Assembly: GCA_019054805.1 (NCBI GenBank) | Contig: JAHQIY010000002.1 | Coordinates: 4,464,001 to 4,528,000 of the forward strand | Direction: 5' to 3' | DNA length: 64,000 bases | Source of the DNA: Brachionus manjavacas | Lineage: Eukaryota; Rotifera; Eurotatoria; Ploima; Brachionidae | Part shown: piece by piece, positions 1 through 64,000 of the stretch | Layout of the letters: the number at the start of each line of letters is the position of its first letter | How positions within the stretch are numbered: position 1 is the first letter of the stretch | Made by a program: the position numbers and the translations under genes | Notes under the pieces: model-generated | What the model was told of the DNA's origin: nothing | What the model saw: the letters and a program-made list of their open reading frames with translations, nothing else | Databases searched by the model: none

Positions 1-2
1 TG

Positions 3-1863
3 GTTAGACGTCAGGTGGTAAAAAGTGGGCGTCAAATTGCTAATGAGACAACGGATCATAATTTAGAGCGCAAGTTAAATCTGGCAGCACTAATTTTTCT
101 AAATGTAAGCAATTCAATCGGTTCTGGCATTTATGTTTTGACTGGAATGGCATCAAATTTATACGCTGGTCAGTTCATTTCAGTTTCTTATTTCATAGCT
201 GGCATTGCATGCTTACTATCAGCGTTTTGTTTTGCAGAATTTGCATCACGAATCAAAACATCGGCTGGGTCTAGCTACACATTTATTTATCACAGTTTGG
301 GAGAATTCTGTGCTTTTATTATCGGTTGGCTTTTGTTCATAGGTAAATTGGCTATTTTACATTTGAATAAATTCAACTTCTAAACTAAGGCTCATTAACT
401 TCTATTGCGGCTACGTCGATTACTTGGAGCGACTACTTGGATACCATTTTTGATCATGCTATAAAAAATTTCACCACTCAAACATTACACGCTTACTGGG
501 AGCTGCCGAGTCCCTTTAGCACTTTTTTAGACATTCCAGCAATTCTAGTCACTGTCACCTTCTTTTTGGTCTCTTTACGCGGCATTCAGCTTACTGCTCT
601 TTTCAATAACATGCTTGCAGTGTTAAACATCAGTCTTTTAATTGCTATTACCATTGGAGGATTTGTTTATGGAAATTTGGACAACCTAATCAACACAAAG
701 TATTCTAATGGCTTTAATGGAATCATTAAAGGCTCATCAATAGTTATATATGCTTATATAGGATTTGAATCAAGCACATTTGCCATCGAGGAAGCTTTAA
801 ATCCGACATCAAATGTGCCTCTTTCAATGATTATTTCAATATTTTTGATCATGCTGACCTATTGTGGTTCAAGCTTATCTCTTAATCTAATGCAGCCTTT
901 TGATCAAATCGATTTGCATTCTTCGTTTCCTTCCGCGTTTAAAAATGTTAAATTAATGTATTTTGTTGTTTCAATAGGACCGATAATGAGTCTTATCGGT
1001 TCTTTAGTTTCCAGCATTTTTTCCACTGCTCGCATCGCCTACACCATGTCCAAAGATGGCCTCTTGTTCAAATGTCTATCTTCAGTCAATGTTCGCTCCA
1101 AGATTCCTGATATGGCTACTATTTGGTCATTGATAATATGTTTATTATTGATATTAGTATTTGATGTTAAGAATTTAATTGGGTTCACTGATATTAGTGG
1201 TTTTTTGATTTATTCTGGAGTTGCCATGGGTCTTTTGGTTATGAGATATAATCATGATACCGATTCAATAGTCAATCAAACTTTGGTCGAAAGTTCACCT
1301 GATAGCTTTGAACTATCAGAAGATAGAGTAAATTTACTAGACAGTGTGTCTGAGTCAGAACCGGCAACGCAAAGTGTTTTAAAAAAAAGTCCAACTGCGA
1401 TTTTAATAATTATTTTTATTTTTTTATCAAATGTAATCTTATTTTGTTTACTTCACAATTTTGAATCTATAAAAATTTTACTCGTAATTTTAATTGTATT
1501 GATAAATTCTATTCTTTCGATCGTTTTATTCAGTTTTAAACAAGCTCAATCTCCTCCAAATATGACATTTAAGGTAAGAAATGAAAAAAATTATCTTTTA
1601 AATTAGAATTAAAAAAATTTTTAAAATAAATTCTAGGTACCGGGCGTTCCTTTTTTGCCAATTATTGTAATCGTTTTAAACACATATTTAATGATGGCTT
1701 CAGAATCAACTGAATGGATTTTGTTCATCGTTTTAATTATTTCATGTAAGTATCTAATACTGATCCAAAAAATAAATCATAAAAAAAAAAATTTTTAGGT
1801 ACACCAATTTATTTTTTATATGGAATGCACAATAGCAAATTGTCAATAAGTGATAGACTGTAA
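3..1863 (+). CDS. Cationic amino-acid transporter (SLC7/CAT family), 5'-partial
   Basis: Plasma-membrane transporter of the APC superfamily, CAT branch, expected to carry arginine, lysine or ornithine. Inferred exons are 3-342, 390-1573, 1637-1745 and 1799-1863 (stop TAA 1861-1863). They have canonical GT/AG borders and agreeing phases, giving 565 visible residues. The first membrane segment carries the CAT-like IGSGIYVLTG motif. The join at 342/390 restores GWLLFIGSLTSIAATSITW, equivalent to the GWNLILEYVIGTASVARAW segment of CATs. The third exon encodes VPGVPFLPIIVIVLNTYLM, the conserved CAT C-terminal membrane segment. About twelve or more hydrophobic segments are visible. Coding frame is already open at base 3 (VRRQVVKSG), so the true start lies upstream of the window and only a few residues are missing. 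AATAAA at 1998-2003 is a plausible polyadenylation signal. Family call is firm; the exact paralogue and substrate are not. Confidence 0.88.
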
Positions 1864-2014
1864 AAATCAAAAAAAAATCTATAAAAGTAAAATGTTTAAA
1901 GATAAATTAAATTTCAGAAAGTTAATATTCTTTAGTTAGATATTGATTCAATTCATAACAAATTTACGGTGAATAATTTTTTAATACCGCTATTTTTAAT
2001 AAAAAGGTCTCTAA

Positions 2015-2170
2015 TTTATTATTTATTTTTATTTATTTGTTTTCTGTACCGAGCTAGAGCTCCTAATAAATTTAAAAAAAATCAAAATCAAAATAAAAAA
2101 TAAAATTAAAGTTAATAAAATGAGATAAAAAAAATCAAAATAAAGTAAATAAGCTAAAAAAAATGAAAGT
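2015..2170 (-). repeat. Retrotransposon 3'-tail repeat, copy 1 (hairpin plus TTTA-rich tail)
   Basis: On the plus strand this reads TTTATTT-rich DNA, then CCGAGCTAGAGCTCC (self-complementary GAGCT/AGCTC), then A-rich sequence. The same arrangement recurs near 18,938, 36,183 and 43,576. Read on the minus strand it is an A/T-rich 3' UTR, a small hairpin and a TAAA-type tail. Here it lies just downstream of the minus-strand ORF1/endonuclease remnant at 2171-4300, so it is probably that element's 3' end after loss of its reverse transcriptase. Confidence 0.55.
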
Positions 2171-4300
2171 TTAGAAGACATAGATTGAAGAAATTCACCA
2201 AAAAAGGTAGCCTTTTCTTCATCAGTTCTAAATTCATTATTCTAAAAAAATAAAGTAGGTATTAATCCAGATCCTTTCTTAGATCGAAACTTATTAATTT
2301 TTTTCAAGACTGGTCTACTTGAAAGCAGATTTTTCCCAATTTTTTTAATAAAATCAGACCAGTTTTGATTCCAAAAATTTTTTAAACTGATTCTTAACTC
2401 TGAAGTCATTTGAATGAATATTTTTTTAGTATTTTGACAACGAGTTTTTTAAATATTCTTCTTATTTTCTACGTTCCTTTATTAAACTGACAATGTTCGG
2501 TGGGAGACTTGTTTTGAAAATTCTATTTGATTGGAATGGAATTAGCTGCAGAAATTAATTTTTTGGTAATTTCTTCATTTAGTTCGTCAATTGATTCTGA
2601 ATTTAATCCTGAGTTTTGACCATTTAGAATCTCACGGAATAAAAACAGATTTGCTTTTTTATAGTTAAGCTTCTTTGTTTGTATTTTAGGGATATATATA
2701 TATTTGCATGCCTCAATTGGGAAATGATCACTGGTAATATCTTGATTATTTAGAGCCCTAAAATTAGTCATTTTTCAACCAATGAAGATGAGACTTAGAA
2801 TAAATCAAGAATTTCGAAATATTCTCCTTGAATTTGTTAAAGATTCGACACTTATTATTAATTACTGTCAAATTAACCTCGTTAATAATGCTTTCTAAAA
2901 TGTTTCCAATTTCGTTTTCTCCATTGCATCCTATTTGTTTTATTTTGGCGTTTAAGTCACCCCCGAAAGCATAATTTTTACAATTCCTATTTATCTCTTT
3001 GAATTTACTAAAATTTAGAAGTTTATTAGCTGGATTATATAAGCTGAAAATGTATAATTGATCTTTTCCTTGATTTATTTTGATACAAAGTAATTCAGAA
3101 GAAAATTCTTCATACAATGTGTAATTACCAACCTTGTTTTATTTTGAAGTTTTAAATTTTAAAATTGATTTATTTGTATTCTTGTTCATTCAAAATTTTC
3201 TTCTTAACTGTCTTGATCGGAAGTTTACTGAACAACTTCGTTGGATTATTGATCTACTTGTCTTGAACATTCAGTTATTGAAATGTTTGATTCAGACTCG
3301 AAGTTAATGTCGTTTTCATTTTTTAAGGCAACTAATGGTTCTTTGATTCTTTTTCGATGAGCTCTTTTTTATTTGGATCAGATTCGGGAAATCTCTTGGT
3401 TTGATTTTTTGTTTGGAAAAAAATTTCAGTCTCATTCTGATCATTTGAGCGTACATTGACAGGTGACTGGCATAGTGGTAGAAAGTCGTTTAACGACATA
3501 CCAAAGCCTTTTCTAAAACTGGAGTTTTAAGGTCTAACGTCATTGAAATTTTTTGGCTTATGTCCAGGTGTTTTTGGCATCACATTTTCTTCATTAGCTT
3601 CAATTATTGATTGCGTTTCTTCTTGGTCGATGTAAAGATCATTGTACTTAATCTTTTCCCTTTCAAGCGACTTAAGCTTTTCGGCAATAGAGCATTTTTG
3701 TGTGAAGTGTCCTTTCTGATGACATTTTTCACATAGTGTTTCTTTGACAAAGCATTTCGCTATGTTGTGTCCTTCATCATCACAAAATTTTTCCTCTTGA
3801 ATCTTTCTTTATATTTTTTATCAGTAATGTGTTCAATATTAAGTCCATCAATTCGAACAGCATTAAAAAAGGTTTTAAGTCAATGATTCTCGAAATCATA
3901 GGGCAAGAAGTGAAAACGAAAAGTACAATACCTTCTGAGATCCGGGACTTTATTTGCAACTTCAAGTCTGAAAATGGTTTCATTTATTTTGATTTTAACT
4001 ATCGAAAATTTTGGCAACATTAAAAGCAGCATTTAACACAATTATGCAAACTTTGTTTGAAGAGAAATTGTAGATACTTGTTAACGATTCATTTTCCACT
4101 TGATTTAGCACTAAATAAGACTTTATGGCTAATCGGTTTGTCTCACCTCTTCAAGTTTAGATTGACCGAGTTTTTAATATCCACGTTCGGTATTAATTTT
4201 TTTGTTGAGCGACTTTGCCAACACACATTTTTCAACGGTTTTTAAATCACTTGATGACTCTTTAATTAAATTTTGGTTTTACAAATTTGCTAAGCGTAAC
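2171..4300 (-). mobile_element. Decayed non-LTR retrotransposon: ORF1 (CCHC), endonuclease and linker; RT missing
   Basis: Minus-strand remnant of a CR1/jockey-like LINE, interrupted by stops and frameshifts. ORF1 lies at about 3,450-4,300. Around 3,690-3,790 it encodes a perfect CX2CX4HX4C zinc knuckle (CEKCHQKGHFTQKC), preceded by a second, incomplete one (CDDEGHNIAKC). Downstream is an acidic, lysine-rich ORF1 tail. The endonuclease (EEP fold) follows in two overlapping frames, 3117-2764 (GGDLNAK) and 2771-2523 (SDHFPIEA), which are the metal-binding and terminal catalytic motifs. About 2,180-2,520 still matches the linker found before RT in these elements (IKKIGKNLLSSRP, then FRTDEEKATFFGEFL). 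The element then stops abruptly with no RT domain before the 3'-tail repeat. Non-functional. Confidence 0.75.
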
Positions 4301-5294
4301 GACGATTTTACAATCAAGTTTTTTATTAAACTTTACTCTAATTTAATAAAATTACCTCTTTTTAATTAAAAACTCATCTTAATTAATTGCAACATATCTA
4401 AATTCAAAGAATCTTATTTAAATTGATTAAAGATGCATCTCAAAAACCGAATTTCCTCGCTTAATGTCCTATGGACATTTAAATGAAATAACTTTTAATT
4501 TCCCTGAGAAATTTTGTGAAATTTTTGATTTTTTGCAATCATAATTACCCAGGACTATATGAAACTTTATTAGATATTATCTGAAACATGGTTAATCAAT
4601 AATTCGATTTTTAATATAATTTAATAATCATTTCAAATAATATCCTAACCATGTTTCTGGTAATTTCCCAAGGAAATTAGAAAAAAAAAAAAATTCAGTA
4701 ATAAAGTATAAAAAAAAAGTATCACAGATTACACATTCTATTAGAAGCTATTTCCCCGTCACATAGAAAACGATGATTAATCCATGTAAATTGATAGATG
4801 AATCATTAATGAGTTAGGAACCATTTCATCTAGATTCGTATCGAAAATATTCGATGAAAATTATTTTTAATGCATCATAATTTATTTGATTGATAAAGAT
4901 TGTTTTTTAATTCAATAAGTTGCTTACTAATTTGAAAATTACTTAATAGCCCTTTAACTAGACAAACAGTAGCTTTAGTAAATTTGAAATCTAAGAACAT
5001 TGTAAGCAATCCAATTTATATAGCAATTTTTTTCTCGAATCTTTTCAAAGAAATTCTGAAATTGTTTACAAATAATATTTGATGTCAACTAACTAAGTTT
5101 GTTTTGTTTAATTTCTGTTTGAAAAACTGAGTTTTCTCATGCTCAATTCTAATTGAAAAGGAAAGTCACAATTCTGGTTGATCAAAAGCAAAAAGAAAAA
5201 TTATCAAGTGCCAATAACACTTCACAATCTTCAAAGGTAATAATTTTTTCATTTAAAAAAAAAACCACAACACAGAAGTTTTATTTTTTTTACT

Positions 5295-5337
5295 TCTCCT
5301 TAAAGGAGGTAAATTGAATTAACCTCCTTTAAAGAGA
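5295..5337. repeat. Near-perfect 16-bp inverted repeat (hairpin)
   Basis: Arms TCTCCTTAAAGGAGGT (5295-5310) and ACCTCCTTTAAAGAGA (5322-5337) pair at 15 of 16 positions around an 11-base loop, in otherwise featureless AT-rich DNA. Function unknown. It could be a transposon-end scar or a structured transcript. Confidence 0.6.
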
Positions 5338-5736
5338 ATGAAAGATCCATGAAGTCAGTGATTTTAGCTTGACTGGGCAGTTAAGACAAAAAACTACAAA
5401 TTCTATTTCAAACAAAATCAATTTTTTTTTCATTTTTTTAAGTAAGATAATTTTTTTAAAACTTTTTTTTTTAAACGCAAATTTAATTTGAATTTCAAAA
5501 TTCTTTTAATTAACATTAAATAAATGTACAAATTTAAAGAAAAATCCACCAAAATTAAGATATTCACTTTATTTATTAAAATATAACTTTTATCAATAAT
5601 TAATAATTTTTTTTCATATATATCATTTATAAATGATGAGTTCAAAATGAACAACGAAAAAATCTGGAGGCAAGCTTCGTTGATTTTCTATAAGTCGGTT
5701 GATGTTATCCCAATTTCTAGTTCTATTTAAAGTTGA

Positions 5737-6039
5737 TTAGTTATCTTCCAAGTTATCGATCATTAATCGACGAAGGTGTCCAAAAGTTTGACTCATTCCT
5801 TCTCGCATTTGGCTTAGAATCTCACCTACCATTCTGCTTTCTCGCTACGAGTCCTCTCGCAATTGGGTTATATTCTCACACAATAGCTTGATTTCTCGTC
5901 TAAATTGATTTATGACTTGAGTCAGTTGAGAAAAAGTTTCGCTTAAAATTGTATTGCATTTCTGAGCATGTTGTCTTTCCTGAATCATGGATATTTGATC
6001 TTCTTTATTTGAATGGAAAGTATTCAAAAAATTAATCAC
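5737..6039 (-). pseudogene. Small coiled-coil ORF with one in-frame stop (possible gag relic)
   Basis: Minus-strand frame from ATG at 6039 to TAA at 5737-5739, 101 codons with one in-frame TAG after LREDS. The sequence is polar and heptad-like (QLTQVINQFRREIKLL), and after the internal stop it continues in frame with MVGEILSQMREGMSQTFGHL. The 303 nt keep one frame apart from that single stop, which suggests a recently coding, coiled-coil-rich sequence. I cannot name the family; a retroelement gag-like segment is a guess. No neighbouring catalytic domain is visible. Confidence 0.35.
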
Positions 6040-6239
6040 ATTTGTAATAAAAATGTCATAAAAAATCTAGCAATTATATAGCTAAATCAGATAATTTAAT
6101 TTTAATTTATGATCAATTATTTATCAATTATAGAAAATCAAAAATTTTTGTCCTAATATTAATTTTTGTCTTAATGTTAATATTTTTGATTCATAATTTT
6201 TTATAATCGTTGAGTTAAAAAAATTCAAAATAAATTAAG

Positions 6240-9200
6240 CAATGAAAGTTAAACTTTACTTCTTTTTATTCCTCTGTTTATGTCGGTTATATCGGATTTG
6301 ACTACTAGACTGGACGATCTGAAAATCAACAATGTCACAATCGAAAGTGAAATTAATAGACACAATCATGGAAAAAACAAATTCCACTTCAACAATCATT
6401 CCATTGCTTCTTAGTGACCTTTTCAATTCAAAAGCAGCAATTATGACATTGCAATAATTGAAAGAGTGGCCAGAGAATCTAAAGCGAAGGAAAATAAGGC
6501 AAGCAATATTATAAATAGTGGTTTTGCAGAATCAAAAAATGAGAATACATCAGATATCGAAGAAGATGACAAATTAGAAACAATTAATCTGCTTAAGGAA
6601 CTTGGCATAGCACCACCGAGAAATTTTGTTAAGAAGGCATACCTAATAAGCAAAACTAGAAAAGATAATAAACCGGCTTTACTGAAAGTTGTGTTGAAAG
6701 ATAAAGAAGCAGCAAATAAAATTGTTATGAGAGCAAAGAAAAAAATGAAACTGAAAGATATAAAGGAATTTATATTTATATAGACCTCACAAAAAATGAA
6801 ATAGAAGTTGAGCGGGCCGGTCGAAAAGAATGCTTAGAGCGAAACGAAAAACTGGAATATGGTCAAAGGAGGCATAAATACGGAATTGACTATTTTAAAA
6901 CACAAGCAGGGATTGAATATTTCTGGGGACTCCGATCAGGTAAAATCTGCAGGATTAATAGAACAACTAGAAAAATCATCGCTTAACAAACAAAACATGA
7001 ATTGCGGCAATTTTAATGGTAGCAACCAAAGTCCGCTTTTAACTGTAAATAAAATCTCGGAGAACAATGAACTAAACATACTTTCCTTAAGATGTTTAAA
7101 AACAAACGCAACATCACTAGTTAACAAATGGAACGAATTTAATTCGCATATTCAAGTCAATAATTTTCCACACATAGTTATGGTTACTGAAACATGGTTG
7201 AATTTAAAGTCAATCAAATAAATGAGCAATTATTCACTCTTCAATAAAAATCGAGAGCAAGAAGCTCGTGGAGGTGTTGCTATATATGAAAGAAATGATA
7301 TTGATGCCTTTGAAATTAATGAACTTGGTCTTAAAGACCAAGATATCGAGCAAATTTGGTACAATGTTTGTCTGGGAAAAGAGTCTATCTTATTTGGATG
7401 TATTTCATAGGCCACCATATTTAAGGTAGGAGATAAATTTTGAGGTGAATAAATCAATAACTAGAGCCAAATCAATTTTGGAAAGAAAAAAATTTACAGG
7501 TTTATTAATAGCTGGAGACTTTAACTACCCTCATATAAAATGGGACAATGTAATTGGACTTGTCGAAGGCAAAGGCAAAAGTAAAGGAAGGAATAACAGC
7601 GTTGCATTTCTAGATACCTTGCAGTAAGACTTCTAAACACAACATGTGCTCGACCGATCATTTGGTAAAAACATTCTCGATTTAGTATTGACTGAGAATA
7701 CAAAACGTATTTACGAGATTAGGGTTTGACCTTATTTAGGAACATAAAATAAAAATAAACTTCACGCATTCCTCTCTTGGGATTATATTCTGGCTGAAAA
7801 ACTCGGTAAAAGATATGAGAATCGGATACTTTTTGACAAAGGTGACTATAAAGAATTTAGTATTTTTTTAGAAAAAGCAGCCAATATACAATATATATAC
7901 ATAATAAATGTAAGGAACTAAATGAACAGTTCTCAGATTTTACAAGACTTTATAGCCTTGGTGTAACTGAATTTATTCAATCTAAAAGACTCTCAACTTC
8001 ATTAAATGGATGTTTGGCGCTAAAAGATGAGTATAAGCCAACATGTAAAGAGCTTGAAATATTGGTCAAGTTATAGCGAATGTCTTTTAAAAAAAATTGT
8101 CCTAGAATGTAAAAACAATCCAAAAAATATTTACTCTTACATTAACAATCAAAGAAAGAGCAAAGATAGAATTACATCACTATTAAACCAATATGACGAT
8201 TTGATCGTAGATAAGGGGACAATTACGAACTTATTAGGCGATCAGTTTCAAAAAGCATTTAGTAATGATACCAACGCAAAACTTCCTGGTTTTCAGTCTC
8301 AATGTACAGATTCCTGTTTGATTGATAAAGATTTTTTCTCAGAAGCTAATAACCTGAAGCATTTAAATTTACTTGATATAAAGAAATATTCTGGGAAGGA
8401 TGGCATTCACCCTCATGTATTAGGAAGCTGCGCAATAAACTATGCCAAGCTTCTGGTACCTATTTCGAAAACTAGTTTTATGTCCGGCGCGTTACCAATT
8501 GAGTAAAAAGAGGCAAATATTACTACTATTAATAAAAAAGGAAAGAATACCGAACCGGAAAACTACAGACCAATTTCTCTGACATTAGTTCCATGTAAAA
8601 TCATGGAAAGTATTATCAAGGAAGCAATGGTTGCCAATCAAATCAAATATGACCTGATTGCGCCTCATTAAAATGATTTCGTTACTAAACGATCATGCCT
8701 GAAAAATCTCCTTGAAACAAAAGACTCAGATACAGAAGCATTATTTCGTGGTTCCGCTTCAGCAGTTGTGTTTATGGATTTCGCTAAATTATTTGATGAA
8801 GTTTCACATAGAGCTCTGATCTAGAAACTTGAAGCTTATGGTTTCAGAGGTAATCTTCTTAATTGGCTATCTGACTTTTAAAACAGAAGAAAAAAAAGAG
8901 TTGTCCTTGGCAATAAGTGCTCCGACTGGAAAGGCGTATTAAGAGGTGTACCCCAAGGATCAGTACTTGGCCAGCTCCTCTTTACTATATTCATAAATTA
9001 TATACCGGAAGCAGTTCTCAGCTTAATTAAGCTTTTTGCTGATGACCCCAAACTGATAGCCACTATTAGAAACAGAATAGACGTACTGAACTTACAGTTG
9101 GATATTAACAGACTTGTTCCTTGGGCAAATAAATGGCAAAGGAGTTTCAATGAAGACAAGTGTAGATTAATGTTCTTCAAGAACAAACATTTCCAAAAAA

Positions 9201-10003
9201 TAAATTAAAAAATGGAAAATAAAGAAATGCAACAAACTGATGTTGACGTGACCTTGGAATTTACTTAAAGAGTGACCTAAAATGGAATCACCAAGCATCT
9301 CAAGCTGCAAACAAAGCAAGTATTATTCTAAGTCAACTTAAACAAGTTTTCAAATACTGGACAATTAAAACATTTAGGGAGCTTTATGTAACGTTTGTTA
9401 GGCCGCATCTGGAGTACGCTGCTGCCGCATAGAGTCCATATTCAAAAAAAGACAACGAAAATTTAGAAAAAATACCACGTTGTGCAACAAAATTTAAACC
9501 TGATATAAGGCAATTAAATTATGAAGAAAGATTGGAAATGCTCGAAATAACGCCCCTAAAGCAGAGACGTGAAAGAGGAGACCTAATTGAATTTTTTAAA
9601 TTGATTAAAGAGCTTAGCTTGGTAAAATGGCAAAATCCTATATTCAAATGTAACTCACTGATATCCGATGGTCCAGCTAGTGGTATACGAGGACACAAAC
9701 AAAGGCTTAGTAACCAACTTACAAAAATAAGGCAACGTGAAAATTTCTTGACAAATAGAGTTGTCAAGAATTGGAATGAGTTACCCTAAAACAGCATCAA
9801 ATGCCAATTAGACAGATACCTGGAGAGAAATAAAAAGAAATAAAGAAACACTAAAATAACTGGGTTACCTTTGAGCCCTGAATGTCTTCCGTTGAATTTG
9901 ATTAAGATGCGAAACGAAACTACATCTAGTCTCGCTCCACAGGTCTCCTGCTGTAGCTTTTTATTATAATTATTATTAGTATTATTATTATTATTATTTA
10001 GTT
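6240..10003 (+). mobile_element. Near-full-length decayed non-LTR retrotransposon (CR1/jockey-like) with (ATT)n tail
   Basis: Plus-strand LINE with both ORFs recognisable but broken by stops and frameshifts. ORF1 runs from ATG 6280 to about 6985 (two stops near 6411-6417, a frameshift near 6775) and carries the ARESKAKENKASNI and ELGIAPPRNFVKKAY blocks. ORF2 follows. Endonuclease pieces lie at about 7,070-7,620 (TETWLN, then GDFNYPHIKW). The linker and RT start lie at 8,027-8,506 (GKDGIHPHVLG). RT core is at about 8,550-9,200 (NYRPISLTLVPCKIME, VFMDFAK, GVPQGSVLG, FADD). The C-terminal region is at 9,290-9,840 (YVTFVRPHLEYA, NRVVKNWNELP). The catalytic FADD is intact but the frames are not. 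The 3' end is an imperfect (ATT)n run at 9961-9999. About 3.7 kb, close to the full length of this family. Confidence 0.85.
9961..9999 (+). repeat. (ATT)n tail of the LINE
   Basis: Imperfect ATT/TTA trinucleotide run directly downstream of GCTGTAGCTTTTTATTATA. It is shared in style with the tail at 21,680-21,786. It marks the 3' terminus of the plus-strand retrotransposon. Confidence 0.75.
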
Positions 10004-10314
10004 CGAGGTAAGTCAAAAGATAAATTCAATTTCACTGGAATGACTTTTGAATGGTAATACTTTTACCTTTTCTCAAATCTGATCAATGCAACTGAAATTA
10101 AGAACTTAAAAATTTATTCTAGCTATTGTTAAAAGCAAAGCAAAGTCTTTTCCTAACATTTTAATCATAAACTTTAAATATTTTTTAGATAAAAATATGC
10201 ATATATTTTAAAAATTTTAATTAATTGTTTTTTATTTAATTTAAAAAAAAATTCGAAAAATTGAAAAAAAATCAATAAAAAATATTTTGCGCAAAGTTTT
10301 GAAATGCTTCGATT

Positions 10315-13180
10315 TTAAATTTTTTGATAGTCTTTTTCTTCACCATTTTTATTATCAAAATTTGATGTTTTTCCAATACTCACATATTCCACAACGATTT
10401 TAGGTAAAGATCCCCATTGATCAAAAGCTTTCAACCACTCGCTTTAAATAAATAAAAAAAATATTTTATTTTTAAAAATTAAAATTTAGATTTTTGAGTA
10501 TAATAAATATTTGAAATTCGAGTTTCGTTTTGATTTGATTTTTTTCATTTATTTTATCAAATTATTAACTGAAGATTATTTATTTAAATTTCAATCAAAT
10601 TATCCGTAAAATTAGACATTCGAACAATTTAATTGAAAAATGTTTTAGCTTTTAAAAAAAATGCTTTTTAGAAGCATTTTTTTCTGATTATCAAACATGT
10701 ATTAAATGTTTTATTTTCAAAATGGCTAAATAATAAAGAGAAATCCTTTTTCTCTGAAATTAAATAATTACAGATTTTAAAATTTTTTTGTACCTTTTTT
10801 TACAGATTCATTATGACAAAGTTTTTTTTACTTTTTTGAATATATGACATCTTTTACATTGTAAAGGAAAAATATGTTGATATCTCTAAAAAACATATAA
10901 AACTATCTGATTTGTCCGATTTTTGTCAGAATAGTAAGAATTAATTAAGAAGACCAACAAAGGTTTGTATTTATTTAAAAAGAGAATTAAAAAAAATTAA
11001 ATATTTTATTTAACAAAGTTTTATTTATTTATTTGTTTTAATGAAAATCTTAATGGCGATTTAAAAAAATTTAAAGAAGAACAATGAAAAACAAAGTTTA
11101 GGTTTTTTCTAAAAAAAAATAAAATAATTTAAAATTTTGATTTTTTTTTAATTTTCACTAATTAATATTCATTTTGTTTTTTTTTTTTTCTCTTCTTTTC
11201 TTTTATTTTTTATTTTTTTTCTCATTTAAGATAAAAAATTAATTAACAAATTACACCACTTTTTATTTTACAGATTGTAATGCACCACTTATTTTATTAA
11301 TATGAAAACGAAAATTTTTAATGAAGAATCAAGGATAATTAGACTTCTTAAACATAAATGACAAATCATTCACTTTTAGTATCTTTTTTGGAATACTAAG
11401 AACTTATCTTATCAAAAGTATCCCCTTTATAGTATTAACTGAATTAACTGTATTAACTGATTTTTTGTAAAGTTTATTTGAGATTTTTAATTCCAAAAGT
11501 ATTTGTGTTTAGCATTAGCAATTAAATTTAAAAAAGAAACTCAAATAAAAAATTCAAAATAAGTAATATAATTCAATTAAACTATTAATTTAAATTAAAT
11601 TAATAGAAATTGAAAATCGATTTTATCAATGAATTGAGAAAATGTTTTTTCAATTTTTTTTTATTTTCTAAATCTACATTGCATGTAAAGCATGTTACAT
11701 TAAAATTATTTGGAATTAAATCAAAGATTAAGCTTAATATCTAAAGATAAACTTTTTGAATTGAAATGATATTTTGAATTGATCATCAACTTCAAGATGC
11801 CATTTTTACCTATATTAAAATTGAATTTAAAGTAAATTTACGTTTAAAAAAGTAAAATTTTAAAATTCTAATTTTTGAATCGTTTCAAAAACAAAAATGA
11901 AAAAAATTGGATTTATTCAAACTTTTTGGCCTTTTTTGGCTATTTACAATATTTTATGTAATCTTAAGTTAAATTTGGTATAATCCATGTAGCAAATCAT
12001 CACTGTAAATAGATATTGAAAAACAATTTTTTTTTGGTGAATTCTTGTCTTTAACTTTGAGACTCAAATCTGTTTTAATTAATACCACAGCTGAAGTAAC
12101 TGATTCTTTTTCGAATTTTTTTAAAAGTCAGTTAACGATCAATAAATTTGTTAACTTAAAATAGATTAACTAGACTTTAAATAAATTAAAAGGGAAAAAG
12201 GTGCCAGGACTTGACCAAATTCATAATCTTATGCTTAAAAATTTACCCAGAAATTCTCCCTTTCGATATTAAAGAACTCTTTAATCGAAGCCTTCTTCAA
12301 ATTAGAATAGATACAGTATTCATTGTCCATCATCGAAAATCCTTCAAAAATATGAATATGACAAGCTGTCTTGGTAAGCTACTTAAACGCTTTATCTACA
12401 CTAAAATATAAATTTTACTAGAAAATAATTCTTTGTTCAGCTTTTAATTCAGCGACAATCAAAAAATGTCGGAATTATTCAATAAAAAGGAAAAAGTCAG
12501 CGCTTTATTTTTTTAAATTTTTAGAGTTTTTGAAAGGATTTGACATGATGACTCAGTTTGTAAACTAATTAAAATGAACTTGTCACACTATCTTATTCAC
12601 TGAACAGGATTATTCCTTGACTCTGGGATATTCATTATAGTAAATGTAAATGTTCATTTAAGCAACGAATACTTAATAACTACAGATGTTTGTTCTAATA
12701 TCTAATTTTACATCTAAAATTGTTATTTCTTATTTTGTTTAAGATTTGAAAAAATTGTTTGATTTAATGAATAATACAAATAACTTTTTATTACTTGAAT
12801 TTGTCTAATTTTTCGAAAAGTAATGTCAAACTTTTGTTTGGTCTTTGTCTAAGTGGAATTTCTATTAGCATCGCTTTCTTTATATCAGAATGAATCATGC
12901 ATGAACTTTTTGTTTGATTAAAAAATAGACTTATGTTGGGTAATCGACTCTTTTCAATCGAGTTAGATGAGCTTTCATTCAAAACGACACAATTAGTGGT
13001 TACTGTTTTAATTCTTATTTTCTTGTAAACACATTTCAAATCAATTGAACGTTTAACTTGACCGTCAATAAGCTTATACAAAATTCCGTCTGAGCATAAC
13101 TTGAAGGTAGCTTTTTTCCAATTGTCCATAAAGATACCTTTATGCAAATATATTAAAACATCCGACAAAATCACTGTCAT
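10315..13180 (-). CDS. PH-domain protein, two exons with a 2.35-kb intron
   Basis: Inferred exons are 13180-12795 and 10441-10315 on the minus strand. The donor GTAATA lies inside what looks like the ORF end, and the acceptor TTTAAAG precedes CGAGTGG. Phases agree (2 then 1), giving 170 residues. Exon 1 has the start of a pleckstrin-homology fold (MDNWKKATFKLCSDGILY, then RSIDLKCVYKKIRI). The spliced junction creates LLFEKLDKFNEWLKAF, the C-terminal amphipathic helix with its conserved Trp that closes a PH domain. Unspliced exon 1 would stop just before that helix, which supports the splice. Nearly the whole protein is one PH domain plus a short polar tail, so it is probably a phosphoinositide or membrane adaptor. 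The specific family is not recognised. The intron holds an antisense RT fragment (12,040-12,690). Confidence 0.68.
12040..12690 (+). mobile_element. Reverse-transcriptase fragment inside the PH-gene intron
   Basis: Plus-strand, multiply frameshifted RT remnant: VPGLDQIHNLMLKNLPRNS (about 12,200-12,260), then MTSCLGKLLKRFIYTKI (about 12,360-12,410), then degenerate pieces of the next RT blocks ending near HLSNEYLITT. It is the same family as the fragments at 28,690-30,070 and 40,290-41,250. It lies antisense within the intron of the PH-domain gene and is non-functional. Confidence 0.65.
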
Positions 13181-13264
13181 TTTTAAATAAAGAATTTGTT
13201 AAATTAATTTTGCTTTCTAAATATGAAAAATAAAAATTTAAATAAAAAAAATTATATTTAAAAA

Positions 13265-16200
13265 ATGGATAAATTTGGAGAAGTTTATTTAGATTTTAGC
13301 CAAAATGATATCAATATCGATGATCTCAACCTAAACACCTTATGGGTTGAATTGGATAAGGGTTTACAAGGGATTATTTTTTGCGCTTGATTTTTGATCT
13401 TTTTTTTCCAAGGTCTTTTATCGGACAACATTGGTCAACAGTCTGAATCCATTGTCAAACTAACCGAATTATTTGATCGATATCCCTTACCAGTTTTTGT
13501 AAATAGTGGCTTTACTCGTTTGGCAAAAGTTTTTCAGAACGGGTAAATATATCGTCTTAATTCTGTCACAAGGTCTATTTTAATATTTTGTTTTTCAGAA
13601 ACAACTTTCTTAAACTACAAATTATTAGAGTAATCGAAAAAAACCAAAAACACTTGACAAAAATAATTAATATAGAAGAAATTTTGAAATTAATCTTTTA
13701 CAATATTCACAGTAATGATGCAATTTGTAGAGCGCTAACGCTAAGAGCCTTGGGCGAAATATCTCCCATTATAAGCGAAAAACACAATGTTCAGCATAGT
13801 ATTCGACTAGCGCTTGAGTCTAATGACGAAACTGAAGCCAAAGAGGCTTTTTATGCCGCAAATAAATTTTGTGCTCTTTCAAAGTAGTTTCTTCTAAAGC
13901 CCTAAGAAAATTTTTTTAAATTTTTTAATTAGATATTTTGCAGCATCTCTAATTGACAGTATTTCAGCTATGATAGAAGCTATCCATACACCATTAAGCC
14001 GAAAAATGAGGCTTGTATCCCTTCTTATTCATATGCATCATGACACAGTTTTGTCTTCAAAGGCCTCGGCTTTATGCAAATCAATATATGACTCGTTTGC
14101 AAGAGAAGACACATGCAAAATAATCCTAAACACTCTCACTCAAATCGCATGCAAAAGTCTAACCAACATACCTGAAACGGTAATAGTTTTTTTTTTAAAT
14201 TTAATTGCTCAAGAAAAAATAATAGTGAACTTATCTTTTGAGTAGAATTTTGATTATTTGATTTAGAAAAATAATGATTTTTTGATTTTAGTTGACATTT
14301 TATTTAAAATTACTATCGGAAGAACCACGTCAAAAAATTCAAATTTCAATTCTGAAAAACCTTTATATCCTGGCAAATAGAGTAGCTCATCTTTGGACCA
14401 ACGACAATATATCAAGTTTGATAGAGTACATTTCAAAGCGGATAGGATATAGCAATCTAGTTCTAAAGTCGTCGGAAATATTGACCCAATTGGCCAAAAA
14501 TTCTAGTATATTCTTCCTCGACTTATTTAAAAAAGAAAATGAGGAAAAAGAAGAATTCAAAAATCTAAACAAATTGATTCAATCTTTGATCTTTGATGAA
14601 AAACAAGACATAGCATTCAATTTTTGCATCCTCTCGACCAATTTATTGCTTTATGCCAATAGATATGGCCACAAAACAGAGCAGTATGAGGACTTTTTTG
14701 AACAGACAAAAAATGGTTTATATTCAATTATAATCGAAATTGATGAAGCAATTCAGAATTTGGACTCCATGGAATCAGACTTCGAGTCCAATCTTGCATA
14801 TTTTACAAAAATACTTCCCAGTGCTCTTAAATGTTCGATCGATTTGGTGGGAATGAATGACGAAAGCTACTACAAAGAATTATTTGAGTTTGTAATCTGT
14901 CTTATTAATTCATTTAGTAAGTTAAACTTCTTTTAAAATATTTTATCTTAACTATCAGTATATTTCAAGTCTAATAAGCCAAAAAATATCTAAATAAATT
15001 AAGAGTAAAAGATTTGTACAAAAAAAATAAGCAATTCCTAATAATTAAAATATAGAAAAAATTCTAGAAAAAAATTCACAATTGAATTTAATTTAATCTA
15101 TTTTCTTTTTAAATAAAATGTATATAGAAAATTTACAAAATAGTGCTTGAAATTAGCTCATCATCAAGCAGAAACATATTATTAAAATAACACTGTTAAT
15201 TGAATTTACAAATTAAATAGCAATAAAAAAATTTACAAATTAAATGCATTTTTAAAGGATGCAATACATTTGGTTAAATCACGAGCTAAATTATTTAATC
15301 ATTTTCGGTTAAAATCATGTCATATTTCATGACTAAATAAGAAATATTAACAAGCCAATAATTAATTCATAAAACTAATAAATATCTCTGATAAAAATCA
15401 TATGTTCCGCTTATATGTGATTTAAAACAAATAACAAAAATTTTTTTATTCAAAAAAAGTTAAAATTATTAGATTTATGTATCAAATTAAGCTTAAGTTT
15501 CAGTTAAAATTTGTATCTTAGGGTTTTGCAGAATATTGTGATGTAAAAAAATTTCATGTCATAATATTTACCAAATAAATTAATAAAACAGTGCCTGTAA
15601 CTAAATTTTACATCCGTGAGGGAATTTTGTTGAATTTCTATATTATTTAAAAAATATTTTTAATTATGAGCTTAATTTCGATAAGAAAAAAGAGGTAATT
15701 TAAATTTTTTTCATTAGAAAATTTGATTTTAATAATTTCTTAAAAATGAAAAATAATTGACAATGATAAAGTTTTTATTTAGTTTATTTGAATCTTCTTG
15801 TTCATTAACTTTACAAAAGCTATTATTTTCCATGATTTGAATAAATTTTTTTCTGAAAAATTCGATGTAGTTCTTTTTTAATTTTGTTTTAAATTTTACT
15901 AATTTTTTCTAGAAATTTTAACTATAAATAGCTCTTTAAATGAAATATTTAATAAAAGATAAAATTTGAAAACACTTTAAGTTTTTTTTTGTTTCTTTTA
16001 CAGAATTATTAAACCCTTTTCACTGAATTATAGAAATCTAAGTTTAATAATTAAAAAAATTAAATCAAAAAAATAACATTATAAAAATATTTAGTTAATT
16101 GAATGAACATGACTTAGATCAATCAAGAAATGAACTCAGCAACAAGAAAATCTAAGAAAAAATTTAATTAAATAATTCTTAAATTTTTGTACGTCCATGT

Positions 16201-19200
16201 TGTTAAAAGTGCTCCCAAACTTTACTTTAGGATATTCAAAGCGCAAATTAATTGCATTGAATATTTGCAATTATTTTAGAATTGAAATTTAAAAGCTTTA
16301 AAAATTAAAAAAACTGTGTAAAAATGCAATGCAATTAAATTGCGCATTCGAAATTTTTGACCAAAAAGAGCTAATTGAAAATTGGACAAAAATTTAACTT
16401 TGCTGGATAAAGAAGACATTTACTTAAATAACTTTATTTACAATTTTTTTAAATTTTTTTAATTAAATCTTTAATTCATTTTAAAATATTTTATCTTTAT
16501 TAATTTTTTTAAATAAATAATTTCTTTAAATTCAATCAAGAATTTTAGATTATTTTAATTAACTAAAAGCTTAATATAAACACCGAAAAAAATCTATAAT
16601 GTACAATCAAGAGGGTTTGAACGAAGGCTTAGCCCATTCGAACGGTCTCTTGAGTAACTCAAAATATTTTTTTTAATAAAATTACGATTCATATAGGCTG
16701 TTTGTCATTTTATCTTATCAAGGTGATTTAAAAAATTACCAAATAAAATTCAAGGGTCTTTTTTAACAAACTTTTGTCCGTCTCTTTTCTTTTTATTCTA
16801 AGTATCGCATCTTTCTTTATTTAAATTTTTGCTAATAATTGTTATAAAGTTAATAAAAAGCTAGACTCCTACAGAAAAAATTGACGAGTTTCTTTCCAAT
16901 TAATATTGATACTCTATCAAAATAAATAAATTTCAGCATATTTTAAATTTGGCCAAAAAATATTGAACGTCTTTTTCTTAGTATTTCAACTATATAAATT
17001 TTTATTTTTTAAAATATTTAGTTAACAAGAGCTGTAGTAGATATAATATTTTACTCTCACAATTAATTATAAAAAATTTATCTTAATAAGGAAATAAAAT
17101 ACCGGTGTTATCAAAAGTCTTTTTTTAAGTTCCTTAAAATTCACTTATTTCAGTTTATTTCTCTAGATTCTCAAATTAAAAAATGAAAATGTTCGATTAT
17201 TAAAACTAAATAAAAATAAAATTCGATTAGAATAAAAGAATCAAATAGTTCTCCAGCTATCTAACTCTTGATTTTGTCTTTAGTCTTGGGAGAAATAATC
17301 AACTTGAGATACTTTTTTTAATTCAATTAGCGCTTAAATTACTGAATGAAAAATCTACAATCAAAAGTTTTAAAAAATGCATAAGAGCTCTTGAAAGCAA
17401 AATGATTTAAAAATTCTGTTTATGCCATAAGCAAAATTAATTTAGTCTTTATTTTTAAACTATTTAATTAAGACAAACATACAATTAGTTATTACATTGA
17501 AACACTATTAGTATTATGCAGTTATCAAGACACGAACGGAACACTGAACCCGTATTCAAAAGAAACAGGAACAGAAAAAATTGATGAACAGCTAGATAAT
17601 GGAATAAATTTAAACGACATTATTTATGAAAAATTGAGCCTGATAAAAGATTTTTTTGAAAAATTGGTAGAGCAAAATTTAGATACTTGTCTTCAAGTAA
17701 GCTGCCTATTAAAAAAATTAGCAATCTAAAAAAAAATTCTTCAAAGCTTAAAACATTGAATTTAATCTTCGAGCTCCAAGTTCGATATTTCTATTCAGTT
17801 GATTCAGAAATCGTCTACATTCGAAATTTAGTAAAAAATTTTGCCAAACGGCACCAAAAGGACTTATGGTCAGTGTACAAATTGAGCAGAATGTGTGTCC
17901 GGTACACACATTATGACCTGAGTGAGAAAATTTACGATGATTTATCTTTGCTTATGACCGGTGCCATCCATAACATGTCCACCAATGATCTTAGCTACAA
18001 AAGCTGGTTTGAGTTCATGTCACTTATATGCAAAGCCGAATCAGCACTGGTAAAAACTGAATTTGAAAACTTTTCCCAATTGATGACCAAACTAAACCAA
18101 TCTTTCAACGACTACACCCGTGCCCAAACACTTTTTAAATCCCTCTGTTCTAGATGCCTGACTCATTCCAACTCTTTGTCTGTGCTTGAAAATTCAAACA
18201 CCTGCTTTCAAATTCGATTTTGTGAACTTAGATGTGAACAAATTAAGCTATTCATTCATTTGAGTATGAGTTTGCTGACTTACCGGACCGTTCCGACTCC
18301 TGTCTTTCAGCTAAAATCGTCTGAAAACTTGGCCAGATATGGTCGAATAGCGCAACAAATGAAGTTTGGTGTAGTCGAACTGCAAAAATTAAACCAAAAA
18401 TTCAAAGATTTTATATCCGAATGCTTTGATGCCGATGAACACACGATCAACATATTAAATATGTAAGTGACAGATTGTATAAATATTGAAAATAAAGAAA
18501 TTATATATATTAGGTAAATATCTTAGTATGGCAATTTAAGGTTTCTGTGCCTAGATCAATTATTATTATTGCCTTTAATTGAAACTTCAGTCACAAATAA
18601 ATAAAAATCGATTCTAATAATAAAAATCCGGTTTTAATATAGCTAAAATTATTTATATAACTAATTAAAATTATGTCTTATGACATTTTTTAGTTAATCT
18701 AAATAAAAATTCTTTAATTTAATGAAACATTGAAAATTGAAAATATTGGCTCATTATTTAACACTAGTTAAAAATTAATGTTCAGCTCTTTATTAGAATT
18801 AATTTCTTCAAACAATTTAAATTTATTAAAACAAGAAAATAAGATTTAAAAAAAAATTTTATCCTCAATTTGGTGAAACAGATCCAAAAATTTTAAATAC
18901 TCAATTCGAATTTTTATATGTCCAAAAGGTTTAATATTTTATTATTTATTTATTTATTTGTATTCTGTGCTCCGAGCTAATGCTCCTTCAGATTAAAAAA
19001 ATTTATAATCAAAATACAATTAAATAAAAATAAAAAGAAAGAATAAAATAGAATTTAAAAAGGAAAATGTTATGAAATTATTAAATAATAGAAAGAATGA
19101 AATAAGAAAATATAAGAATTAAAGGTTTTTTTTCATTTTTTATTTGTTTAAGTAGAAATTTCTCTAATTAAGATCTAATCATATTATCTAATCGTGTTTT

Positions 19201-20666
19201 TGTTTGAAATTATAATCGTGAATTTTTAAGTGTTCTTATCATAAAAAATACACCAAAGTTTTTTTAATGAACACTTTTATTTAATTGATAGATTATCTTA
19301 GCAAATTGTGAAATAACAAACATTTCCTTTCCTAATCAGTTCTTTGATTCATGAAATTTCATCCTCATCTCGACGCTTTTCAAATCTTAACTAGGTGTTT
19401 TCCTGTAAGAGATTAAGATGATCAAAATTTTTCATTTTTAATTTATTGAAAAAATAATTTGGGCGGATACCCAGGGAATTTCCTATCGAAAAAAGCCTTC
19501 TTATAAATTCTATGGAAAAATTGCGTTTAATTTTTTGAAATATTCAAAAGTCTAAAATTAACTTAGAAAAAAACTAAATCGAAACTTGTTAAAAATTACC
19601 ATATATAAAAAAAGCTTTCTTTTTAGATGTAAAAAACAAAATGAGTGCTTAATTTACTGCATTAATTTTCTGATAACGCCAAAGTCTAAATCGTAAGCTT
19701 TAGAGAACAAAACTTTGAATTTTTTTAATTTTTAATTAAAGAAAGCTTTTGGATGATTTTTATACGAATTTTTTCAATTCAGATGTAACTAGAAATGACG
19801 TATTTCCTCGGAAGGGTCCAAAGTACGTACAATACGCGGTCGAATTAAAGCTAATGGAAAGTTTCTTATTAAATCTTATTGAAAAAATACCAAATTTATG
19901 CACAAATGAATCTGAATCGCGAACAGAAGTAATTTTTTTTATTCATAACCTAAATTTATTTTCGATTAGTTAAATTTTAGAATTTTTCTTAGCACATTAG
20001 GCAGTTTCAAGAAATATTTGTTGATTTTATTCAATTTCCAATTCCGTTACCAAGAGCCTTTTTTACGTCACTACAAAAAACTTCTATTAAGCTAATTGTA
20101 ACACCAAATAACAAAAAAACTAATTCTATATTAACAATTAGAAATGATCAAACTTTGGTAGTAAAAATTGATGGAATTATCAATCAGCATTTTAAAACCA
20201 AAAATCCGATTAGAACTGCCAAAAAAGTTCAAATTTGTCTCACTACTGAATTAGACAGTAAAAGTATTCCAGATAACAAAGTAAATTTTTAAGCTTATTT
20301 AATTCAAGAAAAATTTATTTAATTTTTAAGTTCGGTAACATAAAATTTCTAGATGTTAAAACAATGCTTGAAGTCCCAAAGAACGATTATTTCACTTCAA
20401 ATATCCTCGTTAGTTTTCCATATTTTGGCAATTACATAATTCAGGTAGATCTTTATATTTTGGACAACAGTGATATGATATGGAGGTATACTACTACTGA
20501 GAAACATCAGATTTTGGTCAAAGTGGAAGAAGATTTAAATAGGCAAAAATTGTTTGCTGCAATGGCAGCTGCTGCAGTGGCTTCTGGTTCAAATCAAATA
20601 CCTATTCAATCTAACCGCAATGTAATTGAGAGCGAATCTATAGAAAAAATGGACATTCAGATATAA
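13265..20666 (+). CDS. INTS7: Integrator complex subunit 7
   Basis: Scaffold HEAT-repeat subunit of the nuclear Integrator complex, which cleaves snRNA 3' ends and attenuates RNA polymerase II. Inferred exons: 13265-13361, 13413-13542, 13599-13883, 13933-14179, 14292-14916, 17530-17696, 17747-18462, 19742-19928, 20005-20280, 20331-20666. They total 3,066 nt, 1,021 residues (human about 960). Landmarks shared with animal INTS7 are ELDKG near residue 30, NNFLKL, IHSND followed by RALTLRALG, HSIRLALES, and HMHHD. At the C-terminus are IPLPRAFFTSLQKTSIKL and NDYFTSNILVSFPYFGNY. Most introns are 49-112 bp, but intron 5 is 2,613 bp and intron 7 is 1,279 bp. Intron 7 carries a retrotransposon tail repeat. 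The acceptor of exon 6 (AAG at 17,527-17,529) is the least certain border. AATAAA lies at 20723-20728. A gene desert follows. Confidence 0.9.
14917..17529 (+). other. INTS7 intron 5, unusually long, no coding content seen
   Basis: 2.6 kb of AT-rich DNA between GTAAGT at 14917 and the exon 6 acceptor. I see no transposon domain or RNA gene. The one clear structure is an imperfect hairpin at about 16,608-16,654, with arms beginning TCAAGAGGGTTTGAA and ending TTCGAACGGTCTCTTGA. Confidence 0.5.
18938..19130 (-). repeat. Retrotransposon 3'-tail repeat, copy 2 (in INTS7 intron 7)
   Basis: TTTATTTATTTATTTG, then CTCCGAGCTAATGCTCCTTC, then A-rich DNA (AAAAAATTTATAATCAAAATA). It aligns with the copies near 2,030, 36,185 and 43,580 in the same orientation. 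The hairpin arms are partly eroded. Orientation is antisense to INTS7. Confidence 0.6.
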
Positions 20667-21700
20667 AAATAACAATTTTTTTAAATTTTCAAAATTAAGA
20701 CCTATAAAACCTAATTAAAAAAAATAAATCGAATTAAAATTTTTAAAGATTCTCTATCTAAACATTTAAATGAAATTTAAAAATATTACCTTTATTATTA
20801 TAAAAGAAAGTGGTATTGATTTTTTAGGAGAGAAAATAATTTCAAACGTGTTAAAAATTTAAAACCCGAAAGATTAATTGCGTTCGCTCTTTTAATTAAT
20901 ACCATCCGGATTAGCGAAGTTTTCCTAATGCTAAGAAAGTAAACGTCAAACTTATTTTAGAAAAAAAAAACTATTAAGAAAAGATTTAAAGTCAATCCAA
21001 ATTTTGTTCAGACATATCATTTATTTATTTATTTAGATTAAAAATCTCATTAAATAAGAATTAAACTTAAAACAAAAATTTTAAGCGCATTTTGAAAAAG
21101 ACCATTTTTTTTAATTAGTAATCAGTTTTTCTTTGGAATTTTGTGAATTTTAAAAAAATCATAAAATTTAGTAGACGTATTGAAGATGTGTTTAAAATTT
21201 TGTATCTTAATAATAAAATTCAAAGCGTAAATTAGGATACAATTAAAATTTTATTTTTTGTTTTTTTTTATTTTCTGATCAATTATAGATTTTACTTTTT
21301 TTACCAATTTATTGACGATTATCAGATACATTTTTTTTTAAATTAGCTGCTTTTCAAAAGAAATTTGCTTAATTAACAAATTAATAATAAAAAAATAAAT
21401 TTAAAGAATCAATTTTTGTCTCATGAATTGTGAATCAGGACTTTGAAACTGAGAAAGACACACTCCCATCTAATTATTCTAGACATATTCAATCTTCAGT
21501 TCAATAAAAAATGTCAAACTATGATCAAACTGATATATTTGAGTAACCACAAGCCAAAAGAACGCCTAAGACACACTAATATAATATTTTATTTAAATCT
21601 TTTCTGCGCAATTTTTTAAATCTTTTCTGCGCAATTTCGGCTACCATAGATTTCCTCCTTGTAGGTTATTTCCGCAAGCTTGCTTTCTGTAGCTTATTAC

Positions 21701-21739
<39 letters not shown>

Positions 21740-22755
21740 TATTATTATTATTACTATTATTATTATTATTAATATTATTATTATTATAAGTGTGATTTTG
21801 GAAAATTGTGAGAGGAAATTTTTTTGGAACCAAAAAAAGGTTTAATTGAAAAACAAGATTAAACTTTAAGTAAAATATAATAAACGAAAGACTTTTAATT
21901 AATTCAATAAAAGAATCTGCAAATTCTTTAGAGGCTAATTCCTTGAACTACCTTTTTTTTACACTCGATTCTAGAACTTAAAATAGCAGATCTTCAAAAT
22001 ATGCGAATGGGTGTCATCAAAATCATCAGATTTTTATTACCAAAACTGTCATCAATGTTGAAGCAACTTGAAGTTCATGATCAAAATTTAATAAATCTGA
22101 ATTTCAATAAAATTCAAATTATATTAAATTACGAATAATTTTTGAAAAACAAGAATCCAAGACTTCTTTTGGGAACAATCTTATTATATTTAATTCTGAT
22201 CAAATTAAAAAAGATGTCCTTGTAACTTTTCCTATTTATTTTTATTCCTTTAAAAGATTTTTTCCATTCTTATAATCCATCGAGGGTTAAATTAAAATAT
22301 GATTTTTAAATATAAATTCAAAAAAATAAAGCTTAAGTAAACATTTATAAATGCTTTTGAATATTTTTAATTTCAAGTTTTTGGTCAAAAGAAATTTTTG
22401 GAAACATAATAAAAAAATTTGCTTGATTTATGAAATTGTTAGAATAAAATTTATTAGACTTCTTAATTTAGTGGAAACTTGTTAAATTTCAAGCAAGAAA
22501 CCAGAAAAAAAATGTTTTTTTTTTGTTTTAAATTAGATTATTTTGTTTGATAAACATTAAATTTCTGTTAAAAATAAACTGTTTGATTAAAAAAATTGAA
22601 AAAAATTGAAAAATATTTAAAGCAAGTTTTTAATAAGTATTTATTAAAATTTGTAAAAAAAATAAGCTCAACTTAAATGAAAGCTAAAATTTACATTAAA
22701 AAATTGTTTATTTTTTATATTGAAAATTGACAAAAAGTGCTTTTGCTGAGTTAAT
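20667..22755. other. Intergenic region with a LINE tail and (TTA)n microsatellite
   Basis: AT-rich spacer between INTS7 and the tau-like gene. Only the retroelement tail at 21,590-21,786 is recognisable; otherwise I see nothing supportable. Confidence 0.5.
21590..21786 (+). repeat. Solo LINE 3' tail with imperfect (TTA)n run and a 24-bp tandem duplication
   Basis: The segment TTTAAATCTTTTCTGCGCAA is present twice in tandem (about 21,595-21,640). It is followed by moderately GC-rich sequence and CTGTAGCTTATTACTTTTATT leading into about 90 bp of TTA/ATT repeats. The motif before the microsatellite resembles CTGTAGCTTTTTATTATAAT at the end of the LINE at 6,240-10,003, so this is probably a 5'-truncated copy of a related element. 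Confidence 0.55.
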
Positions 22756-23338
22756 TTATTCTTCAAAATAATAAATGAAGCCAGAGTCAACTTTCGGTTG
22801 AGCTTGCCATTGAAGACTCTCACTTGGATATTTTTTGCCGCCGCCTTAATTAAATTAAATTTAAACAAGAAATTTGAAATTTTTTATCTTTTAATTTACC
22901 CAGCGGTTGGTGTCTGAAATTTCCCCAAGTATCCACAGCCGGTTGAGCTTTCCAATCCAGTCTTACTTTTTCAATAGTTTTCTGTGATACGGGAGTTTGA
23001 TAACTTAGATTTCGATTATCAACTTTTGGTCCGACATTCTGAGGCCTGAACACTTGACCAGATTGAATTTTGACTCTAGACGGCGGTGGTTCCTTCCACC
23101 ACAGCTCTCTCTTGGCTATGCGCGTTCCTTCACCAAAGCGAGTCGGCGACTGAGAATTGGTGGTTTGCCGCGGTGTTAGGTTCTGGTTTCTGTTGTTCAG
23201 GTCATTTCTCTGAGTGCCTCTCCCATTCACTCTAGGGGTCTGATTTACATTTTGCTGGTTGAGATTTTTTTGATTAGACGGACTTATCGGCTGAATATTT
23301 TCGACCGATATGTTTGTGGATTTTTTGCCTTGACTCAT
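22756..23338 (-). CDS. Tau/MAP-like microtubule-binding protein, two exons
   Basis: Exons 23338-22900 and 22844-22756 on the minus strand, 55-bp intron, phase 1, 175 residues. The N-terminal 70 residues are Asn/Gln/Ser/Thr-rich and disordered. The basic, Pro-rich C-terminal half contains imperfect repeats: LSYQTP (from about residue 110), VRLDWKAQPAVDTWGNFRHQ PLGGGKK, and LQWQAQPKVDSGF. The GN..H.P.GGGKK element, completed only after splicing, resembles the core of tau/MAP2/MAP4 tubulin-binding repeats (GS.DN..H.PGGG.K), and KVDSG may be a further truncated repeat. Likely role is microtubule binding and stabilisation. It is far shorter than vertebrate tau. Alternatives are another intrinsically disordered cytoskeletal protein. 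The intron/exon structure is firm; the family call is moderate. Confidence 0.65.
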
Positions 23339-23723
23339 TGCCGAGCTGATTTAGTTCTACACCAAATGGTGTCTCTCCTTATCAAATACTAAGCTCTCAG
23401 TTTTTTAAAAAACTTCTAATAAAATCTAAAAAGGTAAATCTTAAACGCTATTTTTATGTCTTCTAGGTAGAATGAGTCCTACGATACGGTTTGTTTCCTT
23501 TGATTTAAAAAAAATCAGAAATAAAACAAGTCAGGTTTTATAGCGAAATGACTGCTTCTTATAAATTCGTGTCTTCAAAAAGCATAGGGATTTGAAAATT
23601 TTAATTAATCAGAAAAAAATGATGAGGAACAAAATGCAAGCAAAAAAAATCACTTTTTTCGATTAATTAAGAATTTTTTAAAACGTTAACTAATTAAAAT
23701 CATTGATCGAGAGACAGCGAGCA

Positions 23724-23776
23724 CAATTCTTGGTTTAAATGCCAGTTAGCTGGCATTGAATTGTAACTATAGTTAC
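23724..23776. repeat. Nested hairpin plus 14-bp palindrome
   Basis: CAATTC (23724-23729) pairs with GAATTG (23758-23763), enclosing ATGCCA/TGGCAT (23739-23744 with 23751-23756). The perfect palindrome GTAACTATAGTTAC (23763-23776) follows immediately. No associated gene identified; it lies about 390 bp upstream of the tau-like gene's start. Confidence 0.55.
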
Positions 23777-24607
23777 TTCGGTATGAAAAGATGTTATTTC
23801 TGCCGAAAATGTTTCCAGAACAATTGCAAAACTTTAATTAAAACAATGTCATTGGAGGCCATGTTAAATGAAACAAAAATGCTTATTTATTTTCTTTTAT
23901 AAATTAAACAAAAAAGTCTACTCTTAAATGGTTTCATTCGTAAATTTTCTGGAAAAATTAAAAAAATATTAGATGCAATTAAGATTGGTTTTACATCAAT
24001 ATTCCATAGTATGTTTTTCTATGATACCAACTATTTATGAAAACAAACATATTTCTGTTGCCAATAACATACTATAAAGGCCGGATTTATTTGAAATATT
24101 CTGCGACTTAGTTAAATTGTTTCATATAGTAAAACAATGAGGATTGAATGTTCCTAAATTTGAGTAAAACTTTAATTATAATTGGAATAATCTCTAATTA
24201 TAGATTTATTTCAATTAAAATACAGTAAAGTAGTTTCTATTTCTTGAATTTATTTAAAGCCTCAAGTCTTGATATTTTTTTAATTCACCTTTATACTTTC
24301 AATAACACTCTTGTCCAAATGCAGACATTATTATCAATTTTTTTTAAACAAAAATGAAAAATGAATTTTCTTTTTAAATCCTCTATATTATAAAGGTTCT
24401 TGACGTAATATTCTTTATTAAAAATTCCTTTTTAAAATTCAAATTCACATTAAAATTTCATAAAGCAAACAAAGAATTTTGATTTATCAAATTTTATATT
24501 TTAACCTTTTTCTTTTAATATTGGTAAACAAAAACTATGGACTTGTGAGAAACTAAAGCAAATTCGAACAGAAAAGAAAATAAAGAATCAAATGAATTTC
24601 TTAGAAG

Positions 24608-24633
24608 AATTTTCAGCTGAAAAGCTGAAAATT
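24608..24633. repeat. Perfect 11-bp hairpin
   Basis: AATTTTCAGCT and AGCTGAAAATT around a GAAA tetraloop. A GNRA-type loop on a perfect stem would fold well as RNA. No gene context. Confidence 0.5.
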
Positions 24634-25972
24634 TAGCTTTATTTCTATCATTTACTAATCTTAAAAACGATTCAATAATTAAAATGGTTTATTTAAGTAA
24701 AATTTCTTTTTAAATTGTTTTTACAAATGAATTTTTGTTTATTACTATCACAATATTATTTTTTTTTATTTTTTCGGTAATTTTAGCGTGTGAAAAAGAC
24801 CCAGTCGATAAATCAATTTTAAGTTTTATTCATTTCAAAATGAATGCTTGTTATATTTTAAGTAAGTTTTCAATTTCGAATCTCATTGAAAGATATTAAA
24901 ACAATTTTGATATCATTTGTAATAGGAAAAAAATTACTGAATGGAAAACTTTCGCAATAAATTGCTTTAAAATTTTTTGGTTAATCACTATTTAACTTTA
25001 TTTTTTATTGGCCTGTACTCTTATTATCACTAATTTAAATTCGCCTGTATAAATTAATAAATTTTAATTTATAAAACGATTTTTTTATAATAAACTTTTT
25101 ATGTATAAAAAACCCAATAAATGTAAAAATACTTTTTTTCAGTTCGAAAAAAAATTCAAACATCTTAAAATGTTTTTAAAACTTCAAAATACTCGGCCCT
25201 TTTTTATTTGTTTTTGGTCTTTAGTGTCCATTCTTCGAATAAAACTTCTTTCGGATTCACTTTCCAAATCAAACATCAAAAAAGGTTTAACAACAAAAGA
25301 GTTTTTTTAAATCAAAAAAGGTTTTTATTTAAAAAAAAGTTATTTTAAATGCATGTTGCGTTCTAATAAAGTAGATTTATTTTAGTGATAAAAAAATGTA
25401 TTTTAGTTACAAAAACAATTTCTAGCCTTTTTTATTTTAATTCATCAAATTTCTGATCCTGTTATTTGATAATCGATAAAAATTTAATTTATTTATTTAA
25501 TTTATTTATAGATAAAAAAGAATTTATGAAAATATTTTTAAATTTTAACTTTAAATTAGATTATTTGATCACAGAAATTTACGCATAATTATGAGTAAAT
25601 TTTATTTCAATTATATTGTTATTAATACAATTGGAAATTTTTTTTTGGAAATTGCACAAAATTCTATATTTTCAATTAAAACAATATTTTTTTGAAAATT
25701 TTCTTTTTTAATCATTTTGAAATTGAGCTTATTAAAAATATTGAAATTTTCTTAAACCATTACTACAAAAATACAAGGTTTGAAATTTTTCTGAAAAGTT
25801 AAAACCAATTTAATGCTTCCAGTGCTAAAAATTTTGTTTAAAGATTTTTGATTTTAATTCGATCTTAATTTAATTTATTCAGCTGAAATTTTCAATCCAT
25901 ATGTTTTTGAGATTGCTAAGAGACTGGAAACTTAAAAAAAAAGCAATTTAAAAATAAGCGAAATTTAGTCAA

Positions 25973-27088
25973 ATGCTAAAATCTCAGCTTTACGATCCAT
26001 TTACTGATCCGCAACGACCCGAGTTTTACAATGAAAGAATTTTACGAAAAAACACAATAATAAATATACCAAATTCAAGAATTTTTAAATCATATAATTC
26101 AAAATTTTGGATTTCAATAAAATCAACATTATGTCGTCTATTAATGATTTCTTACTCTATGTTTCTAATTATTGAAACAACTCTTTTATTTGATGAAAAT
26201 CTAATACTTTTAAACTTACTTTTTCTTTTCTTAATATTAGCAGATGGATTTGTTGTCATTTTCAAGAGAAAAGGCTTAGAAGATAGATGGTGTTGTTTAT
26301 CAATTCTGTATTTTATTTGCGCAATTTCAATTCCTTTTTGGTTAATTGAAATTAATCATGGCATTTTTCTTACTCTCCAAATTTTCAATCCAGATTTCAT
26401 GCACCATTTTGATCATCATTACAGGCCTTTAAAAGATTCTGATGTAGTTTTAACAAGAGTATCATTGAAAACAGGCGAAGAATTTGACACTGACACAGAT
26501 TGGTTAAATATATCAAAAAAAGAGATGTATTCATCGATGCTAGAGAAACATGAATCATTATTTTGTCTGACACTTATGATATGCAGGGTTTTTATACCAC
26601 AAGCAACTCTGACGTGGGGAGCCATTAGCAGCTTAGTTGAATTTTCTTTCAATACAATTTTTGATATTTATTCTACAATAAATATGTGCAGGGATCCACG
26701 AGTGAATTTATCATATAAAATTAGAATAGCTGGAGTTTTGGTAAGTAATGGGGCACTACTACCGATTTCATTAAACATTTTTCCAGATTCTCAATCTTTC
26801 GATGGACCAAAAATTTCACTTTTAAGAAAAATAACTGATAATTTTTATTTCCGTTTTATCATTCAAATTGTTCTAGCTGATTTACCTTTTTTACTGCTTC
26901 GTTTAGTTGTTTTACAAAATCTAAAATACGTCAAAAAAGAAATGTATTATTTAATAGCTAAACAAATTATAATTATTTTCGTCAAAATTATGGTTATGAT
27001 CTACAATTTTATTTCCAATTTTATTTCATTAAATAATCTAAGAGAAATAGATGCCATGAATAGCCTTGCTAAATTTAAAGTTTTTTGA
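25973..27088 (+). CDS. TMEM26-like multi-pass membrane protein, single exon
   Basis: 371 residues, intronless. Hydrophobic segments lie at about residues 55-75, 80-100, 112-130, 200-225, 260-280, 300-325 and 335-355. GLEDRWCCLSILYFICAISI with PFWLIEI resembles the TMEM26 block containing [20 protein letters not shown]. The late ADLPFLLLRLVV corresponds to its DGPFLVVRLI, and the spacing of an extracellular loop followed by LMICRVFIPQ (human IIGRWLLPIG) also agrees. TMEM26 is a membrane protein of poorly defined function. The N-terminal 45 residues before the first segment are longer than in vertebrates. The AATAAA at 27089-27094 starts right after the stop codon, an unusually tight 3' end. 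The family call rests on recalled similarity. Confidence 0.7.
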   Translation: MLKSQLYDPFTDPQRPEFYNERILRKNTIINIPNSRIFKSYNSKFWISIKSTLCRLLMISYSMFLIIETTLLFDENLILLNLLFLFLILADGFVVIFKRKGLEDRWCCLSILYFICAISIPFWLIEINHGIFLTLQIFNPDFMHHFDHHYRPLKDSDVVLTRVSLKTGEEFDTDTDWLNISKKEMYSSMLEKHESLFCLTLMICRVFIPQATLTWGAISSLVEFSFNTIFDIYSTINMCRDPRVNLSYKIRIAGVLVSNGALLPISLNIFPDSQSFDGPKISLLRKITDNFYFRFIIQIVLADLPFLLLRLVVLQNLKYVKKEMYYLIAKQIIIIFVKIMVMIYNFISNFISLNNLREIDAMNSLAKFKVF

Positions 27089-27409
27089 AATAAATATTTA
27101 AATTTTTTTTTATTTTTGATACTAGATCAATATGCATGCAGTATAAAATCTTGATTTAAAAATAATTTCGACGGCTATTTATTGCATGTATTTACAAAAA
27201 TTTATTGCAAATAAATGTCAAAAAATTGTACCTAGAGAAAATAGCTTAATTAATTCCAGTTCTTGAGCATATCATATTATAAATCTGATTAAGTAGCATA
27301 AACAAAGAAGGTGCTTGAGAAGCGATAGTTTTAGTTGTTGTTTTTTTCTATTGATTTTTAGATATTTAAAAAAATTTAATATTGTAAATTATTATTAAAC
27401 AGAAAAAAA

Positions 27410-27660
27410 TAAGTAGTAGTAATAGGAGTAAAACTGCAGCTAGGAAGTTCGTGTTGTCATTCAACCATTAAGCTTCGCTTTGAAACTATTCAGATTTTTT
27501 GCATTTACCGCTTCTTCCGAGAGCTTATTCAGTCCATTCACCATTCTATTTGTAAAAAAATTATATACAAGACAAAAGATATTTCTTTTCAATTCATATC
27601 TTGTGCTACCAGTTTTTAAGTTAAGGCTGTAATTGACTCTTACAGTATGTTGCAAAAATT
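27410..27660 (-). mobile_element. 3' end of a non-LTR element (RT C-terminal region)
   Basis: Minus-strand frame ending at 27461 encodes LNLKTGSTRYELKRN and NRMVNGLNKLSEEAVNAKNL, the C-terminal block found after RT in this class of LINE. After the stop the minus strand reads CTAGCTGCAGTTTTACTCC and then ATT/ACT triplets, a short tail. 5'-truncated remnant. Confidence 0.65.
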
Positions 27661-27814
27661 AAGAAACTAATTTTTTTTATTTATCTAAAATTGTTCGAGT
27701 TCGACAAAAAATTGAGTGAATTACAAAAAAATTAAAAACACTAATTTTCAGTTTCTTTTTCTACAATTTGATATATTACACTCAGCATAAAAATATGATT
27801 AACTCTTTTTAAAG

Positions 27815-28020
27815 GATCAAATTTCATTCCAAATTTGATTTTAAATGATAAGAAATTCAAAACTAATGAAGAAAAGGAAAAATGCTTCGGAGAACTCTTA
27901 TCTTCAATATTTATACCTAATTCTGATTTAATTGATACTGAGAAAGAAATCGAAACTCTTACTCTGAATTCTTTAGAAATTATGATCAGTGTAATTTTAA
28001 TGATCCAATTTGCTTAAATG
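27815..28020 (+). mobile_element. LINE linker fragment (between endonuclease and RT)
   Basis: A plus-strand frame reads KFKTNEEKEKCFGELLSSIF, the conserved FxT-EEK-x-FGE-L segment preceding RT in these elements (compare FRTDEEKATFFGEFL in the 2-4 kb element). About 200 bp survive. It is in opposite orientation to the neighbouring 3' fragment at 27,410-27,660. Confidence 0.5.
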
Positions 28021-28285
28021 AATTAAGGCAGTGTAATTATCTTAAATAAAAATACTTTTTTCCTAAATAGATATAATTTTTTTATATAAAAAAAATTACT
28101 TAATATAAACAATTTAATTCTATTTTAAATAAAATAATTTTTTTCTCAAACAACTTTTGACTCTCCTAAATAAAATAATTTTCTCTATAAATAAAAAAAA
28201 AACTTTTACAAACAGTTTTGTTTTTTTCTAAATAAAAATAATTTGAAAATAAATAAATTATTAAAATTAAGCTTAAAAATGGAAT

Positions 28286-28480
28286 ATGACGATTCATCAA
28301 ATTCATCTGCCGAGGTATTGTACTTGCATATATTTCTTGGAGTTTGGAATTTGTAAGCATTACATAGCGTTTTGCAAGTTGACCAATAAAGAATTTGATG
28401 AAGGTGATCGTGAATTTGTACAGTTAAAGAAAAGAGGAAGACCACCAAAATCAAATAATGGTCCTTTAAAAAAGAGCTAA
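28286..28480 (+). pseudogene. SWIM-type zinc-finger plus AT-hook fragment
   Basis: The frame carries YCTCIYFLEFGICKHYIAFC, which fits the SWIM pattern C-x-C-x(n)-C-x-H. After an acidic stretch it has KKRGRPPKS, an AT-hook core. SWIM domains are typical of MULE-type transposases and their domesticated relatives. The piece is too short to be a gene, has no recognisable start, and lies among transposon remnants. Most likely a transposase fragment, but a host SWIM-protein retrocopy is possible. Confidence 0.45.
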
Positions 28481-28689
28481 ATATATTTAGCAAAAAACAA
28501 AATTATTTAAAAGAGTATTTTTTTATTTAGTCAAAAATCTTTTTCTTATACTAGGAAATAAAGCATATTTAGGCAGGAACTTTTTTATTTATAAAAAAAT
28601 ATTTTTATTCAAATCTAATAATAAACTATTTAAAAAAAAACTATTTCTATTTAGGAAAAAATAATTTATATTTAGTTTAATTGTTATCT

Positions 28690-30070
28690 CATGAATTAAT
28701 TACAGCCTTAAAAAGATTGGAAAATGAAGCGGCATCAGAACCTGACCAAATTCATAATTTAATGTTAAAAAACTTACCTAGAAATTCATTAAAAGAAATC
28801 ATAGAACTTTTTAATTAATATCTTTGAGAAGGTAAAGTCCCGAAAGCGTGGAAAACTTCGAACATTACTATGATTCAAAAAAAGGTCTCTACTTTACCAG
28901 ATCCTTTAAATTATAGACCAATTAGTATAACGAGTTGTTAAGGAAATTTACTGGAACGAATAGTTTATTCAAAATTATACAATTTTTTGGAACAAAATTG
29001 ACTTTTTATCCAAGAGCAATCTGGATTTAGGAAATATCGGCGAACATCATATAATCTTTTCTTTAAAATTAAAAAAATTTTAAAATTGCTAATAGAAAAA
29101 AAGAGCTTGCTGCTTGTTTTTTGAAATTTTTAAAGCTTTTTATAGGGTTTGGCATGAAGGTTTACTCTTTAACTTGATAAAAATGAATCCACCTCATTAA
29201 TTGATTAACTGGATTAGATCTTTTCTAGACTCTAGGACATTTAAAGCAAATGTGAATGAACAATTGGGTGAAAAATATCAAATAACTGCAGGTGTTCATC
29301 AAGGCTCAGTAATTAGTCCTCTTTTATTTAGTATACATATTAATGACATCCCCAAAAGAAACAAAACAAATAATGAATGCTCTCTGCTTTTCGCAGATGA
29401 TCTAGTTACATTCTTCATTTATAACAAAAAGGGGAACCTAGAAATAAGATAAATAAATACACCAACGAACTAGAACAATGGCTTATTAAATGTAAAATGA
29501 AGATATCAGTTGAAAAGTCGTGTTCAGTAGTCTTCTCTAAGTAAAAAAAAGAGAGTGATAATCTAAACTTAAAAATTAATGGAAACTGAATACTGAGCCA
29601 AAAAAAATCAAGTTTCTTGGTATTAAATTTGATTCTAAGTTAAATTTTAATTTATTAGAAGCCGAAATTAAAGAACGCTGCAATAAATGGCTAATTATTA
29701 TTAAGATATTGTCAAATGGGGTCTTACTTAAAACACACTAGGAAATTTATATAAATCTTTAGTCGGATCAATTTTTGACTATTCTTTTCCTTGCTTGAAT
29801 TCATTTTCAGAAAATAATAACAAAAAATTACAAGCAATTCAGAATACATCAGTCAGATCTATCCTTAAGTTAAAATATGCTAATCTCTCAAACATCGTTT
29901 AAAGATTAAATAATTATATCTATCTTTTTTTAAACTTTTATGATTAGTTTTTACATATCTCTTAATTATGAATTAATTGTGATCCTAAACTGCTTAATTT
30001 AAAAACTCTCCAACTCTATATGTCCTTTCAAAATAACATTACCAAAAAATCTTTATTTAGCCAAAAAATG
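28690..30070 (+). mobile_element. Decayed non-LTR reverse transcriptase (RT core to C-terminal region)
   Basis: Recognisable in shifting frames: EPDQIHNLMLKNLPRNS (about 28,740), PKAWKTSNITMIQKK (about 28,840), NYRPISITSC (about 28,910), EQSGFRK (about 29,010), IDWIRSFLDSRTFKANVNEQ and GVHQGSVISPLLF (29,201-29,330), LLFADDLVTFF with the catalytic ADD (about 29,385). The C-terminal region is then heavily degenerate to about 30,060. Same family as 12,040-12,690 and 40,290-41,250. Confidence 0.75.
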
Positions 30071-30081
30071 GGTAAAAATAT

Positions 30082-30425
30082 GTGTCAAGCCCAATAAAAT
30101 GGAAGATGATGGGTAAGGGTTTTAAAAGTGGAGGCAAAAAGCCAAATGAGATAGCCAATCTGTTTGGTGTATCTTCAAAATGTGTCACTTCAACTAAGAA
30201 ACAATATAAAGAGACTGGTACTGTATCTGATCGAAGTCATTCTAGTAGACCTCGGAAGCTAACTTTTAAAGATGAAAGTTACATTTTTAGAGAGATTAGA
30301 AAATACCTTACTCTAGCTGTCAAAAACTCGACCCTGATTTTAATTCTAAGACTCAAGTAGTTGGGATAAGTAAGTAGACTGTAAAGAGAATTCTCCGAAA
30401 AAAAAGTTTAGAGTTTTGCTACCGC
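30082..30425 (+). pseudogene. Tc1/mariner transposase N-terminal (paired-like HTH) fragment
   Basis: The frame 30,082-30,360 encodes a helix-turn-helix (KKPNEIANLFGVSSKCV) followed by KQYKETGTVSDRSHSSRPRK, the GR-rich linker between the two HTHs of Tc1-type transposases. After a frameshift near 30,320 the second HTH continues (VGISK, stop, TVKRILRKK). The catalytic DDE region is absent. It is joined within a few bases to the tail of a non-LTR element, so this is a truncated, chimeric relic. Confidence 0.65.
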
Positions 30426-30560
30426 AAAAGTTTTCTCTTGAATAGGGTTGTAGATGATTGGAATAATCTATCTACTGAGGTTATTGCATCCTAAAATAAA
30501 AATATATTCAACAAAAGACTGGAAAAATCAAGATAATCTCAAAGGGATAAAATTTAGTCT
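30425..30560 (+). mobile_element. Non-LTR C-terminal fragment fused to the Tc1 relic
   Basis: FSLNRVVDDWNNLSTEVIAS matches the NRVV..WN.LP.EV block near the end of LINE ORF2 (compare NRVVKNWNELP at 9,760). A stop follows. It starts directly where the Tc1 transposase similarity ends. Confidence 0.55.
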
Positions 30561-31044
30561 ATTTAATTTTGTCTTATTTAGTTAAAATGTTATTTATTAT
30601 TTTTGATTTTCCTTTTGAAATGAATGAAATTTTTAATCATACTTTAAAAATCTTATTAAAATTTTTTAGAACTTCAAGAACAAAATTTTTGATCTAAATT
30701 TTTTATTTCTAAACATACAATAAAATTTTTTAATTTAAATTTGGCTTCTTAGTTCTCTACAAAAAAAAAATAATTTTTATCTGCTTTAATTGTTTTTACC
30801 CATGAGTAAAATTAGTTCCTGTTGACTCTCAGCAAACATTTGGAAGAAAAGGCAAACATTTTTTTGAGAAGTTTTTTTGTTTAACTGTTTTTAAATACGA
30901 TTGAAGCACCATTTTTGAATTTAAAGATTTTACAAACATCCATATTCAATAAAACTAAAGTTAATTAATTGAATTTTTTATTTGTGAAAAAAAAAAAATT
31001 ATTTATAGATTTTATTAAATAACTTAGTCAATTTTAGAAATAAT

Positions 31045-32364
31045 TTAAGAATTGTTCTCCTTTAGTTGGCATTTTATGTCCAAATAATAATTTTTTCTAA
31101 AGGGATCGACTTGATCAGCAAGTTTATCTAAATAAGAAAAAATGTTTTCTTTGTAGCTTTCAAAATCCATTATACACATCAATTCAACTAGTTTTAGCAT
31201 ACACCATTTAGAGCTTTCTTTCTCAAATTGATTAAGTTCCATAATACTTTTAAAGTGATTAGATAAAATTTCTGAATCTAATGTTAGATCACGCATCTGA
31301 AATTTAGATTTAAATTCGTAAAAATTTTTTTCTTCATTTAAATCCAATAAAATCTCAATGGGAAACCCAATGCTCTTAATCATAATCTCTAATTTTACTT
31401 TAGAATGTCTTGATCTAGTGAGTAGTTCAAACAATGAATCCAGTTCACTTTGATCATCTTTTGAACCAGCTCTCCAAAATTTGTTTTCAAATCTTAAACT
31501 ATTCTTATCAAATTTAAAATCTAGATTATTTAGCTTAATAAATTTCAAACTCTTATTTAAGTCGATTTCTCTGGTAAATTGAATAGAAATTTCTCTATTA
31601 TTGCAATCTAGTATGAGCTCTCTAATTATACTTTTTTGGTGTTCAAGCAGGAGCCATTTTTGGTATATCCAAGCACTTTGGTCATTTGGATCGGTGTAGA
31701 CTGCGTTTTCAATCAGGTTTAACTCATTTTTGAAAATTTCACTATCAATTTGGTTTTGATAGTATAACTCTTCGATTAATTTATTTCGATAGTGCCATGA
31801 GCTATAGTTGGAAAAGTTTGAGCTTATTTTATCATTTGTAAATTCAAGTTCGTTTTTTTTTTCCAAATTTCCATGTGCTACCACAAAAAATCTATGCCTC
31901 CAGCAATGAAAATTTCGCTCGTCCTGATTCAAAAATTTGCTGCACAAGTTTAATTCATTATTCCAATTTAAATTTTCATTTTTTTCTCCCAAATTTCTAG
32001 AGTTTGATTTCAAAAGACACCATTGACGATGGTACCAAGTCGGATAGGATTTTGGATTTTTTTTCAAGCAAATTTCAGTCAAACTAATTTCATTGATATA
32101 AATTTTAATAATGTCTTCTTCACATGCCGATTGTTCAAAAAATTCGACATTTTTTTTTCTCAAATTCCACAATGTTTGAATATCTGGATTTGAGGCTAGG
32201 ACTTGTTCGCTTAACTTTTGTCCGGTTTCATCGAATTGTTTGTTTTTTATTCGAAACAAACACTCGGACATGGCATACTTGTACGCCTTGAGCTTTTTCT
32301 CACGCTCCAAACGCTTTCTTTCGGCTTGCTCTTCAGTTGTTCTGACTTTTAAACGACCATGCAT
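31045..32364 (-). CDS. RABGGTA: Rab geranylgeranyltransferase (GGTase-II) subunit alpha
   Basis: Non-catalytic alpha subunit of the heterodimer that attaches geranylgeranyl groups to C-terminal cysteines of Rab GTPases presented by REP. 439 residues, intronless. The start MHGRLKV is the family's invariant N-terminus, and EEQAERKRLEREKKLK follows. PFTA/alpha-helical repeats show ANPDIQTLWNLRK, NPKSYPTWYHRQW, DERNFHCWRHRFF, NFSNYSSWHYRN and DPNDQSAWIYQKW. The C-terminal leucine-rich region of mammals (567 residues) is missing, as in other shorter invertebrate or fungal forms. An AATAAA (31016-31011 on the minus strand) lies 29 nt past the stop. Lack of introns among intron-containing neighbours could reflect old retroposition or simple intron loss. 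Very secure call. Confidence 0.95.
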   Translation of the reverse strand: MHGRLKVRTTEEQAERKRLEREKKLKAYKYAMSECLFRIKNKQFDETGQKLSEQVLASNPDIQTLWNLRKKNVEFFEQSACEEDIIKIYINEISLTEICLKKNPKSYPTWYHRQWCLLKSNSRNLGEKNENLNWNNELNLCSKFLNQDERNFHCWRHRFFVVAHGNLEKKNELEFTNDKISSNFSNYSSWHYRNKLIEELYYQNQIDSEIFKNELNLIENAVYTDPNDQSAWIYQKWLLLEHQKSIIRELILDCNNREISIQFTREIDLNKSLKFIKLNNLDFKFDKNSLRFENKFWRAGSKDDQSELDSLFELLTRSRHSKVKLEIMIKSIGFPIEILLDLNEEKNFYEFKSKFQMRDLTLDSEILSNHFKSIMELNQFEKESSKWCMLKLVELMCIMDFESYKENIFSYLDKLADQVDPFRKNYYLDIKCQLKENNS

Positions 32365-33091
32365 TCTTTGTCAAATTTATTTGGATTAATCACTGAATAT
32401 TTTATGTAAAGTTAAAATTTATAAATGAGCTGATTATTTTTAAAAAATTTAAAAGAATCTAAAAATTTAGTCTTAAAAGCAATTCGTGATCATGTAAATT
32501 TTCAATGAAATTTTTTTAAGAAAAATGTTAAACTTTATATTTTCATAAAAAAAGTTACGATTTTGAAATCCGTTAAAATTATTAAAATCATAAAATTATA
32601 ATTTTCATTTGGCTAATTCTAAGCCAAAAAGGACAATTAAAATGATGAAATTTTTCAAGATTACAGAAATTAAAAGTCACGAGAAATTCAAAAAAAAATA
32701 TTATTAATTTTATAAATGCTTATGTAAGAATCTCTTGTAGAACTTTTTTTTTTCTAATATTAAGTTAAGTGTTCTTAATCAATTTTCAAATTTCAATATG
32801 TTTAATAGAAGGAAACATATTAAATTTTGATGTTAAAAATCAAATGTTAAAGACAATTTTTTTATACAATATACTAATCCATCTTTTTATTTCTATAACC
32901 TTTTAATAAGACAGCATGATTTTTTTTTTAAACAATTTTGCGAAAAATCTAGGGATCGTCCGGCAACAGCCTTCGTTTGAACTCTCATATTTGTATTAAG
33001 AATAAATTGACAAAATGATCAAAATAAAATCGAACTAAAATTTTGTTAAAATTACTTGTTGGTAAATATTAAAATAAATTAATTATTAACC
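32365..33091. other. Intergenic, no feature recognised
   Basis: AT-rich sequence upstream of RABGGTA, probably including its promoter. I see no repeat, RNA gene or ORF I can support. Confidence 0.4.
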
Positions 33092-33243
33092 ATGCAGGCT
33101 AAAAATAGCAAGTTCCAGGAACAAGTGGAGGCCCTAAGAGACCAGTTTATACAACAATTATAAGTTCAAAGAGACAATTTTCAGGAGTCAAGATCTGAAA
33201 ATGAACAATTAATTCGCATTCTTTCTGTCGAGGCGAGTTAACT
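33092..33243 (+). pseudogene. Short coiled-coil ORF with in-frame stop (gag-like relic)
   Basis: ATG at 33092 opens MQAKNSKFQEQVEALRDQFI, hits TAA after QQL, then continues in frame with VQRDNFQESRSENEQLIRIL to a second stop near 33,243. Glu/Gln-rich heptads suggest a coiled coil, as at the N-terminus of retroelement gag proteins. No other domain is nearby, so the identity is uncertain. Confidence 0.3.
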
Positions 33244-33524
33244 AAATATATATATAATATACAGGTAATATGCTGATATATTTACCAATTATAGCTCAAA
33301 AGAAACAAAGAATGAACTGAAAATAGTTTTTAAGTATTGAAATTTTTGAGATATTTAATTATTTTTTAGATAAAAAAATTATTTTTCAAATGTTAGAGAA
33401 GATATTCTTTAATTGTTAAGACTATTTCCTTTATTAATCAAAAGCTTTTAAATTTAAGAATAATATTAATTCTATCTGACCAATTTATGGGAAACTTTAG
33501 ATTTTATTTCTGAAGTAACAGCTA

Positions 33525-33795
33525 AAGATTTGTCGGTTGACATATCTACGCAAATTTCGCAAAGGCGTTCGATGAAGTCTCTCATAAAAAGCTTCTGTAT
33601 AAACTCAGATTTCTTGGTTTTGGTGATGGCCTGATAAATTGGATAAAAAAGTTTCTGGTAGAACGTTCTCAAAGATTAGTGTTAAGAGATACTTGGAAAA
33701 AAATTGGAAGCTAACAGTGGAGTTCCACAAACTTCAATGCTAGTTCCTCTACTAGTTATTATTTATATAATCGATAAGTTAAATGTTGTATTTGC
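33525..33795 (+). mobile_element. Reverse-transcriptase fragment (third LINE lineage)
   Basis: Plus strand encodes FAKAFDEVSHKKLLYKL, RFLGFGDGLINWIKKFL and, after a frameshift, SGVPQTSMLVPLL, corresponding to RT motifs around D-F-x-K-A-F-D and G-V-P-Q-G. It is closer to the 6-10 kb LINE than to the 28-30 kb family. It is directly followed by a SINE copy. Confidence 0.65.
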
Positions 33796-33828
33796 ACACA
33801 GAGTGATTTAAATTGGGGCACCTAAGTC

Positions 33829-34013
33829 AGGCTCGTATAGCCGAATGGTTTGTGTGTAAGTACGGTTTTCACTAAGTAATAATTGCGGCGTAGATGATCA
33901 ACTCGATGCAGTAATATCTGTTTCAGATCGGGGCCGTTGCTCAAAAAGATATTGGAAAATGAGATGAGCGTCTCCTCATTATCCACTAGGATAGAAAACG
34001 GACATTTATTATA
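33829..34013 (+). mobile_element. tRNA-derived SINE, copy A (internally deleted)
   Basis: Begins with GCTCGTATAGCCGAATGG, a tRNA D-arm/box-A-like head. It then jumps over the box-B region (about 110 bp missing relative to copy B) into the shared core GATGATCAACTCGATGCAG ... CAGATCGG, and ends TAGAAAACGGACATTTATTA. No clear target-site duplication. Confidence 0.7.
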
Positions 34014-35499
34014 ATGCATCTTCTTCAGAGATTTATTATTTTCTTATATCTTCAGAACTGGCTACTATTTGAGTCTCAAAGTTACATTTACAAAAAAATT
34101 TGTGATTTTTTAAAATTAAATAATGAAAATATTACAGTTACTATGAAATTTTATTTAATTTTCAAAAATTATTATCTTTTTTTTAAAAGCCCCTTTTTCA
34201 TGTTCTGGATGAATGACCTAAGCCCATTCATTCTTTAATGGTAATGATGAATCGAAAGCTAGATCGATACATCATTTTGCAAAGAATTTTATCGTGATTA
34301 AATTTAGCTATTATTTGTTTCCCTCGGAGGTTTTATGCTGGAAAAGGAAACATTGCATTCTTGAAAACTCACAATTATTTGATTCATGTGATTATGATGA
34401 TTATTGGAAAAAAATGTTTTTTATCTTTTATTTTTTAATGGAAAACTAAATCTCTTGAATGAACTTATTTTCATGTAAAAAGTATTCAAAATTAAGAAAA
34501 ATAAAGACGAGTTAGGCAATTGAAAGAATTTTTTTACCTATAGAAAATGAATCAGAAACGTTTTTTTAAAAACGGAAGGTATGTGAATTTTATAGATTAA
34601 TTTTTATGAATTAAAAATACAAAGTAAATTAAAATTTAGATTTAAGGAGAAGGATAAAAGTACAAAAAACATTTTCAATAAATATAAATATTTTTATTAT
34701 TTTTTATTGTAATCCTAATAATTAAAAAATATCTTCATCATCTTGTTTTAGATGTATCTCCAAAAATAATTAGGACAATTTATAAACTTAAATTTTATCA
34801 GTGGCTAAATTAAAATTAAAATTTTTTATTTTTTTTACAAAATTTCATTAAAATTTTTATTTCAAATTTTAAGCAAAGTAAAATTAATAATAAAATTTCA
34901 AAATTTCAAATTTTCTCAAAATTTTTAAATGCGTAATTTAGCCAATTGCACGGATTTTAGAATTAATTTTTTACTTCAAAAACCATATTAAAAAAGGATA
35001 ATAGATTAAAAAAAATACTATTTTGAATAAAACTTAAAACTCATTAATTGAATAAAGTCAATAAATTAAGTCTTTTAATGTTAACTACGTGTGATTATCT
35101 TGCAAACGATATTTCAAACCTTCCGAATTATTTGCAAATGGCTACAAATAGGACAAAGAGACAAAAAACAAGCGGAAGATAATCAATAAAATGATGATGA
35201 AACTGCAAAAATGATAGAATTAACAAATTCTCTTCCAAAAAATACAATGGAATATTAACATTGCTCCGTAGCATAAAACAAAAAAGCATAAAATAAATGA
35301 AAAATTTTACTCTTTCTTTATTTATTTATTTTTATTTATTTAATCAATTTAAGTCCCATGAACAAATTGAAATATAATATTAAATAAAAAAAGGACAGAA
35401 AAATTTAATAGTCAATTATATATCTATTTTACAATAAAGTAAGAAATTCAATTTGTTATATACATAAAAATGATTAAGATTATTTAACATACACAATTC
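34014..35499. other. Intergenic, no gene seen; TTTA-rich tail at about 35,320
   Basis: AT-rich. At 35,315-35,345 a TTTATTTATTTATTTTTATTT run is followed by GTCCCATGAACAAATTG. This may be another retroelement tail, but without the GAGCT hairpin. Confidence 0.35.
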
Positions 35500-35509
35500 G
35501 ATTGAGTAA

Positions 35510-35803
35510 TTAATTGTCCCTATTCTATCCTTGTGGATAATGGGGAGGCGCTCATCTCCTTTTCAAGTACCTTTTTGAGCAACGGCTCCGATCTGAAACA
35601 GATATTACTGCATCGAGTTGATCATCTACACCGCAATTATTGCCCAGTCGAAACTTGTCCCCCTATTTTTATGATGAAAGAGGTTTAAACATTCGCCCCG
35701 TATTGCAAAGATATTTTGAAGATTTTTTCACCCTCAGCGGGATTTGGTTTCGATCCTCTACTTGCATGACTTACACGCAAACCATTCGGCTATACGGGCT
35801 CTA
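35510..35803 (-). mobile_element. tRNA-derived SINE, copy B (full length, with TSD)
   Basis: Read on the minus strand: GAGCCCGTATAGCCGAATGG (box-A-like), then about 40 bases later GGATCGAAACC, one mismatch from the box-B consensus GGTTCGAAACC. A tRNA-unrelated body and the shared core follow, ending GAATAGGGACAATTA. It is flanked by direct repeats GATTGAGTAA at 35500-35509 and 35804-35813, a 10-bp target-site duplication. 294 bp. Pol III promoter boxes plus TSD define a LINE-mobilised SINE. The two boxes and the ends are read directly from sequence; the mobilising LINE is inferred. Confidence 0.8.
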
Positions 35804-36182
35804 GATTGAGTAAAAAAGGTATTTATCGTGTCAATTTTCCAGATTTGTTAAACTCAAAGCACAATTCAATCAAAAGAACACTGAATGCTTGATCTATTTA
35901 TCGAAAACACAGAAATTTCCATTTTAAAATTGAAGTTATGAAAATAATTGGTTTAATTTTTTGTGTTTGAATTACAAAATTTAACCAATTTTGAAATAAC
36001 ATAGAAAAAGTGCGATGTTTCAAATATATTTTTCAGTCAAAAAAAAAAAAAATTAAAGTTAATATTGCAATCATTTTCATATTTGAAATTAAATTCTTAG
36101 GTGAAATAGAATGAGTTTAATTTTCGGTTGGAAATTTGAAAAAAAATATTGAAAATTCTTTTTTTAACTTTAAAACAATTCT

Positions 36183-36310
36183 CTTATTTATTTTTTACCG
36201 AACAAATGCTTCTTCAGAATAAAAACATTTAAAAAACTAAAAATAAAGTTAAATAATAAAAAAGTAAAAAAAAAAATGAATAAAAGAAAAATAATTCATT
36301 CAGATTAAAG
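36183..36310 (-). repeat. Retrotransposon 3'-tail repeat, copy 3 (eroded)
   Basis: TCTTATTTATTTTTTACCGA, then AATGCTTCTTCAGA and A-rich DNA align with the other tail copies. The hairpin has decayed. It is nested inside the TIR transposon. Confidence 0.45.
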
Positions 36311-36341
36311 CTTATATTAAGTCGTTGAAAAAATGGGTCTA

Positions 36342-36866
36342 GTCGGTTAGGTGAACCAAAGTTCACTTATTATCTGAAAAATTCTCGTTTTCAGATTTTG
36401 TGAACTATTGTTTCACCTAATAATTATTAGGGTGAAGCAAAATATTTTAATTCAATTTTATTTTTAATTTGAAAGAGCTTTAGAAATAGCTTAGCATTTG
36501 CTTTGATCTGGTTGACTTAGTATTACTTTTCCATCAATCCCAAATACCCAAATGCGCTCTCTACTTAAAACTTTGCCTTTCAGCATAAATAATAAAAATT
36601 AAAATTAATTTTTCACCCTAAGAGTTTGACTTTAAGGACATAGATTCATCTATTTTGCAAAATTAACCTACTTCACCAAACTCTAAATTTTCCATGTAAT
36701 TATTTTTTCTATCTTAATTTTTATCATTACATTAGCTTTTTTTCTAATTAGACGAATAAATTTAAAAAAAGGTGAACAATTTTTAGATTAGGTGAACTAA
36801 TAGTTCATACAATCTGAGAACAAGAATTGTTCCAGTAACAGGTGAACCATGGTTTACCTAACCGAC
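36342..36866. mobile_element. 525-bp MITE with about 85-bp TIRs and a GGTGAA motif array
   Basis: Ends are GTCGGTTAGGTGAACCAAAG and the inverted counterpart GGTTTACCTAACCGAC, each bordered by TA (36340-36341 and 36867-36868). Similarity of the inverted arms extends about 85 bp (AGATT..GTGAACTATT..TTCACCTAAT). GGTGAA or its complement TTCACC occurs at 36350, 36412, 36431, 36612, 36672, 36771, 36791 and 36841, with further GTGAAC half-sites at 36361 (complement) and 36400. No ORF. Consistent with a Tc1/mariner-type miniature element with repeated transposase-binding sites. Confidence 0.8.
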
Positions 36867-37203
36867 TAAAAGCAGAAAAACTTTGTTTTTTTCTAATAAA
36901 ATTTTGACTCTAGTGATAATTTACTTTCGTTTGGTACATTTTAACAAATACTTAATTTATCAAAAATGGAAAACAGAGCGTAGATAGTTTTTTTAACTTC
37001 AAATATTATCTTTAAGGATCATCATATCACAAACCCAAAGTCAAAATTTATTAAAAAAAAACTAACTTTTTCATGTTTGCAATACTAACTTAAAATCAAT
37101 TTTTTTTGAAACTGAAAAAAATATTTGAAACATCGCACTTTTTCAATTTTTTTTCAACATTGGATACATTTTGTAATTCAAACACAAAAAATTAAATCAA
37201 TTA

Positions 37204-40200
37204 TATGATTAGTTATGAAAATCGTCAGAATGCAAAATTTGTAAAAAAAAAAGGATTCAGGAATTGACTACTGATTTTTTCAATCGTGTCAGTTATTTTA
37301 AAAAAATCAATTTTCTGTTTTTTGGAAAAAAATTGTAGTTTTAAATGAGGAATTGGATTTAGAAGAATTAGAAAATTTCAATTTTGTTAATTGAATTTAT
37401 GATTTTTATGTAAAAAAAATTTATCTGTAAAGTTAATTAGAAATTTTTAAATAAAAAAAATGATCTGATTATAAAAAATCAAATAATAAATTGCAAGATC
37501 AAATCTTTCGAAGATTCAAACACCATCGAAGACCAGTGCTACATGATACTATTGAAAAATAACATAATTTTCAAAAAAAACTCAAAAATGCTTCAAATCA
37601 AATCAACAATGATTATGAAAATATTCCAAAAAATGTTATCCAAATCGAAATAAGTGAATACATGGGTCCATTAGGTGTTTTTTTATTTACATTGTGGCGA
37701 TTGTAGTAAAAACTATTAACTGGAATCGAAAGAGATAACATTGTAAAATTTTTAGCTTCTATTTATAGTTTTTGTTTTGTTATTATTTTAATGAGATGAT
37801 ATTTATATTTATATTAATGGATTCGAACTCTTAAATAAATTGAAAAAAAATTAGAATTCAAGAATTTTTTTTGATTATCGAGCAGTAATTTCGAAGATCT
37901 TTGTTATTGTTCTTAAAAAATATACATGATAGAAAAGTATCCTTTATTGTTTTTATTTGTTACCTAAGGCTCATTCGAAAATTCGATTGTAAAAACTTTG
38001 AGCAAAATATCAAATTGGTATTTTAAATTAGACTTTATTTAGGGGACAACTAACCTGACGGCAGAAGTTAGATCAGATTTTATCAAATTTTGAAATGAGA
38101 AAATTGGTCAAATCATATGCAAATAGTGTTATGACCATTACTTTTGTTTAATATTTTGATAAATTCTAATCAAATAATTTCCTTCAGCTGAAAATATTTT
38201 ATATCCTTATTTAATGACTGGTAAGATCGGTGGAAAATTATAAATCAGAAAGAGTCTTTGTGATATAGCGACATCTTTCTAATAGCTGCTCCAATACGTC
38301 TTACGAGAAGATCGGATAGACGGGCCCAAGGGTACTAATGTAAACATTACAGTCTTATAACGCAAAACAAAATATTTGATTTTTAAAGAAAATCGCTCAT
38401 TATGTATTCAATAGCACGAGATCGAGTTATTAAACTCTTCTTTTTATCATTTTTATAATTGAAATGTTATGAGATGAAATTGATTAAACAAAATCTTTTG
38501 ATTAAAATAAGTCAACATAAAAATGGAGTATCTTTAGGAAATTCATGGAATTAATCGGAAAATGTAAAATTAAAATTGTATGATTTTGATTTAGATTTAA
38601 TTAGAAATTTTCAAATCAATCACAGTTGGATAAGAATCAAATAATCTTGGTAAAAATCAAAAAGATATAACAATTAAATAATCAATTATATTTTATGATT
38701 AAATCACAAAAATTTAGTTATTTAAATCTTTATTCTTAAATTCGTTTAATTAAATTTAGAAAAATTATCTAAAATCGATTCATCATTATTTTTTAACTTT
38801 TTTTTTGTAAAATTATATTATTAGATTAGTTTTCCTTGCTAAACTCGTAAAAGATAAATAATATATATTTAATAAACCACTCAAGCATTTTAATATTTTA
38901 TTCTTAAGAATGGCAAGTTTTTGAAGATTAATTGATTTAATTCAAATAAATTACACTTGAAAAATGCATTCATTTTAATTAATATAATTTGCTATGAACT
39001 AGTTAAACAAGAGGTAATCTTAGAAACCTTCATTTTAAATTTTCACTACCGATTTGTTAGAACTCAGTTTATTTTAAAAATAAAGAGTAAGATTTATTTT
39101 TTTAATTAATTAGATTTTAGGTAATAAAATATTTATGTAAATAGAGATTAAAGCTGATTATTTATTATTAATCGATTTCATTGAAATCATCAAACAATAT
39201 ACAAAAGGTAGAAATTAGCTTCCATTCTTAGCAAAGATACTCAGGTTTAAAATTCTTAAAATATAAAATGATTAATTAGATGTTATTCAGTTTTAAAAAG
39301 ATAATTTTTGCAAAACAAATGTGCTAATTAATAACATTTAAGTTAATAATAATAGCTTTATTTTAGAAAAATCATCAAATCAATACAATATTACAGAAAA
39401 AAAGATCAAATTATTACGAATGAAAAAATTAATAAAGAATATAAATTTGTATTTCAAATCAAATTTGTATTTTATATAGAAAAAATTTAAATTTGGTTTG
39501 TTTAAAAACCGACTTTTCTCAAATTTATTTAAATTTTTAAACTTTTCACATTCACTTTGATTTATTTCTTTTATAATAAATTAGATCTCGAAAACTCGCT
39601 TTAACTGATTTTAGTTAGGGACCAAAATTGATTTCCAATAACGTTTTAGTTTCCTCTAATCTTTAACCATAAAATAGTTAAAACTACCTTATTCATTAAG
39701 AAAAAAAATAATTTTTTTTCAATCATGACATTTATTTAAGATATTTTTAAAAATAAGTGATCATCCCATAAGAAACTTTATTGAAAGATAAATACCATGA
39801 TTTAATTGTTAATATTAATTTAATTTCAATTCAATTTTTACTTGAATGAACAAAATAACATTATAATTAAACAAGATAATATTCCTCAATTTTAATTTTT
39901 TTTAATTTAACTTATTTTTTCTTTTGAAAAATCTTAAAAATACCCATTTTGTCAGATATTTCCTTGAGCAAAATAAAATTTATATCTTTAATCGGATTGT
40001 TTGAAAAGTATTCATTAAATAACTTAATTCTTATCGATTAATTAAAATTAATTTATAACTAAAATATGTATTTAATTTTATTTATGTAATTTTTATATTT
40101 TATTCTTTATTGTTAATTTTTCAATTGATTCTAATGTATTTTTTCTTTAATTTTTCTAATTTTTTCATAAATTTATGAGGTTCTTCTGTATTTCCGAATA

Positions 40201-40285
40201 AATAAAATGAAATTAATTATGATCAAAGAAGTGCTTACGATAAATACCATAATTTTTTAGAAATGGTAATGAATTTAATACAGAT
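37204..40285. other. Intergenic AT-rich desert
   Basis: No gene assembled. Around 37,500-37,680 a plus-strand frame (FRRFKHHRRPVLHD, stop, then KNVIQIEISEYMGPLGVF) hints at a decayed protein I cannot name. Around 38,260-38,350 is a short higher-GC patch without identifiable structure. Otherwise nothing supportable. Confidence 0.4.
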
Positions 40286-40289
40286 ATTT

Positions 40290-41250
40290 AACAAAAAAAA
40301 GGAAAAATTCCTGGCGATCTATTAGCCACTACTTATAGTCTTTACCTCGATTTTGTTCAATTCTGAGAACAATTGTGAATTATCAAAAGAAATAAAAGAC
40401 TTCTTTAGAAATAAAGTTCTAAAAAATTTAATCGAGATTATCACTCTTCTTCTCAAAAACCAGATTTGGTCTAGATCGTATCCATGACCTAATATTAAAA
40501 AAATTCCCTTATTAGACCTTGTTTGAAATGAGTCAACTCTTTAACATGATTTTAGAAAAAGGCAAAGTCCCAGAATCCTGGAAAATAGAAAGTAAAATCA
40601 TCATCCTAAGAAATCTCCTCTCACTCAAGACTCTAATAACTATCGTTCAATTAGTATGAAAAGTTGTCTTGAGAAGTTACTTGAATGTATTATTTAAATT
40701 AGAATATCTAATTTTCTTGAGAAGAATAAATTCATTGTTCATGAGAAATCAAGATTTAGAAAACATAGACCCACTGCAGATAATCTTTATTTTCTTATTC
40801 AAAAAGTTGTAGTCTTATTATAGATTTATTAAAGCAAGAGTCCTACAAGGGTCAGTATTTAGTCCACTTCATTTTAGCATTTCCATAAGTGACATACCAA
40901 AAGGAAATAGTTTGCAGGTGATCTGGCTACTTTTTTATTTTCAATAAGATCGGAAATCTTTAAAATGTTAGTAAAATGAATCTTGATTAATAAGTACCCA
41001 AAAGAAGTTGAAAAATGGATTTTCAAATGGAAAATTAAAAATTCTGTTGAAAAGTTATGTTACATGATCTTTGAGAAAAAATAATTAAAATCAATCTTGA
41101 CCTTAATTTTAATTGTAAAAATTTATATATTTAAAAAAAGTCGAATTCTTAGGAATTACGTTAGACTCAAAACTTACATCTAGTTTTTTTTATTCATAAG
41201 GAGCATTAGCAGATAAACAATTGGATAAATAATCAAAAAAAGAATTTTCA
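40290..41250 (+). mobile_element. Heavily decayed RT fragment (same family as 28.7-30 kb)
   Basis: Shifting frames show GLDRIHDLILKKFP (about 40,470), MILEKGKVPESWKIESK (about 40,550), and RVLQGSVFSPLHFSISISDI (about 40,830-40,900), with a broken ADD region after it. Several deletions, including most of the palm between fingers and motif C. Confidence 0.6.
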
Positions 41251-42283
41251 CGAAAACACAAATGTAGCTAATCTATTTCTGAGTGTTTAGGTACACTTCG
41301 ATTTTTTTATAAATAAATGTTTTTTAACTTAAATTTAGCAAAAAAATAAAATTCACTCATTTGAAAAATTTAGATTGTTCCTATAGTTAAGACTTACATG
41401 CTGATATAGAGCAATCATAATTTTTGCGGTTAATTGCTGATCTGAGCAATAGCAAATAATATTTTATTTAATTTGGTTTAAAAACTTACAGAGTTAGAAA
41501 ATCAATTAAAAAATTTAAGAATCTTTAGTTAAGACAAACTATTCTTTCAATTTTTTGAAAAAAAAAATTCAAAAAAGTCTTATAAGATAGTGTAAGAATT
41601 TAAAAGTTAAATGATGTCTATGTTCGTAATTTTTTTTGTTATTGACATTGAATCGAATAATCTTCTATCATTTTTATTAGTTTGACGATTATGTTCTCGA
41701 ACACTGTTAGATGCCTGTTTTTATGCCAGAATGTATGTTTTGAATAAAAAACTCCTAACAAGCTATCAATTTTTTTTATATTTTTTAATAACACAGCTTA
41801 AGATGAGCTAATTTTTGTCAAGAAATCTAAAAATAAATTTCTACTAAAATAGAACTTAAATTATCTTGTAAAATTAAAAACTAGTTTTAAAACAACTCTT
41901 AAGGCATTTTCTGCTTGATCTAAGCTAAGAAACTTTTTTGATAACTTAACAAAAAAAAATAATGAGTATCTGAAGAATTTTTTTAACAAGCGATTATCTT
42001 CTAGTTTTTTTAACAAGTGATAGTTATTATCCAAAATTTTAATGAAATCTTGATTAATTAGTTTTCAAATTATTATTTTAGTACTTTTAAAATTTTAATG
42101 TTTGATTAAATTAGTTTTTAGAAATAAAATTAACAACATTCAAATAATTAAAATTTTTTATATGAAGTTTCAGGTTGAGTCAAAAAGAATACCGCCGAAT
42201 TGAAAATTTATGAAAAATTTTTAGTAATATTAAATACCAATCCATAGTGCTAAATCTCCATTACAAGAATGTATGTTTGAGTT
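41251..42283. other. Intergenic, no feature recognised
   Basis: AT-rich; probably the degenerate tail of the preceding RT fragment at first, then nothing I can support. Confidence 0.35.
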
Positions 42284-42354
42284 AAAGGTATTTCCGATCC
42301 ATACTTATTGTTCCTCGAAAATAAGTACCTTAAAAACCCAACTAATTTAGTTCT
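42284..42354 (+). repeat. 71-bp dispersed repeat R1, copy 1
   Basis: Contains TTTCCGATCCATACTTAT and ATAAGTACCTTAAAAACCCA. The arms TACTTAT/ATAAGTA form a small hairpin. A second copy in direct orientation lies at 44,993-45,063 with about 8 differences by eye. The two copies flank the Tc1 relic. Confidence 0.6.
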
Positions 42355-43575
42355 AATGAAAATTTTGAAATTCTCTTCCCACGCACATGAGGAACATTTT
42401 CAATTTTTTTTTAAATTTATTGTGTTAGGCTTTAATTTATAAATATACAGCATTGTTAGCAAGTCAAGAAATTCTTGATTTTTTTAGTGTCTATTTTGAT
42501 TTAAACTTTCATAGAATGGGTAAGGATAATGATTTTAAGACAATTTTTTTTCGTCTAAAATCTTTATTCTCTTAGATAAAAATTGGAAAAAAATTTCGAT
42601 TGAAATAAAAATTCATTCATTTGTTATTGTAATTAGACAAAGACTATCCAAATCATTTAATTTTTTTTTATTGTGAAAAATTTAAGAAACTGGCCGAAAG
42701 CAAGTTTGGCCGCCTTTAATTTTCATACTTTTATTGTTTTTATTTGGCATTGCGTCTACTTAGCTCTCAGAAATATTTAAGGTACAAGCATACGTTTTGG
42801 TACCTCAAGTATTAAGAATACTTGGGAAAATTTTTTTCAGCTTATTCAATGAACTTGGCTCTTGTTTGGCAATGGCTTAATCGATCCTAGTCCATAAATT
42901 CCTTCCTTCATTTATGTGACTCGATGGCAAGGGCCATTTTCTTGTAGAAATTTGAAAGCCTCATCTTCTCTTAACATACCTATTGATGGAAGTAAGCTAT
43001 TTCTTAAGATATCAACATGCATCTGAGAATTAAGTTTTACGTCAAATATAGAATAAAATTTCTAGACCATAATAGCTCATACGACCCAAATCCTGATAGA
43101 ACCACTTCCTTGCTTTATTGGCCAGATAATACATTGTTTATTATGCTTCTTTGATGGCATTTCTTAGTGCTTATTACTATCACTGAACATTATTTATCTC
43201 CATTTAGATATTCTCCATTATTTAACGTCCAGACAGAAACTTTTTCTAGTTTTCTTTAAGATTTTGTAAACCTTGGTTTTCGAGCCGCATTTTTCCATTC
43301 AAATTTTTTTTTTAAATCTTTGTCTTATCAATTCCATGCTTTTCGGACAAACTAGTTTTTCAATTCATTATGGAAATTTTCAGTTATGTGCAATGATTTT
43401 TTATAGTTAAGTTCTATTTTTTTACCATACGAACTGATTTACGATCATCTTTTTCAGTTGAAACCTGAACATTTCTTAATAAGGAATATTGTTTTCTGTT
43501 CTGCCCTGTTAAAAATAAGACAACTTTTAAGAGTTTGAATGGACATCTTGGTTTTAAAAGCGATATGTTCTTATT

Positions 43576-43650
43576 TAATTAATTATTTATTTGTTTTATC
43601 TGTATCGAGATAAAGCTCCTTCAGATCAAAAAAATTTAAATAAAATAAAT
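43576..43650 (-). repeat. Retrotransposon 3'-tail repeat, copy 4
   Basis: TTATTTATTTGTTTTATCTG, then CGAGATAAAGCTCCTTCAGA and A-rich DNA. Same orientation as the other three copies. It abuts a plus-strand RT fragment. Confidence 0.55.
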
Positions 43651-43654
43651 GCTT

Positions 43655-44260
43655 TAATATTTTAAATCACTAGTGAGACCTCATTTGAAGTATACAATAG
43701 GACCCAGGAGTCCGTATTTAAAAATAGACAGTAAAATTCTTGAAAAATTACAAAGAAGAGCGACAAAACTCATTAATTCTACCAGAACTGAGCCTTATGA
43801 AGACAGAATGAAATACTTGAGTTTTATGAGTCTTGAAAATCGTCGTTTAAAGGGAGACTTAATTCAATTTATAAAATTTTAAATGGTTTTAAAAAATTAT
43901 CGTTAACAAATGGTATCAATTTAGCTTGTTTTGCAAAAAACCTACGAAAGCCACATGATAAAAGACTGGTCCGAGAAGTAAATCGCAAAGATTCATTAAG
44001 ACATTCTTATTAACAAATTTATAGAACAATTAATCAGTGAGTGCTATCAATGTGCAAACAATAAATGGCTCTAAAGTGTCCATTGACAATGAAGCTTTTG
44101 GAATGGTGGGAAGCAAAAGCCTTATAGTTAATGAGGCTAAACGTTTTTAATTGCAGCATAGATAGAAATATCTATTCTGCAGAAGTTTCTTCTCCTACTA
44201 ATTTTCAAGTATAATAAGATAAAAGTAAAATAAGTTAAAATATAATATAAAAGAAAATTT
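43655..44260 (+). mobile_element. LINE C-terminal/3' fragment
   Basis: The open frame 43,673-43,882 encodes VRPHLKYTIGPRSPYLK, KLQRRATKLI and RMKYLSFMSLENRRLKGDLI, the post-RT region of CR1/L2-like elements. After frameshifts, TINGSKVSIDNEAFGMVGSK and NEAKRF follow, then an AT-rich 3' end. It is 5'-truncated and nested in the Tc1 relic. Confidence 0.65.
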
Positions 44261-44789
44261 AAAAAAGAAAAATTTTAAAATTAATGTCAGGTGTAACATG
44301 TTTAAGTATTGAATAGTTCAGAAAAGAAAGAAGAAATAGCAAGATAGCAATAACACAATGGAGTCGCGTATTCGACATACTTACAAATAAATCCAGAATA
44401 CTTGGGACAAGATTTCTGGATTTTTTTTTCAATCCAAAATTTTTTTCCAATTTTTATCTAAGAGAATAAAGATTTTAGACGAAAAAAATTGTCTCAAAAT
44501 CATTATCCTTACCCATTCTATGAAAGTTCAAATCAAAAAAATCAAGAATTTCTTGACTTGTTCAAAAATCTATATATTTTTTTTTTTTTTTTTATTGCAT
44601 TTTTATGTACTTAAAGAGGAAAATTTTTTATCAAAAAACTCATTTTATAATTATGTGGAAATGCTGGCCCATCTAGTATACCACAAAAAGTATTTTTCTG
44701 AAAGAGCATTTAATCTTTCATCGAATTGTAAAAATATACGACTAGTATGTGCTCAGGTTACATTTGTCATGTGGTAACTTGGAATCACT

Positions 44790-44914
44790 GGTGTAGATGA
44801 TCAACTCGATGCAGTAGCCTCTGTGTCAGATCGGAGCCGTTGCTCAAAAAGGTACTTGAAAAGGAGATGAGCGCCTCCCCATTATCCACTAGGATAGAAT
44901 AGGGACAATTATTA
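44790..44914 (+). mobile_element. tRNA-derived SINE, copy C (5'-truncated, perfect 15-bp TSD)
   Basis: SINE core from GGTGTAGATGATCAACTCGA to AGGGACAATTATTA, lacking the tRNA head. It is bordered by identical TAACTTGGAATCACT at 44775-44789 and 44915-44929. The perfect duplication and 5' truncation are the hallmark of target-primed reverse transcription and imply a fairly recent insertion. Confidence 0.85.
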
Positions 44915-44992
44915 TAACTTGGAATCACTTGATACAACAAAGAATTTAATTGATAGATTAAAATGATAAACATTGATTAAATTATTATCTGA

Positions 44993-45063
44993 AAGGCCTT
45001 TCCGATCCATACTTATAGTACCTTGAAGATAAGTACCTTAAAAACCCAACTAATTTAATTCTC
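44993..45063 (+). repeat. 71-bp dispersed repeat R1, copy 2
   Basis: Direct-orientation partner of 42,284-42,354. TACTTAT/ATAAGTA stem conserved, loop bases changed. Confidence 0.6.
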
Positions 45064-45499
45064 ATCTTTGGAATTCTTATTAAAAATTTTGAATAAGAAT
45101 CCAATCATAAGTATTTTAATAAAATTTCAAAAATAATAACTTACCGAATTAAATTTCTTAAATAGTCATGAGATAAAAGTCAAGCTACGTATTATAAAGT
45201 TACAAATAAAGCCGAAACAATCTTTCAATAACAGTAACTTTCTATTAAAAAAGCTTTGACAGAGAAACTTCTAACTGTATGATAATATAGTATGAGGAAA
45301 AATTTAAGAGTTATTTTTTTTCCTTATTTTTAATAACCTGATTTCTAACAATTTACGAATAAACAAAAAAATTCTAAAAATACTTATTTTGAGGATATTT
45401 TTTTTCCTTATCAAGAATCAAAAACAAAAAAAATATTATTTTTTAAATCTTGTTAAAACTCTCAAGTGTTTCTAATTATTTTTATAACATTTGTTTAGG

Positions 45500-45625
45500 T
45501 TGTTGAGTATTACAGCAGCTCAGTGGTTCTTGTCGGCCACTCGACTATCCACTATTCGATTTGCCGGTCTGTTCTTTTCGATCAAGGCCGGCAATGGGCC
45601 ATAATTCTTATGGCGTTCGAAATAT
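45500..45625 (+). repeat. GC-rich tRNA-like segment, candidate second SINE head
   Basis: CAGCTCAGTGGTTCTTG resembles a box A / D-arm. About 60 bases later TTCTTTTCGATCAAGGCC could be a decayed box B. GCCGG (45563-45567) and CCGGC (45588-45592) could pair. GC content is far above the surroundings. Only one copy in the window and no target-site duplication seen, so this stays a candidate. Confidence 0.4.
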
Positions 45626-45921
45626 TTAAAAGCAATTTAATGACATAAAAAGAAAATATAAATTAAAAAAAATTGCCATCATGTGTACTTTTTAGCCTTT
45701 ATTTTTAAGTTAAACTCAAGGAACGAAACAATCGCTTGAGTTATGTTCATCCTGTTAAATCAAGTCAAATTATTTGAATTTGTTTGAGTTAATGAATTCA
45801 ATTTGTTGATACGGGATTTATCGCTTTTTCTAGTTTTCAATGGAACAAACTTTATTATCTTTAATTTAAATATTTAATTTCTTTTAGAAATAAAAATGGT
45901 TTAATTCAAATTCTAATAAAA

Positions 45922-48569
45922 ATGCATCATTGCATATTTTTATTTTTACTTTCAGCTCTATTGGCAAAAAATGCCGAATCAGCTTCTTCCGGAGCCGCAT
46001 CATCGGTTTTTTCAAATCGAAACTCAAAAAATACCCGATACGAGAGTCAAAATAATAATAATCATTTTCAGCCAGAAGAATGGCTTTATGAAAGAACTCT
46101 CAACTTATCCAATATTGAACTCGACAGGCCCATACCAGATGAGCAGATTTTGATTGCCAAACTTTTGCTAAACTATGATCCGGCATCAAGACCTGTTTAC
46201 AATGCATCTCATACAGTTACCATAAATTTCGGTCTGGCTCTTATTCAAATATGTGACATGGATGAGCGCAATCAAATATTGACTACAAATGTATGGCTGG
46301 AACAGGAATGGAAAGATGAAAGATTAACGTGGAATAAAAGCGAATTCAACAATTTGGAAAAAATTCGACTACCTTGTAACAGACTTTGGCTGCCGGACAT
46401 TGTTCTGTACAATTCGGCTGACGACTATACCGAAGGTTACATGCAGTCCAAAGCTATGGTTTCAAGTGACGGGACAGTATTTTGGTACTTTTTTAATTAA
46501 GGAAAGTTTAATAAACTCAGTTTTTGAAATTAGGCCTCCTCCAGCCAAATTGAGAAGTAGTTGTAAAATAGATGTCACTTTTTTTCCATTCGATGACCAA
46601 GTAAATATTTTCTTTATTTAAGCATTTTTTTCCAATTGACACATAGTGTTGCATTGAAATAATTTATCGAGGTACAATGTTTTAAAAATTGTGTAAAATT
46701 AAAAGGGACTTTCAGTAAAAATTGGAGAAAATTATTTATATTTTTTTTTCGAAAAATCAAAATTAAAGATAAAATATTTTCGAAATAAAAAATTGTATCA
46801 TAGGGAAGCATAGCATGTTGCTCGTTTTCTTTACCAAGAATAATTATTTTCATGTTTCAAAAAAACAAAAATTAACAATTAAAAAAATTTAATTTGATTA
46901 TTGATTTGATCGATCATTTGAAAAGAAATTCAAAACTCTATTTTATAAAATAAGCTAAATAGAAAGGATGTTACTCTATTTTTAAATTTTTAGTAAGAAT
47001 TTTTTAAAAATTTTCCAAAAATTAATGACAGTTCGGTAGAGTGATCGCGAACCAGTTAGACTTTATCAAAAGAATAAAATCAAAGGCTAAATTATAGCGG
47101 CATAAAATTCAAAATTTAATCTAAAAAAATCATTTTAATTTTATTAACTGTTTTTTAAATAAATCAACGGTATTTTAATAAACATAATCTAATGAAAACA
47201 CTAAGTGTCAATAGAATTTCCGTTTAATTCAAGTTAATTTAAGATTTGTCATCTAAAATTCGGCTCATGGACTTATTCAGGCTGGCAAGTGGATATAATG
47301 AATAAATCATCAACAGTTGACATGTCAAATTACATAAAATCTGGTGAATGGGACTTAAAAAATGTTTACGTACAACGAAATGTGAGATATTATCCATGCT
47401 GCCCTGATGAGCCATTTCCTGATGTTTTCTTTTATATATACATTAGACGTCGTATTCTTTATTATTTATTCAACATAATATTTCCGTGTGTATGGTTGTC
47501 AATTTTAAGCTTGATTGGTTTTTGGCTACCACCAGATAGTGGTGAAAAAATAACCCTAGGAATAACTGTTCTTCTGGCTTTTTCGGTATTTATGCTTTTG
47601 ATTGCTGAAAATATACCTGCTACAAGCGAGATGGTGCCATTAATTGGTGTCTATTTAACTGTGATAATGAGTTTGACATCATTATCGATCATATTGACTG
47701 TAGTTGTACTCAATTTGCATCATGCAGGTCCAGTTTCACCAAAAATACCCAAAAATGTTTATTTTTTTATGACTAGAAAAGTTGCCAAATGGGTTTTTAT
47801 GAAAAGAACTGTTCAAATTTTTGAAAGTAACCGCACCAAATCAATCCAAGAGACCTTAATCTATGACACTAAAATGTTAAAATTTAATATGTTTGATAAA
47901 AAATTCAATTTAATTAAAAATTTATCTTCATGCTGTCGCAGTAGGGGCTTTGATGAAATTTACAACTCGAATGGTGCAAAATCAGCAATTGAAATTTTAG
48001 CTAATGATAGAACAGAAATAAATGCAAATGGATTTATTAAGACGAACAATCTGAACACAAATGAAAAAACTTTAAAAACTAGAAAACTTAAAACTTCATA
48101 CTCAAGTGATTCGGAAGATTTTCACGAAGTTATTAAAAGTCGATCTAGTGAGTTTAAGGAGACAATTAATCACAAAAATCGGTCGCCACATGTCAAAACG
48201 ACTGAAAATATAAATTCTAATGGACTGAATGTTCCAATTACTAAATGCAAATGCAATCTATGTCAAGTCAAAGTTCGAAGATATTCAAATCAAAATCAAA
48301 AAGACTTATTGAACATATTGGATAATTTTACCAATAATTTGAAAGAATGTTTGGTCAAAATTGAAAATAACATTGTTCAAATTAATAGTACCAATGAATG
48401 GAAATTAATTGCAATGATCATTGATCGATTTTTATTTTGGATCTTTACTTTTCTGACTATTTTGTCCACTTTTGTTTTACTAGTTGCCATACCAGTGCTA
48501 AAAAACCGCAATATTTTATCGCCCTATAGATATAATGAAGAAGTGGCGAGTTTATTCGAAAATTTTTGA
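45922..48569 (+). CDS. Nicotinic acetylcholine receptor alpha-type subunit
   Basis: Cys-loop ligand-gated cation channel subunit of the neuronal or muscle membrane. Exons 45922-46484, 46534-46600 and 47244-48569, total 1,956 nt, 651 residues. Signal peptide is residues 1-20 (MHHCIFLFLLSALLAKNAES). The ligand-binding domain carries DMDERNQILTTNVWLEQEW and LPDIVLYNSADDYTEGYM. The Cys loop C198-C212 has the canonical 13 residues between cysteines, encoded across exons 2 and 3. The vicinal pair C262-C263 (YYPCCPDEP) identifies an alpha subunit able to bind acetylcholine. M1-M3 follow, with M2 GEKITLGITVLLAFSVFML of a cation-selective pore, then a long intracellular loop and M4 near the C-terminus. 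Resembles protostome alpha subunits; the DMDERNQILT motif also occurs in alpha9/10. AATAAA at 48590-48595. Confidence 0.93.
46601..47243 (+). other. Receptor intron 2 (643 bp)
   Basis: AT-rich intron between GTAAAT and TTTAAG. No mobile element or RNA gene recognised. Confidence 0.6.
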
Positions 48570-48638
48570 GAAAAAATTTTCTAATTATAAATAAATTCAT
48601 ATTCAAAAAAATTAAAATTTTAATTTTAAATTTGAAAA

Positions 48639-48711
48639 AGGCACCGCCGGGAATCGAACCCGGGATCTCCTGTTTACTAGACAGGCGCTTTAGCCACTAA
48701 GCCACGGCGCC
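48639..48711 (-). tRNA. tRNA-Thr (anticodon AGT)
   Basis: 73-nt cloverleaf on the minus strand. Acceptor GGCGCCG/CGGTGCC has one G-U pair. D arm GCTT/AAGC. Anticodon arm CCTGT-CTAGTAA-ACAGG gives AGT (reads ACU/ACC after A34 modification). T arm CCGGG-TTCGATT-CCCGG. Discriminator T as in animal tRNA-Thr. Box A (TGGCTTAGTGG) and box B (GGTTCGATTCC) are intact. No intron. The 3' side continues CTTTTTC, a pol III terminator. Closely matches vertebrate tRNA-Thr-AGT. Convergent with the receptor gene, about 70 bp past its stop. Confidence 0.97.
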
Positions 48712-49550
48712 TTCAAAATTCAATATATAATCACAACAATATTGATTATTCATCTATTTATTTTTCAACTTTAAATAAAAACACCTCAGAATGCAATTCA
48801 ATTTTTAATGCTTAAATATTAATTTATTTATTTTAGGTCTATACTTTGAATGAGCCATAAAGAACTCTATGTAGGCAAAAATTAAATTTTTTGTTTAAAT
48901 CTCGAGTCTGCTCCATCTCCTTACATTAAATCAATAATTTTATAGTTATTCAAAGAAAAGTTATAGTCATTCAAAGAAGAATGACTATACATTAAATTTG
49001 AGAATGACTAATTTGAATAGAGACAAGTTGTTTGTTAGTTTAAATTCAATTTTTATTTTAACTTCTACAATTTTTGAAAAAAAACTCTCTTATGATATTT
49101 TCAAATATCTGGCTTTAGTAAATTTAAATGGAGATTTTTATTTAAAAATCTTAAATTAAATGCTTCCTCGCTGATGAGACAATTCCATTGTTTCCAATAA
49201 AATATTTGAACTTTCACAAACGAAGGCATTGTGAATTTTGAAACAAAAAACAAAAACAAAAACTTTAAATTGAAGCAAATTTTTTTATTTAGGTCCGAAA
49301 GTTTTTCTGAGAATTTTATCAACTGATACACCCATACCCATAATTTCTCTCTGCAAATAACCTGCAACATTTTTTTTTTAATTTTCAAAAGAGATCAAAG
49401 AGAGAAAAAAAGAGATGAAATTTATATAAACAATATAAAAGTATAAATATTTAGAATTTCTAGATAAATTAATAGGAATCATGTGATACTTATTTTTTAT
49501 TTATTTTATGATATAAAAAATTAATAGATTTTTTGACCAAGTGTTTGGCC
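48712..49550. other. Intergenic, one perfect hairpin
   Basis: Contains TATAGTCATTC and GAATGACTATA (48962-48972 and 48979-48989), a perfect 11-bp stem with a 6-base loop, in the 5' flank of the tRNA gene. Otherwise AT-rich and featureless. Confidence 0.45.
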
Positions 49551-49554
49551 AAAT

Positions 49555-50070
49555 GTCTATTTGATCTATTTGATGTCTATTTGAGTTGCTAGTGATCTCT
49601 CGCACTATCTTTTGATTGTGGCTTCTCAAATTTAATGTACTTGACGGTGTGTTGTCAAAGAAGGGCCAATTTATTTGTTTTGCTCCGAGGGACAGCTTAA
49701 ATTGTTGAATTAAATCACCTCTCGTTCTGCGCGTTACTAGATCTGAAAATCCAGCTCTGCGCAGTAGCTCGTCGTAGCCAAGGTGTCTTAGCCCTTTTAT
49801 TTATCTTAAAGCTCTTCTTTGAACCTTTTTAATTTGCCCAATCGATTTCTTGAAGCGAGGATTCCATACTGGTTCTGCAAACTCCAAATCCGGTCTTATA
49901 AAGGTTGGATATATAATTTCTATGTTATTTTTTTCTATGTAATGATATAGAGCCAGTTTAATTTTGTTGTTGGCGCCTTTTTCTTTCTTTTTGGTCTTTA
50001 TCTTTAACAAGCAATTGTTTTAGTGTCTTAAGTGTCCATTCATTTAATAAAACTACCATCGGATTCACAG
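49555..50070 (-). mobile_element. LINE C-terminal fragment with repeat R2
   Basis: Minus strand: YPTFIRPDLEFAEPVWNPRF and IGQIKKVQRRALR, then after a frameshift near 49,800 GLRHLGYDELLRRAGF and TRRTRGDLIQQFKLSLG. This is the post-RT domain of a distinct non-LTR lineage. The upstream end (50,031-50,068) has a 38-bp stretch also found at 25,223-25,260, both translating on the minus strand to VNP..VL..EWTLKT, suggesting a shared coding segment. Confidence 0.65.
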
Positions 50071-51192
50071 AATTTGATGAAGAAATTATATTTTAATATT
50101 TCGAAATTAACTCTCATGTCAAAAAAAGTTACAAAAGCTATTTCTTTGGTTTAACTTTTTTCTCCTTTCATTAGAATTGATCACGTATCATAAGATATTA
50201 GCAAAACAAACAATGATTTTTAGAATATACGAAACAATAAAAATTTATTTACGAATAATTTTTTGTTAAATTTAAATGATTTAGTTGATCTTCAATTCAA
50301 AAAATGCTTTAAATGACTTAATTTATTCAATTTAAAAAATTTTTTTTTATTGCATTTGGTATAACCTAGGTATTTTGGAATTGAAATCAATTTTTTCTTT
50401 CAGTTAAATTAAAAACTTTTCAAACAAAATGAAACATCAAAACTGGTTCATAAAATGAGAAATACCAGTAATGAAAGCCGCCTCAAAAATCTTATAGCAA
50501 AAAAATCGAAAACTTGAAAGAATACTTAAAATGATATGTACCACTGAATTTGATTTAGTATTCAAAACTGCATTTAATTTTTAAAAAAATTAAATTTTTA
50601 AGTTTCATCTTTATATTAAAAAAAAATTATGCTTCATATAACTATGTAATTTCTGCACTATCTATATTATGGAATAACATAATTTTAGCATTTGTTTATT
50701 ATAATTTTCAAAAAATTAAAACTTTAAATTTAAATTAATTTAGATTTTTTTATTTTTCGAGCCTTAATTATTTTTACTGACACTTTTGATTTTGTCTCTT
50801 GTACCACTTTTAATTTTAATTTCCTAGAAGAATATTTATTTAAGAAATAATATTAATAATAAATAATATTTAATTTTTTGAATGCTCACACTGATCAATT
50901 AGGTTTTTCAAGTTTCATTTGAAAACTTTTTTAGGTAGACTTGCATATTTTTAAATGCTTTTTTTTTTAAATTTAGGTCTAACAAAATAAAGTTATTATT
51001 TTGATTCGAATCTTCCGAGAGCATTTCAAAAACATGAAATTCAATACTTAATTAAATTCCCTTTAAATTAATTCTTTATTTATTCCTTAACTCTTTTGAT
51101 TCTTTTCTTAAATTAAATAAATAATATTTCTTAACATATTTTTGTTGATTTTAAATTTTATTTAAAAATATTTACAAAATTAAAAAAAAATC
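50071..51192. other. Intergenic, no feature recognised
   Basis: AT-rich, nothing supportable on either strand. Confidence 0.4.
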
Positions 51193-52383
51193 TTAACCAT
51201 CAATTGTTAAATTCAAGTCATTTTGTTTACAAAATTCAACAAAATTATCATGCTCTAATTTTGTCATTAGTTGATTTAATGCATAGATCTATTTATTAAG
51301 AAAAATTATTGAAAATTTTTAATTGATTTTATTCACTAGAATATTTACCTGGTTACGTTGAATTTTTTTCAAATCAGTGACCGGGGTTTCTGGCAGTTGA
51401 GTGATGTTTAATTTTTGATCGTATGACTTAGAACGATTTTTCGAATATCTATTCTGATCTATTAAAATACTTCCTAGAGATCCTAGAGTTTGTTTTGAGG
51501 CTTTGTCATTCGATGGGCTTTTTACGGTAACCAAATTTTCAAAAACACTTTTTTTATGATTTACATTTAAATTACGCTTTGGATTGAATTGACTTTTTTG
51601 GATAAATTTATCAGGTATTTTATCAATTTTGAGTATCGCTTCTATTTTATCTCTTTTTTGCATTTTAAAAAAAAACCCTAAAATTAATATATTATTCGAA
51701 ATAAATCCATGATGTCAATTCAGCAATTGATTGTTTCTATAAATTTGCATGTTTAATCTTACGGTGTTGCTCATTTCGAAATCTTATTTTTTTTATAAAT
51801 TTTTTTTCTAATTTTCTAAAATAAAAATCTTGTTACTTAGCAATAGTCGAAATTTGTGTTTTTTCTTTTTAAATTAAATTTTATTTGTTTTATACTCTTA
51901 ATAAATCTTTCTTGAAAAACTTTTCTTTTTTCCCATATAAATGTTCAAACTTAACTCAATCAAATACTTTTTAAAAACAACCTTTTTACTTTAGAATTTT
52001 TTTTAACCTTTAAGTAAAAAATAGTTATTTCAATTGAATATTAAAATAAAAGAAAATGTTTTTTTAATATTTATTTAAGATGGAATAGACTGTTTAATTG
52101 ATTAAATTGGAAAAAAAAAATGAATTAATTTTTTTTTTTGATATAATTTCGAACTCGTAAAATTTTTTTCTCATTTTTTGATTTTTCTCTTCTGTTTATT
52201 TGCCGTTCGATTAATTTATTATAAAGTTTGTACACAATCAAAGCTAAAGAATTAAAATTAGGAAATTATTTAGTTCATATTAGTTAGCTTACCGATAAGC
52301 GAGGAGATAACGATACCCGGAACAACGAAAAATAAATTGTTTATTTGTTTGTGAGAATATCCAGAGCCTTTGATTTCAACCAT
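51193..52383 (-). CDS. Unrecognised single-pass membrane protein, three exons
   Basis: Inferred exons 52383-52293, 51677-51349 and 51288-51193, total 516 nt, 171 residues, phases agree. Exon 1 encodes MVEIKGSGYSHKQINNLFF and starts a hydrophobic helix (VVPGIVISSLIG). Exon 2 continues it through FFFK and then turns basic (MQKRDK), so one membrane segment lies at about residues 17-34 with a polar cytosolic tail. The tail is Ser/Lys/Asn-rich and ends with a helix encoded by exon 3 (ALNQLMTKLEHDNFVEFC). Donors GTAAGC and GTAAAT are good. The M at 51663 could instead be the start of a soluble 136-residue protein. I do not recognise the family, but the spliced frame and membrane topology argue for a real gene. 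Confidence 0.55.
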
Positions 52384-54389
52384 GTCTAATAGTCAGTAGA
52401 GAAATTTTCATAAAAATCGATTTGGGCTTATTTATGCCGCTTGCTTAAAGCATTTCAATTTCGGAATATTTTGCTATTTTGTTGATGAACGCACGCGCTT
52501 TAAAAGGACCTGCTATTATAATTAGAAAATTTTATAAATTTATATGAATTTTATTAATTTAAAATCTTTCAATCAAATTAGCCATTGATTTTGTTTAAGT
52601 TATTAATTTTGCGTTCTAGAATATGCTAATTTTTTTTTTATAATTAAGGAATATATTATTTTTGCGGTTTTAAACTCAGCTAAAGAGATAGACACTCCCG
52701 GACCTTTTAAAAATATTCTAATGATTAATTGATAATTGAAATATTTGAAATTCGCTATTGAACTAATAAATTTTTTGTAAAAAATTTAGCCTTAAAATTG
52801 TTTACATAACCATTGAACTTAAATATCACCCTTAGTCTGAAAAATAAAAATATTACTCAAGAAATTGTTGAAAAGTTTCTTTTAAATTCTAGAAATTTAA
52901 AAGCTTGAGTTGTTTTTTGAACTTTAACGAAAAAAATTAAAAAAGATCTGATTAATTCTGAAATAAATTTTTATAATTTATCCATTTAATTAGGGTTAAC
53001 TATAATGATTCATTTGAAAATAAAATAAATGTAACTTTCATCTAGATATTTGAAGTTTTCCATCTTAAAACAAGAATAAACTAGAGCACTTTTAATAAAT
53101 TTTTTGAAAAACTTTTTTTAAAAATGGCCACCAGTAAGTTAAGGAATTTTTTAAAGAAATTTTGACTGCCATTAGACTTGAAAAATTAACATATAAAACA
53201 AGATATTGATTTTTGAACAATCCTGAAATCTGTCAAAAAGAATAATTTATCCATTTATTAATGAGTTTTTGGAGATATAAAACCTATTCAAATGCTTATA
53301 TAGATTCTATCGCGTATTTGTTTTAAAAATATTTTTCTATTAAACTAATTTGAAAATGTTCTAAGAGTTTAGTTATTTTCTTTTCTCTTTTCAAAAATTT
53401 AAGTTTTTAAATTAGAGTCGAATCTGATCTTAAGCTGACCTCAGTTAAAATTAAACTTATTCATTGAAATATAAAATATCCGATGAGAATCAAAAATCTT
53501 ATAAAAAATGATTGACATATGGAAAATTTTTTCTGCATTTTGATTTTATTTTAAATGAAGCTTTTTTAAATTTAAAATTTATATCTTTTAATATTTATTT
53601 TATTTTGCTTTTTATGTTTCTGCTTTAATTTTATTGTCAAAATTTTTTTTTTATAATATTCACTCAAAAAAGTCAGTTTCAAGTTGAGCTAATTTTATCT
53701 CTTAAATTTTGACAAAATCCAGCCAGTCTTACACATTTTGGAAATTTAATTGACAGTTTTAATTTATTTATTTATTTTGAATGATTGAAAAAATTAATTT
53801 TATTTTTAAAAGACATTACTGAAAAATAATTAGAATTTTTATCTACTAATTAAATTTTTGGTAGACATTATTAGCCTTAAGAAATGGGTAATTTCTTAAC
53901 TAAGATTTCATTTTATAGCCAAATATTAGTCTTTGAAATTATTTTAAAATGTTTGGAATTTGTGAGGCATCAAATTTAAAATTTAACAAAAAAGTTAATT
54001 TTAGTAATTCAAATGTAAATGCAAACCAGAAATCGCTTAAAGTGATATTTAAGAATTACTTCAGAATTTTTATTATTAATTTTAAAACAAAACTGAATTT
54101 GCTGTTTTCAACTAGCTCCAAAAACAATTATTCAAATAAACAAATATCAAAATAAAAAGCTTATTAAATTTTATTTACAATAAACAGCTTTTTTTTTATT
54201 AATTTAAACAAAAAGAAAAATATAATCGACAATATAAGAATCATTGTGTGTAAAAATAGGCTTTATTATTTGCTCTTATGAATCAACAGTTAATTTACTG
54301 ATTAGCTCAACAAAAAAATTAAAATTTCTAATTGTATACACTTTTTTCAATTTTGTTTTAAATAAAAATAAATTAAAAAAAATAGGTTC
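52384..54389. other. Intergenic, no feature recognised
   Basis: AT-rich spacer between the small membrane-protein gene and CLPX. Open frames here are short and low-complexity. A TTTATT at 54262-54267 is a possible CLPX polyadenylation signal on the minus strand. Confidence 0.4.
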
Positions 54390-56381
54390 TTATGCATAGG
54401 TTTTGGCTTTATTCTCTTGTTCATCTAAACTCTCGTTCGACGCCTTATCTGTTTCGGATTCCTCACTTTTTCGTATGAATTCAATTGATTTCTTTCCCAA
54501 AATCACATCTTCATCGATTCGCACACTCTCAATATTTGATTCGGGAACTTCAAACATTGCTTCCAAAAGAATTTTTTCCTTTAAAAAATCAAATTAAAAA
54601 ATTAAGTTAAACGAATTTTTTTTTTCCTGTTTATCACTAACAAGTATTGATCTAAGTCCTCTAGCACCAGTTTTCTTCTCCAATGCTTTTCTTGAAATTG
54701 TTCTAATGGCTTCATCGGTAAATTCAAGTTTAACATTATCCATGGCCAATAAGGCTTTGTACTGGGGTACTAAAGCATTTCGTGGTTCAGTCAAAATTTT
54801 TACCAACATATCCTCAGTCAATGACTCGAAGCTGACAATGATAGGCAGTCTACCAATAAATTCTGGAATCATTCCGAACTCTATTAGGTCTCTAGCTTCA
54901 CATTCGTCCAGTAGTTGGTCTCTCTCAGTGTTTTCTTCATGAACTTTATCACTGTCCGAGCTGGGAGATTGGTCATAGAGCTCCATTTGGGTGGCTTTTC
55001 GTCTAGAGGCGGGTTCATCATTAGACGGAAGACCAAATCCTAGATATTTTTGTCTTTTTCTTCTACCGATTATTTTGTCTAAACCATTGAAAGCTCCTGA
55101 TGCTACAAACAAAATGTTGCTTGTGTCCACTTGAATACTTTCGGACCTCATTTTTCTGGTATTTTTTTCGGGCACATTCACTATGGTTCCCTCTAAAATC
55201 TTCAATAAGCCTTGTTGGACTCCCTCGCCACCTACATCACGCAATTGATGCACTCCAGGCACAGAACCAATTTTGTCCACCTCGTCCAAAAACACAATAC
55301 CTTGTTGACATTTTTCTACACTATTATTTGCATCCTGAAGCAGCTTAGCTATTACTGATTCAACATCTTCACCTACATAGCCCGCTTGGGTCAAAGTGGT
55401 ACAATCACATATGGCAAATGGCACATCCAAACATTTAGCAACAGTTTGAGCTAAAAGGGTTTTTCCTGAACCAGTGGGTCCCAACATTAGAATATTACTT
55501 TTGTCTAGTTTCAAATCATGCTTGTCTGTGTACAAAATTTGACTTCGACTTAAGCGGCTATCTTCATTTTGTTGGCGCTCTTGTTGGGCAAGAGATTGTT
55601 GTTTGAGCTGCTGAAAGCGTTCGTGCGATGAGAAGAACATGTTTGATATAAAGCCCATTTCTGGATCACCATCTTTGGGTGCTGATTGGGATGTCTGAGG
55701 CTTGTTGGCTTGAGATTGGCTCAAATTGTTGTAAATTCGTTTGTAATGATTGTAGACTGCTACGGAAATAACTTTTTTGGCTTTTTGTTGACCGATAATA
55801 AATTTATCGAGAAATTCGAAAATTTTTTTCGGTGGTGGAGGTGGTTTTAATTGGCTTTGTTCTTTAGGCTGATCTTGCTGCTTTTGCTGAGCTCGATCGT
55901 TCATTATGTTCTGAATGTTTCGTCTGTCCTCGGACATGACGACAAAAAAGTGATTACATTTGTCACATTTGACAAAGCGGGATAATGAAATAGCCGTATC
56001 AACATGGGTACATAAAGCACCGCATTTTGGACAGTTAAAAACTCGTTTTCCCCCTGATGAAGAGCCTCCAGAAGTGCCATTCGAAGAAGAAGAGACCGAT
56101 CCGGATTGATTAGAACCGTTTGTGGGTGAATTTGAACTGCTCATTTGAGCCATTTCATTTTTGTTGGGTAAATGAGAATTGGGCTTCAAAATTCGGGCTA
56201 TTTCTTCAACATTCTTATGGATTTCATCATCACCGGAATTGCCACCATTGTGTGAACCATTCGTGCTCTTACGAGTCAAATAAATACTGCTGGTTGATAT
56301 TGTTTTGGACAATGTTTGGTAGGTTTTCCTGTTACTGATCTTCCATATTCTATTCAAACTAATTATTTTTGCCGCCTGCAT
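54390..56381 (-). CDS. CLPX: Mitochondrial ATP-dependent Clp unfoldase ClpX
   Basis: AAA+ hexameric unfoldase of the mitochondrial matrix that feeds ClpP and also activates ALAS in haem synthesis. Exons 56381-54642 and 54578-54390, 63-bp intron, 642 residues (human 633). The N-terminus (about 40 residues) is basic and Ser/Thr-rich like a mitochondrial presequence. A Ser/Gly/Asn linker comes next. Zn-binding Cys are at 117, 120, 139 and 142. IIGQQKAKK (195-203) opens the AAA+ domain. Walker A GPTGSGKT is at 301-308, pore loop GYVG at 334-337, Walker B FLDEVDK at 364-370, and sensor region GARGLRSIL at the splice. Exon 2 supplies [12 protein letters not shown] and a charged tail. The insert between IIGQQKAKK and Walker A is long, as in animal ClpX. 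Confidence 0.95.
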
Positions 56382-57944
56382 CTATAATTATTTTTTTTTT
56401 CAAATTATACTAATAATGTTTATTTTTGAAATAAAAAATTTAAATTTTACAACCTATTTATAATAAATTAAATATCAAATTCAGATAAAAGAAAAGAAAA
56501 TAATAATAAATTTTAATAAAAAAAATTTCCGAGTAAAGTTTTTGATCGAAAAATTATGAAAAGGAATATTTTAAATTTATCTTTTTAAAATTAGGTCGTC
56601 ATTTTTTTATTTGACCAAATAATTAATTCAGATTGAGATTTTAGCTTACTTTGCTTAAATTTTAATTAATTTTTTTTCTGTTCATTTTATTAGCCTTAAT
56701 CCTAATAAATAAGAAAACAGATTTATTCCTAAAAAAAATGGCGAAAATTTTTTTAAAGTTTGAATATTTAAAGAAAATATTTTTAAAAATTTTTAGCTGT
56801 GCAAAAAATATTTATAATCGAATTTTTTTGCAATATAAAAGTTCAATGAGAATTCTATTTGTACTAAAAATTGTAAAAGTATTATTGATTGTCTCTTAAA
56901 TTCATAAAAAATTGAGATAATCTCTTTTTGAACAAAAAGAAAAACTTGATCGAAACATGATTCTATTAAATCATGAAACTTACCTTTTCACATTGAATTT
57001 TTGTTAATTTTCTGAGTTTTCAGTTCAGATAGAAAGAAATGATGAGATTGGTCTCGCATGATAAATATATTAATGAATGAGAAAAAATTCCATTTAAATT
57101 TTGGAACATTCAACTCCCAAGGAATAAATTTTATTTAATTGAATACTTTAATTTTTTCGACTAAAAAGATTTTCAGCAGTCAATAAATGTTAACCCAACA
57201 TTTTTTAAAATCATTATCTATTTATATAAATGTTTATCTAGGTTAAAATATTTCTCTAATATAAAAAATTGATTATAAATTTATGGTCACGGCAAGAATA
57301 GACGTTGAATGAAATACAATATAAAAATATTAATTTTAAAAAAGTTTAATAAAAGGTAATAATAAATCCCAAGTAAATTTATTTATTTTTTATTAAGAAG
57401 AGTCGCTTCAATTAAAAACTATCGTAATGTTTTAGAACTTATAGGCAAATTTTAGTTTTTTTAAAATTTCTGATTAAAGCTGGTCAACTTTTTTAACATT
57501 AAAGCATATTTTTATGATTATTTCATTAAATTAAACTGATCATTTAATAGAATGCTTTTTTGTGGGTGAAATTATTACTGTTATTTCTTAACTCTTCATA
57601 TGTTGCTGAATTCTATTTAATTAAATTTATAATCGATTACTTTGAAAATCGTTTTTATTAAAAAAAAATTGAATTAATGACTGTGATTCTTAGAAAAAAA
57701 AGACTTGAATTTATTTTTTTTTCAAATTTCATCAAAATTGACTTTTTAAAGCCAAATAAATAATTTTAGTAGTGAGAAAAATTTGTTTAATAATGGATGA
57801 ATATTTTTAATAGATTGACAAGATTGGAAATTTTTTAAGTCTCAACAAAGCTTCAAATGGAATATAAATCAATTAAAACAAAATTTTAATCTCTCTTCAC
57901 TAAGAAATTCTTAGTTTGAAGGAAGAAAAAATTTAGCATCCTGT
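56382..57944. other. Intergenic, no feature recognised
   Basis: AT-rich spacer between CLPX and FKBP8 (head-to-tail, both minus strand). No repeats or RNA genes recognised. Confidence 0.4.
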
Positions 57945-60680
57945 TTAAAAAATGTTTTTGTTTCGCGCAAATAGAGCAACTCCGATCGATGCTACCGCTA
58001 CGGCCAAACCAGCAGCAATATATCCCGTATAGTTCGAATTTTTTTTGATAGCTATTTTTTTCTCATCATTTTTGGTCACACCACTGATCATTTTTTGATA
58101 CATCTTTTTTTCACTTTCATACTGAATTTTGTGCTTGGCCTGAGCTTTAAGCAATTCTTTTTTGATGTCCTAAATCAAATAAACATCATTAAAATAATTC
58201 ACCTTTTTTTTACTTAAGCTTACACTATTGCTAGGTTCCAATTGAACAGCTCTGCTCAAACATTTAACAGCTTCTTCGGTTTCACCCAGTTGTAACAAAA
58301 CTTTTCCTCGGATGTATAAACCTTTAATATGACTAGGCTGTGCATTTAAGACTTGTTCAAGACTTTCTAAAGCTTGTCTCAGCTCGTTTTGCTTGAAAAA
58401 TGCAAGAGCTGTGTTCATAAACAATGCTTGAGATATTTCTAGAAATTTTTCCAAATCTTGGTCGGATTCGTCACCTCGCAAACTTCCCTCGCCGAAATAT
58501 CGAAGTCCTTTTTTGTATGCATCTATAGCTTGAAAAAAATCCTGTCTGTTAAAGTGAAAGTTTCCTCTCATTTTTTTGGCCTCACTTAAATCAGGTCTTA
58601 ATTTTTGCTATTTAAAGGAATTATCAAACTTACGCTAGAGACAATCGCTCAACAGGATGCATTTTATTTACTTCATCTAAATCTCGAATATCTTTGAGTT
58701 CAATTTTATAAACAAGATCTGCTTTAGGTGGAATATCGGGCTGCTTTCCCAAGTCTCCAAAAGCTAATCTCGATTCAGTTATCATTTCACACAATTCGTT
58801 TTTATCCATGAGACTAACAGCCATGTCCATTGCGGATATAACATCACCATCTCCGAGTATAAACTGTAAATTGTCGCTATGGTCAACCAGCTTTTCAGGA
58901 TCATCTTTCAGATAGGCTTCGTAGCTGACTGTTACCATCTGTCCATTTGATGGACGACCGACACTTGAATCACCGTATTTTAAAATTTTCTTTAGCAATG
59001 CATCACTTCCTAAAATTTTTTCATATTTTTCGTTTTCAATGACTCGTTCGGGCTCTTTTTCTAATGCTTCCTTTAAATCTTCTTGAGTATTTTGTTGAAC
59101 TTTTTAAGCAAAAATTTTTTTAAGAATAAAATTTTGGAATTTTGAATTTTAGAACCAAACAATATAACTAAAATAAAAAGGATGCATATTATTCCGTCAT
59201 ATCTATAATTAAATCGTCAATGGATATTTAAATTAAAGATTTTAATTTATTAAAAGTTTAATTATTTATTTTAATTTCAGCTAAAAGTTCTTTAATCTAC
59301 AACATACCCGAATCCCTAAACCAGGACTCTGCCCCATACCCCGTTTAATTTTTAAATGACAATCAATTTTATTTTATTTGATGATTTAATCATTGAAATG
59401 ACGGCTTAATATTTTTCCAAATAAAAAGACTCTATCTCTATTATTCCTAAATTGGTTCAGTAAATGTATCTGTTGATATTTTAATAAATCATCTAAACCA
59501 TTTTTAAGAATTTTTTCAAAGTCTGCACTGAATTTAGGTTTCAAATTTTTCAGCTGATAAAATTTAGATACCCAAATTTAGAATTTTTGAGATAGTGTTT
59601 TTTATTTCTTTTTTATTCCAAAATTCACAATTATTTATTTTTACCTTGGGTTAGCTTTGAGCTAATTTCTTGACTTAGAGCGTCAATTTCATTTTTGATA
59701 ATACTCTCCGTAATTTCATATTCTTTATCTAAATTTTCATCGTCATCATGTTTAGTTTTGTTTTCATCAACATAATCATTTGTGACTGGAGATGTAACAT
59801 ACGAAGATGCTTCGGATGATAAATTTGTGACTATCATAGATTCTGTATTCAAATTATCCTGATTTTTTACTCTTTGTTCATTTATTTTTTCCACTTCGTC
59901 ACATGGTTCGGCCAAAATTTGTGATTGAGTCAGTAGCAAAGTCGATTTGGTTATTTCATCCTCCTTCTGATTAGTGGTGTCTTCATTCTCAAAATCAGTT
60001 GTATCCGTTGGTGGTGGTGGTGAACTTGGATTTTCTTGGTCTCCATGAACAGAATTCAAATCAACTGGAGATTCGGTTAGTTGGTTTTCTTTTTGCATAT
60101 TTTGAACTTCATCAATTATTGACTGAATCATCTGGTTGTCTACAGACTCGCTTGGCTTTGAATTAAAATCCATATTTTCAAAATTTTCCACAGACTCAGC
60201 TAGTTTTTGGTCAGAATTTTCTGCTTTACTCTCCTCAGCTTCTGAATTTTCCTGCTTCGGATCTGACTCGTGCGGAAGAGAATTTATCTTGACAATTGAC
60301 TCTGTTAGATCAGTGCTATTTTCTTCATTTTTCGCTTCGCTATCAGTATTAGAATTATCATCAACTATGGTTTGAGTAAACTGTTCTTCGTTTGAATTAT
60401 TGCTTTCGGTTTCAGGCGGAACATAGACCATAGATTTGGCAAGACTACTTTTTTCAAATTCGGACACCTCATCGACAGGTTCGTTTTGCTTTAAATCGGT
60501 ATTGTAAGGTTGTATATTAACAATAGAATCACTCAAGCCGTTCATTTCCTCTGACTGTAAACCTTGGTTCTCGTTTTGCTGCTGTGAATCTTCGCCTTGG
60601 TTTTTTGTCTCTAGCTTTTGTTCGGGATTTTCATTGCTGGTATCCGGCTTTTCGTTTTTTTCCAAGTATTCGTTTTCCAT
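57945..60680 (-). CDS. FKBP8: FKBP8/FKBP38-type tail-anchored prolyl isomerase with long repetitive N-terminus
   Basis: Exons 60680-59645, 59099-58634, 58584-58224 and 58169-57945, total 2,088 nt, 695 residues; phases 1, 2, 0 agree. An FKBP domain (about 365-490) contains GQMVTVSYEAYL, FILGDGDVI and GDLGKQPDIPPKADLVY. TPR repeats (about 505-620) contain MRGNFHFNRQDF and HIKGLYIRGKVLLQLG. The C-terminus has one membrane helix (GYIAAGLAVAVASIGVALFA) followed by RNKNIF, a tail anchor for the outer mitochondrial or ER membrane. This order is that of FKBP8, an anti-apoptotic and mitophagy regulator. Human FKBP8 is about 410 residues; the excess is exon 1, 345 acidic residues with about ten spaced L/I-T-E-S-I-V motifs. 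Assignment of exon 1 rests on matching phase and the in-frame stop before exon 2; it could alternatively be a separate gene. Confidence 0.87.
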
Positions 60681-61076
60681 AATCGATAATATACTCTCTA
60701 TCTAAAAATATGTCCTTTTAAAATATTTTATCAAGGGCTGGATATTGCGAATAAAATAAAAAAGAATAAACAGCTTAGATTTGGTTTTGGGAATACACAA
60801 ATGCACATAATAAAGAAAGCTTTCTTTTATATAAATATTATTATTTTTTATGTAATAGAAATTAAAATTTGCAATTTTTTAAAAATTTGGTCCTGGGTGT
60901 TCATATCATATGAAAGCTGTTCACTTTACTTGAACAAAGCTGAACTAAATTGCAAATTTTTGCTCTTTTTATTTCAAATTTTAGCTTACATTTTGAAATA
61001 TTTCAAAAAATATTCTGGAAAATATAATTTTTGAATAAATTAGCTAGTTTTGAAGTCATTAAGAAAATTTAAAAAA
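60681..61076. promoter_or_regulatory. Short divergent intergenic region between FKBP8 and HAX1
   Basis: 396 bp separate the start codons of the divergently transcribed FKBP8 (-) and HAX1 (+) genes, so both core promoters are probably inside it. AT-rich; no TATA or known motif stands out. Confidence 0.4.
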
Positions 61077-62258
61077 ATGGAAGACGACATCAAAAATCGA
61101 CCTCGCGGCTTTAGCTATGGTTTCGGAAATTTTGGTCCCAATGTAACATTTGGCTTCAATGAAAACGAGGATTTCTTTCACTCGTTTTTTCATCATGACT
61201 TTGACCAAATGTTTCGTGATATGGAAAACTTCATGAATAGTGTTGGCTTTCCTACCATGTCAAATATAGAATACATTCAAAGTAAATTTTTGTCTTTTTT
61301 AGCTACATTTTTAGCGAGTTGAATGATTTTTATAATGAAAAAAATATTAGATTTGAAATTAATGAGTCTTGTTAAAAGCATTGAAAATTTTTAATTATTT
61401 TGAAAATAAATATTTTCACCTAAAGCAAAACAAAAAAAATGTCAAAAAAATAACATGCAGTCAAAATAATGAGATCTTTGACATCAATGATACTAATGAA
61501 GCTTTTCAAAACCATAATTCAATTGTTTTAAGGTCCTCGAATTGATGAACCAGATTATCGTGAAAATGATCATGGAAAACCTGAAAACTTGAGGAATATG
61601 TTTTTAAAGTCTCCCGAAGAGGATAGAAAAGAAGCTGGAATTGTTTCAAACAAGCCAGAGTTTCAAAGATCTTGGGTAAGAAGATAATAAGAAATTTTTT
61701 GTTGTTGTGTTAATTTTATCAATTAAAGTATGATAACTTCCTTTTCGAACCATCTAATATTGACCAAAGCGAATCACCAAAAGATATTAACAACTATTTC
61801 AAACGAGACACAGCTCATAAAAACAATGATTTGACTCTAAAACCTGTAATCACTTCACCTACTGTAATTACATCGGGGCAAAGTTGCAGTATTCGGCGTA
61901 TCCAAAGACCTGACGGAGTAAACTTTTTAAAATTTAAAACTTTATTTTTAATTTTAATTTAAATGATAAGAGCATTGAAGAAATAAAAACGATTCGCAAT
62001 TCGGACGGTAATGAGGAAAAAACTGTAACAAGGATGATTGGAGATAAAATTCATTCTGTAATTGAAAAGAAGTCAGCTAAAGGTATTGACGAAACAGAGG
62101 AAACATTTCAAAATTTTGATAAAATTGATGAATTTAACAAAATGTGGGAACATTTTCCGACAAGTAAAAAATATGATGAGAATCCGAATGTTAATAAAAA
62201 CGATTCGCAAACTCAGCCTCCTGGTTTAATTTCAAAACTTTTTTCATGGTTAAAATAA
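61077..62258 (+). CDS. HAX1: HAX1 homologue (HCLS1-associated protein X-1)
   Basis: Exons 61077-61281, 61533-61675, 61729-61917 and 61971-62258, total 825 nt, 274 residues (human 279). The start chosen is MEDDIKNRP; an in-frame ATG 27 nt upstream exists. Features shared with HAX1 are an aromatic Gly/Phe-rich N-terminal region (FSYGFGNFG, FFHSFFHHDFDQMF). The central LRNMFLKSPEEDRKE resembles the human REGQTLRDSMLKYPDS block. The best-conserved block SCSIRRIQRPDGS IEEIKTIRNSDGNEEKTVTR corresponds to the human [20 protein letters not shown] region. The C-terminus ends in LISKLFSWLK, like human LDLFLGRWF. HAX1 is a mitochondrial, largely disordered anti-apoptotic protein that supports the CLPB chaperone. 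AATAAA at 62323-62328. Confidence 0.85.
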
Positions 62259-62464
62259 ACTTTGTAGATATATTTTTTTAACAGTATAGAGCATTTTTTA
62301 ATAATTGTTTTTCAACTATTCTAATAAAAATAATATTTTAGTTTTATTTATTTAATTCTTCAAAAAAAAATTTACAGGAAAAAGGAAATTTTATTAAAAA
62401 AATTATTTTTTCTATATTTACGAAATTATAAAATAAATTTATCTAAATTTACATTCAAAAAAAA

Positions 62465-63771
62465 TTAATCAAATTTTAGAAACAATACAATCGGACAGTG
62501 ATCACTTCCCATTATTTTAGGCCTTATTAAATTATCGACCAAATTTGGTTTAAGCTTTTCGGACATAACGAAATAATCCAGCCTCCAACCCACATTCTTT
62601 TCCCTTGCATTCCTGAAATAGCTCCAGTAAGTGAAAGCATCAGTTTTTTTTGGATATAAAAATCGAAATGAGTCAAAATAGCCATCTGATAAAATTTTTG
62701 TGAAGCATTCTCTTTCTTCTACTGTAAAACCTGCGGATTTTAAGTTCGAGTCTGGATTTTTAATATCGATAGGATTATGTGCCACATTCAAGTCTCCAGT
62801 CCATATTACTGGTTTTTCGGATTCCAATTTAGCCAAGTATTTACGAAATTCAACTTCCCATTCCATTCTATAGCTCAAGCGAACCAAACCTCTTCCAGAA
62901 TTAGGGATGTCTAAAAAAAATTTGAGTCCTTTTCACAAATTAATTTAATTACTAAAAATACATGTGTTAATCAAAAAGAATTTTTCATATTCTGCACAAA
63001 TAACTCTTCCTTCATTATCGTGCTTCTTCAAATCTTAATTAATACCAAGAATTTAATTAAATTATTTGTTTAAATTTTATTAATTTACTCATTCCATAGG
63101 AAATTTTGATAGGTTTTTGTTTTGTCATTAGACCAACACCTGAATAACCCTGAGTATCGCCTGAAAGCCAATAGCAAAAATATCCTGGCAGACTTGCTTT
63201 TGGTGGAATTTTAGACTTATCACATTTTGTTTCTTGACAGCAAAATATGTCCGGGTCTTCTGCTTTTAGGTAATCCAGACCACCTTTCTGGTTTAGAAAA
63301 TCTTATCAAGAAATAAAAAAAAAAAATTATTACATCTAACCATGCCCGGATTCCATTTATGTTCCAAGAAACAATTTTTAAATTGTAATCTTTGCCATTT
63401 GATGGTTCTTTAAACTCTTCTTTGTCATATTTTGATGGGACTTCTGTACTTGTCTTTTTTGATGATTTTTCAATGATGACCTCTTCATCATTTTTTTTAC
63501 AATCTTTCGAGACTTCTTTTGGAGACTTAGTAATATCATTTTCTTCAGCTGTTGGAGAGATTTCTTGACCTAGTGTTGATTCGATTATGTTTTCATCGTT
63601 ATCAAGAGCAATGATTCCGTCATTGTCTTTTTTGCTACGTTTAGAAGCACTAAATGGGTCTTTGACTACTGGAGACTTTGAAACCGACGATTCTGCCTTT
63701 AAATTTAAATTAAAAAAATTTTTCTATTTTTTCAAAAAAAATACTTTTCTTTTAGACTTTTTTGGTGGCAT
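62465..63771 (-). CDS. APEX1: Apurinic/apyrimidinic endonuclease 1 (ExoIII family)
   Basis: Base-excision-repair endonuclease that cuts 5' of abasic sites. Exons 63771-63745, 63696-63334, 63287-63089, 63033-62962 and 62910-62465, total 1,107 nt, 368 residues (human 318). The N-terminus MPPKKSKRK is a nuclear localisation signal on its own tiny exon. A charged disordered linker (to about residue 115) precedes the catalytic fold. Motifs are VSWNINGIRAW, CCQETKC (E149, metal ligand), GYSGVGLM, TGDLNVAHN (D260 and N262), NVGWRLDY and GSDHCPI (catalytic D357-H358). All active-site residues are present. A minus-strand ATG at 63888 is in frame upstream and would add 39 residues. A convergent HAX1 gene ends about 200 bp away. 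Confidence 0.95.
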
Positions 63772-64000
63772 TTTTATGTTATTTGCACTAAAAAGTTTTT
63801 TAGGGTTTTCAATTGAATTGTATCTAAAATAAAATTCAAATTGTTGAATCTTGAGACGATTCCAAATTTTTCCAAAATTAATCAACATGTTAATCCTTAA
63901 TTAAAATTGGAGTAAATAAGCAAAAAAAATCGAATTTTCATGTCGGTACTTGTTTCATTATTTTTAATAAATTGAAAAGAAAATTTTTTGAAACTATGCA

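Follow-up and report, generated by a model that had tools for sequence, protein, structure and literature searches.

A probable composite, Sola2-type non-autonomous transposon family in the rotifer Brachionus manjavacas

Sola2 transposons have been described in two amoebozoans with AT-rich 4-bp target-site duplications of the form AWWT, or ATAT, AAAT and ATTT (PMC3627910). Those of Dictyostelium fasciculatum (DFa-1,2,3) and Polysphondylium pallidum (PPa-1,4,5) have inverted ends of 12-21 bp, and the terminal inverted repeats of Sola elements as a whole are reported to measure 11 to 1124 bp (PMC10741241). MITEs and other non-autonomous DNA transposons combine high copy number, inverted ends and precise target duplications with a lack of coding capacity; the same review gives MITEs a length of mostly under 500 bp, and lists duplications of 8 bp for hAT and 7-12 bp for Mutator elements (PMC10741241).

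The element described here has AWWT duplications in common with the amoebozoan Sola2 elements (PMC3627910). Unlike them, it has inverted ends of about 125 bp, contains neither a transposase nor a Fanzor, and carries a nested second element. Ends of 125 bp fit Sola, since the reported range extends from 11 to 1124 bp. The family shares all of the above features of MITEs and other non-autonomous DNA transposons, but it is longer than most MITEs, at about 1.3 kb, and its founder already contained a second element and a LINE-like tail, which makes it composite. The copy analyzed in most detail lies in a stretch of 64,000 nucleotides (the window, G000:C2:4464001-4528000, with a G+C content of about 26%) of a 114.17-Mb assembly of 61 contigs. 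Its features, in window positions, are as follows.

35946..35949, no strand: left 4-bp target-site duplication, AATT
35950..37198, plus strand: outer element, 1249 bp, non-autonomous, probably of Sola2 type as judged by its duplication
35950..36074, plus strand: left outer terminal inverted repeat
36160..36300 (bounds approximate), minus strand: LINE-like tail repeat, a hairpin GAGC..GCTC followed by an AAAT-rich end
36327..36334, no strand: left inner 8-bp direct repeat, GAAAAAAT here and GAAAAACT in the consensus
36335..36874, plus strand: inner element, ancestral to the family; some 100 nt of interior sequence seen in the consensus are missing here
36335..36421, plus strand: left inner inverted repeat
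36787..36874, minus strand: right inner inverted repeat, its outermost bases mutated in the window copy
36875..36882, no strand: right inner 8-bp direct repeat, GAAAAACT
37073..37198, minus strand: right outer terminal inverted repeat
37199..37202, no strand: right 4-bp target-site duplication, AATT

An earlier sequence-only reading of the locus had proposed two nested pairs of inverted repeats, and both are real and lie close to where it placed them. In the window copy, the outer pair aligns over 105 nt without gaps (35944-36048 with 37100-37204, 90% complementary) and the inner pair over 82 nt (36340-36421 with 36787-36868, 82% complementary). We built a family consensus of 1,356 nt from those 28 of 40 two-ended copies that were 1100-1520 nt long, the window copy included; the 28 are 86-95% identical to it. 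In the consensus, 125 of 127 columns agree between the outer arms (98%) and 73 of 87 between the inner arms (84%), and thus neither inverted-repeat pair is due to chance. The outer element starts with GGTTTAATTTTTTGTG, and the window copy is now 7% away from the consensus (1151 of 1243 aligned bases identical, 92.6%).

Both elements lack a transposase, as had been supposed. The longest stop-to-stop reading frame is 45 aa in the window copy and 78 aa in the consensus (shuffled sequences: median 60, 95th percentile 93), and among these frames we found neither coding capacity nor, specifically, a Sola2 transposase. Rfam returned zero matches over 35800-37300. Non-autonomous elements are missing a transposase by definition, and the absence of one excludes nothing by itself.

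The many dispersed copies that were expected of a transposon do exist. A 29-nt stretch of the outer end, allowing up to three mismatches, matches the genome 680 times forward and 660 times in reverse (1,340 in total; reversed control, 0), and a 76-nt end matches 217 and 211 times (428). With the whole outer element as query, scoring of 40 out of 2,173 candidates recovers eight other places that match over nearly the full length, at 79-89% identity. If each copy has two ends, the 1,340 matches would correspond to about 670 copies, and the family probably comprises several hundred. It is thus a multi-copy family with inverted ends, a target duplication and no coding capacity, in the manner of non-autonomous, MITE-like elements. 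Longer copies were considered as places where a parent element might be hidden, and this was rejected: the 29 distinct stretches of at least 150 nt between family matches have few mutual matches, and most of them have the appearance of independent insertions or of flanks caught by chance. The exception is L065, L069 and L076, which have one insert type in common. Short conserved sequences followed by TTA-repeat tails occur at window positions 9961-9998 and 21694-21787, and this tail also borders the inserts in those three copies.

The target duplication of the outer element is a 4-bp ANNT. Identical 4-bp flanks are present in 33 of 40 two-ended copies (1,000 shuffles of the right flanks: mean 8.5, maximum 15), and identical 5-bp flanks in none of the 40. 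A looser end search yields an exact 4-bp duplication in 36 of 47 copies: 14 ATAT, 9 ATTT, 5 AATT and 5 AAAT, together 33; ACAT, AGAT and AACT occur once each. These last three are non-palindromic and match in register. Several of the seven copies without identical flanks in the stricter set have misregistered or mutated ends, and some of the 11 copies that lack an exact duplication in the looser set have misregistered ends; L069 is a true mismatch, with ATTT on one side and AAAA on the other.

We read the outer element as a non-autonomous element of Sola2 type because AWWT duplications are published for Sola2, and the AT-rich 4-bp duplication is exact in 33 of the 40 copies (PMC3627910). The outer element is probably of Sola2 type; the match in duplications supports this assignment and does not prove it. 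Taken as a whole, we think it probable that the outer element is a non-autonomous Sola2-type element, that the inner element is an older passenger, that the LINE-like tail was in the founder, and that the composite spread as a unit. A partner of autonomous size was sought by eye among 100 of the 1,340 and 100 of the 428 end matches, and no end pair indicated one: all convergent end pairs within 10 kb at these places spanned less than about 3 kb, not enough to hold an intact partner. A search with the profile PF25273, our guess at a Sola2 marker, matched nothing anywhere, controls included, and is therefore uninformative.

The outer element could instead be a member of a different DDE superfamily that makes 4-bp duplications, such as Ginger or Academ, or of an undescribed one, and resemble Sola2 in its duplication only. 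Duplications of about 4 bp are possible in superfamilies other than Sola2, with Academ as an example; duplication length alone defines no superfamily, and neither the reading frames nor the PF25273 search produced a transposase. Ginger elements have ends of 40-270 bp and duplications of 4-6 bp, which would suit the family, and ends of the form 5'-TG...CA-3' (PMC10741241), whereas the outer element ends in GG...CC inside its duplication. The T of ANNT nevertheless permits the same letters to be read as TGG...CCA with a 2-bp duplication. Against any other superfamily stands the agreement of the AWWT pattern with the published Sola2 cases (PMC3627910), and we regard such an assignment as unlikely, if worth keeping in view beside a Sola2-type element.

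A retrotransposon tail inside the outer element had also been noted, as an insertion at this locus. The LINE-like repeat is indeed there, and its local origin is not upheld, for it is present in 26 of the 28 aligned copies. On the minus strand it presents a short hairpin and then an AAAT-rich end, an arrangement that would suit the 3' end of a LINE. Consensus positions 221-345 are 71-74% identical to window positions 18948-19048, 2028-2152 and 43574-43649, all outside the family, and these three places are 79-83% identical to one another. The core of the repeat, with one mismatch, has 490 and 527 genome matches on the two strands (about 1,000 dispersed; control, 0), and the version carried by the outer family, with two mismatches, has 96 and 122. 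Matches of 25-41 nt locate a tail-related piece in opposite orientation within the inner element. In the window, copies of the LINE-like tail repeat extend over 2012-2110, 18931-19060 and 43575-43647. At 8024-8506 there is a 160-aa open frame that resembles a fragment of a LINE reverse transcriptase by eye, with no match in Pfam.

The inner arms read GGGTCTAGTCG on both sides of the consensus, and directly outside GGGTC, at both arm ends, stands an exact 8-bp direct repeat, GAAAAACT. When each distinct inner end is called left or right according to the 8-mer to which it is closer, GAAAAACT is exact at 48 of 68 ends on the left and at 36 of 47 on the right, and present with at most one change at 65 and 42, respectively. 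Two distinct nested elements, as first proposed, appear to be present, the inner arms being abutted by this repeat inside the outer element. Bounded by this repeat, the inner pair seems to be a second element in its own right, which we read as an ancient insertion with an 8-bp duplication. The 8-bp-duplication transposons, which include P, Merlin and Sola1 as well as hAT and Mutator, also have such a repeat with inverted ends, but from its ends GGGTCTAGTCG and the repeat GAAAAACT we could assign the inner element to no superfamily. Arms that are 84% alike in the consensus beside 8-bp repeats that are identical count against a clean insertion; either the inner element already had imperfect ends when it inserted, or chance has some part in the 8-bp repeat.

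Outer copies without the inner element were looked for, as had been recommended, and no precise empty site was found in the sequence searched. With a joined-empty-site query, base 190 is the last one matched in 32 of 35 left-flank matches, and base 183 the first in 7 of 10 right-flank matches, which means that both sides keep the 8-mer. These 45 matches stem from the best 40 of 2,218 candidates, and none of them spans the join. None of the four large deletion junctions found lies at the inner ends, in a scan that missed L072. Two candidate empty sites were rejected because neither breaks at the inner ends: the gap in L072 runs from 36163 to 36897 in window coordinates, and that in L073 from 227 to 566 in the consensus. 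Independent inner copies outside the outer element were likewise absent from the loci read, in searches that were not exhaustive. Outer sequence lies beyond the inner arm in all 30 loci read (of 40 places listed, from 478 candidates; window copy included) and beyond the central segment in all 20 loci read (of 40 places listed), and a query of the exact inner end with two purines outside has 0 matches; judged by base composition, this query would pick up roughly one in four foreign flanks. L015, a candidate for an independent inner copy, was set aside after its surroundings were read as a second outer copy.

The lack of an empty site and of independent inner copies agrees with a second alternative, that the inner pair is an internal palindromic region which evolved within the family and that its 8-bp repeat arose by chance; so does the match of the inner arms at only 73 of 87 columns. 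This alternative has to accommodate the exact repeat at both consensus arm ends and at most of the ends read. Random pairs of 8-mers from the window agree in 346 of 2,000,000 trials (about 0.0002), and A-rich pairs in 1,912 of 1,000,000 (0.002). We consider an evolved palindromic region improbable and favor an inserted second element. A transposon that ends in GGGTC and makes 8-bp duplications would have jumped into the founder outer element, its own family having left no outside copy that we found. The motif GTGAAC occurs in the consensus six times forward and twice in reverse, in or near the inner arms (consensus 400-540 and 930-1010); these repeats could be putative protein-binding sites of a lost inner transposase.

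The inner left arm is present in 27 and the inner right arm in 23 of the 28 aligned copies. Since the tail and the inner element are found in most of these copies, both were present in the founder. That all 30 inner-arm loci read are inside the outer element, with no empty site found, places the entry of the inner element before amplification. The order is thus founder, then tail and inner element (either first), then amplification, then the window copy, and what the window locus shows is a single insertion of a composite that had been put together beforehand. The three insertions that had been put in sequence at this locus are mostly ancestral, the tail and the inner element being part of the consensus. 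A tail-bearing founder and its inner passenger would have been amplified and spread as a single composite unit. We describe a new high-copy composite non-autonomous family whose composite origin is datable, and which would add a Sola2-type family to the rotifer genome.

The assignment of both nested elements to Tc1/mariner, on the strength of TA borders around each pair, is extremely improbable: TA dinucleotides do lie close to the arm ends in the window copy, but TA stands on both sides directly outside GG...CC in 0 of 47 outer copies, which rules it out for the outer element, and the inner TA is located within the arms (GGGTC-TA-GTCG on both sides of the consensus). At -5/-4 from GG, where the outer border had been seen, T is found in only 27% of 94 ends. 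The TA appearance is accounted for by the 4-bp ANNT duplication, here AATT, together with the inner TA inside the arms, and the direct repeat of the inner element is 8 bp long. TA borders are easily seen in an AT-rich genome and mean little without many copies, which made this a tempting mis-assignment to correct.

The sequence preference of the family extends beyond the duplication. We found 116 ends, dropped 22 that do not start with GG, and compared the remaining 94 with control sites that have the same 4-mer and come from the 64-kb window, not from the whole genome. A is present at -16 in 83 of the 94 ends (control mean 36.8, maximum 50), T at -13 in 76 (36.1, 52), A at -10 in 59 (35.0, 49) and T at -7 in 64 (36.7, 53). 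A whole ANNT begins at -16 in 69 ends, where the controls average 14.0 with a maximum of 24, and at -10 in 47 (mean 13.9, maximum 27). Beyond the duplication, ANNT motifs thus recur in phase at distances of 6 and 12 bp; they are strong at 12 bp, as at the duplication itself, and weaker at 6 bp. The A at -16 is seen at both element ends (48 of 52 and 31 of 38, with 4 ends assigned to neither). There is a mild A+T enrichment from -17 to -21, and positions farther out approximate the background.

Because the phased pattern lies outside the element, it reflects target choice, and it may indicate that a transposase dimer captures a palindromic target. The enzyme would act in trans, from a gene located elsewhere in the genome or since lost, and would bind the outer ends and insert the element via a 4-bp staggered cut at phased ANNT sites. 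No report of such a phased target for Sola was found in the literature searched. We suggest tentatively, as a possibility short of an expectation, that the transposase reads a palindromic target of ~28 bp, unusual in its length, AnnTnnAnnTnnAWWTnnAnnTnnAnnT, in a 6-bp register, which would be either a general but so far undescribed trait of Sola2-type transposition or the mark of an undescribed superfamily. With its many natural insertion sites, the family offers material for working out the target rule of a transposase that has been little studied, and the phased pattern deserves a genome-wide test.

Targeting of cruciforms or palindromes was considered and rejected: apart from a base preference common to both flanks, pairing the flanks of 36 copies gives no more complementarity than pairing shuffled flanks (200 of 432 at positions 1-12; shuffled mean 193.1, with 200 reached by 229 of 1000 shuffles). 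One copy, L077 (G000:C2:5975650-5977400), lies at the center of a near-perfect palindrome: outside the duplication, its flanks are complementary at 49 of 50 positions.
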